Made by a program: the position numbers and the translations under genes. The notes beneath the pieces were generated by a model that saw only the letters and a list, made by a program, of their open reading frames with translations, was not told the origin of the DNA and made no database searches. From assembly GCA_029008875.1 (NCBI GenBank), contig JAQXJP010000035.1, positions 124,001 to 188,000 on the forward strand: a stretch of DNA of 64,000 bases, given 5' to 3'. The DNA comes from Lachnospiraceae bacterium (GTDB lineage Bacteria > Bacillota > Clostridia > Lachnospirales > Lachnospiraceae). Positions 1 to 64,000 of this stretch are shown one piece after another (position 1 is the first letter of the stretch; each line of letters begins with the position of its first letter).

Positions 1-2478
1 CTGCGCCACATAGATGGGGTAGGAGGGATATCCGGTATATTGATTGCGAAGCCACACGCGGCTTCCCCATCCCAGCCTCGCCCAGGCATCGCTTGCCGCC
101 TGGATGCTGGGATAATACACGGCGCTGTCAAATCCCCCGGAATTCAACCCAGATATGGGATAAGTATCCGGCACTCCATCCAGATTCATGTCCCAGAACC
201 AGTTCCACGGTGCCCCCGCCATGTATCGGTAACAATCCCCCATCTCCGGGATAAAGAGGTAATCCAGGGTGGTCTCCGCAGCCACCGCGCTGGCCGCCAT
301 GGGCGTATTCAACCCCATGTCTGCCCTGGTGCAGGGCGCCTGCTGGGAGGGACTGTAATTGTAGAACATTCCGGAGTAGGAACGATTCACGGTGGTATCG
401 GTGAGCTTGATTCCCAGAAGATCCGTCCATTCCCCGGAATTCAGCTGCTGCCTTATGGAGCTGGTGGCCCAGACGGCGTTTGCCCCGAAGGCATATCCCC
501 CCGCTCCGGAGGGAGTCATGGCCACAAACAAAGCTCCCTCGTTTCCGGAATGATCGGTCACATAATGGGTTGTCACACAGGCAAAATATTGGTAGTTTCC
601 CATACAGTAGCGATAGTCCATGACCCCGGGGGCAATCTCCTGCCAGACGGCATACAGGCATACCTCCTCCCCGTCCCGGTCCGTCAGATTGCACACCGAC
701 TCCTCGTTGAGCCACTGTGCCCCGTTGAAGGAGCGGTCCCTTGCGGTGACGGAATTCTGGGTGCTGATTGCGCCGGAATCCGTGCTCCAACCCATGAACA
801 CATACCCGGTACGCAGGAACCGGTTGCGGGGCAGAGGCATCTCCTCGTCATAGTGCAGCGCCATGCTCTCCATCTCCCCGGTTGCATCACTGTTTGGGTC
901 AAAGCGGACGGAATAGGTGATGGGAGTCCAGCGGGCGGTGAGCACGATATCCCCCGCCACGTTCAAAACATAGTCCTCCGACACTGTGACCTTTCCATTT
1001 CCCTTCGTTTGCGATGCGGGATTTTCGCCGGTTACATCCAGCTCCCATCCTTGGAACAGATACCCGGTGCGCTGGGGTGTGGGAAGTTCCCCCAGAGGCT
1101 TTCCGTAGGTTGACCGGATGCTCTCCACATCGCAGGCCCCTCCGTTGGCGTGGAAAGTAACCTCATATTTGCATGCCTCGAAGCAGGGCACAAGCTCCAT
1201 ATTCCGCTCCGCCAGGATGGTCTTGACCGGCTGACTTGCCGATTCCCCGCCATCGCTGTCCCCATCCTCCGGCGCAGCCTCCTCTGCCGGGATCCATCCC
1301 AGGAAATCGTATCCGATCCTTGTCATCTCCGGAAGATTTTTCTCCGCCAGATCGGTTGCCAGGATTGCGTCCCTCCCCTGCAGGCGAATCTCATACACCT
1401 GAAACTCCCGACAGGTGATGTTCCCCGCGCCATCCAGAGCAGCCGCGTAATAGTGTCCGGAGTTTTCCAACCGATAAGCGGCACAATTCCCCTCACGGAA
1501 GTCCACGGCCTCCATCTGTGGGTCCACGCTTCCCAGATAGACACTCTCCGTCCCGGTTCCCAAATCCTCCGCCTCCAGAGTGACATCCACGTAGGTGCTG
1601 GCCTCACTGCTCACCTGTATCTGCAGTGACGGCGCAAGGTCATCCACCCATGTTGCATGCCAGATTTTGCCTTGCTCCACATATTCCGGCTGTAATGAAT
1701 TCCCCCTCTCATCCTGCCAACCGGCAAAGGACCAGCCCTCCTTTTGGGACGTCGGGATTTTCCCTCCGTCCTCTGCCTCCACACGGTAGTCTCCCGTCCC
1801 TCTTCGGGCGACGGACACCCGGATGGGTGTGGAATTGCCCATAGTGTCATCCAGGTACATGGTGCAGTATCCAACCTCCTTTGCAGGAAAAATGCCATCC
1901 CTCCCAACGGCCCACAACTTCCCCTCTGCATCCGCATATATGAGGGCATTGCCCAGAAGGGAATACAGATACGTCAGTCGTTGTGTGTAGGAGGAATCCT
2001 CCGTGTCCTGGGTACCTTCTCCATCGAAATCTCCAACTCCCAGAGCTCCATCTATCTCCCAAAGCTGCTCCAGGACAGCGGAGAGTGCCTCCGGCTCTTC
2101 TCCCCGGAAGTTCTCCCAGTCTTCTCCCAATTCGCGCATCTGACTTTGCAGGTACTCATCCCCCTGCTTACGATTTTTTGCCTCCTGCGTCCCCCGGGAT
2201 GCCAGCCCTGCAAGCCTGTCCTGATACTGTTTTGTCAGAGTGTCCCACCACATCTTTTGCACTGCAGCCTCCCCCGCATCCACTCTCTTTCCCAGCATTT
2301 TTTCAAACTGCAGCATAACCCGCTCATAGGCGGCATTCTCCCAGTTTTCCGCCATGGTTTGCCCGGCCGTTGAACGTTGTTCATCATTGATGTTCAACGC
2401 CTGCACCGTCTCAATGTGACACAGATTCCACATCAGTGCCAACAGGGCGGCGAAAAGAATTCTCTTAATTTTTCTCAT
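1..2478 (-). CDS. Large secreted protein with Listeria-Bacteroides repeats (3' end outside window)
   Basis: The minus-strand frame is open from an ATG at 2478 down to base 1, so at least 826 residues are present and the stop lies outside the window. Residues 1-27 look like a signal peptide (basic start, hydrophobic core, cut after TVQA). Residues 28-250 are helical and charged. Around residues 434 and 519 there are two copies of the Listeria-Bacteroides (InlB B-type) repeat, recognised by the RTGYxFxGW core. The C-terminal part, from about residue 610, is rich in Tyr, Trp and Asn and resembles Firmicutes surface modules of unknown role. The start codon shares one base with the stop of the upstream coiled-coil gene (TGATG), so the two are translationally coupled. 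Probably an extracellular adhesin or fibre-tip protein; the function is inferred. Confidence 0.75.
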   Translation of the reverse strand, partial: MRKIKRILFAALLALMWNLCHIETVQALNINDEQRSTAGQTMAENWENAAYERVMLQFEKMLGKRVDAGEAAVQKMWWDTLTKQYQDRLAGLASRGTQEAKNRKQGDEYLQSQMRELGEDWENFRGEEPEALSAVLEQLWEIDGALGVGDFDGEGTQDTEDSSYTQRLTYLYSLLGNALIYADAEGKLWAVGRDGIFPAKEVGYCTMYLDDTMGNSTPIRVSVARRGTGDYRVEAEDGGKIPTSQKEGWSFAGWQDERGNSLQPEYVEQGKIWHATWVDDLAPSLQIQVSSEASTYVDVTLEAEDLGTGTESVYLGSVDPQMEAVDFREGNCAAYRLENSGHYYAAALDGAGNITCREFQVYEIRLQGRDAILATDLAEKNLPEMTRIGYDFLGWIPAEEAAPEDGDSDGGESASQPVKTILAERNMELVPCFEACKYEVTFHANGGACDVESIRSTYGKPLGELPTPQRTGYLFQGWELDVTGENPASQTKGNGKVTVSEDYVLNVAGDIVLTARWTPITYSVRFDPNSDATGEMESMALHYDEEMPLPRNRFLRTGYVFMGWSTDSGAISTQNSVTARDRSFNGAQWLNEESVCNLTDRDGEEVCLYAVWQEIAPGVMDYRYCMGNYQYFACVTTHYVTDHSGNEGALFVAMTPSGAGGYAFGANAVWATSSIRQQLNSGEWTDLLGIKLTDTTVNRSYSGMFYNYSPSQQAPCTRADMGLNTPMAASAVAAETTLDYLFIPEMGDCYRYMAGAPWNWFWDMNLDGVPDTYPISGLNSGGFDSAVYYPSIQAASDAWARLGWGSRVWLRNQYTGYPSYPIYVAQ

Positions 2479-3653
2479 CACATTCCCCCCTGACTCACAT
2501 AATCCAGTTGTCTGGAAATCTCATCCTCGCCTCCGAAATATTCCGCATAAAAATGGCCACGCTCACTGTCATAACGGATTTTGCAATCTCCCATTTCCTT
2601 ATATAAATAGGTGATTGCTCCCGAGACGGTTCCATCCCCCATCAGGGAGATGTCATGACTGCCGATGGTGTCCTGCATCGCCCGAATCGCAATTTGGATA
2701 TCCGTCAGAGAGACTCCGCCCACATTGCAAAACCGATTCCAATTCTCCGTGAGCTCCGCCAGTTGTTCCCCCAACCTTTGATCCTCCTCCATGCGCAGGT
2801 TGCCCTCATTCTGTAGCAGGCCTTCCACCTCCTCTACGGCGGCTTCCAGCGCCGCCATGGAGATATCCACCGAGTCCTTGTAGGCGTAGAAGGCGGTGGC
2901 ATCCATTTTTGTCCGCACCTGCTCCTTTACCTCATCCATTCCCATCTCCAGGTTCTCAAACAATTGCTCCGTCTCCCTGCGCAATTCTTCCAGTTGGATC
3001 TGTAGGTCCCCGCTGTGGGAATCAGATTGCTCCAGCCACTGCTCCAGTTCCTCCAGTGCGCTCCAGATATTCCCCTCGTATTCCCCGTAGATGGTTTCCT
3101 CCCGGTCTCCGATCTCATTTTCCAGGTGCAGGATTGCCCTTTTCACTTTCTCCGACGCGTTTCCGTAATCCGCTTGAAAACTTTCCAGATCCTGCTGCAG
3201 CAGCCTCAATTGTCTGCGCAGCTCCTCCCGGTCCCCGTCCTTCTCCTCCAGGGAACGGTATTTTTCCTGCAGTTCCAAAAGTTTCCTCGCAATCTCCTGC
3301 TGATAGAATTCGAAGTCTGCATCCTCTAGGGATGTATTTTCCAGCCGGGTAATCACGTCGCGTATCCCGTTGATCTCGTCCCGGATGTCTCCGGAAAAGC
3401 TGTCAAACTCCCGGCTCTTCTCATAATTCTCCAGGGTTTCCCGCCGCACCATCTCCCGCTCCATCTGCTCCAGGGTCACATCCACCTGCCTGCTGTAATC
3501 TTCCAGCATGCGTCTCATTTTTTCCGTATTCTCCCCCTGTAGTTCCCCGACGGTTTTCGCCTGCACCCGCTCTCCTTGTGCAAGAGCAAAGAACAAAATT
3601 GCCAAGAGGCACAGGACAATGAGTATCCATACAAATATTTTTCTCTGTTTCAT
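2478..3653 (-). CDS. Membrane-anchored coiled-coil protein
   Basis: 391 residues. Residues 6-27 form one hydrophobic segment (signal anchor or signal peptide ending near VQA). The rest, to about residue 330, is almost continuous Glu/Arg/Leu/Gln heptad-like sequence, indicating a long coiled coil on the outer face of the membrane. No enzyme motif is visible. I chose the ATG at 3653 because AAAGGAA precedes it at good spacing; the frame runs further upstream to 4097, but that part overlaps guaB antisense and has no ribosome site. It is the first gene of a unit that continues, with a one-base overlap, into the large repeat protein. Possibly a stalk or spacer for that surface protein. I do not recognise a named family. 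Confidence 0.75.
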   Translation of the reverse strand: MKQRKIFVWILIVLCLLAILFFALAQGERVQAKTVGELQGENTEKMRRMLEDYSRQVDVTLEQMEREMVRRETLENYEKSREFDSFSGDIRDEINGIRDVITRLENTSLEDADFEFYQQEIARKLLELQEKYRSLEEKDGDREELRRQLRLLQQDLESFQADYGNASEKVKRAILHLENEIGDREETIYGEYEGNIWSALEELEQWLEQSDSHSGDLQIQLEELRRETEQLFENLEMGMDEVKEQVRTKMDATAFYAYKDSVDISMAALEAAVEEVEGLLQNEGNLRMEEDQRLGEQLAELTENWNRFCNVGGVSLTDIQIAIRAMQDTIGSHDISLMGDGTVSGAITYLYKEMGDCKIRYDSERGHFYAEYFGGEDEISRQLDYVSQGGM

Positions 3654-3696
3654 ACAAATTTCCTTTCTTTTCTTATCTTTTTTCCCCCCGCTGATG

Positions 3697-3725
3697 TTGA
3701 CACTCCCCCATATTTTTGATATTTT
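3697..3725 (+). promoter_or_regulatory. Sigma-A-type promoter of guaB
   Basis: A consensus TTGACA (3697-3702) is followed after exactly 17 bases by TATTTT (3720-3725). The distance to the guaB start at 3786 leaves a leader of about 55 bases, with no guanine-riboswitch-like aptamer that I could see. Confidence 0.65.
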
Positions 3726-3779
3726 AGATAGAAATAACATTTTACAAAAAAATACAGTTTCAGAAGAAAGTGAGGATAA

Positions 3780-5240
<1,461 letters not shown>

Positions 5241-5276
5241 TTTTTAGTCGATGATATTTATTTTGAGGTGAACAAA

Positions 5277-6554
5277 TTGGAAATTGGCGACATAGTCTCG
5301 TGCATTACTTTAGTGTTTTTACTGCTGCTCTCCGCCTTCTTCTCGTCGGCGGAGACAGCGCTTACAACGGTGAATAAAATACGAATGCGGACACTTGCGG
5401 AGGATGGCAATGTGAGAGCCAAGCGCGTGCTCAGGATTACCGATGATTCCGGCAAGATGCTCTCCGCAATCCTCATCGGCAACAACATTGTCAATCTGTC
5501 CGCATCTTCCCTTGCCACCACGCTGGCCATTCGTTTATTCGGAAGTATCGGCGCGGGAATCGCAACGGGAGTCCTTACACTCTTGGTTCTGATTTTTGGG
5601 GAGATTACCCCAAAGACCAAGGCGACCCTGAACGCGGATCAGATGGCTTTGTCCTATTCCCTGATTATCGAACTGTTGATGAAGGTTCTCACTCCTTTTA
5701 TCTTTGTCATCAACAAAATGTCCATGGGAGTTCTGTTTCTCCTGGGTGTGGATCCCCGCAAGAGCAAGGAGGCCATGACCGAGGAAGAACTGCGGACCAT
5801 CGTTGATGTAAGCCAGGAGAGCGGCGTCATAGAGGATGAGGAGCGGGATATGATACATAATCTCTTCGATTTCGGCGATTCCGAGGCCAAGGAGATTATG
5901 GTGCCCCGCATTGACATGACCTTTGTCCGCAAGGATTCCACCTACGATGAAATTCTTGAAATCTATCGTCAGGATAAATTTACCCGTCTCCCGGTGTATG
6001 ACGAATCCACCGATCATGTGATCGGCATCATCAATATGAAGGACCTTCTCATGTGCGACGACACGGAGAATTTCTCTCTGGAGCAGATTTTGCGTGAGCC
6101 TTACTTCACCTATGAGCACAAAAACACTGCGGATTTGTTTATCGAGATGCGCCAAAACTCCATCTCGCTTGCCATTGTCCTGGATGAATACGGCACCACT
6201 GCCGGACTCATCACTCTGGAGGATCTGCTGGAGGAGATTGTGGGAGAGATTCGCGATGAGTTTGACACCGACGAGGTGGATGCCATCACACAGTTGAGTG
6301 CACGGGAATTCATGGTTCTCGGTTCCGCCAATCTGGACGATGTCAGTGATTTCTTAAATGTAGATTTTACTTCCGAGAACTACGACACCATCAGCGGTTT
6401 TTGTTTGGACCATCTGGATCATCTGCCGGAGAAGAATGAGATTATCATTACCGAGGATGACATTCTGCTTCGCATCGACAAAGTGGATAAAAACCGCATC
6501 GAGCGCGTCTATATAAAACTTCCGGAAAACCTTGTTTCCACGGAGGACGAATAG
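5277..6554 (+). CDS. CNNM/CorC (HlyC-type) transporter-associated membrane protein
   Basis: About 425 residues. Hydrophobic segments in roughly residues 1-145 match the CNNM (DUF21) membrane domain, including the FSSAETAL and GNNIVN motifs. A CBS pair follows (about residues 205-335), with the linker typical of the family (GVIEDEERDMIHNLFDFGD), and a CorC_HlyC domain closes the protein. The family is linked to Mg2+ (and Co2+) export or homeostasis; the older name haemolysin is misleading. I prefer the TTG at 5277 because GAGGTG lies six bases upstream of it; the GTG at 5268 is inside that ribosome site and would add only three residues. A terminator hairpin follows at 6564. Confidence 0.88.
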   Translation: MEIGDIVSCITLVFLLLLSAFFSSAETALTTVNKIRMRTLAEDGNVRAKRVLRITDDSGKMLSAILIGNNIVNLSASSLATTLAIRLFGSIGAGIATGVLTLLVLIFGEITPKTKATLNADQMALSYSLIIELLMKVLTPFIFVINKMSMGVLFLLGVDPRKSKEAMTEEELRTIVDVSQESGVIEDEERDMIHNLFDFGDSEAKEIMVPRIDMTFVRKDSTYDEILEIYRQDKFTRLPVYDESTDHVIGIINMKDLLMCDDTENFSLEQILREPYFTYEHKNTADLFIEMRQNSISLAIVLDEYGTTAGLITLEDLLEEIVGEIRDEFDTDEVDAITQLSAREFMVLGSANLDDVSDFLNVDFTSENYDTISGFCLDHLDHLPEKNEIIITEDDILLRIDKVDKNRIERVYIKLPENLVSTEDE

Positions 6555-6563
6555 TCAATGATT

Positions 6564-6590
6564 GGGGGCTGTGACACGGCTCCCTTTTTT
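6564..6590 (+). terminator. Rho-independent terminator of guaB-corC
   Basis: GGGGGC (6564-6569) pairs with GCTCCC (6579-6584) with one G-T wobble and is followed by six T. It lies between the convergent ends of corC and the minus-strand repeat protein. Confidence 0.75.
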
Positions 6591-6611
6591 GTGCCGCCAC
6601 TCCCCATTCTC

Positions 6612-8444
6612 TTACAATCCCAGTGCCCCCTTCAGAAGTTCAAGATACTCCGGGCGTCTTCTCCATACCGAGTGTTCGGAAAGACCACCCCTATCCTCCT
6701 CCCAGTGATTCCCATCAATAAACCGGATGTTCCCCACCGCCTCGCTTCTCATCGCCACGGTGGTATCCACCAGATTCACCCGAATGGTCTCCCTGGTCTC
6801 ATTGCCCACATGGTCCACGGCCACAAAGGTGATTGGGACATTTCCCTCCAAACTGCTGCAAAAACCATCCTCCGGGTAATTTTCTATATAAAATCCGTTA
6901 TGTGCATCCTCCGGCAGCCCCTCTGTCCCGGTCCATTTCAGGGGTCCATCCTCCCGGTCCGTCACCTTCACATACTTTGCCAATTCTGCGGGTGAGATTT
7001 TTCCTGCATGAGCATCATCCAGTGAATAATATAAATCGCCGGTTTCAATGCAGGGTGCATAATCCCAGATGGCGTACAGCGTCACATGGGCCTGATTCTC
7101 ATATTCCTTGCCCGCCGCAGTGACAAGCTCCATCACAGAATACTCTTCCAGGGCATTGTACCCCTGTTCCAGCGCCTCCGGATCCAAATCCCAACCCACA
7201 AACCTGCAATTTTCCACCGGCTTTTCAAAGCCGTTATCCGGCAGGATAAGACCTTCATCACTGTCTGCCTCCATGGTATCCACCGCTCCGCCCGTTGCTT
7301 TGTTTCCGTCAAAATCAAAGTAATAATGATTGATTCTCCAAAGCAGATACAGAGGGATATTCTCCCGGTGATGAGCGATAATCCAGTCTCCGGAGACTGG
7401 CGTGTTCAGTGGGTACGCAACAAGCTCTACATCCCTCGCTTCTCTGACTTGTTCGTCCGTATAGCGCAGAGTGCTCCACCCGATAGGATGGTATCCCGCC
7501 CTCCTCCAGGATATTCCCTGGCCGATAAATTGATTGCTGCGGCCGTAGATATACTCGTTGGTTATCCGGCAGGAATCCTCGGTTGAGAGGTTCCGGTAAT
7601 GGCATACTTGCACCCACTTGGGCATTCCGTATGCCGTCCAGCGATAGTTTCCGGCAACAGTGACGGTAAAACTCCGGGTTCCCCGGTAATCGGTACCTCT
7701 CCATCCTCCAAACTCATAGCCCCGAGCCACAGTGGCAGAGAGGGTGACCTCTGTGCCGTAGCAATACACTCCACCGCCGCTGACACTCTGTATTCCCTCT
7801 CCTGCCGCCACAGACAGTTCAAAAAACAGTCCCTGCACCGTCTTCCCAAAATAGCTGTGCAACGCCTCTCTGGAAGCTTCCGTCCAGGCTTCCGCGTTGC
7901 TAATCCCGGAATAGTCCATGTATACCATTCCCCCGGTTGGCCCCGAATCATTCATGCTGCCCAGGGCCACGCCTCCCCGGGTCACCGCCATGCAGGCGTC
8001 CAGAATCATCCGGCAATTCCCGCATTTCAGGGCCTCCAAAGCGCTCCGGTTCATTCTTCCGCGGAGGGAGCCCAGAGAAAACCCGTACAAATTGTACTCA
8101 TAGCCATCCGAAGCCACCACGCTGTACCGCGCCAGACAGGAACCTCCCACAGCGCAGTAAATATTCTGCAGCAGATTCCCCGCCCCATCCGTCACCCGAA
8201 TTCTCCATCCGATGGTCCGGTATTTTGTACCCCCGGTGGCCTGGGCTCCCACTGTAGCGCAATAGATGATTCCGTCATTTCCCGTGGTAGGCCGGAAAAC
8301 CGCAGCATTCCCGTAGGTGTCGTAATAATCCCGGGCATTATCCCAGACTCCCGCCTGCACTGCCTCCCTCCCCGGGAAGGCCAAGCACAGGAGTGCCGTC
8401 AGGCACAGGCCGGCGATTGCCCGATATCCCCATCGATGCCTCAT
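6612..8444 (-). CDS. Secreted repeat protein at the end of the Tad-like operon
   Basis: 610 residues. Signal peptide at residues 1-31 (cut after AVQA), the same style as the repeat protein at the left edge. Visible modules: an unassigned domain at about residues 32-210; a beta repeat with the GYEFGGW core near residue 245; a Listeria-Bacteroides-like module with RFVGWDLDP near residue 420; and a C-terminal Ig/cadherin-like stretch (VPITFVAVDHVGNETRE). No membrane anchor or sortase motif at the C terminus. ATG at 8444 preceded by AGGGAGTG; the longer frame to 8507 overlaps the upstream gene. Four bases separate it from the pilin-like gene, so it belongs to the same operon. Probably displayed on, or exported by, the pilus machinery (inference). 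Confidence 0.75.
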   Translation of the reverse strand: MRHRWGYRAIAGLCLTALLCLAFPGREAVQAGVWDNARDYYDTYGNAAVFRPTTGNDGIIYCATVGAQATGGTKYRTIGWRIRVTDGAGNLLQNIYCAVGGSCLARYSVVASDGYEYNLYGFSLGSLRGRMNRSALEALKCGNCRMILDACMAVTRGGVALGSMNDSGPTGGMVYMDYSGISNAEAWTEASREALHSYFGKTVQGLFFELSVAAGEGIQSVSGGGVYCYGTEVTLSATVARGYEFGGWRGTDYRGTRSFTVTVAGNYRWTAYGMPKWVQVCHYRNLSTEDSCRITNEYIYGRSNQFIGQGISWRRAGYHPIGWSTLRYTDEQVREARDVELVAYPLNTPVSGDWIIAHHRENIPLYLLWRINHYYFDFDGNKATGGAVDTMEADSDEGLILPDNGFEKPVENCRFVGWDLDPEALEQGYNALEEYSVMELVTAAGKEYENQAHVTLYAIWDYAPCIETGDLYYSLDDAHAGKISPAELAKYVKVTDREDGPLKWTGTEGLPEDAHNGFYIENYPEDGFCSSLEGNVPITFVAVDHVGNETRETIRVNLVDTTVAMRSEAVGNIRFIDGNHWEEDRGGLSEHSVWRRRPEYLELLKGALGL

Positions 8445-8448
8445 TTTC

Positions 8449-8838
8449 TCACTCCCTTCGATCCACAATCGCAGTTCTGCGATATTCCTGCTCCGTGCGT
8501 ATTCCAAGGGGAGTATTGTAGGATTCCGTCACCGCCACGGAGAGAATTCCTTTCTTTGTGTCGCAGCAGATGACATTAATCTCCACTTCCGAATCCGTAT
8601 GGATGGCCTCCCCAATTCTCCTCTTCAGCTCTGCCGCCACCTCATCATCCCTTTTTCCCTCCAATTCATCCTGCAGAAAATGGGGCACGTAATTCTCCTC
8701 AAGTGTGTCCATCACAATCCTGGACAGACAGTTGTTCATCTCGTTCTCCCGGGACTGCATTCCATATACGGTGAGACCCAACATCGTCATTGCCACCATG
8801 AGAAAAATCCCATACACCCCCAATATCACTTGCTTCAT
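8449..8838 (-). CDS. TadE-like pseudopilin
   Basis: 129 residues. A short N terminus (MKQVILGVYG) leads straight into a hydrophobic segment of about 20 residues, followed by a soluble domain of about 100 residues with Cys-Cys at INVICCDT. This layout resembles TadE/TadF minor pseudopilins and small Tad-locus proteins of Firmicutes. Its start overlaps the stop of the upstream gene by four bases (ATGA). The assignment rests on layout and context, not on a diagnostic motif. Confidence 0.6.
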   Translation of the reverse strand: MKQVILGVYGIFLMVAMTMLGLTVYGMQSRENEMNNCLSRIVMDTLEENYVPHFLQDELEGKRDDEVAAELKRRIGEAIHTDSEVEINVICCDTKKGILSVAVTESYNTPLGIRTEQEYRRTAIVDRRE

Positions 8839-9317
8839 GGCACCACCCTCTGAACCGGAATCCGCACTCTTCCGTACGCTTCGCTTCCCAGCGCGTCCCA
8901 GAAGCGGAAATACACTGTATAAATCCCCGGTTCCTCAAACAAAAAGTATTCTTTGTCCCCCTCCAGAACCCAGGATACCGGCACATCGTCCCGATATATT
9001 TTGCACAGCGCAACCTTGCAGAGATTTCCAAACGCCCCTATCATGCGCAAATGCTCCTCTACGGAGGTCTTCTCCCCCGCCACAATCTCATTCCCGTAGG
9101 TGCCCTCACAGCGGTGCAGCTGCATCCCTTCCGCCAATTCCACACTTTCGTCCATGTCCTGCAATTCTTCCCCATAAGCGTGCTCTACGTCATTGAGCGC
9201 GCTTGCCAACAAGGGAATCTTGCCAAATTCCATCCCGCCCCACAGAAAAAGCAACAGTAGGACGGCGATTGTCCCATTCAAAACGCTCCTTGCGTACTGT
9301 TCAAATACTTCTCTCAC
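8835..9317 (-). CDS. Leaderless pilin-like protein with soluble domain
   Basis: 160 residues starting at a GTG (9317) preceded by GGAGG at nine bases. The N terminus VREVFEQYARSV is followed by a hydrophobic stretch ending in LLLLFLWGG, matching the start pattern of the neighbouring small proteins ([M/V]xxxFxxY plus transmembrane helix). The remaining 120 residues are soluble, presumably outside the cell. The frame continues upstream to 9395, but the extra residues lack hydrophobic or pilin character and overlap the 47-residue gene. The stop of that gene lies two bases before this start. Confidence 0.65.
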   Translation of the reverse strand: MREVFEQYARSVLNGTIAVLLLLFLWGGMEFGKIPLLASALNDVEHAYGEELQDMDESVELAEGMQLHRCEGTYGNEIVAGEKTSVEEHLRMIGAFGNLCKVALCKIYRDDVPVSWVLEGDKEYFLFEEPGIYTVYFRFWDALGSEAYGRVRIPVQRVVP

Positions 9318-9319
9318 TC

Positions 9320-9463
9320 CTAACAGCCTCCATTTCCCCAGAAAGCAACCAACTGGGCCAGGGGAGCATCCGGCTGCAAGATCCATTGCATGCACTTAAT
9401 CATCCCACTTCCCCCAAGAATTGCGATCATCATGCTTCCATATTCCTGAAACAGCGTCCTCAC
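9320..9463 (-). CDS. Tiny Flp-like pilin candidate, 47 residues
   Basis: 47 residues from a GTG at 9463, with AAAGGGGGTG nine bases upstream. The N terminus VRTLFQEYGSMM carries the EY(G) motif at residues 7-8, exactly where the 60-residue pilin of the locus has it, and a hydrophobic segment follows (residues 11-30, weaker than in the paralogues). The C terminus is short and has no recognisable motif. It begins three bases after the stop of the next small gene and ends two bases before the start of the 160-residue gene, which supports real translation. The alternative ATG at 9470 is in another frame and shows no such pattern. Confidence 0.55.
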   Translation of the reverse strand: MRTLFQEYGSMMIAILGGSGMIKCMQWILQPDAPLAQLVAFWGNGGC

Positions 9464-9466
9464 ACC

Positions 9467-9580
9467 TCATGTCACCCCCTTTTCCAAAATCCAAAAAAAC
9501 ATCGCAAACACCTTCATAACCGCGCCTGCTGCAACACACATTACTGCGCTGATCCCATATTCTTCGATTAATTCTTGCAC
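9467..9580 (-). CDS. Tiny Flp-like pilin candidate, 37 residues
   Basis: 37 residues from a GTG at 9580, with AAAGGATGG upstream. Sequence VQELIEEYGISAVM..., with EYG at residues 7-9, then a hydrophobic helix to about residue 32 and a short polar end. It is essentially one membrane helix with the Flp-type EY signature and no prepilin leader. It fits precisely between the 127-residue gene (stop at 9604) and the 47-residue gene. Too short to assign by homology alone; the case is the shared N-terminal pattern plus tight operon packing. Confidence 0.55.
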   Translation of the reverse strand: MQELIEEYGISAVMCVAAGAVMKVFAMFFWILEKGVT

Positions 9581-9603
9581 GTCCAAACCATCCTTTCATC
9601 CTG

Positions 9604-9987
9604 TCACCTTGCATATCCACACAGGATATGTTCCTGTTGAATTCCGAAAAAAGCAATTCGAAACGGGAAGGTCAGATTCACCTTGGCCATTTCAATTCGG
9701 TTCCCCTCCACGACATCCGGGAAAACTCCGGTTCCATCCCAGGTTCCGCTCTCTCCGTTTTCCGTGTAGTAGGTGATCTCCAATTGATACCCCGCTTCCC
9801 CCGCTCTCGCGAAGCAGTTCTCCACCACCTTCGGGTAATAATCGCTTCCCTCCAGTTCCGAGATGACCTGCGCGTGAAAATCCTGGGCCCCCGCCACACA
9901 TAGATAAGCCCCCAGTATTCCACCTGCCGAAAACCCCATCAGAAGGATTATAAGTACACCCATATACGCCTTAAAAATTTGGCTCAA
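9604..9987 (-). CDS. Pilin-like membrane protein of the Tad locus
   Basis: 127 residues. MSQIFKAYMGVL again has Phe-5 and Tyr-8 in the positions shared by the small pilin-like proteins, followed by a hydrophobic segment (residues 9-33) and a soluble domain of about 90 residues ending in QQEHILCGYAR. It resembles the small Firmicutes proteins found beside tadB/tadC. It starts 35 bases after the platform gene ends. Likely a minor pilin; substrate or partner cannot be read from the sequence. Confidence 0.6.
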   Translation of the reverse strand: MSQIFKAYMGVLIILLMGFSAGGILGAYLCVAGAQDFHAQVISELEGSDYYPKVVENCFARAGEAGYQLEITYYTENGESGTWDGTGVFPDVVEGNRIEMAKVNLTFPFRIAFFGIQQEHILCGYAR

Positions 9988-10022
9988 AACACCATCCCCC
10001 TCACATTTTTCAATAATCCGGC

Positions 10023-11423
10023 TTACGGGCCAAGCGTCACCCCGGACAGGAAGGTCATCATAAATACAGCCATATCCACAACCATCTTGCCGGACGCCGT
10101 CAGCACCGGCGCCAGAAACAGCAGGTACATTCCGCTGTTCTCATCCTTTTGTCGCTCACGCTCTGCCACATCCAGCAGTTCATGGTTGCCGGACACCAGC
10201 TCCTGCAACTGCTGCCCCTGCCTCCCCTCATTCCCCATGGAAATGGCATACAGGCCACTCATGGAGGAATGAATCTCCGGGATATCAAACTCCTGAAAAA
10301 AGCCGTGATAGGGTTCGAAGCTCTCCGGTTCCATGTCCAATCTGGCAAGCAAAAGCTGCAGTTCCCCCCGCAAGATATCCGGCGCCTGTTCCGCCGATTT
10401 GCGCAAAGCCATCTGCACATTCTCGCTCTGCAACAACAGCGCTATATCCAACAGCCATCTCGGGAAATCCCTGCGCAACTGTCTGGTCAACTGTTTACGC
10501 TGCGTATCGCGTACAATCCCCCTCCAGTTCCTGCCAAACAGTGCCAACGCCAACATCAGCATTCCCATCCCCGGTTGATTGCGGAGGACAAAAAACAGAG
10601 CCAACGCCACACTCAAAACGGAGAGGACTATCCTCGGTACCTTCCCTCTCCGGGAATCGTCCCCACGAAAATCCTCCAGTTTTTGGGCGTAATCCACCAC
10701 CTTCTTCTCCTCCCCCAGCCGTATCCAGTCCACCGCCAGGTAACGCTGTCCCAGGAGCAGAATCATGGCATTTATCGCCACTGCCAGAACCCCCACAATC
10801 TGCACCGCCGGATGTGTGCTGATATCCACATTCGCCGTGGGAAGATACAGAATCATTCCGCAGATTACCAGCGACATCGCCGCAGACAGCACAATGTTGC
10901 GGAAGGACCTCCTCCTCTCCTCCATGTTGGCCTGGCACCTGTCCTGCCAATGTTTGCGCTCCAACTGCAGAAGTTCGATGGAGCGGGCCGTCTCCCCTCC
11001 GTAGTATTCCGCGTGAATCATAAAGCCGTGTACCTTGCGGATCGGATCGCAGGGAAACGCCTCCTCGATCAAAGCCAGTCCCTCCCTGTAGATTTCCCGA
11101 TCCTCCAATCCCACCGCCATCCGTATCCGTGTTTGGCGGATCACATCCCTCATAGTGCCCGGCTGAATTACCGTTTCCGCCGCCTCCAGTGCCTCATGGA
11201 TTTTTCCTCCCCGGGAGAAAGCCAAAAGCATGGTATCCAGATATCCGGTCACATCATAGAACCGCTTCTTCTGCTCCCTCTCCCGCCGTCTTCCTCTCGT
11301 ATACAGGATCCCCGTCGTCAGCACAATGGCCCCGCAGACAGGGACGGCGTACACATTCAGTTTCAGGAGCAGACATAGCCCGCACCAGGCCAGTCCGCAG
11401 ACCATCCAGAAATTCACTCCCAT
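10023..11423 (-). CDS. Type II/IV secretion platform protein, TadB/TadC-like fusion
   Basis: 466 residues. Hydrophobic segments near residues 6-40, 165-225, 260-300 and at the C terminus (MVVDMAVFMMTFLSG) flank two cytoplasmic helical domains of the T2SF type (about residues 50-160 and 305-430). A separate TadB and TadC would each carry one such domain, so this appears to be a fused or bipartite platform. It would anchor the CpaF motor in the membrane. The first ten bases overlap the end of the ATPase gene, which argues for coupled translation. Confidence 0.75.
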   Translation of the reverse strand: MGVNFWMVCGLAWCGLCLLLKLNVYAVPVCGAIVLTTGILYTRGRRREREQKKRFYDVTGYLDTMLLAFSRGGKIHEALEAAETVIQPGTMRDVIRQTRIRMAVGLEDREIYREGLALIEEAFPCDPIRKVHGFMIHAEYYGGETARSIELLQLERKHWQDRCQANMEERRRSFRNIVLSAAMSLVICGMILYLPTANVDISTHPAVQIVGVLAVAINAMILLLGQRYLAVDWIRLGEEKKVVDYAQKLEDFRGDDSRRGKVPRIVLSVLSVALALFFVLRNQPGMGMLMLALALFGRNWRGIVRDTQRKQLTRQLRRDFPRWLLDIALLLQSENVQMALRKSAEQAPDILRGELQLLLARLDMEPESFEPYHGFFQEFDIPEIHSSMSGLYAISMGNEGRQGQQLQELVSGNHELLDVAERERQKDENSGMYLLFLAPVLTASGKMVVDMAVFMMTFLSGVTLGP

Positions 11424-12490
11424 CTTCCGTCCCCCTTTCCCGGCACCCGGTCCCAGGAAAAAGGCTGTGAGATTCCGGCCCGGGCAAATTTATCCGCAAG
11501 ACTTTGAGGCAATTCTTGCGTCACGAATACTCCGTCCTGCACCATCATCACAATCCTGTTTTGCCCATCCCTCCGCTCATAGAAGCACATCTGGTCGATA
11601 TATCTGCGCTGAAGGCTCATACCCTCCTCCGTCACCCGGCGCTTGCGGATGAGAACCCCCACATCCAGGGCCTGATAGATATCATTCTCCATGCGGTCCG
11701 CGTCGGTGCGATTCTCCAGCATACTAAGGATTCTGTCCGGCACATTCCTCACATCGTCCGTGTGGAGGGTAGTCATCCCTCTCACCCCCGTTGACCAACT
11801 CTCGAGGAGGTAGCGCACCTCCGTGGACCGGGCTTCCGAGAGCATAATCCACTTGGGATTTAAGCGCAGACTGGACTTGATGGCCCTGGAATAGTCAAAT
11901 ACATCCTCCGACACCTTCATCTCCACGCAGTCCTTCCCCGGGTTGGTCTTTCCGTACCGAAGCTCCAGCGTGTCCTCAATGGTGATCACCCGCTCGTTGG
12001 CGGGGATGAACTGGGAGAAAAACTTGGCGCATTCCGTCTTGCCCACCCCGGGCATCCCGCAGAATACCAGGTTCATCTTCACCAGCACACAGTTGATGAG
12101 AAGTGCCAGAAGCTCCGGCGGACAGAATTTCTCCGCCACTGCCCGCTCCGCCGTCAGACGGATGATAGGCGGCGTTTTTCGAATGCTGATCGTCCGCCCG
12201 GACTTGGCCACCGACTCGTGCAGAATGGTCACCCGGAGTTCCTCCGTCTCCGCCTCCAGCACGGGGTTGCGCTTATTGAACTGGCGGCTCACCACATTGG
12301 AGATGCGCTGGGTAAACTGCTCCACAAAGCCGGCCGTCATATATTTCTGCACAAATCCTTCCTCCGCCCGGTAGCGCTCATTCTCCGTGTTTGTGAGCCA
12401 GATCTCGTTGCCGCTGTAATCGATATCCGTGATCTCCTCGTCCTCCACAAACCTCCAGAGGGGTCCAAAATAATCTCTTCCCAATTCCAT
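11414..12490 (-). CDS. CpaF/TadA-type secretion ATPase
   Basis: 358 residues. Hexameric motor of Tad pili and related type II/IV systems, acting at the inner face of the membrane. Walker A is GMPGVGKT (residues 145-152), the Asp-box region VITIEDTLELRY follows at about 170-180, Walker B-like LNPKWIMLSEARSTE at about 211-225, and the His-box at about 236-243 (MTTLHTDD). The usual N-terminal domain is present but short, so the protein is smaller than typical CpaF (about 420-480). It starts ten bases after the small pilin gene and overlaps the platform gene. Confidence 0.88.
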   Translation of the reverse strand: MELGRDYFGPLWRFVEDEEITDIDYSGNEIWLTNTENERYRAEEGFVQKYMTAGFVEQFTQRISNVVSRQFNKRNPVLEAETEELRVTILHESVAKSGRTISIRKTPPIIRLTAERAVAEKFCPPELLALLINCVLVKMNLVFCGMPGVGKTECAKFFSQFIPANERVITIEDTLELRYGKTNPGKDCVEMKVSEDVFDYSRAIKSSLRLNPKWIMLSEARSTEVRYLLESWSTGVRGMTTLHTDDVRNVPDRILSMLENRTDADRMENDIYQALDVGVLIRKRRVTEEGMSLQRRYIDQMCFYERRDGQNRIVMMVQDGVFVTQELPQSLADKFARAGISQPFSWDRVPGKGDGRWE

Positions 12491-12499
12491 AACGCACCT

Positions 12500-12682
12500 C
12501 TACTCCACCGCGCCGAAGCTGCCCGCGGCCTGGTCTGCAAAGTTTTGTATCAGGCCGGAAAAGGCCTGCCCCACCACGCTGTCCTCGTTGGATCCGATCA
12601 CTGCCGTAACCACCACAAGCACTGACAAAATTGCCACGATGGTAATCAAAATACCCCCGTATTCCTGAAAAATTTCCTTCAT
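12500..12682 (-). CDS. Flp-type small pilin without leader
   Basis: 60 residues. MKEIFQEYGGIL followed by a strongly hydrophobic helix (residues 10-29) and a polar C terminus. The EY pair after a run of hydrophobic and polar residues matches the Flp pilin signature, but no basic leader peptide precedes it. The ATG at 12682 has AAGGAG five bases upstream; an in-frame extension to 12724 has no ribosome site. First gene of the Tad-like operon, which then runs to 6612 with small gaps or overlaps. Likely the major structural subunit (inference from position and family pattern). Confidence 0.75.
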   Translation of the reverse strand: MKEIFQEYGGILITIVAILSVLVVVTAVIGSNEDSVVGQAFSGLIQNFADQAAGSFGAVE

Positions 12683-12883
12683 GCATTCTCCTTCTTCGCA
12701 GGAAAAAGCAAAACAAAGCCACACTGTAAAATTGTAAAATGGAATTCATCTCGGCGATTGCCAAAAAGATGTGATTCATGAAACTCTTAAAAACAATTAC
12801 GTGAAAAAATGTAATTCCAATAATACACCTTTTTTAGAATTTGTAAATAGTTTTTTTATCTTTTCTTTTTTAAAATCCTACCG

Positions 12884-12911
12884 TATAATGAAACTATACA
12901 TAGGAGGAAGC
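12884..12911 (+). promoter_or_regulatory. -10 element and ribosome binding site of the LacI-fold gene
   Basis: TATAAT at 12884-12889 and AGGAGG at 12902-12907 precede the ATG at 12916. I see no convincing -35 box at 16-18 bases. The short leader shows that the missing DNA-binding domain is not encoded further upstream in frame. Confidence 0.5.
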
Positions 12912-12915
12912 GCGT

Positions 12916-13770
12916 ATGGCACCCAGAAAATTACGAAACACCATCGGAATCATCGTCAACAATGATTCCACCACATATGAGACTTTGCTGTTGAACTCAT
13001 TAAACACCCGTTTTCGCAATGCGGGTTACCAGGTGATGGTGAATTGCACCGACGGCAATATCCAGTGGGAGCGTGAGGCGTTCCAACACCTCAAAGGAAT
13101 TTGCGATTGCATTCTGGCTGTTTCCTCCGCGATTCGCTATGAGGAAATAGAGGACGCTGTGCCCGGGCAGATTCCGGTAATTTTTCTCTCCCACAAACCG
13201 GAGGGTTGCCCCCACACCGCCATTATCTCCAGCGATTACTCCGCGGTGTATCAGGGCGTGATCTCCTACGCCGGGCGCTCCGGCAAGAAGATTGCATGTG
13301 TCTGCGGTGACACCTCTCTCCCCTCCACCCAGGAGTGTCTGAGAGCTTACCGGGATGCGCTTTCCGTCAGCCCTCTCGACTATGATAAGGAATTGATTTA
13401 CGAGGTGCCGGACATGGAAAGCTTCGTTCCTAGAGAGTTGATTCATAATATCCGGCAGGAGGATTGTACGGCGCTTTTTGCCACATCCCCGGCACTCACC
13501 TCGGTTTTGGTGGATTACCTGGCATTTCACAACACCAACCCCATGCACACCCCCATCGCCCTTCTCGGCTATGGGAATTTTGACAGCGGGCTTACCAGCC
13601 GGATGCACATTGATCTCATCGACCACCCTGTGGAGCAGATTGTTGATGTGGCATTCCAGCATGCAACCTACAGCATTCACCACCCGAAAAGCCAAAATAA
13701 AAGAGTGTTCCTTTTGAAGGGAACACTCCACACGCACACCTTAAACGGCCTTCGTATCAATGAAGAATAG
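12916..13770 (+). CDS. LacI/GalR-type periplasmic-binding-fold protein lacking the HTH domain
   Basis: 284 residues. The start (RKLRNTIGIIVNND) is where the sugar-binding domain of LacI-family regulators normally begins, and the alternating beta/alpha pattern of a type I periplasmic-binding fold continues to about residue 265. The usual 55-60-residue helix-turn-helix is absent, and the promoter and AGGAGG lie directly upstream, so this is the true start. No signal peptide, so it is cytosolic. It could be a solo ligand sensor, or a decayed regulator. It converges with a soluble chemoreceptor-like gene with an eight-base gap. Function unknown. Confidence 0.65.
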   Translation: MAPRKLRNTIGIIVNNDSTTYETLLLNSLNTRFRNAGYQVMVNCTDGNIQWEREAFQHLKGICDCILAVSSAIRYEEIEDAVPGQIPVIFLSHKPEGCPHTAIISSDYSAVYQGVISYAGRSGKKIACVCGDTSLPSTQECLRAYRDALSVSPLDYDKELIYEVPDMESFVPRELIHNIRQEDCTALFATSPALTSVLVDYLAFHNTNPMHTPIALLGYGNFDSGLTSRMHIDLIDHPVEQIVDVAFQHATYSIHHPKSQNKRVFLLKGTLHTHTLNGLRINEE

Positions 13771-13778
13771 ACACAGTG

Positions 13779-14717
13779 TTAACTGTCCTTGCGAATCTCG
13801 GATATCTTATCCGAGATTTTTGCAATGTATATGGTAAATTGATTCACCGAAGCGGCAGCATTTTCCGCAGCTTCGCGGATGGCCTCAATCGCCCGGGTGG
13901 ACTCGATAACCTGCTCGGAAAAACTCTTAGCCAGGAAGGAGAAATCCTGCATCTTGTCGAACATGATCTTGGAATCGCCCTGATACTTGCGTCCCACTTC
14001 CACCAGTTCCCCGTAGCTTCCCATGGTCTTGTCCTTCATGAATTCCACAACATTCTGCGCCTCCTCGGACAGACCGCTGACCGCATTCACCACAATGTTG
14101 GAGATATCCTTAATCTGGCTGGCAGTAACGCTGGAATCCGTTGCAAGCTTCTTGATCTCCTCCGCAACAACCGCAAACCCTTTTCCGGCCTCGCCTGCGT
14201 GGGCCGCCTCAATGGAGGCATTCAGCGCCAGAAGATTAGTCTGATCCGCAATCTCCAGAATGTTGGCTGTCAGATCCATGATTCTCTCCGCCTGGCGGGA
14301 CTTCTCTATCTGGGACTCCAGAGCCACTTCCACTTCCATGGCCTTCTTCTCCACTTCCTTGCGCTCCTGCTCGGAATCCACCATGATCTTGTAGGCGTCC
14401 TCATTGCTGTTCTGCGCATACTCGGACCCATCCTGGGACTCCGCACTCATATCCTTGAAAGAGGCCTCCATCTCCGTCATAACCTCGGAAATATCCGCGA
14501 TGCTGGCCGTCATCTTCTGAAGGGAGGCATTCACCTCTCCCATCATGTCGGACAACCCCGCAACCTGGTAGGAAACCTCCGCCACACGGCTGTCCATCCT
14601 GTCCAGGCTTTCCGCCAATTCCTGCGCCTCGCGGCGTGCCGCCTCCAGTTCCTCCATGCTGACAGTCTCAACGGTTTCGGCACCCTTGTCGCCTTTTCCA
14701 AATAACCCCTTACCCAT
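13779..14717 (-). CDS. Soluble methyl-accepting chemotaxis-like protein
   Basis: 312 residues, no transmembrane segment. A glycine-rich start and coiled coil (residues 1-150) lead into the conserved MCP signalling tip ([20 protein letters not shown], then [11 protein letters not shown]), followed by a returning coiled coil. There is no periplasmic sensor, HAMP or PAS domain. Known cytoplasmic receptors of this kind sense internal state; the signal here cannot be read. Transcribed from its own promoter (14769-14797). Its 3' end contains the terminator of the convergent gene. Confidence 0.85.
13794..13821 (+). terminator. Terminator of the LacI-fold gene, inside the convergent coding region
   Basis: AATCTCGGATA (13794-13804) and TATCCGAGATT (13808-13818) form a perfect 11-bp stem with a three-base loop, followed by TTT on the plus strand. 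It is embedded in the last codons of the chemoreceptor-like gene on the opposite strand. Confidence 0.7.
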
Positions 14718-14768
14718 TCCTTTGCTCCTTTGTAAAATACATGGTTTCTTAAAAAAACAACTGCTTAT

Positions 14769-14797
14769 ATTATAAGAAAATCAAAGGAATTTGTAAA
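14769..14797 (-). promoter_or_regulatory. Promoter of the soluble chemoreceptor-like gene
   Basis: Read on the minus strand: TTTACA (14797-14792), 17-base spacer, TATAAT (14774-14769). It sits between the aminotransferase stop and the receptor start. Confidence 0.65.
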
Positions 14798-14803
14798 CAG
14801 TTA

Positions 14804-16090
14804 TCACTTACTTTCCAGTACTTTCGCTACACTCACCAGCTTCACAACCGTCACGAAAACTTCCGCTGCCTGCGCCAACTCCTCCAGGGATGGGTAGGTA
14901 GGTGCAATTCGAATCACCGCATCCTTGGGATCCTTTCCGTAAGGGAAAGGTGCACCGGCTCCGGTCATCACCACTCCGGCCTCCTTACATTTCTGCACAA
15001 TCTCTCTGGCACAGCCCTCCAGCGCGGTAAAACTGATAAAGTATCCGCCCTTGGGATTGATCCAGTTTCCGATTCCCCTGGGGGCAATCTCCCGGGTAAA
15101 CAATTCATCCAGCATGGCGAATTTCGGGCGGATGGCTGCCGCCTGCTTCATCATGTGCTCCTTGACGCCTTCCATATTCTTGAAGTAAAGCACATGGCGG
15201 AGCTGATTAATCTTGTCATAGCCGATAGTCTGGATGGTCAACTGGCTCTTGATGTCCGCAATGTTCGACGGTGATGTGGCCAGAGCCGCAATTCCGGAAC
15301 CCGGGAATGTCACCTTGCTGGTGGAACAGAATTCAAATACCATATCCGGATTTCCTGCCTTCTCGCACTCGGAGAGGATATCCAGAATTTCCGCCTGGTC
15401 ATCCTCATACAGATGGTGGATGGCATAAGCGTTATCCCAGAAAATCCGGAAATCCTTCGCCGCCGGCTTCAGCCCTGCAAAACGTCTTACCACCTCATCC
15501 GAATAGACCACACCGGAGGGATTTGCATACTTGGGAACACACCAGATACCCTTTACGGAGGCGTCATTGTTGACGTATTTTTCCACCACATCCATATCCG
15601 GTCCGTCCTCCAGTAAATCCACCGGGATCATCTCGATACCAAAGTGTTCTGTGATGGCAAAGTGGCGGTCATATCCCGGAACCGGGCAGAGGAACTTGAC
15701 CGTCCCCTGCTTGGACCACGGCTCGCATCCGCACACGCCGTCATACATGGCCCGGGCCACCTGATCGTACATAATATTCAGACTGGAGTTTCCGTAAATC
15801 ATCACATTCTCCGCCTTGCAGCCGATCATCTCGGCAACCAGAGCCTTGGCTTCCGGAATTCCGTCAAGAACACCGTAGTTGCGGAGATCCGTTCCGTTCT
15901 CGCTTTTCAGGATGCTCTCCGAAGTGAGCACATCCATCATGGGCATGGACAAATCCAGCTGCTCTGCACTGGGCTTTCCCCTTGACATGTCAAGTGCCAG
16001 CCCCTTTTCCACGATCTTGGCGTACTCTTGCTCAAGCGCTGTCTTCTCCTGCATCAATTCCTCTTTTGACATTTCCTGATAAGTTTTCAT
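14804..16090 (-). CDS. PLP-dependent aminotransferase, aspartate-aminotransferase type
   Basis: 428 residues. The N terminus (ALDMSRGKPSAEQLDLS) and the overall pattern match the clostridial/actinobacterial aspartate aminotransferase subgroup that is related to the catalytic part of MocR regulators. The PLP-binding Lys is in FCSTSKVTFPGSG, the Asp/Tyr pair that holds the cofactor ring is in the FWDNAYAIHHLY stretch, and the substrate Arg region is VIRIAPTYP near the C terminus. Likely converts aspartate and 2-oxoglutarate to oxaloacetate and glutamate; the exact substrate is not certain. It starts 21 bases after rarA ends and is probably cotranscribed with it. Confidence 0.85.
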   Translation of the reverse strand: MKTYQEMSKEELMQEKTALEQEYAKIVEKGLALDMSRGKPSAEQLDLSMPMMDVLTSESILKSENGTDLRNYGVLDGIPEAKALVAEMIGCKAENVMIYGNSSLNIMYDQVARAMYDGVCGCEPWSKQGTVKFLCPVPGYDRHFAITEHFGIEMIPVDLLEDGPDMDVVEKYVNNDASVKGIWCVPKYANPSGVVYSDEVVRRFAGLKPAAKDFRIFWDNAYAIHHLYEDDQAEILDILSECEKAGNPDMVFEFCSTSKVTFPGSGIAALATSPSNIADIKSQLTIQTIGYDKINQLRHVLYFKNMEGVKEHMMKQAAAIRPKFAMLDELFTREIAPRGIGNWINPKGGYFISFTALEGCAREIVQKCKEAGVVMTGAGAPFPYGKDPKDAVIRIAPTYPSLEELAQAAEVFVTVVKLVSVAKVLESK

Positions 16091-16111
16091 TCCGATACTC
16101 CTTCTTGTATA

Positions 16112-17434
16112 TTATTCTGTGCCCTTTATTTTCTTAAAATATGCGCGAATGGTCTGTTCGTACCCGTTGTCGCTGGGTTCGTAAAACACCTGATCCGTGA
16201 GGCCGTCCGGCAGATACTGCTGTTTTACATAATGATTGGGATAATCGTGGGGATAGACATAACCCACACCGTGCCCCAGCTTTCCGGAGGATTTGTAATG
16301 AGCGTCTTGCAAATGCACCGGAACCGGAGGGGTCTTTGTACTTTTTACCACCTCCATAGCGGAAAAAATGGCATTGCAAGCTGCGTTGCTCTTGGGTGCC
16401 GACGCCATGTAGGTAACCGCCTGGGACAGAATAATCTGTGCTTCCGGCATTCCCACACGCTCCACCGCCTGTGCCGCCGAGGTGGCCACCACCAGGGCCA
16501 TGGGATCCGCATTTCCGATATCCTCCGCCGCGAGAATCATGATTCTCCGGGCGATAAATTTCACATCCTCGCCGGCGTAGAGCATTTTGGCCAGGTAGTA
16601 CACCGCCGCATCCGGATCCGATCCCCGCATACTCTTGATAAAGGCGGAGATTGTGTCGTAATGATTATCCCCGGTCTTGTCGTAGGAGATGACACGCTTT
16701 TGGATACACTCGCTGGCCACGTCCAGTGTGATGTGAATCTTGCCGTCCTCGCTGCGCTCCGTGGTGAGAATTCCCAGCTCGATGGCCGTCAGCGCCGCCC
16801 TGGCATCCCCGTTTGCCATATCCGCCAGAAAATCCAGGGCATCCTCATCGATGCAGGCATCGTACACTCCCATTCCCTTTTCACGGTCGTTCACCGCCCT
16901 AAGGAGCAGCGTCTTGATGTCCTCCTTGGACAGCTTGTGCAGTTCAAAAATCACGGACCGGGAAAGAAGTGCCCCGTTTACCTCAAAGTAGGGATTTTCC
17001 GTGGTGGCCCCGATCAGCACGATGGTTCCGTCCTCCACAAAGGGGAGCAGATAATCCTGCTGTCCCTTGTTGAAGCGATGAATCTCATCGATGAACAGGA
17101 TGGTCTTCTTGCCGTACATCCCCTGATTGTCCTTGGCCTTCTCCACCACTTCCTCCATGTCCTTTTTGCCGGCGGATGTGGCGTTAATCTGCATGAATTC
17201 CGCGCTGGTGGTGTGTGCGATCACTTTTGCCAGCGTGGTCTTACCGGTTCCCGGCGGTCCGTAGAAGATGATGGAGCTGAGTTTATCCGCCTTGATGGCC
17301 CGGTACAATAGCTTATCCTTTCCCACAATATGCTGCTGCCCAACCACCTCTTCCAGAGTGGTGGGACGAAGCCTGGACGCAAGCGGAGACTCGGTCTCCT
17401 TATTCTGTTCCCTCATATACTCAAATAAATCCAT
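16112..17434 (-). CDS. rarA: Replication-associated recombination protein A (AAA+ ATPase, MgsA family)
   Basis: 440 residues. It acts at stalled replication forks together with SSB and RecA. Features: SRLRPTTLEEVVGQ box (residues 20-33), Walker A GPPGTGKT (59-66), Walker B FIDEIHRFNKGQQD, sensor 1 GATTENP, and the C-terminal tetramerisation region with SDPDAAVYYLAKML and the AEDIGNADP motif. I start at the ATG at 17434 with AAGGGG nine bases upstream; the in-frame GTG at 17446 lies inside that ribosome site. The aminotransferase follows closely. Confidence 0.92.
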   Translation of the reverse strand: MDLFEYMREQNKETESPLASRLRPTTLEEVVGQQHIVGKDKLLYRAIKADKLSSIIFYGPPGTGKTTLAKVIAHTTSAEFMQINATSAGKKDMEEVVEKAKDNQGMYGKKTILFIDEIHRFNKGQQDYLLPFVEDGTIVLIGATTENPYFEVNGALLSRSVIFELHKLSKEDIKTLLLRAVNDREKGMGVYDACIDEDALDFLADMANGDARAALTAIELGILTTERSEDGKIHITLDVASECIQKRVISYDKTGDNHYDTISAFIKSMRGSDPDAAVYYLAKMLYAGEDVKFIARRIMILAAEDIGNADPMALVVATSAAQAVERVGMPEAQIILSQAVTYMASAPKSNAACNAIFSAMEVVKSTKTPPVPVHLQDAHYKSSGKLGHGVGYVYPHDYPNHYVKQQYLPDGLTDQVFYEPSDNGYEQTIRAYFKKIKGTE

Positions 17435-17566
17435 GAAAATCTGCACCCCTTTTACACATTTCCACCCGTTGTATTATGACACCATTCTTGCATAATTGTA
17501 TCACTAATCTTGCATTTTAACGAACTCGTTCCCATAAAAAAACAGCCTTATCTGCAATTTTGACAG

Positions 17567-17623
17567 AAAAAGCGCCGAAAAATTCATTTCTAGTTAATAG
17601 AATACATGAATTTTCGGCGCTTT
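17567..17623 (-). terminator. Terminator of clpB
   Basis: Arms at 17606-17623 and 17568-17587 (core GCGCCGAAAA/TTTTCGGCGC, one extra A) form a long stem; on the minus strand it ends in TTTTT (17571-17567). Confidence 0.75.
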
Positions 17624-17661
17624 ACAACTGTAAAGTACTTTTTCTACATTATTCACAAATG

Positions 17662-20244
17662 TCACTTGCGTTTCGCAGATAAACTGTCATTTTCCACATC
17701 AATCCAGATGGTGTCTCCTGCCTCCACCTGATCCGCAAGAATCAGCTTTGCGGCAAGGGTCTCCACGTGCTTCTGCAGATAGCGCTTCAAAGGTCTCGCA
17801 CCGTAGATGGGATCGTATCCATTCTCCACCACGAATGCAACCGCGGCGTCGGACAACTCAATCTGTAGTTCCCGATCCTCCAGACGCTTGTTCAAATCCG
17901 CAAGCATCAGAGAGATGATGTTGCCCACATTGTCCCTGGTCAAGGGTTTAAAGAGAATGATCTCATCCAGACGGTTCAAAAACTCCGGCCGGAAATGACC
18001 CTTTACCTCCTCCATCACCGCATTCTCACACTCCGGCGCGATGGTTCCGTCCTCCCGGATTCCCTCCAGAAGTTCCTGGGATCCCAGGTTGCTGGTCATG
18101 ATGATAATGGTGTTCTTGAAGTCCACGGTCCTGCCCTGGGAATCGGTGATTCGGCCGTCGTCCAACACCTGCAACAGCACATTGAACACGTCCGGATGGG
18201 CCTTCTCCACCTCGTCAAACAGCACGACGGAGTAGGGCTTACGGCGGACGGCTTCCGTCAGTTGACCGCCCTCGTCATAACCCACATATCCGGGAGGCGC
18301 CCCGATGAGACGGGACACGGAGTACTTCTCCATATATTCGCTCATGTCCAGTCTGACCATATTGGACTCATCGTCGAACAAGCTGGCGGCCAGAGCCTTT
18401 GCCAGTTCCGTTTTTCCTACACCGGTGGGCCCCAAAAACAGAAAGGAGCCGATGGGCTTTGTCGGGTCCTTAATACCGGCCTTGGAGCGGATGATTGCCT
18501 CCGTGACCCGGGTTACCCCGTCATCCTGTCCGATTACCCTGCGATGCAGTTCCTCGTCCAGATGGAGGGTCTTATTCCGCTCGCTCTCCGTAAGCTTGGC
18601 AACCGGAATACCGGTCCATCTGGAGATAATCCGGGCGATCTCCTCCTCGCTGACATTCTCATGCACCAGGGACAAATCCCGGTTCTTGAGGTTCTCCTCC
18701 TCCACCTGCAATTCCTTTTCCATCTGCGGCAGTTTTCCGTACTGCAGCTCCGCAGCCTTCTCCAGATCATAACTCTGCTGGGCCAGCTTGATGTCCGCCT
18801 TGGTCTGCTCGATGCTCTCACGAAGCTTGCTGACTTTGTCCACCGCGCCTTTTTCGTTGTCCCACTGGGCCTTTCTGGCATTCAGTTCGTCCTTCAATTC
18901 CGCCAGTTCCTTCTGCAGATTAGCCAGTCTCTCCTGGCTCAAACGATCCGTCTCCTTCTTCAGGGCCGTCTCCTCAATCTCCATCTGCATAACACGGCGA
19001 TTTAACTCATCCAGCTCCGTGGGCATGGAATCCAGTTCGGTCTTGATGAGTGCACAGGCCTCATCCACCAGGTCGATGGCTTTGTCCGGCAAAAAACGGT
19101 CGGAGATATAGCGGTTGGAGAGCACAGCCGCGGATACCAATGCGGAATCCGTAATTTTTACCCCATGGAACACCTCGTAGCGTTCCTTCAGGCCACGCAG
19201 AATGGAGATGGTGTCCTCCACCGTGGGCTCATCCACCATTACCGGCTGGAAACGACGCTCCAAGGCTGCATCCTTCTCAATGTACTCCCGATACTCATCC
19301 AAGGTGGTGGCACCGATACAGTGCAATTCTCCCCGGGCAAGCATCGGTTTCAGCAGCTGCCCCGCGTCCATGGCACCATCCGTTTTTCCCGCGCCCACAA
19401 TGGTGTGCAGTTCATCGATAAACAGGATAATCTGCCCATCGGAATTCTTCACCTCATCCAACACTGCCTTCAGACGTTCCTCGAACTCTCCGCGATACTT
19501 GGCCCCGGCCACCAGCGCGCCCATATCCAGCGCAAAAAGTCTCTTATCTTTGAGGCCTTCGGGCACATCGCCCTTGACGATACGCTGTGCCAGGCCTTCC
19601 ACCACCGCAGTCTTGCCGACACCCGGCTCTCCGATCAGCACCGGATTGTTCTTGGTCTTGCGGGAGAGAATGCGAACCACGTTTCGAATCTCGTCATCCC
19701 GGCCGATCACCGGATCCAGTTTCTGCTGCCTTGCCCGCTCCACCATATCGTAGCCGTACTTCTCCAGGGTATCATAGGTTGCCTCGGGGTTGTCCGAGGT
19801 CACCCTCTGATTTCCTCTCACTGTAGACAATGCCTGAAGGAATCGCTCCCTGGTCAATCCGTATTCCTTGATCAGACTCTTCATGGCCGGATTTGGGTAT
19901 TTTAACAGACTCAAGAACAGATGCTCCACGGAGACATATTCATCCCCCATGGCCTTGGCCTCATCCTCCGCGTGGATCAGCACATTGTTGAGTGCCTGCC
20001 CCACATGGAGCTGCCCGCCCTGGACCTTAGGCCTTGCCTCCAATTTGCTGACCGCATTCCTGATGAAATGCTCCAGATTTATCTCCATCTTCTCAATGAG
20101 CTTTGGAATCAGTCCATCCTCCTGCTGCAGCAAAGCCACCAGCAGGTGCTCCTGCTCCAACTCCTGATTTCCGTAATCATAGGCCAACTTCTCACAGTCA
20201 TTGATTGCCTCAATGGATTTTTGTGTAAACTTTTGTATGTTCAT
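17662..20244 (-). CDS. clpB: ATP-dependent disaggregase ClpB
   Basis: 860 residues, normal length. Hexameric Hsp100 that, with DnaK, rescues aggregated proteins. The N domain spans about residues 1-145, AAA-1 has Walker [14 protein letters not shown] and Walker B LFIDELH, the middle coiled-coil propeller covers about 400-525, and AAA-2 has [15 protein letters not shown]. The C-terminal D2-small domain is complete. I start at the ATG at 20244 with AAGGAGG seven bases upstream; the in-frame TTG at 20250 is part of the spacer. A perfect CIRCE operator overlaps the promoter, so HrcA heat-shock repression is expected. A hairpin terminator follows. Confidence 0.97.
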
Positions 20245-20314
20245 AGTCAACCTCCTTCGGGAATTCTTTTCCCCATATTATTACCGGATGATAGATTTCC
20301 CATCCGATGATTGT

Positions 20315-20343
20315 AGTGTAAACCTAAAATTAGCACTCGTCAA
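20315..20343 (-). promoter_or_regulatory. Promoter of clpB
   Basis: Minus strand: TTGACG (20343-20338), 17-base spacer, TACACT (20320-20315). The -35 box lies in the centre of the CIRCE element, so HrcA binding would block RNA polymerase. Confidence 0.75.
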
Positions 20344-20356
20344 TGGCGAGTGCTAA
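20330..20356. promoter_or_regulatory. CIRCE operator (HrcA site)
   Basis: TTAGCACTC, nine bases, GAGTGCTAA: all 18 arm positions match the CIRCE consensus. HrcA is the known repressor for this site; its gene is not in the window. The only gene close enough to be controlled is clpB, which is less often a CIRCE target than groES or the dnaK operon. Confidence 0.95.
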
Positions 20357-20423
20357 TAAAAATTATGAAATATTTCTAAACTGTTTTTTTGTTGACTATG
20401 TAAATTTTACTTTTGCCGGACGC

Positions 20424-21125
20424 TCAGCTCTGCAACTTGTTATGAACATGCTCCTCCAGAGCTTTTCTGCGCCTGTGCTCATGGGCTATTTCCTCCTGAA
20501 TCTCATCGATTCTTCTGAAAATATCCGCGACGGCTTCCTGTTCGTTTTCCGGTCCGAAATGCTGTTCTTCCTTCGCCCGCGCCTCGATATCCTTTCGGAA
20601 CAGTGCCTTAAAGATCACTCTCACTGCCGGTTGGATAAAGAAAAGCTGTGTAAAATACGCAAACGGGAAATTGAAGCATACCAGCTTCAGCCAGTTGGCG
20701 AGCAGGGTAACAATATGGAATCCCATATAGTAGGGATAGTACAGCCACGCCGCGATAAAGCTCATGGCCGGGCACATCAGCCCCACCGTCGCGCAGATGA
20801 TGGCCGTCTCAAAGAGCATGGGATGGTTTTTCGCAGGATTGAACACCCTGCAGGCAAGCTTGAAAGAGAGCGGACTTCCCATCACATTTTCCAGCAGATA
20901 GGCAAGGCAGAACTCGATGAGAATACAGGCCCATATGGGCAGATCCGTGCCCAGCATGTACACGCCTCCCTGGTTTTTGATTGCTGCGAGAACGCTGTCC
21001 GTTCCGTTGATTTGCATTAACACATTGCCATTTACAACATACAAGCTGTAAAAAACATAGGCATGTACGGTGATCACCACGGTGATAAATGCAAATACCA
21101 TTCTTTGAAATTGATTTCTTGGCAT
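20424..21125 (-). CDS. DUF2798-like integral membrane protein
   Basis: 233 residues. The start MPRNQFQRMVFAFITVVITV resembles the small DUF2798 membrane proteins, and four to five hydrophobic segments are visible (near 9-32, 60-80, 105-130, 140-160, 165-185). The last 45 residues are charged and helical (probably cytoplasmic). The ATG at 21125 has AGGAGG upstream; the frame runs further to 21161 without a ribosome site. No catalytic motif. The family name is from recall of the N-terminal pattern; the biochemical role is unknown. Confidence 0.65.
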   Translation of the reverse strand: MPRNQFQRMVFAFITVVITVHAYVFYSLYVVNGNVLMQINGTDSVLAAIKNQGGVYMLGTDLPIWACILIEFCLAYLLENVMGSPLSFKLACRVFNPAKNHPMLFETAIICATVGLMCPAMSFIAAWLYYPYYMGFHIVTLLANWLKLVCFNFPFAYFTQLFFIQPAVRVIFKALFRKDIEARAKEEQHFGPENEQEAVADIFRRIDEIQEEIAHEHRRRKALEEHVHNKLQS

Positions 21126-21434
21126 TTTTCTTCCTCCTGTTTTTACGCAAAAAAAACACACGTCATGTAAGCACGACTAATCGCAAATGTTCCGTGATCA
21201 GATTTACGTGCTATACACAACATGTGTCATCATTTTGCATTATTAATGGAAGAATATCACAAATTCTCTCAAGCCGTCAAGCACATCATTTTTGACCCCC
21301 AAGGCCGAATCATTTGACCCCCAAGGTCGAAATAAGGGAAAATTTGTCAAAAAAGCAAATCCCCACACTCTGCGGAATAAACAAAGAAATGATTACACAC
21401 ACTAGAAAAAACAACAGAACAGGAGGCATATCTT
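21126..21434. other. Intergenic region with paired direct repeats
   Basis: 309 bases between two divergent genes. The only structure I see is a 19-base direct repeat, TTTGACCCCCAAGG[C/T]CGAA, at 21291-21309 and 21313-21331, spaced 22 bases apart (about two helical turns), about 100 bases upstream of the DUF3892-like gene. It could be a tandem protein-binding site. No promoter boxes of good quality were found on either strand. Confidence 0.5.
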
Positions 21435-21722
21435 ATGAATGAAAAAATAGCAAGCGCTCTTCCTTTGGCAGCCATGGATGAAATTCCAACCCCAAACAGC
21501 GATGCGGTAACCATCACCGGCCTTGTGAAGGAGCGTGGTCGCATCACCGGTTACCAGTTGTCGGACGACCGAATTGTCAGCCGGGAGGAGGGTGTTTCCA
21601 TGGCCAAGGCCGGACAGATTCGCGGCGTCGGTGTGGCCCACAAAAAGGAGACGGAATACCTCAAATCCATCCCGGACGGCACGGAAAGCAACAACCTTTC
21701 CTCCCTCCCCACTGTGAACTAG
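21435..21722 (+). CDS. DUF3892-like small protein
   Basis: 95 residues, soluble. The middle part (ITGLVKERGRITGYQLSDDR, then the block VSREEGVSMAKAGQIRGVGVA, KKETEYLKSIPDGTESNNL) matches the pattern I know from DUF3892 proteins, which are small, widespread in Firmicutes and uncharacterised. AGGAGG lies just upstream of the ATG. Its TAG stop (21720-21722) is formed by the left end of the 1-kb inverted-repeat-bounded element, so the last residues may be recent. Function unknown. Confidence 0.7.
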   Translation: MNEKIASALPLAAMDEIPTPNSDAVTITGLVKERGRITGYQLSDDRIVSREEGVSMAKAGQIRGVGVAHKKETEYLKSIPDGTESNNLSSLPTVN

Positions 21723-21876
21723 GGAGGTTCCTTCTGTCACGGGCCATCGCCCTTTGGCTAGGGGGCGTGTGGACACATTATAACAAACCGGAAGTTGTCG
21801 AGTTGTTTGTAAGAAGAGGAACTACTTGCCTGAAGGTAAGTAGCTAGCCGGGAGGTTGGGGCTTGGTTATTATGAG

Positions 21877-22275
21877 AATCTGTCAGTCTTAAATGGGGGC
21901 AAGTGCCAAAAAAGACCGACGGAAAAGCGGAATTTGGGCTGATTCAGAAGAATCTGTCAGTCTAAAATAAGGGCAAGTGCCAGAAGAGACTGACGGGAAA
22001 GCAGATTCTGAAGAACTTGTCAGTCTTAAATGAGAGGAAGTGCCAAAAGAGACTGACGGGAAAGCAGAATTTGGGCTGATTCAGAAGAATCTGTCAGTCT
22101 AGAATGGAGGCAAGTGCCAGAAAAGACTGACGGGAAAGCAGAATTTGGGTTGATTCAGAAGAATCTGTCAGTCTAAAATGGGGGCAAGTGCCAGAAAAGA
22201 CTGACGGGAAAGCAGTATTTGGGTTGATTCAGAAGAATCTGTCAGTCTTAAATCAGGGAAAACGTCAAAATGGAC
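21877..22275. repeat. Tandem array of 74-bp two-hairpin units
   Basis: Units start at 21877, 21951, 22014, 22088, 22162 and a partial one at 22236. Four full units are 74 bp; the unit at 21951 is 63 bp because 11 bp are deleted. Each contains CTGTCAGTCT paired with AGACTGACGG (one T-G wobble in RNA) around a loop with GGCAAGTGCC, and a second hairpin GATTC-AGAA-GAATC at the unit junction. The period is not a multiple of three, so the array does not encode a peptide repeat. Confidence 0.85.
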
Positions 22276-22317
22276 AGACACTCAGGTGGAACGCTACATA
22301 TTAAGGAACGCCTATCT

Positions 22318-22580
22318 CTACATATACATTCTGTATTTTTGCTAATATATAGCCGGGAGCATGCCTCTACGTATACATTCTGCATTTCTGAAAAAATAAC
22401 CGTAGTCGGGAGTTCATCCCTACGGATATATTTTGCATTTTGGAAAAAATAGCCGTAACTTACGCCCCGTTGCTACGTATACATTCTGCATTTCTCGAAA
22501 TATAGCCGTAACCTACGCCCTTTCCCTACGGATATATTCTGCATTTCTCGAAATATAACCGTAATCAGCCTACCTAATAC
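22318..22580. repeat. Tandem array of 53-bp hairpin units
   Basis: Five units begin at 22318, 22367, 22420, 22473 and 22526 (spacings 49, 53, 53, 53). Each starts CTACG[T/G]ATA[C/T]ATT and has a TTCTGCATTT centre and an AAATATA[A/G]CCGTA right side, so that TACGG-ATATATT can pair with AAATATA-CCGTA. Unrelated in sequence to the 74-bp array that precedes it. Confidence 0.8.
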
Positions 22581-22626
22581 GTTAGCCAAACATCTCGACA
22601 GCTTCCAGTTTGTCGAGTTGCTTGCT

Positions 22627-22663
22627 AAAAAAGTACCCGTACATTTTTGGCTAATGTACGGGT
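22627..22663 (-). terminator. Terminator of the ech-hyp operon
   Basis: ACCCGTACA (minus strand, 22663-22655) pairs perfectly with TGTACGGGT (22643-22635) over an 11-base loop and is followed by ACTTTTTT. It lies inside the candidate mobile element, about 55 bases beyond hypA. Confidence 0.75.
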
Positions 22664-22716
22664 GTATTTTCTTAAAACTCTAACTAAATAACATTGCCGT
22701 GACAGAAGGAACGTCC

Positions 22717-23061
22717 CTACATCTCCAGTTGGATGTCCTCCACGGTGAGGTCATTCCAGATTTGGGGCCGGAGCCTTTCGCTGCCACACTTAGGGCAGTG
22801 CTGCATGGTCAAGTCCTTGGGAAAAACGCCGCCGCAATCCCGGCACAGGATGGTGGTGGGGACGAGCTTCGCGATAATTTTTGCGCCCTCCGCCACGGTT
22901 CCCTCCGCAAAAATACTCAGGTATTCCTCAATGATCTCGGGCACGTAATCGCAGCCTTCCCCCATCCGGATGGTAACGCTCACCACCCGCTTGGGCTGTT
23001 CCCGTTCCACCACATCCATAACAATTTTGTAGATTCCTTCCGTCACCGGTAATTCATGCAT
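22717..23061 (-). CDS. hypA: Hydrogenase nickel incorporation protein HypA
   Basis: 114 residues, normal length. The Ni-binding N terminus MHE is intact (His2) and the zinc site is C73xxC76...C89xxC92. It delivers nickel to the large subunit precursor, normally together with the GTPase HypB. Last gene of the ech-hyp operon, nine bases after hypE. Its TAG stop (22719-22717) is supplied by the right end of the inverted-repeat-bounded element. No hypB follows, where it is often found. Confidence 0.93.
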   Translation of the reverse strand: MHELPVTEGIYKIVMDVVEREQPKRVVSVTIRMGEGCDYVPEIIEEYLSIFAEGTVAEGAKIIAKLVPTTILCRDCGGVFPKDLTMQHCPKCGSERLRPQIWNDLTVEDIQLEM

Positions 23062-23070
23062 AACATTCCC

Positions 23071-24081
23071 CTAACAAATTCTTGGCAGTCCCTCGCCAAG
23101 CAACACATCCACCACGCGTTTTCCGCCGATTCGAGTCTTCATGATCACGCTGTTTTGTGGGGTTGCATCCCCTTCCCCCAGAGGGGCCAACACCTGACCG
23201 ATTACGCAGGCGTCCGCCCCGTATCTGGCACTTCGAATGATCTCAAGAGCCTTCTCTTCATCCTCTTTTGCCACGATTGCAATCAGTTTTCCCTCGTTGC
23301 CCATATACAGGGGATCCAGCCCCAAAAGACCGCAGAAATCCTTCACCTGATTGCTCACCGGGATTTTGGTCTCCTCCACCAGAAACTGGTGTCCGGACGC
23401 CAGCGACAGTTCCTTGAGCACCGTGCCCAGGCCTCCTCTGGTCACATCCCGAAGCACATGCACCTGCACGCCGGACTTCAATAAATTTTGCACCATCTCC
23501 ACCAGCGGGGCATTGTCGCTCTCAATCCGGTTGGAAATTCCCATGCGGGCACTGAGGATGGTAGCGTGGTGATCCCCCATGTTGCCGGAGGCGATAATCG
23601 CATCCCCCTGCCTTGCGCCCGAAGCCTTGATATCCACCCCGTCCGGCACAAATCCCACGCCTGTGGTGTTGATGTAGATACCGCCGTTTCCTTCCACCAC
23701 CTTGGTGTCCCCGGCCACCACAATCACACCGGCCTCCTTTGCCGTTTTCGCCATGGACTCTACTATTCTGCGAAGCAGTGCTATATCCGCCCCCTCCTCC
23801 AGAATAAACCCGCTGGTAATGTATCTGGGCACAGCGCCGCGCATCAGCAGATCGTTGACGGATCCGCAGACGCTGAGTCTCCCGATATCACCACCCGGAA
23901 ATTCCATGGGCGTCACCACGAAACTGTCGGTGGTAATTGCAATCCGACCGCTCCCGTCCACCACCGCTGCATCCTCCATGGCAGAGAGCACGTCGTTGGC
24001 AAAGCAGTCCCCGAATATTTTGTCGATCAGCTCACCGGTGGCCCGGCCTCCGCTGCCGTGTTCCATTATAATTTTATCCAT
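23071..24081 (-). CDS. hypE: Carbamoyl dehydratase HypE
   Basis: 336 residues. HypE dehydrates the carbamoyl group on its C-terminal Cys to make the cyanide ligands of the NiFe site. The start MDKIIMEHGSGGRATGELI and the end LPRIC, with the terminal Cys that carries the thiocarbamate, are both canonical; the ATP-grasp-like PurM fold residues lie between (DSFVVTPMEFPGG, VVAGDTKVVEGN). I start at the ATG at 24081; the longer frame to 24225 overlaps hypD. Sits between hypD and hypA. Confidence 0.95.
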   Translation of the reverse strand: MDKIIMEHGSGGRATGELIDKIFGDCFANDVLSAMEDAAVVDGSGRIAITTDSFVVTPMEFPGGDIGRLSVCGSVNDLLMRGAVPRYITSGFILEEGADIALLRRIVESMAKTAKEAGVIVVAGDTKVVEGNGGIYINTTGVGFVPDGVDIKASGARQGDAIIASGNMGDHHATILSARMGISNRIESDNAPLVEMVQNLLKSGVQVHVLRDVTRGGLGTVLKELSLASGHQFLVEETKIPVSNQVKDFCGLLGLDPLYMGNEGKLIAIVAKEDEEKALEIIRSARYGADACVIGQVLAPLGEGDATPQNSVIMKTRIGGKRVVDVLLGEGLPRIC

Positions 24082-24127
24082 CAATCTTCCATCCTTCCGC
24101 CTTCGGATTATTGTCATCCTCCCCGTC

Positions 24128-25183
24128 CTAATTCTGTCCGCCGGTGGAAAAAGCAGCAAGACAGCTTCCCTCGTAGGACACCATGCAGGCTCCCTGGGGG
24201 TTCTGTGGGGTACATGCCTTGCCAAAGAGCGGACAATCCCAAGGAGTCTTTTCCCCCTTCAGAATCTCTCCACAGCTGCACGCTTTGTTCCTCTTGCGAT
24301 CCTCAAACAGGCCGGCGCTCCCCGCGTCATACTGCTGATACTCCGGTTTCAGAAGCAGCCCGGATTCCTCCACAACGCCAAATCCGCGCCAGCCGGCCGC
24401 AGACACCCGAAAGTACTTCTCAAGCTGCGAAACCGCCACCTCGTTGGCCCCCGCAGACACCACGGAGGGATAAAAATTTTCCACCGAGCATCTTCCCTCC
24501 CGGATCATTTGCACCAACCCGTATATGGCGATCAGAAGTTCCTCCGCCTCAAACCCGGACACTGCAAAGGGTTTGTGATATTCCTTTGCCAGGGGCGCGA
24601 AATACTCGCTCCCCGTGATGGCGCACACGTGGCCCGGCGCCAGAAATCCATGGATTTTTGTCTCGCTGTCCAGCAGCCACCGGAGCACCCCCGGCATGGT
24701 CTTTAAGGAGGTCAGCAGCTTCACATTGCCGATTCCCTTCCCGATAATCTCGTCCAGCATAAGGGTGTACACCGGCGCCGTGGTCTCAAATCCCACAGCG
24801 GCAAAGATAAAGGTGGTATCCGGCTCTTCCACGGCAAGCTTCAAGGTGTCCATGGGGGCATAGACCATGCGCACGTCTGCCCCCCGCCCTTTGGCCTCGC
24901 TCAAACTGTACCGGCTTCCCGGCACCCTAAACAGATCGCCGAAACTGACCACTGCCGTTTTCGGCGTGGAAGCAAGCTCAATGAGACGGTCCACATAGGC
25001 GGTGGGCGTCACACACACCGGACACCCGGGACCGCTAATCAGCCGAATCTTCGGCGACAGAATACTCCGCACCCCGTACCTGGCAATGGCGGCCGTGTGG
25101 CTTCCACACACCTCCATAATGCGAATCTCCTCGCCCTCATATTCCCCTAATCTCTTGCCGATTTCCTCAATTGTGAGACTCAT
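24128..25183 (-). CDS. hypD: Hydrogenase maturation protein HypD
   Basis: 351 residues. HypD with HypC is the scaffold on which the Fe(CN)2CO unit is assembled. Visible motifs: EVCGSHT near residue 25, SGPGCPVCVTP near 50-60, FETTAP near 150, GHVCAITG near 205, and the C-terminal cysteines (ACSCGEIL and CPLFGKACTP) that hold the [4Fe-4S] cluster. GGAGG precedes the ATG. Gaps to hypC and hypE are 25 and 46 bases. Confidence 0.95.
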   Translation of the reverse strand: MSLTIEEIGKRLGEYEGEEIRIMEVCGSHTAAIARYGVRSILSPKIRLISGPGCPVCVTPTAYVDRLIELASTPKTAVVSFGDLFRVPGSRYSLSEAKGRGADVRMVYAPMDTLKLAVEEPDTTFIFAAVGFETTAPVYTLMLDEIIGKGIGNVKLLTSLKTMPGVLRWLLDSETKIHGFLAPGHVCAITGSEYFAPLAKEYHKPFAVSGFEAEELLIAIYGLVQMIREGRCSVENFYPSVVSAGANEVAVSQLEKYFRVSAAGWRGFGVVEESGLLLKPEYQQYDAGSAGLFEDRKRNKACSCGEILKGEKTPWDCPLFGKACTPQNPQGACMVSYEGSCLAAFSTGGQN

Positions 25184-25208
25184 ACTTCTTCCTCCCGCAC
25201 CGGTCCGG

Positions 25209-25415
25209 TCAATCCAATCCCTGCATCAGCTCTGCGATTTCCTCCGCCTCCTGCTTTTTCACCGTCTGAATCACACAGCCGGCATGTACCAGGGCGTAGT
25301 CCCCCACATTTGCCTTCACCAGTCCCACATAAGCCTCCACCAGATTTCCGGAAAAATCGATGGTGGCCTTACCATCCTCTATGCTGATAATCTTACCGGG
25401 TATTGCTACACACAT
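25209..25415 (-). CDS. hypC: Hydrogenase assembly chaperone HypC
   Basis: 68 residues. MCVAIPGKI gives the essential Cys2 after removal of Met, and the OB-like small domain follows (VGDYALVHAGCVIQTV). It shuttles the iron unit from HypD to the hydrogenase large subunit. Located 12 bases after hypF. Confidence 0.94.
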   Translation of the reverse strand: MCVAIPGKIISIEDGKATIDFSGNLVEAYVGLVKANVGDYALVHAGCVIQTVKKQEAEEIAELMQGLD

Positions 25416-25427
25416 ACTTTGATCCCC

Positions 25428-27860
25428 TCATTCTATGTCCTCATTCTCGCTCTCAAAAGCCAATGCCAGATATGCCTGTCCCAGGCACAATCCCCCGTCG
25501 GAACAGGGAACCTGTTCATTGAGATACACTCTGTAACCCCTGGCTTCCAAGTGCCGGATAGTCCGCTCCAGAAGAATCCGGTTGTTGAAGGTTCCTCCAG
25601 ACAAAACCACCTGAAATGCGCCCTCTTCCTGGTTGCGCTGGCGGCTGACCATGTCGCACACCGCTATTATATACTGGGAAATCAGATTAATAAAGCCTCT
25701 TGCCAACACCGCATAATGCTTTTTTCTGTCCTCCCGGCATTCCGATGAACCACGTTCAACATCCTCTGTCAGCTTTTTCAGAACAGCCACGGTGTCCAAC
25801 ACATAGCTTTTCGACGGCGCGCCGCCATCCGGCAGCACATCTCCAATCTCCATAAGCGGGGCATCATCGTTCTCCGCGGTGCGGGCCAGATTCTCCAGCT
25901 CGATGGGAGCCTCCCCCTCGTAACCGTTGTAATGACAGCAATCCAGCAGCGCGGAAACAGCGTCAAACAGCCTCCCCATGGAGGTGGACACAACCGTGTT
26001 CATCCCCAGGGCAATCGCCCGCTCCACCAGATGATAATTCTCCCGTTGCTCATCGGTAAAAAGCAAGTCCCCGTTCTGCACACCATTGGCCAGATACCCC
26101 ATGAGAATGGTATCCCCGTTCCGGGCTCCCTCATTTCCGCCAATGAGCTTCACCGGCAGAATGTGCCCGATTCTCTCCATCTTATCCGCTCCGGTTCTCT
26201 CGCAATCCTCCCACAGGAACACCTCGCTTCCCCAGACGGTTCCATCCTCACCGTAGCCCGTGCCGTCAAAGGCAAATCCAAGCACGGTTCCCTGCAGATG
26301 ATGCTCCGCCACCACGGACGCCACATGGGCCTTGTGGTGCTGGATACCCAAAACAGGCTTGCACGCAATGGCTACACCCTGCTCCTGCAAATCCTTCACA
26401 AGCCCTCCGGACACATACCCCGGATGCAAATCCGCCGCGCAGATTGCGGGTTCAAAGCCAAACAAACCTTCCATGTGCTTGACCTGTCGCAGATATTCCC
26501 GGGCTCCGGACAGATTTTCCAGATCTCCCAGATGTCCGCTTAAGTAGGCGCGCCCCTGCTCTACATAGCAAAAGGCAGCCTTCAGATCCCCCCCCGCCGC
26601 CAAGGCATTCCCCTTCCCTGGAAAAGGAATGGGCTCCGGCACGTAGCCTCTGGCCCTGCGAACCATAAGCGTCCGCCCCGCAACCACCCGCACCACGGAA
26701 TCGTCCAGCGGTGTCAGGATTCGCCGGTTGTGGGACAGTATACCCAGAGGTACCCCGCTCATGGGCACCCGCTCCCTAAGCCACTCCTCCATCTCCTTAT
26801 TCTCCGTCAACAGCAGGTCTCCGGAGCCGTTGCCACTGGTCATAACCAGAGGTCCGCAGAACTTTGTCAGCAAAATCTGTTGCGGATTGCAGGGGAGCAT
26901 TGCCCCCACATCCGGACTGGTTCCGCACACCGAATCCGCGAAAGCGGGTGCGAAGATTTTGGCTTTCTTTTGCAATAATACAATAGGCCTTGCCGGACTT
27001 GCGATTGCCTCCCGCTCGGCAACCTTCATCTCACAATATTCCAGGAGGGACTTCTCGTTTGGGAAACACACCGCAAAGGGTTTTGTCTCCCGCCCCTTCA
27101 ACCTGCGGAGCGTTGCCACCGCCTCCTCATTTTGGGGGTCGCAGGCCAGGTGATAACCGCCAATGTCCTTCATGGCCACAATTCCGCCTCTGCGCAGACA
27201 TTCCGCCGCCCTGCCGATGGCATCATCCATCCGGTCCGACACCCCGGGACTTGTCACGATTCCACGCTCATCGTCCCACGCCATCTCTCTCCAGGACAAC
27301 TCCGGGCCACACTCCGGGCAGCATATGGTCTGGGCGTGCCGGCGGACATTCCCCGGCTGCACATACTCCCGCCCGCAGATTGGGCACATTTCGAATTCCC
27401 CCATGGTAATGCGGGGCCTGTCATAGGGCAGCGCCTCCAGGATGGAATATCTCGGACCGCAGGAGACACAGCTGATAAATCCGTGGTGGAATCTGCGGTT
27501 CGACCTGTCCCAAAGTTCCTCTTCACAGCGGTCGCAGGTTGCAAGATCCGCCGGGATAAAGGGAATCACATGGTCTGTCTGTATGCTCTCCACGATGGAA
27601 AAAGCTTCAGGGACCGGCCCTTTGCCTTCGGTCTCCCGAACGCGGATCTGCTCCACCCGCGCACCCTTGGGCGCCTCCCTGCGAAGTCCTTCCACAAATT
27701 CATCCATGGCCTCCGCCTCCCCGGCGGCCTCCAGAATCACGATTCCTCCGGCATTGCGCACCGAGCCGACTATATGATATTTTTCTGCCAATTCAGCCAC
27801 AAAAGGGCGAAATCCGATTCCCTGGACCAACCCCGTGACTGTAATCTCACATGTGTGCAT
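25428..27860 (-). CDS. hypF: Carbamoyltransferase HypF
   Basis: 810 residues. HypF makes carbamoyl-adenylate from carbamoyl phosphate and passes the group to HypE. Domains in order: acylphosphatase (GLVQGIGFRPF, residues 9-19), two zinc fingers (CDRCEEEL...CVSC, CPICGREY...CPECG), YrdC-like domain (about 200-390), and the Kae1-like domain with HHKAHVASVVAEH and FDGTGYGEDGTVWG. Start chosen at the ATG at 27860 with GAGAGG upstream. A perfect hairpin separates it from echF (27883-27910), so hyp expression may be lower than ech expression. Confidence 0.95.
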   Translation of the reverse strand: MHTCEITVTGLVQGIGFRPFVAELAEKYHIVGSVRNAGGIVILEAAGEAEAMDEFVEGLRREAPKGARVEQIRVRETEGKGPVPEAFSIVESIQTDHVIPFIPADLATCDRCEEELWDRSNRRFHHGFISCVSCGPRYSILEALPYDRPRITMGEFEMCPICGREYVQPGNVRRHAQTICCPECGPELSWREMAWDDERGIVTSPGVSDRMDDAIGRAAECLRRGGIVAMKDIGGYHLACDPQNEEAVATLRRLKGRETKPFAVCFPNEKSLLEYCEMKVAEREAIASPARPIVLLQKKAKIFAPAFADSVCGTSPDVGAMLPCNPQQILLTKFCGPLVMTSGNGSGDLLLTENKEMEEWLRERVPMSGVPLGILSHNRRILTPLDDSVVRVVAGRTLMVRRARGYVPEPIPFPGKGNALAAGGDLKAAFCYVEQGRAYLSGHLGDLENLSGAREYLRQVKHMEGLFGFEPAICAADLHPGYVSGGLVKDLQEQGVAIACKPVLGIQHHKAHVASVVAEHHLQGTVLGFAFDGTGYGEDGTVWGSEVFLWEDCERTGADKMERIGHILPVKLIGGNEGARNGDTILMGYLANGVQNGDLLFTDEQRENYHLVERAIALGMNTVVSTSMGRLFDAVSALLDCCHYNGYEGEAPIELENLARTAENDDAPLMEIGDVLPDGGAPSKSYVLDTVAVLKKLTEDVERGSSECREDRKKHYAVLARGFINLISQYIIAVCDMVSRQRNQEEGAFQVVLSGGTFNNRILLERTIRHLEARGYRVYLNEQVPCSDGGLCLGQAYLALAFESENEDIE

Positions 27861-27882
27861 CCTGCCTCTCCAACAAAACAAA

Positions 27883-27910
27883 GGGCAAGACACAACTCCC
27901 CGTCTTGCCC
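27883..27910 (-). terminator. Hairpin between echF and hypF, partial terminator
   Basis: GGGCAAGAC (27910-27902) pairs with GTCTTGCCC (27891-27883), ten-base loop, followed on the minus strand by TTTGTTTTGTT. The interrupted T run suggests attenuation or an mRNA stability element rather than a full stop. Confidence 0.55.
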
Positions 27911-27918
27911 AAATCTGT

Positions 27919-28434
27919 CTATTCTGCTTTATTCTCCACTGCTTCCGTTGCATTATCCGCAGTTTCCGTCCCAGTGGCAGTGGTTTCCGTCTTGGCCGTA
28001 GCGCCCTCCGCCTCCTTGGCCGCCTTCATGGCAAGCGCCTTCTCCAACGCGGCTTTCTTGGCCGCCTCCTTTCGCGCTTCCTCCTCCGGATCAATCGGTT
28101 TTACCACCTCACAGCGTTCCTTTTTCGGTCCCGGCTCCTGATATCCCGGAACCAGGGACAGGCATTTCTTCGGGCACTTCTCCACGCAGTATCCGCACTG
28201 CACGCAGTCAAATCGATTGATGGTCCAGGTATTTTCCGCCTTTTTCACCTCGATGGCTCCCGGAGGACAGCTGCGCATACACATTCCGCACAGAATGCAC
28301 TCCTCAATCCGAATCTCCACATGTCCTCGGGTGCGCTCCGGATATTCCCTCGGAACCGCCGGGTAGGAGGTGGTTGCAGGCTTCGAAAACAAATTCTTCA
28401 GTACCTGTTTGGTAAATGGCATTATTTTTCCCAT
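27919..28434 (-). CDS. echF: Ech hydrogenase ferredoxin-type subunit EchF
   Basis: 171 residues. Two [4Fe-4S] motifs, CILCGMCMRSCP and CVQCGYCVEKCP, identify the 2x4Fe-4S polyferredoxin (NuoI-like) subunit that receives electrons from soluble ferredoxin. The last 60 residues are an unusual Ala/Glu/Lys/Thr-rich tail (EEEARKEAAKKAALEKALAM, then a Thr/Ala/Glu end) with no Cys; ordinary EchF proteins end soon after the second cluster. ATG at 28434 with GGAGG eight bases upstream. Confidence 0.9.
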   Translation of the reverse strand: MGKIMPFTKQVLKNLFSKPATTSYPAVPREYPERTRGHVEIRIEECILCGMCMRSCPPGAIEVKKAENTWTINRFDCVQCGYCVEKCPKKCLSLVPGYQEPGPKKERCEVVKPIDPEEEARKEAAKKAALEKALAMKAAKEAEGATAKTETTATGTETADNATEAVENKAE

Positions 28435-28450
28435 ATGCTCTCCCTCCGAT

Positions 28451-29533
28451 CTAACGTTCCGTACAACTGATACAAGGATCAATGGTCAATATCAATAGCG
28501 GCACATCGCCATACTGGCATCCCTGCAAGGTCTGTGTCAAGGCCGGAAGGTTGGCAAAGGTTGGCGTGCGCACACGCATACGGTCCAGGAACTTTGTCCC
28601 GTTGGTTCTGCTGTAGTAGAAGGCTTCCCCTCTCGGCTGCTCCAACCGCACAAAAGCCTCACCCTTGGTTGGGTTTCCTTTCACCGGAACGTTCAGCTCC
28701 GTGTCCGGAATCTTTGCGATACACTGTCTGATAATGTCAAAGGATTGGAATATCTCCCCGATACGAACCTCGCAACGCCCGTAGCTGTCACATTTATCCG
28801 AAGTAATCACCTCAAAGTCCATATCGTTATAGGCTGCATAGCCCTGTTTTCTCATATCCACTGCGATTCCCGACGCTCTTGCCATGGGCCCGGCAGCGCC
28901 GCGGCGGATCGCATCCTCCTCGGTGAGGATTCCGATGCCTTCCAGACGGGTGCGCACAGTGTAATCCTCCAAGAACACCTGGGTCATCTCCCGCACTTCC
29001 TTTTCGATTTGGTCGAACCGTTTCTGGAAATCCGCAAGCATCTCCTTGCTCATATCTTTTTTTACACCGCCGATCTGGTTCACGGAAAAAATGACACGTC
29101 CGCCGGTGGATTCCTCAAACATATCCAGAATCTGTTCCCGCAATCTCCAGGAATGCATAAACAGAGGCTCAAAGCCGAAACCGTCCGCCAGCAGGCCCAG
29201 CCACAGCAGATGGCTGTGAAGTCTTGACATCTCCATCCAGATGGTGCGGAGATACTCTGCACGTCTGGGCACTTCAAGCTGCATAATCTCCTCGATGGTC
29301 ATGCAGTAGCCCATGCCATGTCCGAAGGAACAGATTCCGCAAATGCGCTCCGCAACATAAGCCATCTCCTGAAAATCCTTCTTGGTCACGAGGCTCTCCA
29401 GACCGCGGTGAATGTATCCGATGGAGGGGATTGCCTGCAATACTTTTTCATCCTCCAGCACCAGATCCAGATGGATTGGTTCCGGCAGCACCGGATGCTG
29501 TGGTCCAAAAGGAACTACACTTTTCTTAGGCAT
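28451..29533 (-). CDS. echE: Ech [NiFe]-hydrogenase large subunit EchE
   Basis: 360 residues. Carries the NiFe active site: RICGIC (Cys65, Cys68) and DPCISC (Cys354, Cys357), so all four metal-binding cysteines are present, which distinguishes it from the related NuoD. It ends at Arg360, three residues after the last Cys; other hydrogenases have a C-terminal tail that is cut at this point. Start overlaps the end of echD by eight bases. It reduces protons (or oxidises H2) in the cytoplasmic arm of the complex. Confidence 0.95.
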   Translation of the reverse strand: MPKKSVVPFGPQHPVLPEPIHLDLVLEDEKVLQAIPSIGYIHRGLESLVTKKDFQEMAYVAERICGICSFGHGMGYCMTIEEIMQLEVPRRAEYLRTIWMEMSRLHSHLLWLGLLADGFGFEPLFMHSWRLREQILDMFEESTGGRVIFSVNQIGGVKKDMSKEMLADFQKRFDQIEKEVREMTQVFLEDYTVRTRLEGIGILTEEDAIRRGAAGPMARASGIAVDMRKQGYAAYNDMDFEVITSDKCDSYGRCEVRIGEIFQSFDIIRQCIAKIPDTELNVPVKGNPTKGEAFVRLEQPRGEAFYYSRTNGTKFLDRMRVRTPTFANLPALTQTLQGCQYGDVPLLILTIDPCISCTER

Positions 29534-29891
29534 TTTCTTCCTCCTCCTTCTTCATAAACGGTGCCGTCTCTTCAATGCGGTACAACTTGTCGTGGAAATC
29601 CACCTTGATCTGCTCCACATTCAGTCCGAACAGCTCATGCATCTCGTTCTCATAATAGATGGCGGAATTGTATACACGGGAGATACTGGGCACCTGTTCA
29701 TCCTTGCCCACCACCAATCGATAATTGTCAATCTCATAGCCGCTTGCAAAGGAGTAAGTCACTTCGTACTCCCCATCCACAAAAGCGCAGCAAATCTGAC
29801 ACAATCTCCACAGATTGTTTTTCTTCTCCATGATAATCGGGAGAAGATCTACTTTTTCAATTTTATATATATCCTTCTGAATCTCTTCCAT
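29526..29891 (-). CDS. echD: Ech hydrogenase subunit EchD (NuoC-like)
   Basis: 121 residues, shorter than NuoC as is usual in Ech. The C-terminal part SAIYYENEMHELFGLNVEQIKVDF is the recognisable 30-kDa-subunit signature (WFERE-like region EN-EMHELFG). It ends in a Lys/Glu run. It lies between echC and echE with gaps or overlap of less than 25 bases. Structural subunit of the cytoplasmic arm; no cofactor expected. Confidence 0.88.
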   Translation of the reverse strand: MEEIQKDIYKIEKVDLLPIIMEKKNNLWRLCQICCAFVDGEYEVTYSFASGYEIDNYRLVVGKDEQVPSISRVYNSAIYYENEMHELFGLNVEQIKVDFHDKLYRIEETAPFMKKEEEENA

Positions 29892-29911
29892 ACGAAAACT
29901 GTCTCCTCCAA

Positions 29912-30361
29912 TCAGCCCTTCTTGCTTTTCTTTTCCAGAGAGAAGGCCTTGGCCTTCTCCTCAAAAAGGGCAACTCCCTTTACCACGCCGTCAATGATGG
30001 ACTCCGGTCTCGCCGCACATCCCGGCACGTAGATATCCACCGGAATCACCGTGTCGGCTCCGCCCTTGATGTTGTAACATTCCTTGAAAATACCGCCGGT
30101 GCAGGCGCAGGTCCCCACCGCAATCACCACCTTGGGCTTTGGCATCTGCTCATAAATCTGTTTTACCACCTGCTCATTCTGGGAGTTGATTCCCCCGGTA
30201 ATCAGGAAAATATCCGCGTGCATGGGGTTTCCTGTGTTGATCACCCCAAAACGCTCCACATCGTATACCGGTGTGGTGCACGCAAGCACTTCGATATCAC
30301 ATCCGTTGCAGCTTGAACCATCATAATGGAGAAGCCATGGTGACTTATGTAAACTTGACAT
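29912..30361 (-). CDS. echC: Ech hydrogenase small subunit EchC
   Basis: 149 residues. NuoB-like electron-transfer subunit with one [4Fe-4S] cluster: CNGCD (Cys18, Cys21), TCACTGG and VPGCAARPE supply the ligands. It passes electrons from EchF to the NiFe centre in EchE. The Lys-rich C terminus is common in short versions. 12 bases after echB. Confidence 0.93.
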   Translation of the reverse strand: MSSLHKSPWLLHYDGSSCNGCDIEVLACTTPVYDVERFGVINTGNPMHADIFLITGGINSQNEQVVKQIYEQMPKPKVVIAVGTCACTGGIFKECYNIKGGADTVIPVDIYVPGCAARPESIIDGVVKGVALFEEKAKAFSLEKKSKKG

Positions 30362-30373
30362 TTTTCTCTCCTC

Positions 30374-31252
30374 CTAACGATTAATCAGCTCTAATATGAA
30401 TAAATTCAATCCGCCGCACACAATGGTTACACCCCACACCATCCGGAGCATCAACTGCCATTTTACACGGGCAGAACTGTTATCAATCAATATCTCAATG
30501 AAAAATACCACCAAAATCGCCACAATTCCGACGACGACGGAAAGGGGGTTCGGGGTCAGGAAAAAGAGTCCCGTAATCCCCAGCAAAAACACCATCTCAT
30601 ACCACTCCGTCAGCATGGTTGCCGCGTACTCGATACCAACCATCTCTGTGGTAACACCCTTAACCACCTCCTGGTGGGCATGGTGCGCCGTGGAGAGATC
30701 GAAAGGGGATTTGCGGAACTTCACCGTCAGGATGAAAGCAAACCCCAAAAAGAATCCCGGTGCCATGGCAATGGTGGGGGTGCTGCAGGCCACGATATCA
30801 CTCACCATAAAAGTTCCGTTAACCAGGTAAAAACCTACCGCTGTCAGCAGGAGCATGGGCTCGATGGCCATCATCTGCATCAGCTCTCTGTGGGTTCCCT
30901 GGGTGCTGAAGGGTGAGTGGGTGGATGTGGACGCCAACACCAAAAACATCTCGGAAGTAGAGAGGGAGAACAGACACATCAGCATATCAAAGCCCGCGAA
31001 GAACAACACACCTGTCAAAATCACAAAGAACAGGTAGGTGAAGATCATCAACAGCTGAATCTTGTTGGCAGACATGAACTGTTTCTCCAAAAGTTTTTTC
31101 ATATCGTAGAAGGGCTGCAGGATGGAAGGTCCCTTGCGCCCCTGCATCCGCGCGGAAATCTTGCGGTCAAGGCCGTCCAAAAGTCCGCCGATTACCGGTG
31201 CAAAAACAACATATGCCACTGCAAAAATAATTCGTAATGTAACCGTATTCAT
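30374..31252 (-). CDS. echB: Ech hydrogenase membrane subunit EchB (NuoH-like)
   Basis: 292 residues with about eight transmembrane helices. The first loop GLDRKISARMQGRKGPSILQP is the NuoH signature that contacts the hydrophilic arm, and Glu/Asp in the membrane (for example TAHHAHQEVVKG region and EWYEMVFL) fit the proton path. The ATG at 31252 shares its first base with the stop of echA (TAATG); a longer frame to 31279 is unlikely. Couples electron transfer to ion movement. Confidence 0.93.
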   Translation of the reverse strand: MNTVTLRIIFAVAYVVFAPVIGGLLDGLDRKISARMQGRKGPSILQPFYDMKKLLEKQFMSANKIQLLMIFTYLFFVILTGVLFFAGFDMLMCLFSLSTSEMFLVLASTSTHSPFSTQGTHRELMQMMAIEPMLLLTAVGFYLVNGTFMVSDIVACSTPTIAMAPGFFLGFAFILTVKFRKSPFDLSTAHHAHQEVVKGVTTEMVGIEYAATMLTEWYEMVFLLGITGLFFLTPNPLSVVVGIVAILVVFFIEILIDNSSARVKWQLMLRMVWGVTIVCGGLNLFILELINR

Positions 31253-33171
31253 TATAGCGCACCTCCTATTATAACACATAAATGCACCACAATAATAAAG
31301 GCGCCGATAATGACAGATGGGGTAAAGAGCTTCTTCTCTCCCAGGTAATCCTCCAAATACCAGTTGGACACCTGCAATTCCTTGGGATTGCCCACTGCGT
31401 CATTGAAATTCTTGTTGTCCCCGGAATTCACACCGCCCATATATGCGAGCACTTCCTTGTCCACCGTATGTCTGGTAATCAGATAGTTGATCATGGGAAC
31501 AATGAAAACCGCACAAATCATGACAACCATGATGATGATATTTCCCTCGGAGATTACCGGGCTGCTGAACCCGTACATATCCATCATCAAAGGCTCGATA
31601 ATGTGGCGAGACAAATACGGGAATCCCACACACAGGGCAATCAGCAAAAAGGCGTGGAAAAACATGGAAACATACTCATTGGGCTTGGTCAAATCCCGAT
31701 CCCGCTTATCGCTTACTCCCAGGATCTTGGCAAACCACTTGGTCCAGTAAAACATGGTGGTTGCGGAGCCGAAGCAGATGAACAGTACCATCAGCGTGCT
31801 GGGCGCATCCACAAAAGCCTTAAGAGCCGCCCACTTGGAGATCAGCATACCAAACGGTGCCAGGAACATACCCGCAATTCCTACCATCAGAATAAATGCC
31901 AGCTTCGGATACCGGTTGGCAAGTCCCTGCATATCCTCCACATCCCGGCTTCCCGTGGTGTTCTCAATGGCTCCCACACACTGGAACAGCATGGACTTGG
32001 ATACCGCATGGAAGATAACCAGGAAAACGGCAGCCCAGATGGTCTCCTGATAACCGGCTCCGGCACAGGCCACAATCAAGCCCAGATTAGAGATGGTGGA
32101 ATAAGCCAACACCTTCTTGCCGTCACTCTGTGCGATTGCCAGGCAGGACGCGGAAAGGAACGTAAATCCGCCAACCAGATACACCATTTGTCCCACATAA
32201 TTTCCGTTCATTGCAAGGGCAAGGCGAATCAGCAGGTACACACCCGCCTTCACCATGGTTGCACTATGTAACAGCGCGGAGGACGGTGTCGGCGCCACCA
32301 TTGCCCCCAGAAGCCATCCGGAAAACGGGAACTGGGCAGACTTGGTCAGAGCCGCAAACGCAAGCAGTGCAATCGGCACCAGCGCCGCGTAAGTCGGATT
32401 TGCCACCGCAATATCGATGGCATCGTACAAATCCGTGGTACCGTACACCTGAATCAGGTAAGAGATGGCAACCGCGATTCCGAGACCGCCCAGCAAATTC
32501 ATCCACAGGGCCTTGAAGGAATTGTCAATGGCCTCCTGAGTCCTGGTGTACCCAATCAACAGGAAAGAGGTAATGCTGGTAATCTCCCAGAAGAAATACA
32601 TCCAAACCAGACTTGCGGAAAATACCAGCCCAAACATCGCCCCGTAAAATACGAAGATCATGGCCATGAAAAAGCTTCTCCGGTCCTTCAGCTCCTTGTG
32701 GTGATGGATATGGTAACCATGCATGTATCCCATCGCATAAATTCCGATTGCCACACCGATGATTCCGATGATAAGGACCATAATCAATGTGAGCCAGTCA
32801 AAGCGCAATCTGTAATTCTCCGTCACCTCCGGTCCGAAAAGCTCCATCCATGCCACCAAAAGTGTCTGCACGATGGACAGGAGAGAGATAACCGTCTTCT
32901 TATGCTTGATGCACTGGTAGATGACCAGGCCCATGAGCAAAAAGTCGCCCACGAGAATCAATTTATCGAACACCTCCACATACGGCAGATCGAAGACGAT
33001 GGCTTCCCCTCCGTTTCGATACCACATGACGCAGGTGCAAATGGACAGCACCGTCACCAATGCTCCTCCGACATATACCGTAGCGCGTCTCACTTTACTC
33101 TTGTGAATCACGGCCGGTATGATTGCCCACAAAAACGGCAGGCAAATCAGAGCCGCAACCATTTTTTCCAT
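31252..33171 (-). CDS. echA: Ech hydrogenase proton-pumping subunit EchA (NuoL-like)
   Basis: 639 residues, about 16 hydrophobic segments. Antiporter-type Mrp/NuoL domain: the core ALTKSAQFPFSGWLLGAMVAPTP with the conserved Lys and Pro breaks is at about residues 275-300, and SALLHSATMVKAGVYLL follows. It would move H+ (or Na+) as electrons flow from ferredoxin to H+. First gene of the operon; GGAGG lies nine bases upstream and a clear promoter at 33217-33245. Confidence 0.93.
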   Translation of the reverse strand: MEKMVAALICLPFLWAIIPAVIHKSKVRRATVYVGGALVTVLSICTCVMWYRNGGEAIVFDLPYVEVFDKLILVGDFLLMGLVIYQCIKHKKTVISLLSIVQTLLVAWMELFGPEVTENYRLRFDWLTLIMVLIIGIIGVAIGIYAMGYMHGYHIHHHKELKDRRSFFMAMIFVFYGAMFGLVFSASLVWMYFFWEITSITSFLLIGYTRTQEAIDNSFKALWMNLLGGLGIAVAISYLIQVYGTTDLYDAIDIAVANPTYAALVPIALLAFAALTKSAQFPFSGWLLGAMVAPTPSSALLHSATMVKAGVYLLIRLALAMNGNYVGQMVYLVGGFTFLSASCLAIAQSDGKKVLAYSTISNLGLIVACAGAGYQETIWAAVFLVIFHAVSKSMLFQCVGAIENTTGSRDVEDMQGLANRYPKLAFILMVGIAGMFLAPFGMLISKWAALKAFVDAPSTLMVLFICFGSATTMFYWTKWFAKILGVSDKRDRDLTKPNEYVSMFFHAFLLIALCVGFPYLSRHIIEPLMMDMYGFSSPVISEGNIIIMVVMICAVFIVPMINYLITRHTVDKEVLAYMGGVNSGDNKNFNDAVGNPKELQVSNWYLEDYLGEKKLFTPSVIIGAFIIVVHLCVIIGGAL

Positions 33172-33216
33172 AACACATAACCTCCATAAACAGTAATCTG
33201 TTTCTCAAACTAACCT

Positions 33217-33245
33217 ATTATACCATTCCTTAAGTACGGTTGTAA
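33217..33245 (-). promoter_or_regulatory. Promoter of the ech-hyp operon
   Basis: Minus strand: TTACAA (33245-33240), 17-base spacer, TATAAT (33222-33217), about 45 bases upstream of echA. Confidence 0.7.
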
Positions 33246-33293
33246 TTGTACCTCTTGCATAAAAACTCGTCTCGAGAAATGTGCGAAATCTAC

Positions 33294-33366
33294 AAAAAAA
33301 GTAGGGACTTTTCTTCTGTCCCCTGCCTTGCTTCTCGCAGGCAGGAGACAAAAAATACGTCCCTAC
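33294..33366 (-). terminator. Terminator hairpin of the kinase-like gene, MITE-like
   Basis: GTAGGGAC (33301-33308) pairs with GTCCCTAC (33359-33366), TGTC with GACA, and CCTGCCT with AGGCAGG inside. On the minus strand seven T follow (33300-33294), so it should terminate transcription of the kinase-like gene before the ech promoter. Its ends match those of the 1-kb element at 21720-22719 (TA-GGGAC-N2-TTCTTCTGTC against TA-GGGASG-TTCCTTCTGTC), and it also provides the TAG stop of the upstream gene. Confidence 0.7.
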
Positions 33367-34343
33367 TTAAACATGCTCTTGATCATATCCACGCAACCAC
33401 GGATTCCGTAGGTTCCGGAATTGATGCACAAATCATAATTGGAGGCCTTGCCCCATGTTCTGCCGGTATAGTAATGATACCGCTTCATATGCTTGGCATC
33501 CTGCTTCATCATCAGCTTGGTAGCCGCCTTCGCATCCAAATGGGGATTGATCTCCATGATGCGGTGCAACCTCACAACCGTGGGTGCTGTGATAAAGATA
33601 CTGATATGGGGAATGTTGTGGTTGGACAAAATGGCATCCGCGCAACGCCCCATGATAATGAAATCCTCTTCCCGCGCTTTTTGCAGAATCAGCTTGCTGG
33701 TAAGGAAAAACTCTGCATCCCGCTTGGGAATTCCGTGATAGTGCCTAAAGTTGTCAAAATACTCCTTGGCCAGATTCCGGTGTGCGCTCTGTCTGTCCAG
33801 GTCGTCCTGGGAGATTACGGTTCCGTCCTCCGTCTCAAGGCGCTTCAACACCTCATCCATGATGGACACATCATAGAAGTTCATCTGCAACTCATCCGCC
33901 AGGGTAAATCCAATCTCGCTTCCGGCAGAGCCGAAGGTTCGGCTGATGCACACGATCACATGCTGTTTCTCCCCGAATCGTTCCTTCAAATTGAGCACAT
34001 TCAGGCCGGCCATTCTGGAATCCATAATATCTCCCGCCGCAAAACTGGTGGGAAGTTCCATCAGTTCCTTCAGAAGGGCATCATACTTGATCATGATCTC
34101 CTTGCGCTTCGGCTTGTTGGTAATGGTGCGGGCCATATTGGAGATCAGGGCCAGCTCACTGCGAATCAAATAGCCCTGTTCCCGGACCATCATGGTTTTC
34201 ATCAGTTCCGAAACCATACGCTCCTTGCTGCCGTTGAATACACGGCCCAGAGAGGATCCTACCGCCTCGTAGACCTCCGTATCCAAATCGTAGATTCTCT
34301 CCGCCAGCTCACGGAAATATTTATCATCATATATTCTTTCCAT
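33363..34343 (-). CDS. Cytidylate-kinase-like protein with extra N-terminal domain
   Basis: 326 residues. The C-terminal two thirds, from HVIVCISRTFGSAGSEIGFTLA (about residue 127), matches the cytidylate kinase-2 family of Firmicutes, with GSAGSEIG as the phosphate-binding loop and DFIIMGRCADAIL as a later conserved stretch. The first 120 residues are a helical domain without a motif I recognise. The phosphate acceptor is unknown. It starts ten bases after the antiporter gene ends, so they are cotranscribed. The TAG stop is contributed by the adjacent hairpin. Confidence 0.75.
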   Translation of the reverse strand: MERIYDDKYFRELAERIYDLDTEVYEAVGSSLGRVFNGSKERMVSELMKTMMVREQGYLIRSELALISNMARTITNKPKRKEIMIKYDALLKELMELPTSFAAGDIMDSRMAGLNVLNLKERFGEKQHVIVCISRTFGSAGSEIGFTLADELQMNFYDVSIMDEVLKRLETEDGTVISQDDLDRQSAHRNLAKEYFDNFRHYHGIPKRDAEFFLTSKLILQKAREEDFIIMGRCADAILSNHNIPHISIFITAPTVVRLHRIMEINPHLDAKAATKLMMKQDAKHMKRYHYYTGRTWGKASNYDLCINSGTYGIRGCVDMIKSMFK

Positions 34344-34353
34344 TGCGGACCTC

Positions 34354-35793
34354 CTACAAGAAGAAAATTAAGGTATCCACGATAAACGTCGGAATCAGGA
34401 TACACAGTGACCACAACATATACCCGAAGAAGGAAGGCATTCGAATACCGTTTTCATCGGAAATGGATTTTACCATAAAGTTCGGAGCGTTTCCGATGTA
34501 GGTGTTTGCACCCATAAATACGGCGCCGCAGGAGATTGCCATAAGCATCTTAACAGGCACGATTCCCAGCGTTGTGGAGATACCCTCCGCAAAACCCATA
34601 GCCCCTGCAGTTGTCAGGAACACCAGATAGGTAGGTGTGTTATCCAGGAAGCTTGACAACGCACCGGTAATCCAAAACATCTGGAACGGATGCTCCAGGC
34701 CCAGGGAAGCCCCCGCGCTCTTCAGAATCATCAGTGCTGGCTGCATGGTGATAAAAATACCGATAAACAGCGTAGCAACCTCCTGGATTGCGCTCCAGGT
34801 AAAGTGGTTCTGCTTGCGGATGGAGCAGTCCGTCGTCTTGAAGGACAGCCACGCCGCAAGGAGGATAATGGCCATCTCAACCACGGAGGTCCATCCCAGG
34901 ACCACATCCCCAAACAAATGGATTCCCGGTACATTCTTAAGAACGGTAACCGGAAGCACACCGCTTAAGATAACCGCAGTGATAATCATCGCGATGAAAA
35001 GCAAATTGTGGGCTCCCTTAATCCGAAGAAGCGGAGCCTCCGGGTCATACTTGGGCATGGCGCCCCGGGCTATCTCTTTCCGGTAGAAAAACTGGTCGAT
35101 AAAATAAAACACGACCAGCAAAATCACCATATTCACCAGCAAAACCGGAAACAGCCGCATGCTCCAGAAAAAGCTGACCCCTCTGGAAAATCCCATCAAA
35201 AGGGGTGGATCCCCGATGGGGGTCAGACATCCCCCGATATTGGAAATCAGGAAAATGAAAAACACCATAATATGCTTACGGTCTTTTCTCCAGGAATTCA
35301 TCTTGATCATGGGGCGGACCAAAAGCATACTTGCACCGGTTGTCCCAAGCCAGCTGGAAAGCAGTGTACCGATGGCCAGAAGCATCACGTTCACCCTGGG
35401 GGAACCCGCCAGATTGCCCTCCACCTTGATGTTGCCGGCAACACAGTACAGGCCGAACAATAATACAATAAAGGTCAGATAATCATTGACAATGCATTCC
35501 AGCACTGTCTCAAACATGGTTCCTGCTCCATAGAAAATCGCAAAGGGAACGATGAACAGTACACACCATAAAATCACTGCATACTGCCTGTTTCTCTCCC
35601 ACCAGGCCTCTTTTACGAGAGGGAAAATTGCGATACACAAAAGTAAACCAGCGAAGGGAATGCACATCCAGAGCGGAGGAACAACTCCCGTTGTTGTCAC
35701 AGTCTCACCAGCTGTCTCCGCCGCCTGCGCCAGCAACGGATTCACTGTCAAAAATACAAGCAGACTGCTCAAAAAAGCTGCCACTTTCTTCAT
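34354..35793 (-). CDS. NhaD/ArsB-superfamily ion transporter (putative Na+/H+ antiporter)
   Basis: 479 residues, about 12 transmembrane helices. Hydrophobic start with a possible cleavable signal (LLAQAAETAGE). Motifs of the ion-transporter superfamily include NIGGCLTPIGDPPLLMGF (about residues 190-207) and FLDNTPTYLVFL (about 390-400), which are typical of NhaD-like proteins. Probably exchanges Na+ for H+; an organic-anion role is possible. It could use the ion gradient made by Ech nearby, but that is inference. Cotranscribed with the kinase-like gene. Confidence 0.82.
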   Translation of the reverse strand: MKKVAAFLSSLLVFLTVNPLLAQAAETAGETVTTTGVVPPLWMCIPFAGLLLCIAIFPLVKEAWWERNRQYAVILWCVLFIVPFAIFYGAGTMFETVLECIVNDYLTFIVLLFGLYCVAGNIKVEGNLAGSPRVNVMLLAIGTLLSSWLGTTGASMLLVRPMIKMNSWRKDRKHIMVFFIFLISNIGGCLTPIGDPPLLMGFSRGVSFFWSMRLFPVLLVNMVILLVVFYFIDQFFYRKEIARGAMPKYDPEAPLLRIKGAHNLLFIAMIITAVILSGVLPVTVLKNVPGIHLFGDVVLGWTSVVEMAIILLAAWLSFKTTDCSIRKQNHFTWSAIQEVATLFIGIFITMQPALMILKSAGASLGLEHPFQMFWITGALSSFLDNTPTYLVFLTTAGAMGFAEGISTTLGIVPVKMLMAISCGAVFMGANTYIGNAPNFMVKSISDENGIRMPSFFGYMLWSLCILIPTFIVDTLIFFL

Positions 35794-35865
35794 AATTACT
35801 CACCTCATCTTCCGTCACTTTTTACGTCCCTTCAATTTTACTCTTCGAAAGAAATAATGCAATTG

Positions 35866-36633
35866 TTAAAATGACCAACTTGTGAAGTTTTTAACAACAT
35901 AATTTGCATCTTTTGCCATATCGTTTTTCGGCGAGATATTTGAATAGACATAAAAGGTGTCCATATCCACCGACCTTGCCCCGGCAATGTCGGTTTTTGA
36001 GTCATTTCCCACAAAAAGAGCTCGTCTCACATCGATCTGATGTTTGTCGATGAGAGCATCATAAAAACGTTTATCCGGCTTCTTGGTCTGGAAATCGGAC
36101 GAGATGAAAATGTCGTCGAAATATTTGGCGATTCCCAGCACATGCATCTCATATTCCGTAAAGATGCGCTGCGCGTTGGACAGCAGATAAACCTTTTTCC
36201 CCGCTTGCTTCAACCCCGCGAGCATCTCTTCGGTGCCCGGGTACACGCGCACATACTCCGTGGACAATACGCGGAAAAACTGGCCGGTGTGGACAGCCAG
36301 CGCCTCGTCCGCCTCCACTCCCTTTTCCTGGTAAAGTTCTGCAAACACATCCGTGATCTCAATCTCCGGAGACGCCTCGTGGGAATAGTGGGGATCCTCC
36401 TCCAAGGTCATTTTCAGTTTCTGTTCCTTGCCTCTTACCTTATTCTCATAGGCATTCTTCAGTTCTTCCCAATCATAGAGGGCATCATAGTAGCCGTAAA
36501 ATAGTGCGAGCTTCTCCCACAGTATACGGTCACCCTCCTCCGTGTGGATATCCACCAGTGTCCCATACAGATCGAACACGTAGGTATCGTAATTCATCGG
36601 AAGCTTTGCGCTTTCATTTTTCTTTTGAAACAT
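35866..36633 (-). CDS. HAD-superfamily hydrolase, YjjG/haloacid dehalogenase-like
   Basis: 255 residues. Motif I is VFDLYGTLVD (nucleophile Asp21, with Tyr instead of the usual second Asp-flanking residue), motif II YLLSNAQ, motif III Lys in TKKPDKRFYD, motif IV VGNDSKTDIAGA. A helical cap lies between motifs I and II (about 30-120). Likely a cytosolic phosphatase for small phosphorylated metabolites; the substrate is unknown. ATG at 36633 with AAAGGG upstream; the internal Met13 lacks a ribosome site. A TATAAT is present at 36705-36700 without a good -35. Confidence 0.82.
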   Translation of the reverse strand: MFQKKNESAKLPMNYDTYVFDLYGTLVDIHTEEGDRILWEKLALFYGYYDALYDWEELKNAYENKVRGKEQKLKMTLEEDPHYSHEASPEIEITDVFAELYQEKGVEADEALAVHTGQFFRVLSTEYVRVYPGTEEMLAGLKQAGKKVYLLSNAQRIFTEYEMHVLGIAKYFDDIFISSDFQTKKPDKRFYDALIDKHQIDVRRALFVGNDSKTDIAGARSVDMDTFYVYSNISPKNDMAKDANYVVKNFTSWSF

Positions 36634-36736
36634 ACTCTTCCCTTTCTCTCATCCTCGTATTATCCTATTTCCCGCTTTGCCGGCGGAAATCATAGTCTTA
36701 TTATATCCGAAAACACAGAATGTTACCACAGATAAA

Positions 36737-37435
36737 TCACATCATTTCCCGAAGCTGCAACAATATTTTTTTCTCCATGCGGGACACCTTCACCTGGGTC
36801 ATTCCCAGTATTTCCGCCGTCTCGCTCTGGGTTTTCCCCTGATAATAGCGCAAAAAAATAAGGCGTTGCTGCACGATATCCAAATTTTGCAACAAATCCT
36901 GCAGTGCAACATGGTTGATGATTCTTTCCCCCTCATGTTCCTCCTTAGGGATCATCTCCCCCACCGAAGCTGTGTCCTCGTCCCCCACCGGCGCATCCAG
37001 GGACAGAACTCCCCGCATGGCATCCGTGGCCACCAGAATTTCCTCCTCCTTAAGTCCGGTGAGCTTCTCCAGTTCCAGCAGCGTCGCTTCCCTCCCGTAC
37101 TTGGCGGAATACTCCATGCTTGTCCGCTGCAACAACGCCATATTCTTCCGGATTCCCCGACCGATGTGTATGGGTCCGTCCTTGCGCAGATAACACTGTA
37201 TCTCCCCAATGATAAGCGGCACTGCGTAGGTGGAAAAAGCCAGATTTCTCTCCTCGTCAAACCGGTCCACCGCATGAATCAACCCCAGTGTCCCGATTTG
37301 AATCAGCTCTTCCCTGTCACAGCCCCTGCCTTCAAAGCGGCGTGCCGCCATATACACCAGGCCCAGATTATTCAGTATCTTCTCCTCTCTGCAAAGTGCC
37401 GCGGTTTTCTCCTTGGTGACTGCATCAGTCCCCAT
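36737..37435 (-). CDS. sigF: Forespore sigma factor sigma-F
   Basis: 232 residues. Region 2 (LIQIGTLGLIHAVDRFDEERNLAFSTYA), region 3 (around residues 100-145) and region 4 (QQRLIFLRYYQGKTQSETAEILGMTQVKVSR) are all present, and the length fits sigma-F/sigma-G. Context decides: it follows spoIIAB with an 11-base overlap, as in the spoIIA operon. It directs the first forespore-specific transcription. Confidence 0.95.
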   Translation of the reverse strand: MGTDAVTKEKTAALCREEKILNNLGLVYMAARRFEGRGCDREELIQIGTLGLIHAVDRFDEERNLAFSTYAVPLIIGEIQCYLRKDGPIHIGRGIRKNMALLQRTSMEYSAKYGREATLLELEKLTGLKEEEILVATDAMRGVLSLDAPVGDEDTASVGEMIPKEEHEGERIINHVALQDLLQNLDIVQQRLIFLRYYQGKTQSETAEILGMTQVKVSRMEKKILLQLREMM

Positions 37436-37868
37436 TGCACCTCTCGATATGCTTGATCATCGTCACTTCCGTCCCGGCCCCCGGCTTTGAGGCCACATGC
37501 ACCTCATCCATGAAGGCCTCCATAAAAGCAAATCCCATCCCGGTCCGCTCCTGGGCTTCCCTGGTGGAGAAAAAGGGCTGCATGGCCTGGTTCACATCCC
37601 GTATGCCCACGCCGTGGTCAATCACCTTCACCGTCAGGCAGCTCTCCCGCCTCTCGCAGATCATCTCCACCTTTTTGCTCTCATCGTCGTACCCGTGGAT
37701 GATGGCGTTGGTGACCGCCTCGGACACCGCCGTCTTCACATCCTCCAGCTGCTCCAGGGTGGGATTCATATCCGCCACAAAGGCCGCGGCCACCATTCTC
37801 GCCAGCGCCTCATTGGAAGACTTTGCATCAAAATAGATATGTAAGTGATTTTCCCTGATTGTTCCCAT
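37425..37868 (-). CDS. spoIIAB: Anti-sigma-F factor and serine kinase SpoIIAB
   Basis: 147 residues, GHKL fold. N box EAVTNAIIHGY, G1 box VIDHGVGI, G2 box RTGMGFAFM. It holds sigma-F inactive and phosphorylates SpoIIAA. Between spoIIAA (one-base gap) and sigF (overlap). Confidence 0.96.
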   Translation of the reverse strand: MGTIRENHLHIYFDAKSSNEALARMVAAAFVADMNPTLEQLEDVKTAVSEAVTNAIIHGYDDESKKVEMICERRESCLTVKVIDHGVGIRDVNQAMQPFFSTREAQERTGMGFAFMEAFMDEVHVASKPGAGTEVTMIKHIERCNGD

Positions 37869-37869
37869 A

Positions 37870-38184
37870 CTAGACCTCCTCCATCACAATCTCGTTCAGA
37901 CCGGATACCGCAAACAATTTCTTCATCCTCTCATTGCAGTTCACCGCGTAAACTCTGCCATCGTAAAACCCCAGTTTGCGGCACCGGCCGATGATCACCC
38001 CCACCCCGGAGCTGTCCATAAATCGGGTATTTTCAAAATCCATCACCAGCTCGCGAATCCCGTAGGAATCAATCAACACATCCATATTGGCGCGCAACTG
38101 TGCCGCCACATGATCGTCCAACTCCCTTGGCATCCGATACACCATCCTGGTCCCCTTCACCTCAAAATCCTTCACAATCTCCAT
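37870..38184 (-). CDS. spoIIAA: Anti-anti-sigma factor SpoIIAA
   Basis: 104 residues, STAS fold. The phosphorylated serine is in FMDSSGVG (Ser58, the same number as in B. subtilis). Dephosphorylated SpoIIAA binds SpoIIAB and frees sigma-F. Start at the ATG at 38184 with GGAGG four bases upstream; the longer frame to 38208 runs into the preceding terminator. First gene of the spoIIA operon. Confidence 0.95.
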   Translation of the reverse strand: MEIVKDFEVKGTRMVYRMPRELDDHVAAQLRANMDVLIDSYGIRELVMDFENTRFMDSSGVGVIIGRCRKLGFYDGRVYAVNCNERMKKLFAVSGLNEIVMEEV

Positions 38185-38208
38185 GGCTCCTCCTTTTCCA
38201 AAAAGCAT

Positions 38209-38241
38209 AAAAGACGCCCGGAGTGTCTCCAGACGTCTTTT
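38209..38241 (-). terminator. Terminator of the TPR-protein operon
   Basis: Minus strand: AAAAGACG (38241-38234) pairs with CGTCTTTT (38216-38209) and GGAG with CTCC inside. It separates the TPR gene from spoIIAA. Confidence 0.75.
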
Positions 38242-38276
38242 GTTAAATCCGTATACGGTTGTAAGTTACACGGGAA

Positions 38277-39641
38277 TTAATCCAGATAATTCTCCGCGGT
38301 GGTTGCCCGCTCCGTTCCCGGGTAATTCTCTACGATGTAGCGGTAATACTGCTGGGCAGAATCCAAATCGTCGTTGCGGCGGTAAGCCTGTGCCAGATAA
38401 TATGCGGCGGAACCATCCTTGTAGGCTTCGTCCTCCTCCACAACCGCCAGCAGATTCTCGATGGCAGTATCGTAATCTCCGGTATTGTAAGCCTCGTAGC
38501 CCGCATTGTACATGGCGGACAGATACTGCTCGCTCACCTGCTCATTCATGGTATTGTATATCTCGGCCGCACTCTCGCTCAAGACGCCGGGATCCACATC
38601 TGTCAGGCACTTGCCCACAGTCAGGATATCGTTGGAATTGTAAGCAACATACGCATTCAGCAGATTGTCGTAGGAATCCGCTGCCGCCTGTCCGGACTGG
38701 GAATCGACCTTGGCTGCATCGATATCTGCCTGCATTCCGTCAATCTCCCTCTGCAGGTCATCGATGGTCTGTGTGTAGGTGGTAATCATATCGTTGGCTT
38801 CCAGAAGTTGTTTGTTTGCTTCGCTCTTCGCGCTTCTTCGCACATTGGGAACAATCAAAAATGCCGTGGCTGCGATTCCCACCGCAAGCCCAATCAATAC
38901 GTAGGCAATGGATCCTCCCAGAGAAGACTCCTTGATGCGCTTCGGCATAATGATGGTCTCGTTCCCGCTCTGGTAGGAGATCAAATCATCCGCCTGCTTC
39001 ACCACCTTCTTGGAACCTGCATTCTCCCGGAGCCGCATGTTCACTTCCTTGAGATAACGCATGGTCATGGTGTTGTCGGTATCGATCTTCGCCGCGGTGC
39101 GCAGGGTCTTCTTCGCAAGTTCCAACTTACCCTCCTGAATGTAGAGTAACGCCAGCAGCTGATGTCCCTTCACCAGCTTCGGATTCAGCGACAGCACCTT
39201 CTTCAACTGGATGATTGCCAGATCACGGCTGTCCTGCTTACAGTACAGCAAAGCCTGATTGTACTTCTTGATGGTCTGGTTCACCGAATTCAAATGTGCG
39301 GAATTCTGCTGGATTTGTTCCAGATAGTAATTGGCGCGATTCTCCTTCGGCTGATAACTCTGGCTGATCACCCACTCGCTCAAGGCCGCCACCGTCTCAC
39401 CGATCTCATAATACACAAGTCCCAACAGGTTTCTCGCATCGATATTGTATTTATTAAATTTCAAACTTTTCTTCAAGCTGATGATGGCTCCGGACAGATT
39501 GCGCACGGATGCTTTTTCCAGGCCATCGTTGTAATAGGAATTGGAGATGCGCCTCACCTTCTGGAAAATAGCAAGATTCATTCCGCAAACCGGACAAACG
39601 GAAGCATTCTCCACCTCAGTTCTGCAATTTACGCAAATCAT
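38277..39641 (-). CDS. Zinc-ribbon, TPR and membrane-anchored protein
   Basis: 454 residues. A zinc ribbon opens the protein (CVNC at 3-6, CPVC at 16-19), cytoplasmic TPR-like repeats span about residues 30-210, one transmembrane helix lies near 245-265 (YVLIGLAVGIAATAFLIV), then a coiled coil (275-320) and outer TPR-like repeats to the C terminus (YNAGYEAYNTGDYDTAIENLLAVVEE type). A scaffold across the membrane is the simplest reading. The start overlaps the stop of a 45-residue gene by four bases (ATGA). No named family recognised. Confidence 0.8.
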   Translation of the reverse strand: MICVNCRTEVENASVCPVCGMNLAIFQKVRRISNSYYNDGLEKASVRNLSGAIISLKKSLKFNKYNIDARNLLGLVYYEIGETVAALSEWVISQSYQPKENRANYYLEQIQQNSAHLNSVNQTIKKYNQALLYCKQDSRDLAIIQLKKVLSLNPKLVKGHQLLALLYIQEGKLELAKKTLRTAAKIDTDNTMTMRYLKEVNMRLRENAGSKKVVKQADDLISYQSGNETIIMPKRIKESSLGGSIAYVLIGLAVGIAATAFLIVPNVRRSAKSEANKQLLEANDMITTYTQTIDDLQREIDGMQADIDAAKVDSQSGQAAADSYDNLLNAYVAYNSNDILTVGKCLTDVDPGVLSESAAEIYNTMNEQVSEQYLSAMYNAGYEAYNTGDYDTAIENLLAVVEEDEAYKDGSAAYYLAQAYRRNDDLDSAQQYYRYIVENYPGTERATTAENYLD

Positions 39642-39775
39642 TTTTTCATCTCCTGCATCATTTCCTGAATAATGTCAGACACGTCCGTCATATCATGGTT
39701 ATATATCGCAGCCTCCGCCTCTTCCACTTCAAGGCTCGGCTGAAAATTCTTCAATTCTTCTTCAAAATTAATCAT
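39638..39775 (-). CDS. 45-residue acidic protein coupled to the TPR protein
   Basis: 45 residues: MINFEEELKNFQPSLEVEEA then a helical end rich in Met, Asp, Glu and Lys. AGGAGG lies seven bases upstream of the ATG at 39775, and the TGA stop overlaps the ATG of the TPR gene. No transmembrane segment. The good ribosome site and coupled stop/start make translation likely; it may bind the TPR domain. Function unknown. Confidence 0.65.
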   Translation of the reverse strand: MINFEEELKNFQPSLEVEEAEAAIYNHDMTDVSDIIQEMMQEMKK

Positions 39776-39800
39776 CTCTATGCCTCCTGGATATTCCATC

Positions 39801-39836
39801 AAAAAAGCCACTCATATCATATAATATAGTGGCTTT
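39801..39836 (-). terminator. Terminator of the DUF342 gene
   Basis: AAAGCCACT (minus, 39836-39828) pairs with AGTGGCTTT (39812-39804), followed by TTTTTT. Confidence 0.75.
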
Positions 39837-39870
39837 CTTTTGCAAGTTATTTGCGTCGCAAAATGTACGC

Positions 39871-41268
39871 TTATCCGACAAGTTCCCCGGCCATGGAGAA
39901 CATCACGATATTGCCGTTGTGAAGAACGTAGCGCACCTCCTGCTGCTCCTCCTTCACAAGTACCTGACAATCGTTGATTCCCACAATCACGCCCGGGCAC
40001 ACCTTTTGGAGCACCCGCACATCCGCGCCGCTTCCCATCTCCACAAGCCCCTTCAGGTACATCAATTCATTTTTGTGTGACGCGATATCCGCCTGCTTGG
40101 AGATTCTCGCCCGAAGAAGGGCAACTCTCCGCTCATCATTCTTGAGGTCGATATTCCTCTCGACCGCAATCTCATCAAACTGCTTGAGTCCGATGACAAT
40201 CTTCTCCAGCATCTCATTATCCTTCTTGATGAGGGTCTCCACCTCAAAAAGCTTGCGCATGGTTTCCTTCTGTACTCCCACACTGACCTCGGTGCGAATC
40301 TCATTGTCGTTGCCGATACAGCAGCACTCAATCCCGCGGGTCGCATACACATTGCCGCCCACAATCGTGGCAGACTTGCCGGTCATATATATCTTGTCGT
40401 GGCTCACAATGGTGCAGTTCAATGCGGAGGTTGCCTCCACATAGCCCTCCGCCTCCACGGTGGCGTACTCCATGAACTTGGCAGTCACACTGCCCTTGGT
40501 CCGGACAATTCCCTTGTATCCGCCCAGAAATCCGCCGCGAAGAATCACATCCTTGCCGGCCTCAATGTTGCATGCCTCGGCGGTCCCGTCGATGGTGACC
40601 GTTCCGGTGGCCTTGATAGAAGTACCGGAGGTCACGTTGCCGTGCACCAGCACATCTCCCCGGAAATCAATATTGCCGGTGGTCAAATCCACGTTGCCGT
40701 AAATCTCATATATCGGCAGAATCTGTATCCGGTTATTGTTATAATCAATCTTGCCCGTGATGGACGCGGTATATATCTTGTTGTCCTCCGAGCGCTCAAA
40801 GCCCTTGCCGGTAAGGGGCGACAACGGTCTCCCTCTCTTGCAGGTCAGAACCTTGCCGTGCACGTCCATGCCGTTCTCACCGAAAATCGGCTCATGGTAC
40901 ACCGCAATCACCTGTCCCTCTTCCACCGTCTCAACAGCGTGGATGCTCCAATAATCCACGGAGCCGTCCGGGCGCACCTTGGGCTTGCCGCTGAAGTCCA
41001 TGTTGAAGTTGAATTGGAAAAAGCCATCCACACCATCCACCGGCAGCTTTCCACGGGCCACCATAACCTCTTTCCCGTACTCCCGGCCCTCGATCAGCGC
41101 GTCGATCAGCGATTCCTCGATTCCGTACTTCACGCCCTTCTCCGCAAGCGCGCTCATGACTTCCATCTTCGTATAATCCTCTCCCTCCGGAAGCGGAGTC
41201 AGCGTAAGAAACGCCTCCATTTCGTTGTGGGAAATTCGGATATTTATGTCTTTTCTAACTTCGGCCAT
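39871..41268 (-). CDS. FapA/DUF342 family protein
   Basis: 465 residues. N-terminal DUF342 domain (EVMVARGKLPVDGVDGFFQF near residue 75-95), then a right-handed beta-helix of polymer-forming type (DFRGDVLVHGNVTSGTSIKATG, VEAGKDVILRGGFLG patterns, about 190-340), then a coiled coil with Lys/Glu and a short C-terminal domain. The family is cytoplasmic or membrane-associated and uncharacterised in Firmicutes. ATG at 41268 with AGAGGAG upstream; its own promoter at 41323-41351. Confidence 0.85.
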   Translation of the reverse strand: MAEVRKDINIRISHNEMEAFLTLTPLPEGEDYTKMEVMSALAEKGVKYGIEESLIDALIEGREYGKEVMVARGKLPVDGVDGFFQFNFNMDFSGKPKVRPDGSVDYWSIHAVETVEEGQVIAVYHEPIFGENGMDVHGKVLTCKRGRPLSPLTGKGFERSEDNKIYTASITGKIDYNNNRIQILPIYEIYGNVDLTTGNIDFRGDVLVHGNVTSGTSIKATGTVTIDGTAEACNIEAGKDVILRGGFLGGYKGIVRTKGSVTAKFMEYATVEAEGYVEATSALNCTIVSHDKIYMTGKSATIVGGNVYATRGIECCCIGNDNEIRTEVSVGVQKETMRKLFEVETLIKKDNEMLEKIVIGLKQFDEIAVERNIDLKNDERRVALLRARISKQADIASHKNELMYLKGLVEMGSGADVRVLQKVCPGVIVGINDCQVLVKEEQQEVRYVLHNGNIVMFSMAGELVG

Positions 41269-41322
41269 ACACAAAACTCCTCTGAAAGGACGACACAATT
41301 ACCCAATCCTATAGTTGAATAC

Positions 41323-41351
41323 ATCATACCACTATACCGGCCTATTTTCAA
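41323..41351 (-). promoter_or_regulatory. Promoter of the DUF342 gene
   Basis: Minus strand: TTGAAA (41351-41346), 17-base spacer, TATGAT (41328-41323). Confidence 0.65.
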
Positions 41352-41385
41352 TTTAATATTATCTAAATCCCGGCAAAATATACGC

Positions 41386-41451
41386 AAAAAGAGCCATATA
41401 CCTGCCTATTTTCACGCTTCTGTCATGATATATTTCGGCAACATATGGCTC
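41386..41451 (-). terminator. Terminator of valS
   Basis: GAGCCATAT (minus, 41451-41443) pairs with ATATGGCTC (41399-41391), with a 43-base loop, followed by TTTTT. The loop is long, so confidence is moderate. Confidence 0.55.
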
Positions 41452-41487
41452 CTCTTTACACTTTTTTCCAAATTTACAGCGACGGTG

Positions 41488-44136
41488 CTACTTCATCTGT
41501 GCCAGGCGCGCCTCCACCTCGGCCATCATCTGCTCGTATTTCGCCAGCTTATCCTTTTCCTCCTGTACCTTTTCCGGCTTGGCGTTGGAGAGGAATTTCT
41601 CGTTGGAGAGCATGCCTCTGGAGCGGGCAAGCTCCTTTTCCAGTTTCTCCTTCTCCTTGGTCAGTCTCTCGCGCTCCTTCTCGAAGTCAACCAGATCCTC
41701 CAGAGGAAGATATACCACAGCTCCGGGAATCACAACGGAAACCGCATCCTCTGAGATACCTTCCTTTCCGGTCTGTACCACAATCTCGCTGGCAGAGGCA
41801 AGGTTCACATAAACCTCCTTGTTCTCCTCGAAGCACTTGCACAGAGCAGCATCCTCGGAGGTGATGAACAATTTTGCTTTTCTGGAAGGCGGAACATCCA
41901 TCTCCGTGCGGACATTACGGATTCCCTTTACCAGATCCTTGCAGTGCTCGATAGCAGCTTCCTCCTCCGGGAAATTCCAGTCCCCGCGGTACTCAGGCCA
42001 CTTGGACAGCATGATGGTCTCTTCCTCGGACTGCAGGGTGCAGAAGATTTCCTCCGTGATGAAAGGCATATACGGATGCAACAGTTTCAGCGCCTGAATC
42101 AGAACCGTCTTCAGGGTCCACAGAGCAGCATTGGCAGACTCCGGATCCTCCTCCTTCTTGTAGGTGCGGACCTTTGCAATCTCGATGTACCAGTCGCAGA
42201 ATTCATCCCAGATGAAGTCGTACACCTTCTGAACCGCGATGCCCAGCTCATATTTATCCATATTTTCGGTGGCATCCTTGGCCAGAGTATTCACCTTGGA
42301 CAAAATCCACTTATCCGCGGCATGCAGCTGCGACAAGGCGGGCTCTGTCACTTCAGAACCCTCAAGGTTCATCAAAATGAAACGGGAAGCGTTCCATACC
42401 TTGTTGGCAAAGTTGCGGGAAGCCTCCACACGCTCCCAGTAGAAACGCATGTCATTTCCCGGTGCGTTTCCGGTAATCAGAGTCAAACGCAGGGCATCTG
42501 CGCCGTACTTGTCAATCACCTCCAGAGGGTCAATTCCGTTTCCCAGGGACTTGCTCATCTTGCGCCCCTGAGAATCCCGAACCAGGCCGTGGAACAATAC
42601 GGTGTGGAAGGGAGCCTTGCCCATCTGCTCATATCCGGAAAAGATCATGCGGATTACCCAGAAAAAGATAATATCATATCCGGTTACCAGCACGTCATTG
42701 GGGTAGAAGTAATCCAAATCCTCTGTGTTCTCCGGCCAGCCCAGGGTGGAGAAGGGCCACAGCGCGGAGGAGAACCAGGTATCCAGCGTATCCGGATCCT
42801 GTGTCAGATTTTTGCTCTGGCACTTGGGGCAACAGCAGGGCTTCTCCACCTGAACCACCATCTCACCACAATCATCACAGTACCATGCAGGTATCCGATG
42901 TCCCCACCACAGCTGGCGGCTGATACACCAATCCCGAATGTTGTCGGTCCAGTTGAAGTAAGTCTTATCCATACGTGGCGGCAGAAGCTTGATCTCCCCA
43001 TTCTTTACTCCCTCAATGGCTGGCTTAATCATTTCATCCATCTTCACAAACCACTGCTGCTTGATCATGGGCTCAACCGTGGTATGGCAGCGATCGTGGG
43101 TACCCACATTATGAGAATGGGGAACCACCTTAACCAAAAGCCCCATATCCTCCAGATCCTTCACCAGCGCTTTCCGGCACTCGTAGCGGTCCATTCCCGC
43201 ATACTTTCCGGCTTTTTCGTTCATGGTTGCGTCATCGTTGATGACAATGATCTCTTCCAGGTTATGACGCTTTCCAACCTCAAAGTCATTGGGGTCATGG
43301 GCAGGTGTTATCTTTACGCATCCTGTCCCAAACTCCTTATCTACATATGCATCTGCAATTACCGGAATCTCTCTTCCTGTAGTAGGAAGAATAAGCATTT
43401 TCCCAATAATATCCTGATAACGCTCATCATTTGGGTTTACCGCAACCGCCGTATCTCCGAACAGTGTCTCCGGACGGGTGGTGGCAATCTCCACAAAACG
43501 GCCTTCCTCCCCAACTACCGGGTAGTTGATGTGCCAGAAAAATCCATCCTGCTCCTCATGCTCCACTTCCGCATCGGAGATGGAAGTCTTACATACCGGA
43601 CACCAGTTTACAATGCGGCTTCCCTTGTAGATCCAACCTTTTTCATACAACTTGATAAATACGTCCTGAACGGCTTTGGAACAGCCCTCATCCATGGTAA
43701 AGCGCTCGCGCTCCCAGTCCGCGGAAGATCCCAGCTTCCGGAGCTGCTTTACGATGCGTCCGCCGTACTCTTCTCTCCACTCCCAGCACTTCTCCAGGAA
43801 CTCTTCCCGGGTCAGATCCGCCTTGTCGATTCCCTGCTCCTTGAGGGCTTCAATAACCTTAACCTCCGTGGCGATGGAGGCGTGGTCCGTTCCCGGCTGC
43901 CACAACGCATTGTAGCCCTGCATTCTCTTAAAGCGAATCAGGATATCCTGCATGGTGTTATCCAGAGCGTGTCCCATGTGAAGCTGCCCGGTGATATTTG
44001 GCGGCGGCATCACAATGGTAAAGGGCTTTTTACTGCGATCCACCTCCGCATGGAAGTATCCCTTTGTCTCCCATTTTTCATACAAACGATCCTCGATTTC
44101 CTTTGGATCGTAGGTCTTCGACAATTCCTTGCTCAT
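41488..44136 (-). CDS. valS: Valyl-tRNA synthetase
   Basis: 882 residues. Class I synthetase for valine: HMGH at residues 53-56 (the HIGH motif) within PPPNITGQLHMGHA, editing domain about 150-350, KMSKS in GRKMSKSLGN, and the C-terminal coiled-coil arm (about 815-882) that is specific for ValRS. Start at the ATG at 44136 with AGGAGG upstream; the frame extends to 44361 only because the T-box leader is open. Expression is controlled by the T-box. Confidence 0.97.
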   Translation of the reverse strand: MSKELSKTYDPKEIEDRLYEKWETKGYFHAEVDRSKKPFTIVMPPPNITGQLHMGHALDNTMQDILIRFKRMQGYNALWQPGTDHASIATEVKVIEALKEQGIDKADLTREEFLEKCWEWREEYGGRIVKQLRKLGSSADWERERFTMDEGCSKAVQDVFIKLYEKGWIYKGSRIVNWCPVCKTSISDAEVEHEEQDGFFWHINYPVVGEEGRFVEIATTRPETLFGDTAVAVNPNDERYQDIIGKMLILPTTGREIPVIADAYVDKEFGTGCVKITPAHDPNDFEVGKRHNLEEIIVINDDATMNEKAGKYAGMDRYECRKALVKDLEDMGLLVKVVPHSHNVGTHDRCHTTVEPMIKQQWFVKMDEMIKPAIEGVKNGEIKLLPPRMDKTYFNWTDNIRDWCISRQLWWGHRIPAWYCDDCGEMVVQVEKPCCCPKCQSKNLTQDPDTLDTWFSSALWPFSTLGWPENTEDLDYFYPNDVLVTGYDIIFFWVIRMIFSGYEQMGKAPFHTVLFHGLVRDSQGRKMSKSLGNGIDPLEVIDKYGADALRLTLITGNAPGNDMRFYWERVEASRNFANKVWNASRFILMNLEGSEVTEPALSQLHAADKWILSKVNTLAKDATENMDKYELGIAVQKVYDFIWDEFCDWYIEIAKVRTYKKEEDPESANAALWTLKTVLIQALKLLHPYMPFITEEIFCTLQSEEETIMLSKWPEYRGDWNFPEEEAAIEHCKDLVKGIRNVRTEMDVPPSRKAKLFITSEDAALCKCFEENKEVYVNLASASEIVVQTGKEGISEDAVSVVIPGAVVYLPLEDLVDFEKERERLTKEKEKLEKELARSRGMLSNEKFLSNAKPEKVQEEKDKLAKYEQMMAEVEARLAQMK

Positions 44137-44540
44137 AATGTTCCTCCTATTTCTGTTGCTGTCATATAAGAAAGAGTTTGCTTGCGAAGCGCTCCGCCTG
44201 CGGCGGGTCGATTCCCGGCAAATAAAAAGCCCTCCATACACACGAGTGTATGAAGGGCGAATGAACGCGGTACCACCTTCTCTTTCCGTCGGAGCATCGC
44301 TCGAACGGCTCGAATCCTTAACGTGGATGAAGCGGAAGAACTTATTTCCAAGAGGCAACATTCTCTCCGGATTGCGGTGTGCTCCCTTCGGAATTTCTGG
44401 GTTCTTCGGCTGGAAAGCTACCTTCCATCAACCTCCATCCGAACGCCTCACACCCCATGCCTCAAGCAATCGTGCGTCCTTCTCTGAAAGATCTCGAATT
44501 GATGTACTCCTCTTTCTTTATGCGCCTTTGTCTTTTTCTA
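44137..44540 (-). promoter_or_regulatory. T-box riboswitch leader of valS
   Basis: The T-box core AAGGTGGTACCGCG is at 44279-44266 on the minus strand, followed by a terminator hairpin GCCCTTCATACAC/GTGTATGGAGGGC (44258-44229) with a T run (44228-44224). Upstream, about 260 bases contain a Stem I-like region starting GAGGAGTACATC. Uncharged tRNA-Val would favour the antiterminator. A GUU that could be the specifier lies in the 3' part of Stem I, but I could not fold it with confidence. The promoter is at 44541-44569. Confidence 0.92.
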
Positions 44541-44569
44541 ATCTTACTTGCGCCGCAGTTTTTTGTCAA
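44541..44569 (-). promoter_or_regulatory. Promoter of the valS T-box leader
   Basis: Minus strand: TTGACA (44569-44564), 17-base spacer, TAAGAT (44546-44541). Confidence 0.75.
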
Positions 44570-44573
44570 GACT

Positions 44574-45233
44574 TTAATTTAATGTCTTCACGATAGAATC
44601 GTAGACAAACCGGCGCAATTCCCCGTCATCCTGCAGGATGCATGGATGATCTCCCGAAAACATGAGCGCAACACCGTACTCGCACATGCCGGTCAGCACC
44701 GCCAAGCGGCGTTTTTTTGCGCTGGTCTCCGTGAAGATTCCCTCCTTGTATCCATCCTCCATCAGCCGGTCCGCAATGCGGTAGATGTACTGGTAAGCCT
44801 CCAGCCGAAGTTCCCCCAGCGGGCAGTCGTCTCCCTCGCCGGGCGGCATTGCGGGAGGTTCCACCCCGGAAGCCCGGGCCGCCATCTGAAATGTCTGAAT
44901 CAGCACATGGTGATATTCCCGGTTTTCGCTGATCCAATCCATCACCCGATAGATGCGCCCGCGAAAATCCGACAGTTCAAACACGGACTCCACCAGGGCG
45001 CGAATCTTGTTGGAATACTCGTACAAGAGAGCGTGGGCCAACAGCTCCTCCTTGGAGGAAAAATACTCGTAGGCTGTCCCCTTGCCGATTCCCGCCCGGG
45101 CAGTGATGTCCTGCACCTTGAGGGTACGCATATCGCTTTTTTCCCGGAGCAACTCCGACACCGCTTCGTACATCAGGCGCATCTTCTCCGGCGGATCCAT
45201 AATATTTTCCGTTTTAATCGTAAAATCGCCCAC
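44574..45233 (-). CDS. TetR-family transcriptional regulator
   Basis: 219 residues. The N-terminal DNA-binding domain is at about residues 18-65 (LKVQDITARAGIGKGTAYEYFSSKEELL), followed by an all-helical ligand domain. It starts with a GTG at 45233 that overlaps the RND stop (TAGTG), with GAGGAGG seven bases upstream. Because it is the second gene of the exporter operon and a palindromic operator lies at that promoter, it most likely represses its own operon and is released by an exported compound. Confidence 0.88.
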   Translation of the reverse strand: MGDFTIKTENIMDPPEKMRLMYEAVSELLREKSDMRTLKVQDITARAGIGKGTAYEYFSSKEELLAHALLYEYSNKIRALVESVFELSDFRGRIYRVMDWISENREYHHVLIQTFQMAARASGVEPPAMPPGEGDDCPLGELRLEAYQYIYRIADRLMEDGYKEGIFTETSAKKRRLAVLTGMCEYGVALMFSGDHPCILQDDGELRRFVYDSIVKTLN

Positions 45234-48200
45234 TACAAATCCTCCTCAACCATACTCTTTTCCCTGTTGAACGCATCGTAGATACAAGGAATCACAATCA
45301 GCGTCAGGATAGTACCGTACAGCAGACCGCCGATAATGGTGATCGCCATGGGCTGCATCATTGCGGAGCCATCTCCGAAGCCCAGCGCGGAGGTGAGCAT
45401 TGCCAGAATGGTGGTCATTGCAGTCATCAGAATGGGGCGCATACGAATCTTGCCCGCATCGATAATCGCCTCTCTCTTGCCCATGCCGCCCCGCCTTGCC
45501 TGGTTGATGTAATCGATCAAAACGATACCGTTGTTAACGATCAGACCTGCCAGCATGATAAAGCCCAGCATGGCGATGACGCTCACCTCATTGCCGGTGA
45601 TAAACAACCCCATGAAACCACCGGTAAATGCCAGCGGAATGGAGAACATGATAATAAAGGGAGACAGCAGGGACTGGAACTGTGCCACCATGATCAGGTA
45701 GATGAAGATTACTGCCAAAATCAGCATCAAAACCAGCTGCTCCATAGCATCGTTGATGGTCTCATCCTCACCCTCCATGGTGACGCTGTACCCCTCCGGA
45801 ATATCCATCTTGTTCAGCGCCTTTTGCACCTGATTGCCGACCAGTGTGACATTGTGATCCTCGTCGATGGTCGCGGAAACCGTCAGGTAGCGGTTCTGGG
45901 AGTCACGGCGAATCTGGCTGAGTGTTGTGGTCTCCTCCATGTCGCAGATCTCGGTAAGCGGAATTTGTTCCACTTCCCCATCCTCATTGGTGTAATCAAA
46001 GGTCAGGGACCGAATGTCCTCCAACTTGGTGTCAGACTGGGTTTCCGTCTGCACATATACCTCGTAATCCTTAATATCCGTGGTGAGGGTGGTGGCGGAT
46101 GTGCTGGTCGCCATCTCCCCGTACACCAACTGGAATACCTGTGCAACCGTGTATCCGTATTCTGCCGCCTTCTCCTTATCCACCGTGATGGTAAACTGAG
46201 GAGCCACATCATCCAGTCCGTCCTCCACCTTGGCTACTCCCTCGGTTTCGGCTAGGACTTCGGATACCTGGGCGGCAAGTTCCTGCAGCGTACCCAGATC
46301 ATTACCCTTAATCTGAATGGAAAGTCCGGACCCGAAATATGCGGAAAAATCCATGGAAGAGCTTTCCGTGCTCACCTGGCAATCCAAATCCTTGGTGCGC
46401 TCCGCAATCTCATCCTCCACCTGGGACAGTTTTACGTCGGAATCCGGATCCAGGAGAATGTACATGCTGACACTCTCATCTCCGCCGCCCATAAGGCTCA
46501 TGGTGGAGGATCCCCCAGCCATGGCACCGATGGTGTCGATCCCCTCAATATCCGAAATCCGTCCGATGATCTCATCCGAAAAATCAGTGAGTTCCTCGAA
46601 GGTCAGGGTCTCGTCCTCCTTGGCAGAAATGGTCACGGACAACTGATCCGCCTCCATCTCCATATCCATGAAGGTCAATCCCCTGGAGAGGGATGCCGCC
46701 GCACTTCCCACCAGAAGCACCACTGCCAGGATAAACACAATGGCCTTATGATTCAGGCAGGTATCCAAAAATCTGCCGTACCACTCCCTGAAGCGGTCGA
46801 ACCATGGATGTTTCACTTCCTTCGTCTTTTTCAACGTCGCAGAGGACATGGCCGGGACGAAGGTGAGTGCCACCGCAAGGCTGGCCACAAGGGTGAAGGC
46901 AATGGTAAGTGCCAGATCCACAAAGAGCTGGCGTGTGATACCCTCCGTGAAGATAATCGGTGCATACACACTGACTGTGGTAAGGGTGGAGGCAATGATA
47001 GCTCCGGTCACCTGGGAAGCCCCCTCCACTGCTGCCTTTTTAATGGAATATCCCTCGTTCCGGAGACGGTAAATATTCTCGATAACCACGATGGAGTTAT
47101 CCACCAGCATACCGATTCCAAGCACAAGTCCTGACATGGAGATAATATTGAGAGAGATATCCGTAAAATACATAAGTACTACCGCAACGATTACGGAAAG
47201 CGGGATGGAACATGCGATGACAAGCGTGGGCTTGATATCCTTCAGGAAGAGGAACAGCACGAAGATGGCGAGAATCGCACCCAGAATCATATTCTGGAAC
47301 ACACTCTTTACCACCATGTCGATGTACACACCCTGGTTCATCATAACCGCAAGGTGTAACCCGTCGTTTTGCTCCTCCAACAGGTCAAACCGTTCCAGGA
47401 GGCGATCCGTAACCTCGCCGGTAGAATAGCCGGTCTGTTTTTCCATGGACAGCATGATACCCGGCTGACCGTTTACAATGGCGTAGGTTTCGGCGGAATT
47501 GTCCACCATCTCCACCTTTGCCACGTCGGACAGGCGGATAATTCCCACCTCGTCCATGCCGTAATCCATGAGCACCAGATCCTGCAATTCCTCAAAGCTC
47601 TGAACCTGCTCTCCCACACGCACCAGATACTGGGTACCCCCATCCATGGCGTATCCTGCAGGCATATCAAAGTTCTGGGCCAGAAGGAGGCTGGAAATGG
47701 TCTCCGTGGTGAGAACCCGGTTCAAATCCGCAGACTCCAGCGCAGAATCCTTGGTATCGTCCAAGGTGGTCTGTGCCGTATCCAGGGAGGCTGCCGCTGT
47801 GGCCAGCTCCGCGGAGGTGGCTCCCACCTGAATGGCAGCCAGACTTGCCTGCTGGTTGATGGTGTCCAGGGCAGTATCCAGGGAAACCAGCCCCTCATCA
47901 ATCTGATTCAGAGCGGTACTTATGGTTTCTTTTCCGGTGTTGATCTTTGTCAGCATCTGTCCGATGGTGGATGCCGCAGCGGAGAGATCGGAATAGCCGT
48001 TCACCGTGATGCCCAGAGCGGAGAGGTTGGAACCGTAAGAGGACCGAACCACCTGATCAATCATGGCATTCTTAGTTTGGGCGTCCGTCATAGCATCGTA
48101 GAGATCCTGATAGTTGGTGAATCCGGTGTTCATTCCGCCGGCATTTGCCATGGCGATAGCCGCATTAATAGCAGAGTATTCCACATCCGTCAGGCCAGGG

Positions 48201-49207
48201 GAATTGGGATCGGTTCCCGGTGGATTTGCTGCAATCAACTCTCCCAATCTCTCATAAGATATTGTCAAACCATACGCGGAAAGCTGTTCATTCACGTTGC
48301 TTAACAAAGTGTTTCCCCCGGAGATAATCGCCGCATTTTGATTGTAATCCAGCGCGTAGGTCTGAAGGGTAGTGTTCACCGCATTCTGGAGCGTTACCAC
48401 GGATTCCTTCTTGGACTCCAGATCCTGCAACTGCTTCTCCAGGTCAGCGCGGGTCTTATAGAGTTCCTCCCTTTTTCCCGTCACATCATCAAACGCGGAA
48501 CTGACTTCATCCCCGCTTCCGGCGATGGCATCCTGTCCCTCCTTAATCTTGTTCTTTCCGTCCGTGATCTCTTTTTGCGCGTCGTCAAACTGGGAACTGA
48601 TGGAATTTTGAATTTTGGCATTCAGCGCGTCCACCTTTTCCTGGTCGATGGTCACTTCCACCGATTCCTCCAGGGCACCGCTTGCGGATACGGAAGCCAC
48701 ACCTTCCACGCTCTCCAGCGCCGGAATCAAATCATTGTTCACGTAATTTGCCAATTCCGACTGACTCATGCCCTCCATATCAACCGAAGCAATCATAATC
48801 GGAAGCATATCCGGGTTAATCTGCATAATCATGGGCGTTCCCACACTGTCACTCCATCCTCCCTGGAGCTGATCCAGCTTCTGCTGAATCTCGATAACCA
48901 CGGAATCCATATTGGCATTCTGGGCATACTCCAGAGTCACAATGGAATAACTGTTGTAGGAAGTGGATGTAATATTCTTAATGTTGGACGTGGTAGCCAT
49001 GGCCGCCTCAATCGGCGCGGTGACCTCCGTCTCCACCTTCTCCGGACTGGCACCCACATCTGTGGTGATGATGAGCGCATACTGAAAACTCATGTCCGGG
49101 AGCAAATCGGTCGTCATCTTCATCAATGAGACAACTCCCAACACAATCACTAACACAACCGCAACCAGAACTGTATACGGCCTCTTTACGCTGTATTTGG
49201 AAAGCAT
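45233..49207 (-). CDS. RND-superfamily exporter with long extracellular insertion
   Basis: 1324 residues. Membrane exporter driven by the proton gradient. TM1 is at residues 12-32, the helix bundles TM2-6 lie at about 640-830 and TM8-12 at about 1135-1310 (VNNGIVLIDYINQARR in the last bundle). The porter domains are AcrB-like, but a stretch of about 300 residues, from about 195 to 510, is inserted in the first loop and is partly coiled coil, rich in Asp, Gln and Ala. No membrane fusion protein or outer-membrane channel is present, as expected for a monoderm. Controlled by the downstream TetR gene. Substrate unknown. Confidence 0.88.
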   Translation of the reverse strand: MLSKYSVKRPYTVLVAVVLVIVLGVVSLMKMTTDLLPDMSFQYALIITTDVGASPEKVETEVTAPIEAAMATTSNIKNITSTSYNSYSIVTLEYAQNANMDSVVIEIQQKLDQLQGGWSDSVGTPMIMQINPDMLPIMIASVDMEGMSQSELANYVNNDLIPALESVEGVASVSASGALEESVEVTIDQEKVDALNAKIQNSISSQFDDAQKEITDGKNKIKEGQDAIAGSGDEVSSAFDDVTGKREELYKTRADLEKQLQDLESKKESVVTLQNAVNTTLQTYALDYNQNAAIISGGNTLLSNVNEQLSAYGLTISYERLGELIAANPPGTDPNSPGLTDVEYSAINAAIAMANAGGMNTGFTNYQDLYDAMTDAQTKNAMIDQVVRSSYGSNLSALGITVNGYSDLSAAASTIGQMLTKINTGKETISTALNQIDEGLVSLDTALDTINQQASLAAIQVGATSAELATAAASLDTAQTTLDDTKDSALESADLNRVLTTETISSLLLAQNFDMPAGYAMDGGTQYLVRVGEQVQSFEELQDLVLMDYGMDEVGIIRLSDVAKVEMVDNSAETYAIVNGQPGIMLSMEKQTGYSTGEVTDRLLERFDLLEEQNDGLHLAVMMNQGVYIDMVVKSVFQNMILGAILAIFVLFLFLKDIKPTLVIACSIPLSVIVAVVLMYFTDISLNIISMSGLVLGIGMLVDNSIVVIENIYRLRNEGYSIKKAAVEGASQVTGAIIASTLTTVSVYAPIIFTEGITRQLFVDLALTIAFTLVASLAVALTFVPAMSSATLKKTKEVKHPWFDRFREWYGRFLDTCLNHKAIVFILAVVLLVGSAAASLSRGLTFMDMEMEADQLSVTISAKEDETLTFEELTDFSDEIIGRISDIEGIDTIGAMAGGSSTMSLMGGGDESVSMYILLDPDSDVKLSQVEDEIAERTKDLDCQVSTESSSMDFSAYFGSGLSIQIKGNDLGTLQELAAQVSEVLAETEGVAKVEDGLDDVAPQFTITVDKEKAAEYGYTVAQVFQLVYGEMATSTSATTLTTDIKDYEVYVQTETQSDTKLEDIRSLTFDYTNEDGEVEQIPLTEICDMEETTTLSQIRRDSQNRYLTVSATIDEDHNVTLVGNQVQKALNKMDIPEGYSVTMEGEDETINDAMEQLVLMLILAVIFIYLIMVAQFQSLLSPFIIMFSIPLAFTGGFMGLFITGNEVSVIAMLGFIMLAGLIVNNGIVLIDYINQARRGGMGKREAIIDAGKIRMRPILMTAMTTILAMLTSALGFGDGSAMMQPMAITIIGGLLYGTILTLIVIPCIYDAFNREKSMVEEDL

Positions 49208-49219
49208 TTTTTCGTCCTC

Positions 49220-49264
49220 CTGCTTTTGAATAGCCTGCTTTTGAATAATCTACTTTTGAATAAT
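49220..49264. repeat. Three 15-bp tandem repeats in the RND leader
   Basis: CT[G/A]CTTTTGAATA[G/A][C/T] occurs at 49220-49234, 49235-49249 and 49250-49264, between the operator and the RND start. It may tune translation or spacing. Confidence 0.85.
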
Positions 49265-49271
49265 CTACTCC

Positions 49272-49287
49272 GACCGACCGGTCGGTC
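49272..49287. promoter_or_regulatory. Palindromic TetR-type operator of the RND-TetR operon
   Basis: GACCGACCGGTCGGTC is a perfect 16-bp palindrome just downstream of the -10 box, a classical repressor position. Binding by the TetR protein encoded in the operon is inferred. Confidence 0.8.
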
Positions 49288-49298
49288 AATTCTTCTCC

Positions 49299-49326
49299 AT
49301 TATAACCACCTCTTTAGAAAAAACAA
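49299..49326 (-). promoter_or_regulatory. Promoter of the RND-TetR operon
   Basis: Minus strand: TTGTTT (49326-49321), 16-base spacer, TATAAT (49304-49299). The operator starts 12 bases after the -10 box. Confidence 0.6.
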
Positions 49327-49361
49327 GATTTTCCACTGGAAATTTATACTTTTTTCATTTC

Positions 49362-49652
49362 TTACTAACATATCCCTGCTTTTCTTCTCCCTGATTAGTA
49401 ATCTTTTTTCAGGTTACTAACATTTCAATCAAATTATCATAAAAAGTTAGTAAAAAAGCCCTTTTTTACACGCTTCTCACTCCAGCCCCGCTTCTTAATA
49501 TCAGTCATCTTCTCATATTGTTTAGTAATAATATACTCCAACAAAAATTGACAGAATATTTTGCTAACATAAACCGGCATTTTCCCAATATCATTAGTAA
49601 AGTTCCAAAAGTTTACTAATCCGACAGCTCCTTTTCCCGAAAACATTAGTAA
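49362..49652. repeat. Array of TTACTAA / TTAGTAA inverted pairs, copy 1
   Basis: TTACTAA occurs at 49362, 49414 and 49613 (TTGCTAA at 49561); TTAGTAA at 49395, 49447, 49522, 49594 and 49646. Four complete pairs have their arms 33 bases apart start to start, and adjacent pairs are 52 bases apart. The spacers share a CTTTTC-rich middle. The same array is found at 63183-63424. No gene lies in the 564 bases between 49208 and 49771; a 69-residue minus frame across the array has no ribosome site. Confidence 0.85.
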
Positions 49653-49685
49653 TTTCCTGTAATATCAGCAATTTCCCGAGCACTC

Positions 49686-49722
49686 AAAAAAAGCAGCCTT
49701 CCACATCTCTGTGAAAGACTGC
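49686..49722 (-). terminator. Terminator of the 46-residue membrane protein gene
   Basis: Minus strand: GCAGTCTTTCACA pairs with TGTGGAAGGCTGC with two mismatches (49722-49693), followed by TTTTTTT. Confidence 0.7.
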
Positions 49723-49771
49723 AAAATTTCGGATATTCAACTTTGCGCAAAAAACCTTCCAAAACCTCTTC

Positions 49772-49912
49772 CTACGCCGCTTCTTCCTCGTCCTCCTCGT
49801 CGACAACCGCAGCAACTGCAGCCGTCACCGATGATACCACCGCAATGATTGCAGCAACCACAACAAGCAAGATGATTGCACCCATAAAAATAAGAAGCCC
49901 TGTCTCTGTCAT
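49772..49912 (-). CDS. Tiny membrane protein with acidic tail
   Basis: 46 residues. MTETGLLIF leads into one long hydrophobic segment (residues 5-36) and an acidic end (DEEDEEEAA). Orientation with the tail inside the cell is likely. A promoter (49967-49995), a GGGAG ribosome site and a terminator support an independent gene. The longer frame to 49957 includes a leader hairpin and no better start. No family recognised. Confidence 0.65.
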   Translation of the reverse strand: MTETGLLIFMGAIILLVVVAAIIAVVSSVTAAVAAVVDEEDEEEAA

Positions 49913-49966
49913 AATCTCATCTCCCATCGCTTTTTGCACTCTTTTTGAGTGCCCCAACTATCGTAG

Positions 49967-49995
49967 ATTATAGCACACCGGACATCAATCCGCAA
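49967..49995 (-). promoter_or_regulatory. Promoter of the 46-residue gene, -35 inside a deacetylase remnant
   Basis: Minus strand: TTGCGG (49995-49990), 17-base spacer, TATAAT (49972-49967). A GCACTC-N5-GAGTGC hairpin (49936-49952) lies in the leader. Confidence 0.6.
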
Positions 49996-50029
49996 TCTGT
50001 TTTCCGGTCACATCCATATGATAATTCCC
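49985..50029 (-). pseudogene. Remnant of a polysaccharide deacetylase 3' end
   Basis: 45 bases match the end of the deacetylase gene at 54259-54303 at 42 positions; the last 33 are identical. Translated, both give NYHMDVTGKQIAD and a TGA stop, and two of the three differences are synonymous C-to-T changes. No upstream part of a deacetylase is present; the GH53 gene sits there instead. Confidence 0.75.
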
Positions 50030-50054
50030 GGTCACATAAACGTGACCGGGAATT
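50023..50054. other. Perfect hairpin downstream of the GH53 gene
   Basis: AATTCCCGGTCAC and GTGACCGGGAATT form a 13-bp stem with a six-base loop, directly after the GH53 stop. On the minus strand no T run follows, so it is probably an mRNA 3' stabiliser rather than a classic terminator. Confidence 0.6.
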
Positions 50055-50059
50055 GTCTT

Positions 50060-53000
50060 TTATCTTATTTTTCTGCGTCTTGCAAACGCTGCGGCTCCCA
50101 TCATTACGAAAGCTGCTGCCATCATCAGGATAAACGGTGCTACTGACTGATTATCGCTGGTATCCGGAGAAGCCAAGGTGGTAGAAACCGCTTCCGAAGC
50201 TGCTACAGCTCCCGGTGTGGTTCCCGATACCGGTTCTCCCGAAGATGGGGTTTGTCCCGATGTTGAAGGCGGAACCGTATCCTTATACACGATGGCATAA
50301 GTAGAAAAGCGGTCTGTCTCAAAGGTAAATTCGTTGGTTGACGGATCAAAGCTTCCCGGAATAAGTTCAGTCGAAGTCTCCCCCGTAACCTCATCCACAT
50401 GGACTCTTACGATGGCATATGTTCTTGTTGTGTTCGGAACTGTATTGATCAAATCTTCCGGAATGACAATGGTGATTCTAATCGGCTCATCTAATTCCGT
50501 AATGTTTTTCGCCGGATCGGAACCAATCTGTTTGATTAACTGTAAATCCAAATAACAGCCAATTACATTAAAGTTCTCCGCCCGAAGTTTTTCGGATACG
50601 CGATCCTTATCTTCCACAGATACCGTCTCCGAAATGTCGTTCACTGCCATGTAAACAGTTACACTGCCGCCTGCAGCAATCTGGTTTACCTCTTCCTCGG
50701 TAAACGCACCCTTTTCCTTCAATTCATTTACCAAGGTCTCTGTTGCGTTAAGTGTTCCTCCCGCACTGGTATCATCACCGATTGACATCTGAAGTGCTTC
50801 CCATTTCGCATTTACAGTGAGATCGGAAGTAACCTTTGAAAAACTCTTATCCCAGCCCAACCGGTATCCGGTTTTCGTCCAAGCTGGGGCAGTGGCACCG
50901 CTTCCCGATTTCACCTTCTTGGAAATTGATCTATCTCCGTCCACAAAGGTTACCTGATGGGTCGTATAAGTTTCTGCCTGATACAGGTACATGCAGTCAA
51001 CGGTTCCCCAGCCTCCTGCCTGTATTCCGATTGTGATTCCCAGATCCACTGTTGTGGTTTCTGTAATCGTAAAGCTTACGGAAGGAGTCACCCAATTTGC
51101 CCATCCAATCATAGATGTGGCCGTCCCGGTGCTTATCACAGAGTTCTTTTCATGGTCCAAAACACTCAAAGTAACCTGGTCACCATCATTTCCCTGTGCC
51201 ATAACTTCGAAGGTATACGCTCCTGGCTCTAAGGTAATACCGTTGCTTCCGGTTCCCTTGTAGGTTACACTTCCGATTCCCGCACTGGACAAATACCAAT
51301 GGAGACATTTGCTTCCATCATACGGGGTCTCCCCGTCAATTCCTTTTCCTGTAGTGTCAAGACCTGTAAAATTGGAAGTTCCATTCTCAAAGCTTCGGTC
51401 TTCTCCAATCAAATTCTTCGCCTTCACCGTCAAGGTGTAGGTTACACTCGCACTTGTCTGTCCAGCATAGGTTCCCTGGTCAACGGCTTTAGAAAAAGCA
51501 ACTGTTCCGTTTACCACATAGGTGCCTGCCTTATCGGCACGAATTGCATTTTTGTCTGCCGCATCCCATGTGACAGTCTCATCCACAGCACCGCTGTTGT
51601 AGGTAACCTTTATGGTATCCGGTAACGTATAGGTTTCATCTGTCTCAATGGTTTCCGTTGCGGAATCGATGGACTCCACCTCCGTGTGCACGGAAACCGC
51701 GCCGGTTCTCACATATTTCCACACATTGATACTGGCAAGAGCAGAACCGTCTGCAGCGAACATCGCCTGATTGTCAACCGCAGAGCCACCATACCATTTT
51801 CCTGCATCATTCGGGTCGTACGCGGCAGAATAGCTGGATGCCCATCCGGAGCCATGTGCTTCCCACAAAGCCTTATTCGCATCCACACGCTCCGTCAACT
51901 CGTCACCTGTCTTGCCTGTGGTATCTCCTACGGTAATCCATGCAGATTCCCACCAGTAGACACCCAGACCACCTACCTCGTTCACTGCGGCAATGAGATC
52001 CCTCATATAATTAGCTTGGCCCTGTACGGAAAACGGATACTGGGTCTCACACATCATGGTATCATTGGTTCCTTGGCGAATGGTATTCTCATGTCCGTCG
52101 GTTTCATCCAATGTAAAAGCATAACTGGTCTCTGCCACCATCACGTCCTTGCCGTAGGTGGTTTTTACCGTTGCCAACTGGCTCTTCAGGTTCGCAAAAG
52201 TGCCATGCCATGACGGATAATAGGAGGTAGCCAAAATATCATAGTCTACACTGTTGGCATCAAGAGTAGCAGCCCACTTGGTCATGTTCGACTTTTCCGG
52301 ATTCGTGACATGAATCACCACTTTGATATTCGAATCGAAGTTGTGAACTGCTGCCGCGCCGGCGCTAAACAGTGTGCACATATTTGTCGCATCTGTCTCG
52401 CCGATAAATCCGCCGGTGGTCTCATTTCCCACCTGAACCATAGCAATATCTACGCCGGTGGCCTTTACTGTGGTCAACGATTCTGTAAGATATCCCTGTA
52501 ATGCACTCGCCTTTTGTTCTACCGAATAGCCGGCCCAATCCTTCGGAGCCTGCTGCTTGCCCGGATCCGTCCAGAAGTCAGAGCAGTGGAAATCCAATAA
52601 CATTTTCAAATCAGCAGCCTTGCACGCTCTCGCAATCTCAACTGCAGTAGCAAGATCATTATTTCCACCGCCATATCCCTTTCCATTGGAATCATAAGGA
52701 TCATTCCAAATACGGACACGCACGTGAGTAACACCGCATGTCTTTAAAAACTTACAGAAATCTGTCACATTGTCAATGGTATTGCCATCAAAGTCTTTAT
52801 AGGTAACACCGCTTTTGAACTCTGACACAACGGAGGAAATGTCCATACCCATGATAAAGTCGTTGGACAGATTATCTACTTTGGTTACATTAATATCAGC
52901 CGGCACATAATCGCTGGTGTCCTCATCCTCCGGTTCGGTAACAGTAATAGTTACATATGTTTTCATAATAGAATTAGTGCTATCCTTCAACTCTGCCGCT

Positions 53001-54025
53001 ATGTAATATGTTCCCACACTTGGCACAGTCACATCAGCAGTAAGAGAATTACCACTGTTATCATCAAAGTTGCTATATGTAGCATCGGACTTTCCATCAC
53101 TATGTTCATTCCATGAATCGGTCCACCACCATAAGAACAAGCCATTTGTCGCCAAATTCGTAACAGCTTGCCCATTATAGGTAACCGCAGCTGTAAGACT
53201 TACAGTGTCGCCGGCTTCTACCGTTGTTGTACTTGGCGTAACTGTAACCTTATAGCCTTCTTCACTCCCAGCATTGACTACGGTTAATGTAGTCGTACAT
53301 GTAGCTAGCTTTGTCCAATCACTTGCATAGACATCAGTAACAAGATAATATGTTCCAACGCTTGGCAAAGTAACAGTAGGATTAAATGAAGTCTCGTCTG
53401 AAATCGTCGCATCCTGATTACCATCACTGTGCTCATTCCAATAATCCAGCCATGTTTTCATGCTAGCCCCATCGGTAAGTTCAGAAATTTGTTCCCCACC
53501 ATTGGTAATGCTAATTGCCAAACTAACACTATCCCCTGATTTTACATCAGTAGTACTTGGCGTAACTGTAACCTTATAGCCTTCTTCACTTCCGGCATTC
53601 ACTACGGTTAATGTAGTCGTGCATGTGGCTAACTTTGTCCAATCACTTGTATAGACGTCCGTAACAAGATAATATGTTCCGACGCTTGGCAAAGTAACCG
53701 TAGGATTAAATGAAGTTTCGCCTGAAATCGTCGCATCCTGATTTCCATCATCGTGCTCGTTCCAATAATCCAGCCATGTTTTCATGCTATTCCCATCGGT
53801 AAGTTCAGTAATTGATTCCCCACCATTGGTAACGCTAATTGCCAAACTAACACTATCCCCTGCTTTTATGTCAGTAGTACTTGGCGTAACAGTAACACTA
53901 TAGCCCGTTTCCTCTGCCCGAACCTCAAAAATCCCCGATAGATTTCCAATCGGAGTCATCCCAAAACACAATGCCGCAGTCAATACAATTGCTGCAGCGC
54001 GTTTTAACCATCTCATTCTCTTCAT
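50060..54025 (-). CDS. Cell-surface arabinogalactan endo-beta-1,4-galactanase (GH53), multidomain
   Basis: 1321 residues. Signal peptide 1-38. Three tandem beta modules of about 107 residues (41-360), the first two nearly identical, probably carbohydrate-binding. GH53 catalytic barrel at about 385-760: acid/base Glu in MVQVGNETTGG and nucleophile Glu in MVAETSYAF. Then a Big_4-like Ig domain, a galactan-binding-like module (about 880-1030), a Listeria-Bacteroides repeat (KTGYRLGW), and a C-terminal hydrophobic anchor after SPDTSD with an Arg/Lys-rich end, a sortase-like variant. It cuts beta-1,4-galactan of pectin. ATG at 54025 with GGGAGG. The gene is flanked by deacetylase-derived sequence. 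Confidence 0.92.
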   Translation of the reverse strand: MKRMRWLKRAAAIVLTAALCFGMTPIGNLSGIFEVRAEETGYSVTVTPSTTDIKAGDSVSLAISVTNGGESITELTDGNSMKTWLDYWNEHDDGNQDATISGETSFNPTVTLPSVGTYYLVTDVYTSDWTKLATCTTTLTVVNAGSEEGYKVTVTPSTTDVKSGDSVSLAISITNGGEQISELTDGASMKTWLDYWNEHSDGNQDATISDETSFNPTVTLPSVGTYYLVTDVYASDWTKLATCTTTLTVVNAGSEEGYKVTVTPSTTTVEAGDTVSLTAAVTYNGQAVTNLATNGLFLWWWTDSWNEHSDGKSDATYSNFDDNSGNSLTADVTVPSVGTYYIAAELKDSTNSIMKTYVTITVTEPEDEDTSDYVPADINVTKVDNLSNDFIMGMDISSVVSEFKSGVTYKDFDGNTIDNVTDFCKFLKTCGVTHVRVRIWNDPYDSNGKGYGGGNNDLATAVEIARACKAADLKMLLDFHCSDFWTDPGKQQAPKDWAGYSVEQKASALQGYLTESLTTVKATGVDIAMVQVGNETTGGFIGETDATNMCTLFSAGAAAVHNFDSNIKVVIHVTNPEKSNMTKWAATLDANSVDYDILATSYYPSWHGTFANLKSQLATVKTTYGKDVMVAETSYAFTLDETDGHENTIRQGTNDTMMCETQYPFSVQGQANYMRDLIAAVNEVGGLGVYWWESAWITVGDTTGKTGDELTERVDANKALWEAHGSGWASSYSAAYDPNDAGKWYGGSAVDNQAMFAADGSALASINVWKYVRTGAVSVHTEVESIDSATETIETDETYTLPDTIKVTYNSGAVDETVTWDAADKNAIRADKAGTYVVNGTVAFSKAVDQGTYAGQTSASVTYTLTVKAKNLIGEDRSFENGTSNFTGLDTTGKGIDGETPYDGSKCLHWYLSSAGIGSVTYKGTGSNGITLEPGAYTFEVMAQGNDGDQVTLSVLDHEKNSVISTGTATSMIGWANWVTPSVSFTITETTTVDLGITIGIQAGGWGTVDCMYLYQAETYTTHQVTFVDGDRSISKKVKSGSGATAPAWTKTGYRLGWDKSFSKVTSDLTVNAKWEALQMSIGDDTSAGGTLNATETLVNELKEKGAFTEEEVNQIAAGGSVTVYMAVNDISETVSVEDKDRVSEKLRAENFNVIGCYLDLQLIKQIGSDPAKNITELDEPIRITIVIPEDLINTVPNTTRTYAIVRVHVDEVTGETSTELIPGSFDPSTNEFTFETDRFSTYAIVYKDTVPPSTSGQTPSSGEPVSGTTPGAVAASEAVSTTLASPDTSDNQSVAPFILMMAAAFVMMGAAAFARRRKIR

Positions 54026-54045
54026 ATTTTCCTCCCAAAAGTATG

Positions 54046-54065
54046 TGCTCAACTTGTGCAATCGG
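54046..54065 (-). other. Deacetylase-leader-like sequence in the GH53 leader
   Basis: CCGATTGCACAAGTTGAGCA matches the leader of the deacetylase gene at 55084-55065 (minus strand) in 16 of 20 positions; all four differences are transitions. Confidence 0.5.
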
Positions 54066-54069
54066 TTGC
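54058..54069. promoter_or_regulatory. Candidate CG-centred LacI-type operator
   Basis: GCAATCGGTTGC is a near-palindrome (GCAA-N4-TTGC with central CG), the general form of LacI/GalR operators. It lies about 35 bases upstream of the GH53 start. GanR-like control of galactanase genes is known in Bacillus, but no such regulator is in the window. Confidence 0.35.
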
Positions 54070-54180
54070 TCACCTGTTGGTTTTAATTTAACACCTTCTC
54101 AAAAAGCCTTCAATGCGCATTTTTCCCAAATAATCGACTTTCTTTTTATGCTTTTCTAACAATTCAATTGGAAAAAAGAA

Positions 54181-54220
54181 AAATATAAAAAATGCGCAAC
54201 CGTTGTCTTGTTGCGCATTT
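54181..54220 (-). terminator. Terminator of the polysaccharide deacetylase gene
   Basis: AAATGCGCAAC and GTTGCGCATTT (54220-54210 and 54200-54190) form a perfect 11-bp stem, followed on the minus strand by TTTTATATTT. Confidence 0.8.
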
Positions 54221-54258
54221 CAATCTCCTTCTATAAAATTCTCCCTAAAAATTGCATC

Positions 54259-55038
54259 TCAATCCGCAATCTGTTTTCCGGTCACATCCATGTGATAGTT
54301 CTCAGTCATAATCAACTCGGAAATGGGGACGATAGTGTACCCCTGCTCCTCCAGATTCGTCAACAATCCGTCCAGGGCATCCGCCGTGTATTTTGCCCCA
54401 TTGTGGCACAAAATGATGGCCCCGGGTCCGAGGGACTTGTTCTCACATACGGTTCGGATAATGGAATCCGTCCCGTAATCCTTCCAATCCAGACTGTCCA
54501 CCGACCATTGAATAGGGTAATAATTACACTCATACGCGGTGCTGATCACGGAATTGTCATAGGCTCCGTAGGGCGGCCGAAACAGTTTCATCTCATATCC
54601 GGTCAATTCTTTTACCTTATTGTGCACCGACATCAATTCCTCTTTTTGTTCTGACTTGGAAATCGTGGTCATGTCATAGTGGTGTTCGCTGTGATTTCCC
54701 AAATCGTGCCCCTTTTCCACCAGAGTTTTCACACAATCCGGATTGGCATCCACCCATCCGCCGGTCATGAAAAACGTGACGTGAACCTGATGCTGATCCA
54801 GGATATCCATAATCCTTGAAAAATCTTCCGTGCCCCAGGCCGCATCGAAGCTCAAGGCCACCTTTTTCTCATCGGTATCCACGCAATAGATCGGCAACTC
54901 CCAATCCCCCACCGTACTGTTTGCCAAAACCTTCGTCGTAAAATACGCACAGCCGACCAGAACGGACAGCACAATCACAAGTGAAGTAATAATTCTGGAT
55001 TTTTTGGCATATTTGCCTGCAAGAATAAATTGGGCCAT
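54259..55038 (-). CDS. Membrane-anchored polysaccharide deacetylase (NodB/CE4 type)
   Basis: 259 residues. N-terminal signal anchor (residues 15-38). NodB motif 1 is ALSFDAAWG (Asp64, with Ala replacing the second Asp often seen), motif 2 HSEHHYDM (metal-binding histidines), motif 3 RPPYGAYDN, motif 5 ILCHNG. It removes N-acetyl groups from peptidoglycan or a wall polysaccharide on the outer face. Similar proteins in sporulating Clostridia include PdaB. The ATG at 55038 has only a weak ribosome site (GGGGG), which is the arm of a terminator hairpin. Confidence 0.85.
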   Translation of the reverse strand: MAQFILAGKYAKKSRIITSLVIVLSVLVGCAYFTTKVLANSTVGDWELPIYCVDTDEKKVALSFDAAWGTEDFSRIMDILDQHQVHVTFFMTGGWVDANPDCVKTLVEKGHDLGNHSEHHYDMTTISKSEQKEELMSVHNKVKELTGYEMKLFRPPYGAYDNSVISTAYECNYYPIQWSVDSLDWKDYGTDSIIRTVCENKSLGPGAIILCHNGAKYTADALDGLLTNLEEQGYTIVPISELIMTENYHMDVTGKQIAD

Positions 55039-55087
55039 AAAAATGCCCCCGACACACAGCTTATTACTTAACCTATGCAATCGGGGA
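55038..55087 (-). terminator. Hairpin/terminator between mtnN and the deacetylase gene
   Basis: CCCCGA (55086-55081) pairs with TCGGGG (55052-55047), extended by GCATAG/CTGTGT with G-T pairs, and is followed by GCATTTTTATG. The T run ends at the deacetylase start codon, so read-through or a promoter inside mtnN would be needed to express that gene. Confidence 0.5.
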
Positions 55088-55092
55088 CCCTT

Positions 55093-55791
55093 TTATGCAA
55101 AATATTCTGCTGCTCTCTTGATGAAGCGGATTACCACTTCGATGGACTGCAATGCAGCCTTCTCTGCGAAGGTCTGATAGTCCATTGCGCCGCCATCACT
55201 GTCGGAGATGGAGCGAAGTACCAAAAACGGAACCTGGTTGATGTAGCAGACATGTCCGATGCTGGCGCCTTCCATCTCGGCCGCAATTGCCTCGAAATGC
55301 CGGCGAATCCATTCCTTTTTCTCCTCGGAGGCAATGAATTGATCCCCGGAAGCAACCGGCCCCACCGCGTAGTGTACGTTCTGTTCCTTCAGGCACTCCT
55401 CCATCAAGCCACGCATTTTGTCGCTGCAGGGGAGATAAATCATATTGATTCCGGACAGAAGTCCAACCGGATCCCCGATGGGGGACGTATCCATATCGTG
55501 CTGACAAACCTTGTCCGCGAGGGCCACATCCAGCACGCCCAACTCCTTGGTCAGGGAGCCTGCGACCCCGATGTTGATCACCATGTCCACCCCAAATTTG
55601 AGAATCATGGTCTGGGCACAGACTGCGGCGAATACTTTTCCGATTCCGCACACCGCTGCTACCACCTCCACGTCCTCCATTTTTCCGCACACAAAATGAA
55701 CTCCGCTGTACGTCTCAACTTTTGTTTCCGACAAAGCCATCTTCAGCTCGTCCACTTCCATCTGCATTGCACCTATCACACCAATTTTCAT
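55093..55791 (-). CDS. mtnN: 5'-methylthioadenosine/S-adenosylhomocysteine nucleosidase
   Basis: 232 residues. Cleaves MTA and SAH (and 5'-deoxyadenosine) to adenine and the thioribose sugar. The start MKIGVIGAMQMEVD, the core VAAVCGIGKVFAAVCAQTMI, the VINIGVAGSL loop, MEGASIGHVCY (substrate-binding Met-Glu) and SDSDGGAMDY (catalytic Asp) are all canonical. Follows luxS by 76 bases; the two form the SAH-recycling branch. Confidence 0.96.
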   Translation of the reverse strand: MKIGVIGAMQMEVDELKMALSETKVETYSGVHFVCGKMEDVEVVAAVCGIGKVFAAVCAQTMILKFGVDMVINIGVAGSLTKELGVLDVALADKVCQHDMDTSPIGDPVGLLSGINMIYLPCSDKMRGLMEECLKEQNVHYAVGPVASGDQFIASEEKKEWIRRHFEAIAAEMEGASIGHVCYINQVPFLVLRSISDSDGGAMDYQTFAEKAALQSIEVVIRFIKRAAEYFA

Positions 55792-55867
55792 ACTGATCTC
55801 TCATATTCCTTCCGTCTTATTTGTTTCAACACCGGAAAAGCTTCTCCTTCCCGGAGCAATTTCCCAT

Positions 55868-56326
55868 TTACTTCGGATAAGTAAACTCGGTGTTGGTCTG
55901 TCTGTTCAGAACCTCCAAGTAGCTGCGGCACTCCTTCTTTGCCTCCTGCAGATCCAGATTGCGGTAGTTTCCGCACTCGATGGCAGATGCTCCAAACATC
56001 TCCCCGTCATGGTTCACAATCTTTTCCAGGATATCCTTGGTAAGCGCGAAGACATCCACAGGGCTCTGATTCTTCACCAGGAAGTAAAATCCGGTCTGGC
56101 ATCCCATCGGTCCGAAGTACACCACATCCTCCGCCATCTTGGAATTCCGCGCAAAGGTGGCAAACATGTGCTCTACCGAATGCATCGTGAGATTGCTCAT
56201 GTAATCCCCGGCATTGGGTTTTCTCGTTCTCAAGTCATAAGTGATAACCCCCTGATCCTCCCGGGAGATATAAAACCCCGGCTCCAGGAGATCGTGGTTA
56301 ATTTCAAAGCTCTTAATTCTCTCCAT
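55868..56326 (-). CDS. luxS: S-ribosylhomocysteine lyase LuxS
   Basis: 152 residues. Zn/Fe ligands His49 and His53 (HSVEH) and Cys118 (IECGN), catalytic Cys76 in GPMGCQTGF. It makes homocysteine and DPD, the precursor of AI-2. Start at the ATG at 56326 with GGAG upstream; the frame extends to 56356, overlapping the chemoreceptor gene. Lies between the receptor and mtnN. Confidence 0.97.
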   Translation of the reverse strand: MERIKSFEINHDLLEPGFYISREDQGVITYDLRTRKPNAGDYMSNLTMHSVEHMFATFARNSKMAEDVVYFGPMGCQTGFYFLVKNQSPVDVFALTKDILEKIVNHDGEMFGASAIECGNYRNLDLQEAKKECRSYLEVLNRQTNTEFTYPK

Positions 56327-56342
56327 TTTCTGTTCTCCATTC

Positions 56343-57809
56343 CTACTGTTGAGCAACCTGCTCCATCTTCTGGGAAATCTGACGGATTTCCTTCAGCACA
56401 TCGTTCATGCTGCCCAGCGCATCCATGGAGGAATCGCTCACTGACAGCACGGTTTCGGTGGACGCCGCAACCTGCTCACTCTGTGCGGACAAATTGCTGA
56501 TGCTGTCCATAATCAGAGTATTGGCAGCAATGACATTCTGTACCGAGCCGTTCACCTGAATCACTCCCTCGTGAAGTTCATGGGTCTCCAGCATAATATC
56601 GTTCAGTTTTCCGCTGGTCTGCTCAATCAATTCATTCTGCTGCTGCGCATACTCCGCAGACTTCAGCATGCTCGCCGCCGCGGTCTGTGCGTCCTGAGTC
56701 AATCTGGTGATAATCTCGGAAATCTGCTCGGTAGCCTGTCTTGTGCTCTCGGAGAGCGTGCGGATCTCATCCGCCACAACGGCAAATCCCTTTCCGGCCT
56801 CCCCGGCGCGAGCCGCCTCAATGGAAGCGTTCAGTGCCAGCAGGTTTGTCTGGCTGGAAATTCCAAGAATGGTCTCCGTAATGGCCTGCACATCCTTGAT
56901 ACTGTCATTCAAAGCCTCCGTGGTGGCCTTGGTCTCGATGTTAATCTTGGCAACCTCATCCGCCTGTTCCTTCAACCTCTCAATGAGCGCAACTCCCTGC
57001 TCCACGGAATCGCTGGTGCGGTCCGAAACCTCTCCGATTCTTCCCGCCTGTTCTCCTACCTCCTGAATGCTCTGCTGGATATCCGCAGTCTGGGTGGTCT
57101 GCTGCTCCACAGATTCCGCCGTCATCTTGCTGCTCTCCGCAATCTCATTCACTGAGGCATGTGTGGTATCCATGGTCTCGTTCAACGTATCGGAAACCTC
57201 CTGAGCTTCGACGAACTTTCTGTTCAACTGTTCCGCCAAGGCCACAATCTCCCTGGAAGTCTGAATCTGCACATCCGCGCCGGACTTCACCAACTCAATA
57301 TTCTCTTTTGCGTGTTTGATCTGGGTGGTCACAACCATTGCTGCCAGGAAGCAGGTGACAACCACATAAGCCATCTGAACAATCGCATCGGGCACAGTCA
57401 TCACGCCCTGGATGCAGGATGCGATGACGCGAATGAGGAAAAACAACACTGCAACGGCCGCTCCGGCCTTTACCATCATACTGTCTCCGAAAAGCATGAC
57501 GATAATCACGATGCAGTATGTAAGCGCATACATGGAACTGACATTTGTGGTGGCAAGCGTAACTCCGTACAGGAGAATCATGGTTCCCCCGCACACATGC
57601 CTATACCGGCTGTCATACATCATTCCTCGATACAGAACCGAGCAGAGAATCATCACCAGAACACAGGTGGCGATTCGAATGATAACCCCGGCGCTAACTT
57701 CATTGATGCATCCCAACAGTGAGAGGAGTAACACCGTTAGCGCCAGCAAAATGCAGGCGAGGCTTCCTCCGCGGTTCTTGTCCCTTATTTGCTTTTGTTC
57801 CAAATTCAT
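56343..57809 (-). CDS. Methyl-accepting chemotaxis protein with multi-pass membrane sensor
   Basis: 488 residues. About six transmembrane helices in residues 15-165 form the sensory part with almost no extracellular loops, and there is no HAMP. The cytoplasmic part is a classical receptor hairpin with the tip [20 protein letters not shown] and [14 protein letters not shown]. Upstream of luxS and mtnN, so signal molecules or membrane energy state are possible inputs (inference). A TATAAT lies at 57833-57828. Confidence 0.88.
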
Positions 57810-57867
57810 TTTTAAACCCTCCTAGATATTATACCTCTATATTTTCTCCGATTGTACTTTGCTTATA

Positions 57868-59673
57868 TCATTTGCACTCTTTCAAAAACTGCTCCAACAC
57901 GTTTTCAAACACGTTAAGCGCCGCCTCTATCGGCGTTTCCGTGCTCATATCCACGCCGGCCGCCCGCAGCAGATCGATGGGGTCCGCGGAGCTTCCACCC
58001 TTGAGGAAGTTGTCCACATAGGCATCCACCGCCGTTTTCCCCTGCTCCAGAATCCTCTTGGAAAAAGCGATAGCCGCGGAATATCCCGTCGCGTACTGAT
58101 ATACATAGTAGGATGTATAGAAGTGAGGGATTCGCATCCACTCATGGACAATCTCATCATCCACCACCATATCCGGCCCGTAGTATAATTTCACCAAATC
58201 CCCGTAGATCTGATCCAGAACCTCCTGGGTAAGCGTCTCCCCGGACGCCTGCCTGGTGTGGGCAATGTGCTCGAACTCCGCAAACATGCACTGCCTGTAC
58301 AAAGTGGTCCGGAAACTGTCCAGATAGTGATTCAGCAGATACAACCTCTCCCCCGGATCCTCCGTGTGGTTCAGCAGGTACTGCGTCAACAGCGCCTCGT
58401 TGCAGGTGGACGCAACCTCCGCCACGAAGATCAAATACTCCGCGTAGGTGATTGGCTGGTTGGCATTGGAATAATAGGTATGCATTGCATGCCCCATCTC
58501 ATGGGCCAGCGTAAACACGCTGTCCAGATCTCCCTGAAAGTTGAGAAGCACATAGGGATGCGTTCCGTAGGCGCCCCAGGAATAGGCCCCGCCACGCTTG
58601 TTCTCATTCTCATAGACATCCACCCAGCCGCTCTCAAATCCCGAGCGCATGATGGAGACATACTCCTCCCCCATGGGCTCAAGAGCCGCCAGCACCAGAT
58701 CTCTCGCCTCCTCAAAGGTATACTCATGCTCCGTGCGCTCTACAATTGGCACGTAGATATCGTACATGTGAAGATGCTCCACACCCAATAATTTTTTCCT
58801 TGCAGACACATAGCGGTACATGGCGGGTAAATGCTTGTGCACCACCGCAATCAAATTGTCGTACACGCTCTCCGGAATGTTTCCCGAATCGAGGAACATA
58901 GCCCTGGCACTGGGATAATTCCTTGCATTGGCGTAAAACTGATTCACCTTCACCTGGCTGGAATACATCATGGCAATGGTGTGTCCGAACTGTTCGTAGG
59001 TGTGGTAAAAGCCCTCATACACCTGTTTGCGCAGACTTCTGTCCCGATTTGCCTGAAGCAGTGTAAAATTGCCGTTTGTCACCGAAACACGATTCCCCTC
59101 CAAATCCCGAATGGATGGAAAATGGATATCCGCATTGTTGAAGATAGAAAAAATATTGTCCGGTGCCTTTGCTATCTCACCGGTCATAGCCAATATTTTC
59201 TCCTCCGCCTCCGACAGGGTGTGCTCCCTTGCTCTCCGGATCTCATCCATGGCCCTGCGGTACCGCTCAAGCCCCGGTTCCCGGGCATACATCTCTGCCA
59301 GAACCTCATCCGGGATTGCCAGAATCTCCGGCTGTGCAAAGGCCTCCGCCTCCGAAGCCGCCGTGACGGCATGATCCGCCTTCGCCGCGTAATCCTGGTA
59401 TTTCGCCACCGCCGTATCCTCATGATAGCGCTCGTTGGAATACACCACCACCCGGTTTACATAATAGTGTAAATCGTCGTCCGCCTCCCAAAATCGAAGC
59501 AACTGTTCCCCACTCCGGGCAAGAGTCCCGCAGAACGCTTTCATTGCTTCCGCCTTTTGGAGTACCAATTCATACTCCTGCTCCCAAGCCTCATCGCTGG
59601 AAAACATATCCTCAAGACACCATTTATACTCGGAAGGAATCTCTGATCTCTTTCTCAACACTACCTTCGCCAT
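57868..59673 (-). CDS. pepF: Oligoendopeptidase F
   Basis: 601 residues, M3 metallopeptidase. The zinc motif is AHEMGHAMHTYY (HExxH), the downstream Glu ligand is in EVASTCNEALL, and the His/Tyr pair lies in the C-terminal region (YYVYQYATGYSAA). It degrades short peptides in the cytosol. It begins 11 bases after the carbamate-kinase-like gene ends, so they are probably cotranscribed. Confidence 0.95.
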   Translation of the reverse strand: MAKVVLRKRSEIPSEYKWCLEDMFSSDEAWEQEYELVLQKAEAMKAFCGTLARSGEQLLRFWEADDDLHYYVNRVVVYSNERYHEDTAVAKYQDYAAKADHAVTAASEAEAFAQPEILAIPDEVLAEMYAREPGLERYRRAMDEIRRAREHTLSEAEEKILAMTGEIAKAPDNIFSIFNNADIHFPSIRDLEGNRVSVTNGNFTLLQANRDRSLRKQVYEGFYHTYEQFGHTIAMMYSSQVKVNQFYANARNYPSARAMFLDSGNIPESVYDNLIAVVHKHLPAMYRYVSARKKLLGVEHLHMYDIYVPIVERTEHEYTFEEARDLVLAALEPMGEEYVSIMRSGFESGWVDVYENENKRGGAYSWGAYGTHPYVLLNFQGDLDSVFTLAHEMGHAMHTYYSNANQPITYAEYLIFVAEVASTCNEALLTQYLLNHTEDPGERLYLLNHYLDSFRTTLYRQCMFAEFEHIAHTRQASGETLTQEVLDQIYGDLVKLYYGPDMVVDDEIVHEWMRIPHFYTSYYVYQYATGYSAAIAFSKRILEQGKTAVDAYVDNFLKGGSSADPIDLLRAAGVDMSTETPIEAALNVFENVLEQFLKECK

Positions 59674-59683
59674 ACTTCCCCCA

Positions 59684-60616
59684 TTACTTCTTAATCAACG
59701 TGCCCATCCCGCCACTGATCTCGGTGTTATCCTTGTTCAGTTTTGTGATCAATACGGAACGAATTGCGGATTCTCCGATGAAATCGATGGCCGCCTCAAT
59801 CTTCGGCGCCATGGTTCCCTCCTCGAACTCGCCTGCTTCCAGATACTTTTTCGCCTCTGCAAGGGTCATGGTATCCAGTGGTTTTTCATCCTCGGTGCCA
59901 TAGTGAATGCAGACCTTATCCACGCTGGTCAGAATCACAAGCATATCCGCATCCAGAAGCTCCGCCAGCTTTCCTGCCGCCAGATCCTTCTCTATCACTG
60001 CACTTGCCCCCTGCAATCTGTGGGACTGTGCCAGCACCGGAATTCCGCCTCCGCCGCAGGCAATCACCACCTGATCCGCGTCGGACAAGGTGCGAATTGC
60101 ATCAATCTCCACAATGTCCACCGGCTTCGGAGCAGCGACAATTCGCCGGAATCCTCCATCCACCGCCACCACATGGTTGCCCTTCTTCTCTTCCTCCTCA
60201 GCGTCCGCCTGATTCATCACGCGGCCGATTGCCTTGGTAGGGTGGTAAAACGCCTCATCATACGGGTCCACAACCACCTGTGTCAAAATGGTGGATACCG
60301 TCTTAAAAATTCCCCTGTTCAAAAGCTCCGTGCGAATCGCATTCTGCAAATCGTACCCGATGTATCCCTGGCTCATGGCCGAGCAAACGGAGGTCGGAGT
60401 TGCAGTGTACTCCGGATAGATGCGACAGAACTCTGACATGGCGGTGTGAATCATGCCCACCTGCGGTCCGTTGCTGTGGGTGATGACCACCTGGTAATCC
60501 TCCCGGATAAAGTCCGCAACCGCCTTCGCGGTCTTCTTTGCCGCAGCCTGCTGCTCCGGGAGAGTGCTTCCCAATGCTTCATGTCCAAGTGCAATAACAA
60601 TTTTTTTCTTTTTCAT
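59684..60616 (-). CDS. arcC: Carbamate kinase-like protein
   Basis: 310 residues, amino acid kinase fold. Carbamate kinase normally makes ATP from carbamoyl phosphate in the arginine deiminase or purine/allantoin pathway. The core is clear (THSNGPQVGMI, then VIACGGGGIPV, VIEKDLAAGKLAELLDADMLVILTSVDKV, GTMAPKIEAA), but the first motif is IALGHEALGS instead of the usual GGNAL, so the start of the phosphate-binding loop differs. No arcA or arcB is near. The reaction is likely but should be treated with this caveat. Confidence 0.82.
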   Translation of the reverse strand: MKKKKIVIALGHEALGSTLPEQQAAAKKTAKAVADFIREDYQVVITHSNGPQVGMIHTAMSEFCRIYPEYTATPTSVCSAMSQGYIGYDLQNAIRTELLNRGIFKTVSTILTQVVVDPYDEAFYHPTKAIGRVMNQADAEEEEKKGNHVVAVDGGFRRIVAAPKPVDIVEIDAIRTLSDADQVVIACGGGGIPVLAQSHRLQGASAVIEKDLAAGKLAELLDADMLVILTSVDKVCIHYGTEDEKPLDTMTLAEAKKYLEAGEFEEGTMAPKIEAAIDFIGESAIRSVLITKLNKDNTEISGGMGTLIKK

Positions 60617-60626
60617 ACCAAAACCT

Positions 60627-61016
60627 CTAATCTAAAAATATTTTTCTTGAAATAAAATTATATGTAGTCACCATCATGGTCACCAAAACTTTCGCCACCG
60701 CATAGAATATGTGGAACGATTCCACCGCAATCCACATAATCATCTGATTAATTCCCAATCCGATAAAGCTCAGTACCACAAAAATTGTAATCTCTTCGAA
60801 CTTGCTCATATCTTCCTTCCCCTTGAAGACAAAGCGCATGCTCAGCACATAATTCACCACAACTGACACTGTAAATGAAATCCCGCTGGACACAAAATAA
60901 CTCAGGGCCGTAAACTCCGTGAGAACAATCATAAGTCCGTAATCGATGCAAAAACACAACGTGCCGACGGAAGCAAATTTACTGAATTGCCAGAGCAGTT
61001 TTTTTATCTTTTTCAT
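60627..61016 (-). CDS. GtrA-like four-helix membrane protein
   Basis: 129 residues with four transmembrane helices (near 12-32, 36-56, 75-95, 100-120). The FASVGTLCFCIDYG start and FVFKGK loop are the GtrA/DPMS pattern; the family handles lipid-linked sugars. I start at the ATG at 61016, with GGAG six bases upstream; the GTG at 61028 lies in the ribosome site. Ten bases before the carbamate-kinase-like gene. No glycosyltransferase partner is adjacent. Confidence 0.82.
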   Translation of the reverse strand: MKKIKKLLWQFSKFASVGTLCFCIDYGLMIVLTEFTALSYFVSSGISFTVSVVVNYVLSMRFVFKGKEDMSKFEEITIFVVLSFIGLGINQMIMWIAVESFHIFYAVAKVLVTMMVTTYNFISRKIFLD

Positions 61017-61119
61017 CTTGCTCTCCACAAATTCTAATTGTGCTAATGTACCATATCATTATATATCAACTTTCCTGTTCCCACAATTGTTTTCCTGTCA
61101 AAAAACCGAATTTTGGCAG

Positions 61120-61187
61120 AAAAAAGCTCTAAATCCGATGAAGGGCAGGATTCGAAAAATCCCGCTTCCAACACTGGATTTAGAGCT
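61120..61187 (-). terminator. Terminator of htrA
   Basis: AGCTCTAAATCC (minus, 61187-61176) pairs with GGATTTAGAGCT (61136-61125), with GGATT/AATCC pairing inside the loop, followed by TTTTTT. Confidence 0.7.
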
Positions 61188-61260
61188 CAAAAACATTTTA
61201 GTATCCGACCACTTGAAGCTGTGCCCGGACACCGGCACATGATTATTGTATCGTCAAAAA

Positions 61261-62919
61261 CTATTGCTGCACATTAACCTCCTGGGCGCTGGACAGACGT
61301 ACCTCCACTTCCAGCTGGTCATATCCGTTATCCTGTCTGCGCAACAAAGTAAGCTTTACCTGGTCCCCCGCGGAATAATCCTTGAGGATGGTCTTCAGAT
61401 TGTCCATGGAATCCACACGCTTTCCATCCAAGGCTACCAAGATATCATTCTGCTGAATATCAGCTTCCGCAGCACCGCTTCCTTCCATCACGCTGTAGAT
61501 ACCCACGCCTGCCGGATTGCCGCTGACATCTACCATATCCTTGCCCTGAATTCCCAGATAAGCTGTATGCATATCATAAGCCACTCCGGTTTCAATCAAT
61601 TGATCGATAATCTCCATGGCGTCATTCATTCCAATCGCGTATCCGATTCCCTCGACCGCAGTATCGGAATACTTCACGGAATTGATTCCAATCACCTCAC
61701 CCTTTGCGTTGAGGAGCGCTCCGCCGCTGTTTCCCGGATTGATTGCCGCATCCGTCTGAATCAGGTTGTTGTTGACGATCGTCGCTCCGGTAGAACTGTC
61801 GCTCACAGTGACCGTCCTTCCGAGAGCGCTGACTACACCGGTGGTCACGGACTGTCCGTATCCCAGGGCGTTTCCGATTGCGATGGTCGCCTCCCCCACC
61901 TTCAGCTCGTCAGAATTTCCGAGGGTAGCCACCTTGATCTGTGCTCTGCAGGAATCGTCAATATCTTTGAGTCTCACCCGCACAACGGCCAAATCGTCGG
62001 ATGCATCCGTTCCCTGAATCTCACCGTCTGCCACGGTGTCGTCAAAGAACGTGACAGCCAGAGATTTCGCATCCGCCACCACATGGTTGTTGGTAGCAAT
62101 ATAGATATTTTCATCGTCCTGAGCCACGATAATTCCGGATCCGCAGCTTTCCGTCTCATAGGATTGTGACATTCCGAAGAAACTCTGGTATGTGACAGTT
62201 CCGGTATTTGTGATTGCCACAATACTCGGCATAACCGCATCCACCACAGCGGACACATCCAACAGATCCGCCGCATGTCCGGTGCTGGTCTGCTGGAGAG
62301 CCCCGTCTGAGTTGCCGCCGGCACTGCTTCCGCTACTGTTCCCATTTTCACCACCTGACGACGCGTCAGATTCCAGCGCACTTCCCGACGCTCCGATTGT
62401 CTTGGTTCCCGCAAAAGTAATTCCGGTGAACATCAAACCGGACACCAGTCCAAACACAAGCGCTATGGCCGCCGTCTTGGCAAGCGTCACGCCAAAGCCC
62501 GATTTTCCGCCGTTGGCGCGATCGCCTCTGTTTCTCCTCTTCTTCTTTCCTCTCTCTTGGGGAACCTGTCCCCCACAGTAAGCCGTGCCCCCTTGAGATT
62601 GGCCGTAGCCGCTCTGAGATTGCTGGCCATATGCGCCGTAGCCACCCTGGGTTTGTTGACCGGATGCGCCGTAGCCACCTTGGGTTTGTTGACCGGATGC
62701 GCCGTAGCTGCCTTGGGTTTGCTGGCCGGATGCGCCGTAGCCACCCTGGGTTTGTTGACCGGATGTACCGTAGCCACCCTGGGTTTGTTGACCGGATGTA
62801 CCGTAGCCGCCCTGGGTTTGTTGACCGGATGACCCGTAGCTTCCTTGCCCTTGACTTCCGTATCCCGAGCCCCCCTGTCCTTGGTTCCCCTGTTGCATAT
62901 TCTCAAAATTATGATCCAT
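61261..62919 (-). CDS. HtrA/DegP-type serine protease with repeat-rich N terminus
   Basis: 552 residues. Residues 26-102 are seven repeats of 11 residues (GGYGTSGQQTQ type), coded by 33-bp DNA repeats. A basic stretch (KKKRR) and one transmembrane helix (about 144-170) follow, then a linker and the trypsin-like domain with His279 (NNHVV), Asp309 (DDLAV) and Ser398 (NPGNSGGAL), and a C-terminal PDZ domain (about 450-545). It is a quality-control protease on the outer face of the membrane. ATG at 62919 with AAGGAAGGG. The upstream region has five phased boxes. The Gly/Tyr/Gln-rich N terminus is cytosolic. Confidence 0.92.
   Translation of the reverse strand: MDHNFENMQQGNQGQGGSGYGSQGQGSYGSSGQQTQGGYGTSGQQTQGGYGTSGQQTQGGYGASGQQTQGSYGASGQQTQGGYGASGQQTQGGYGAYGQQSQSGYGQSQGGTAYCGGQVPQERGKKKRRNRGDRANGGKSGFGVTLAKTAAIALVFGLVSGLMFTGITFAGTKTIGASGSALESDASSGGENGNSSGSSAGGNSDGALQQTSTGHAADLLDVSAVVDAVMPSIVAITNTGTVTYQSFFGMSQSYETESCGSGIIVAQDDENIYIATNNHVVADAKSLAVTFFDDTVADGEIQGTDASDDLAVVRVRLKDIDDSCRAQIKVATLGNSDELKVGEATIAIGNALGYGQSVTTGVVSALGRTVTVSDSSTGATIVNNNLIQTDAAINPGNSGGALLNAKGEVIGINSVKYSDTAVEGIGYAIGMNDAMEIIDQLIETGVAYDMHTAYLGIQGKDMVDVSGNPAGVGIYSVMEGSGAAEADIQQNDILVALDGKRVDSMDNLKTILKDYSAGDQVKLTLLRRQDNGYDQLEVEVRLSSAQEVNVQQ
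62622..62842. repeat. 33-bp coding tandem repeats in htrA
   Basis: About seven copies of a 33-bp unit encode the GGYGxSGQQTQ repeats. Near identity between neighbouring copies suggests frequent slippage, so length may vary between strains. Confidence 0.85.
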
Positions 62920-62966
62920 GATAATCGTCCCTTCCTTCTATAGATTTGTGTTTCTCCAAATATATC

Positions 62967-63058
62967 ATCGCAATTCCTTTTAATCATATTGCAATACTTT
63001 TTCATCATATCGCAATTTCTTTTTGTCTTATTGCAACATTTTTTCATTATATCGCAAT
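62967..63058. promoter_or_regulatory. Five phased ATYGCAAY boxes upstream of htrA
   Basis: AT[C/T]GCAA[T/C] occurs at 62967, 62988, 63009, 63030 and 63051, each exactly 21 bases apart (two helical turns), alternating ATCGCAAT and ATTGCAA[T/C]. The linkers are T-rich. They lie 48-139 bases upstream of the htrA start. A cooperative activator or repressor array is the best guess. Confidence 0.75.
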
Positions 63059-63182
63059 TTTTATTATATCTCATTTTCTTTCTCGATGATTATTTACCAT
63101 CAACTCTAATGTGATTCTGTGTTCAAAATGTGTCACAAATCTATATTTTTTGTGAAAAATCCCCCCGGCTTCTCTTCACCTT

Positions 63183-63424
63183 TTACTAACGTTTTTCTCC
63201 TTTTCACCACATTCCTTTAGTAATCTTTCAGCGGTTTACTAACTTTTCTTCCTGTTCTCCCATATCCATTAGTAAATTCTCCATCCAATCTTCCCGTATC
63301 TGCCTCATTTTACTAATGATTTGCCGTTTCCCGGTCAATCCGTTAGTAAATCTCATGGAATCCCCCTGGAGTTCAGTCCATTTTTACTAACGTTTTTCTC
63401 CTTTTCTCCCCATCTCGTTAGTAA
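63183..63424. repeat. Array of TTACTAA / TTAGTAA inverted pairs, copy 2
   Basis: Four pairs: TTACTAA at 63183, 63236, 63310, 63384 and TTAGTAA at 63217, 63269, 63343, 63418. Arms are 33-34 bases apart and pairs 53, 74 and 74 bases apart. The first and last pair share the interior start CGTTTTTCTCCTTTTC. The same family occurs at 49362-49652. The region 62920-63590 holds no gene; besides this array it has the phased boxes and the glmS terminator. Confidence 0.85.
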
Positions 63425-63443
63425 ATCGCCAGGGTGCACCTCC

Positions 63444-63477
63444 AAAAAAATCGCTGTGGGCTCTCCCACAGCGATTT
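63444..63477 (-). terminator. Terminator of glmS
   Basis: AAATCGCTGTGGG and CCCACAGCGATTT form a perfect 13-bp stem with a four-base loop; the minus strand continues with TTTT. Confidence 0.85.
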
Positions 63478-63502
63478 CTCTTTAAACTACTTCACAGAAC
63501 AT

Positions 63503-63553
63503 TTCGCCTCAGACTATTATCTTTATCTGCCTTCGCCTCAGACTATTATCTTT
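63503..63553. repeat. 22-bp direct repeat after glmS
   Basis: TTCGCCTCAGACTATTATCT plus two T occurs at 63503-63524 and 63532-63553, 29 bases apart, between the glmS stop and its terminator. Confidence 0.8.
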
Positions 63554-63590
63554 GTCCTTATCCTTTGTACCACTTTCCCGAAATGCACTA

Positions 63591-64000
63591 CTATTCCACC
63601 GTAACGGATTTCGCCAGATTACGTGGTTTATCCACATCAAGCCCCTTGCCTACCGATACATAGTAGCTGAACAGCTGGAGCGGAACAATGGCAAGTGAGT
63701 TTGTGAAATACTTGTTGGTCTTCGGAACATAGATTACATAGTCCGCATTCTTCTCAATCTCGATATTGTCCTCATTGGTAACGGCAAGGACAACAGCGCC
63801 TCGGGTCTTCACCTCAACCACGTTGCTGACAGTCTTTGCATACAAATCCTCCTGAGTCACAACCGCGGTGACAAGGGTGCCATCCTCAATCAGGGAGATG
63901 GTTCCGTGCTTCAACTCTCCGGCAGCGTACGCTTCCGAGTGAATATAGGAGATCTCCTTCAATTTCAGAGAGCCCTCCAGGGAAATCGCATAATCGATGC
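63591..64000 (-). CDS. glmS: Glutamine-fructose-6-phosphate aminotransferase, C-terminal part (5' end outside window)
   Basis: The minus frame is open from base 64000 to a stop at 63591, giving the last 136 residues. LEGSLKLKEISYIHSEAY and AAGELKHGTISLI are the GlmS isomerase-domain signature (the Lys and Glu used in sugar isomerisation), and the end, LAKSVTVE, is the usual GlmS C terminus. The enzyme makes glucosamine-6-phosphate for cell wall synthesis. The glutaminase domain and any glmS ribozyme would lie beyond the window. Confidence 0.94.
   Translation of the reverse strand, partial: IDYAISLEGSLKLKEISYIHSEAYAAGELKHGTISLIEDGTLVTAVVTQEDLYAKTVSNVVEVKTRGAVVLAVTNEDNIEIEKNADYVIYVPKTNKYFTNSLAIVPLQLFSYYVSVGKGLDVDKPRNLAKSVTVE

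Follow-up and report, generated by a model that had tools for sequence, protein, structure and literature searches.

Palindrome-associated transposable elements (PATEs) are non-autonomous palindromic passengers linked to enzymes of the IS200/605 type. According to Di Nocera et al. 2013 (PMC3733652), REPs are units of 20-40 bp, GTAG REP termini often supply TAG stops to flanking open reading frames (ORFs), convergent REPs can lie no more than 20 bp from either flanking gene, and there are TIRtrons as well as moderately abundant repeats of the terminal-inverted-repeat (TIR) type. TIRYTs have been suggested to correspond to subclass 2.1 of TnpA_REP, which has a C-terminal helix-turn-helix (HTH) (PMC6006769). 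For TnpA_REP itself, single-strand recognition is described, together with a role of GTAG in the choice of cleavage site for one member (PMC8266576), and in E. coli an influence on translation is reported for REPs that lie near a stop codon (PMC12306157). Here we analyse a 1-kb segment within a 64,000-nucleotide stretch (the window) of the genome of a Lachnospiraceae bacterium (the source genome, G000; 2.63 Mb, 43 contigs). Judged by sequence comparison, the segment is probably a large, nested, non-autonomous element of the TIRYT/REP type, with ends like those that flank a Y1 transposase gene at another place in G000.

The element spans positions 21720-22719 of the window, between a DUF3892 gene and a converging hypA gene (Table 1). 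Its 23-nt inverted arms (21720-21742 and 22697-22719) are complementary at 22 of 23 positions (96%) and enclose 954 nt, and both genes terminate in a TAG that constitutes the outermost three bases of the element (ORF ends 21722 and 22717); the preliminary description of the locus was right on both points. By Pfam, the DUF3892 and HypA proteins are full-length and thus show no noticeable truncation by the element. The 16-nt core of the end occurs exactly twice in the window, and up to three mismatches yield four matches versus 0.38 expected. In the left (A-type) end, a column of the end alignment that hardly varies otherwise is altered, so the window copy may be inactive. Both ends share a CTTCTG variant, which only two other ends of the source genome have, and beside neither of them does inspection by eye show a clear partner half that would complete a short unit. 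A GCCATCGCCCTTTGGC-like motif in the inner part of the A-type end is common to most ends of the source genome, and the inner part of the B-type end, GCAATGTTATTTAG, is shared with C42:1814-1947.

Of the hairpin arrays and terminator that had been described in the interior, two arrays, with units of about 74 and 53 nt, are present, and the terminator is a consensus match in a region with three terminator-like sites versus 1.4 (s.d. 1.3) in shuffled sequence, which is not a significant excess. ORFs of at least 40 aa lying wholly within the element comprise only 41-60 aa, none of them a plausible gene, and Rfam gave no match (window at the gathering threshold; 21600-22800 at E<=1). We also considered RNA structure in the 74-nt unit. 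Across 57 distinct stretches inspected by eye, the GTCAGTC/GACTGAC heptamers hardly change, or change in one partner of the pair only, and compensatory change thus makes no case for such a structure.

Table 1. Features of the window element and its neighbours (positions in the window), and palindromes of a related species (G003). R1, 45-position model of the ends.
Feature	Position	Strand	Remarks
DUF3892 gene, converging left neighbour, 95 aa	21435-21722	+	Pfam DUF3892, profile 2-71 of 71
Left terminal inverted repeat (A-type end)	21720-21742	+	Outer TAG is the DUF3892 gene stop; 48.3 bits with R1
Inner part of A-type end	21743-21782	+	GCCATCGCCCTTTGGC-like motif, then core junction shared with C23:520-614
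Nested core element	21783-22613	none	Own inverted ends, imperfect (by eye): 21783-21809 / 22587-22613
Array of ~74-nt units	21875-22295 (approx.)	+	Inverted GTCAGTC/GACTGAC heptamer pair per unit
Array of ~53-nt hairpin units	22301-22561 (approx.)	+	Repeat period
Terminator-like hairpin	22633-22665	both	13 pairs on +, 11 on -; consensus match only
Right terminal inverted repeat (B-type end)	22697-22719	-	Outer TAG is the hypA stop; 36.1 bits with R1
hypA, converging right neighbour	22717-23061	-	Pfam HypA, profile 1-111 of 112
G003 palindromes	L233 (C173:5086-5800), L231, L235, L236		

The ends of the element belong to a dispersed family. With up to two mismatches, the 16-nt end core has 31 matches in the source genome versus 3 for the reversed control, and model R1, built from 30 of 38 end stretches (3 duplicates merged; 5 left out, including the most divergent), has 38 matches. 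The consensus in this genome is (G)T[A/G]GGGACGTTCCTTTTGTCACGGCCATCGCCCTTTGGCTCGGGG. Among 38 non-redundant ends with at least 60 bases of flank, the first three bases are TAG in 20, TGG in 15 and something else in 3. A G precedes the end in 25 of 38, compared with 25 of 34 in a second species (G012) and 8 of 39 in a third (G003). Ends are often located at or close to gene 3' ends, and short units of 54-57 bp are present on C3, C17 and C28. Two longer candidates for cargo-carrying elements, on C25 (1567 bp) and C17 (1181 bp), proved to be units flanking ordinary genes, of which that on C25 is presumably GH32-like, judging from its sequence. The preliminary description had set against mobility the case of a segment present at the same locus in all relatives with no copies elsewhere. 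The opposite is observed: copies lie elsewhere, and among 62 genomes of the genus (G000 included) 8 carry ends, the other 54 being without a match at E<=0.001 under the stricter filters of the multi-genome scan, which took in several incomplete genomes.

Two genes of the source genome match Pfam Y1_Tnp (PF01797). One of these, C10:62311-63084 (258 aa), is enclosed by inverted ends of the family 1149 bp apart. Its product scores 60.4 bits (profile positions 6-120 of 121) and contains HVH and RYIHYNP, taken as the HUH motif and the presumptive catalytic tyrosine. Three further homologues with 57-69% identity are found in two other species (one in G012, two in G003), and each of the four genes at this level (at least 57%) is bracketed by an inverted pair of ends from this family, one of them adjoining a cluster of three end units. 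Homologues with at least 54% identity are present in 4 of the 62 genomes, all of which have ends (G000 38, G003 32, G012 31, G020 2), whereas ends occur in four of the other 58 (8, 3, 1 and 1; Fisher p=1.3e-4, with a threshold chosen after the hits had been seen and kinship ignored). The G020 homologue is partial, 54% identical and on a different contig from the two ends of that genome. When any Y1 homologue is counted (E<=1e-5), 7 of the 62 genomes have one and 5 of those 7 have ends: G046 and G050 contain homologues of 35-40% identity and no ends, and the 36% homologue of G067 is on a different contig from its single end. G016 has 8 ends and no Y1 match. The second Y1 gene of the source genome (L111, C38:88285-88719) is 32-33% identical to the C10 protein, and no such end lies within the 7 kb fetched around it. 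The REP-associated tyrosine transposase family NF047646 of NCBIfam is the best match for three of the Y1 proteins (55.2, 61.4 and 56.9 bits), at scores under the curated cut-off of 80 that would define RAYTs proper. For a C-terminal HTH in the C10 protein, HTH_26 (14.9 bits) and HTH_7 (12.1 bits) both score under their cut-offs, and a PDB sequence search with the Y1 protein gave no match at E<=0.1. The earlier suggestion of mobility is therefore well supported for the end family, with its tens of copies at unrelated loci, its patchy distribution among species and a transposase inside; the composite in the window may in addition have moved as a unit.

Stop codons coincide with these ends far more often than the background would predict. 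We tallied ends with at least 45 bases of flank and without duplicate sequences, using crude, ORF-based gene calls and a threshold of 100 codons, under which the left gene of the window (95 aa) falls. The TAG of a TAG-type end closes an ORF that reaches this threshold in 11 of 20 cases in G000 (41 ends examined), 9 of 11 in G012 (34 ends) and 4 of 5 in G003 (39 ends). As background, the stops of kept ORFs account for 87 of 1042, 32 of 321 and 28 of 527 intergenic-or-stop TAGs, respectively (5-10%); against the GTAG background (8-11%), binomial p values are 5e-7, 1e-7 and 2e-4. In a larger collection (93 ends from other records, with some overlap with G012 and G003) the count was 12 of 18. Among the genes stopped in this way are lysS, ade and aroA, the C-terminal 320 residues of which reach the ends of their family profiles within three positions (493 of 496, 549 of 552 and 412 of 415). 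With an ORF cut-off of 90 codons, elements extending from stop to stop comprise the window element, C19:4001-4600 and C28:2728-2781 in G000 (3 of 13 true placements, the listed C28:2274 being a false end) and C173:5086-5800 in G003 (1 of 12 listed, some overlapping, the list giving C65 twice and C13 thrice); none of the 4 in G012 does so. A different hypA-like gene in G012, 32% identical (L043:1493-1946), also stops at the TAG of an end of this family.

The DNA between the ends of the window element is a second repeat family. Homologues of the core occur in the source genome on C42, C23, C40 (two), C16, C12, C30 and C4, and no end lies beside those on C40 (two), C16, C12, C30 and C4 in the DNA fetched (C16 and C30 are cut by contig ends). 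The core thus also occurs without these ends, making the window element a nested composite. The junction of the A-type end with the core recurs at C23 (82% over 96 columns) and that of the B-type end at C42 (84% over 132 columns); relative to the ends, the core has the opposite orientation there. More than one locus has thus carried the composite. No second complete end-core-end copy was seen in the G000 assembly: C23 has one end, with a contig break on the other side, and C42 has the B-type end only. The contigs C23 (L087), C16 (L097) and C30 (L099) break off within the hairpin-array core, and cores and complete composites are thus probably more numerous than counted here. Across the 62 genomes, the core was matched in G000 only, plus an end fragment of it in G010, which has no match to the framing ends. 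Arrays alone are found at further loci of the source genome (C9, C21, C13 (two), C12:79960 and C8). Stand-alone arrays of ~74-nt units at L100, L102, L103, L104 and L105 have the inverted GTCAGTC/GACTGAC heptamers and no TIRs, and could be protein-binding arrays. Stand-alone arrays of 53-nt hairpin units lie at L082 (C16:11762-12128) and L106 (C35:374756-374933), with a fragment at L250 (G010). The flanks of three TIR-less cores (L101, L099 and L094) have another repeat in common (around TTCTGTCCTATATCAC), which may be the end of a different mobile element.

Ends of this family also frame large palindromes. The source genome contains five complete elements of 579-600 bp, and partial ones, that are imperfect palindromes framed by ends, and G003 contains four of 541-765 bp framed by its own end variant (80-84% of one half pairs with the other). 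When the G003 palindromes were compared with the G000 element, no match was found at the 60 nt or more that the comparison lists. The window element and a 1005-bp pair in G012 are not palindromic as a whole (0.24). The G000 family has a ~380-bp core (L077:3619-4197, L081, L086, L075; further copies L175, L176, L180, L182-L185, L188, L189), and the core occurs at about a dozen further loci. Of nine such further loci, seven show nothing end-like at up to 6 mismatches in 20, one has a distant 6-mismatch match and one, L176, has a degenerate end right at the border. From locus to locus the outer arms of the palindromes differ, but within a copy they are complementary to each other. Arm agreement in the five framed copies is 0.94 within a copy versus 0.85 with other copies for the end unit and 0.77 versus 0.41 for the outer stretch, whereas the inner arm shows the opposite pattern, with 0.57 within a copy versus 0.82 for the same arm between copies. 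Nine further copies give 0.79 within (range 0.56-0.89) versus 0.53 between, and the effect is weaker in the G003 palindromes (0.71 versus 0.54, then 0.65 versus 0.62 further in). From these alignments, the outer arms and end units seem to have been homogenised or duplicated within each palindrome copy, which could explain why units arrive as inverted pairs. This homogenisation is seen in palindromes only; the matching ends of the window element are limited to 23 nt.

We looked for the state of such loci in relatives. Homologues of the DUF3892 gene occur in 5 of the 61 other genomes of the genus, and hypA was matched neither at those five loci nor at the hypE loci of the 7 relatives examined; by the longer hyp-gene matches, genomes of the genus are only 64-72% identical to G000. 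As these loci gave no base-level empty site, we used aroA and tyrA, the neighbours of C19:4001-4600 in G000, where the 600-bp element alone fills the gap from stop to stop. tyrA was matched in 58 of the 62 genomes, and 30 loci were compared (that of G000 and those of 29 relatives). aroA converges with tyrA in 17 of the 29 relatives, with a gap between match ends of 22-213 nt in 16 and 1391 in one; in the remaining relatives aroA lies elsewhere (1) or was not found (11). By eye, the gap often holds an ordinary terminator hairpin. The scan for end units at these loci covered the tyrA strand, and a lone unit on the opposite strand would escape it. aroA-tyrA is an empty site at the level of the locus, not of the base.

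These observations bear on what the segment is. The TA at both borders of the window copy, which the preliminary description took for insertion into a TA target, would, with terminal inverted repeats and no coding capacity, fit a MITE of a TA-targeting, TA-duplicating DDE transposon (Tc1/mariner or IS630 type), and in any copy with TA at both ends the TA could formally be a duplication. The rest of the family speaks otherwise: 15 of 38 ends begin TGG and some elements run TG...CA (for example, C10:54685-55264), so that T[A/G] seems to belong to the inverted end rather than to be a duplicated TA. When the five flanking bases on each side were compared by eye for 13 placed G000 elements, 12 showed no direct repeat, and the 3-nt match at the other (C17:68634) looks like chance. 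The transposase genes found inside the ends, where Y1 genes were looked for, are Y1, not DDE, and we regard a DDE origin as very improbable and largely refuted.

It is a possible, if doubtful, reading that the two ends are independent solo REP-like units, one at the stop of each gene, with the core inserted separately and the 1-kb segment never moved whole. The short units on C3, C17 and C28 show that solo forms exist, two ends can simply flank an ordinary gene (as at C25), C42 has one end only, and cores stand without an adjoining end on C12, C40 (two), C30, C4 and C16 (C30 and C16 again cut by contig ends). Yet both end-core junctions recur, one at C23 and one at C42, the two window ends have in common the CTTCTG otherwise seen in only two G000 ends, and a clear partner half completing a short unit is missing beside both (by eye). 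Quite improbable, in our estimate, is a structure that is not mobile now and is retained by the host as bidirectional terminator and stop-codon supplier: its patchy occurrence (8 of 62 genomes), its many copies and the transposase inside the same ends speak against such a role, and relatives have ordinary terminator hairpins in the aroA-tyrA gap instead (by eye). The exact stop-to-stop position, the hairpin-rich content and the terminator-like hairpin on both strands would suit it, as would the effect on E. coli translation reported for REPs near stops (PMC12306157), but terminator-like sites are not significantly above shuffles.

For the reading that we prefer, a nested, non-autonomous TIRYT/REP-type element, the following course is proposed. 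The C10 Y1 (HUH) transposase probably recognises (G)T[A/G]GGGACGTTCCTTTTGTCACGG ends as folded single strands and would move or copy the DNA between them with no target duplication; single-strand recognition and GTAG-guided cleavage are attributed to this Y1 by analogy with the enzyme described in PMC8266576. Because many ends begin TAG, insertion joining a TAG-type end in frame to the last codon would leave the protein intact. In the window, the element fills the whole tail-to-tail spacer and provides the stop codon for both genes and perhaps, through its hairpin, a terminator, with the hairpin-array core and its own inverted ends sitting between, and possibly moving with, the outer ends. A bolder proposal, to which we assign a low probability, is that the TIRYT family targets stop codons by true choice beyond later selection, replaces tail-to-tail spacers, including their terminators, with foldback DNA, and repeatedly captures unrelated palindromes and arrays, the arms and end units of which subsequently overwrite one another at each locus; the pairing of ends might even come from duplication of the flank by the palindrome itself.

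A kilobase of anonymous-looking DNA is in this way tied to a definite transposase, and with 31 to 38 end copies in each of three related species, the end sequence can be matched to the enzyme. The question raised is whether REP-type transposases choose stop codons or terminators, or whether selection leaves only such insertions. The palindromes within the same ends are unrelated in sequence between two species yet alike in form, which suggests that this class of Y1 enzyme may favour or generate long foldback DNA. As non-autonomous passengers of palindromic form tied to a Y1-type enzyme, the elements resemble PATEs in outline.

The preliminary description knew of no element of this composition, and that now needs dividing. 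Since GTAG REP termini that act as TAG stops are in print, the stop-codon feature is already precedented, as are ends of the TIRYT/TIRtron kind; descriptions were not found for a size of a kilobase, a nested hairpin-array core or large palindromes framed by such ends. Our literature searches, whose coverage excluded bioRxiv and most subscription papers, returned no description of TIRYT ends framing palindromes or arrays this large. With TIRYTs and TIRtrons the family shares a Y1 gene between long terminal inverted repeats, and TIR repeats that are dispersed in moderate number, single or paired (31-38 in the three Y1-holding genomes). Of the published GGGGWSAS motif, the first six of eight positions agree (GGGGAC) with GGGGACGT in the TG-type ends and the last two differ, and the C-terminal HTH of TIRYT subclass 2.1 is only weakly indicated in the Y1 protein here. 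Unlike TIRYTs and TIRtrons, end pairs here also frame ~0.5-1 kb of palindrome or hairpin-array DNA. With GTAG REPs, BIMEs and REPINs and their RAYTs, the family shares a GT[A/G]G-like foot (in G000 and G012) and inverted pairs (PMC2817692, PMC8266576, PMC3116915), as well as sites near gene 3' ends and the TAG used as a stop (both in PMC3733652). The GT[A/G]G foot is not general here, however, as G precedes the end in 8 of 39 cases in G003, and, in contrast to GTAG REPs, the ends of this family carry a ~45-nt conserved stretch and their paired forms reach 0.5-1 kb.
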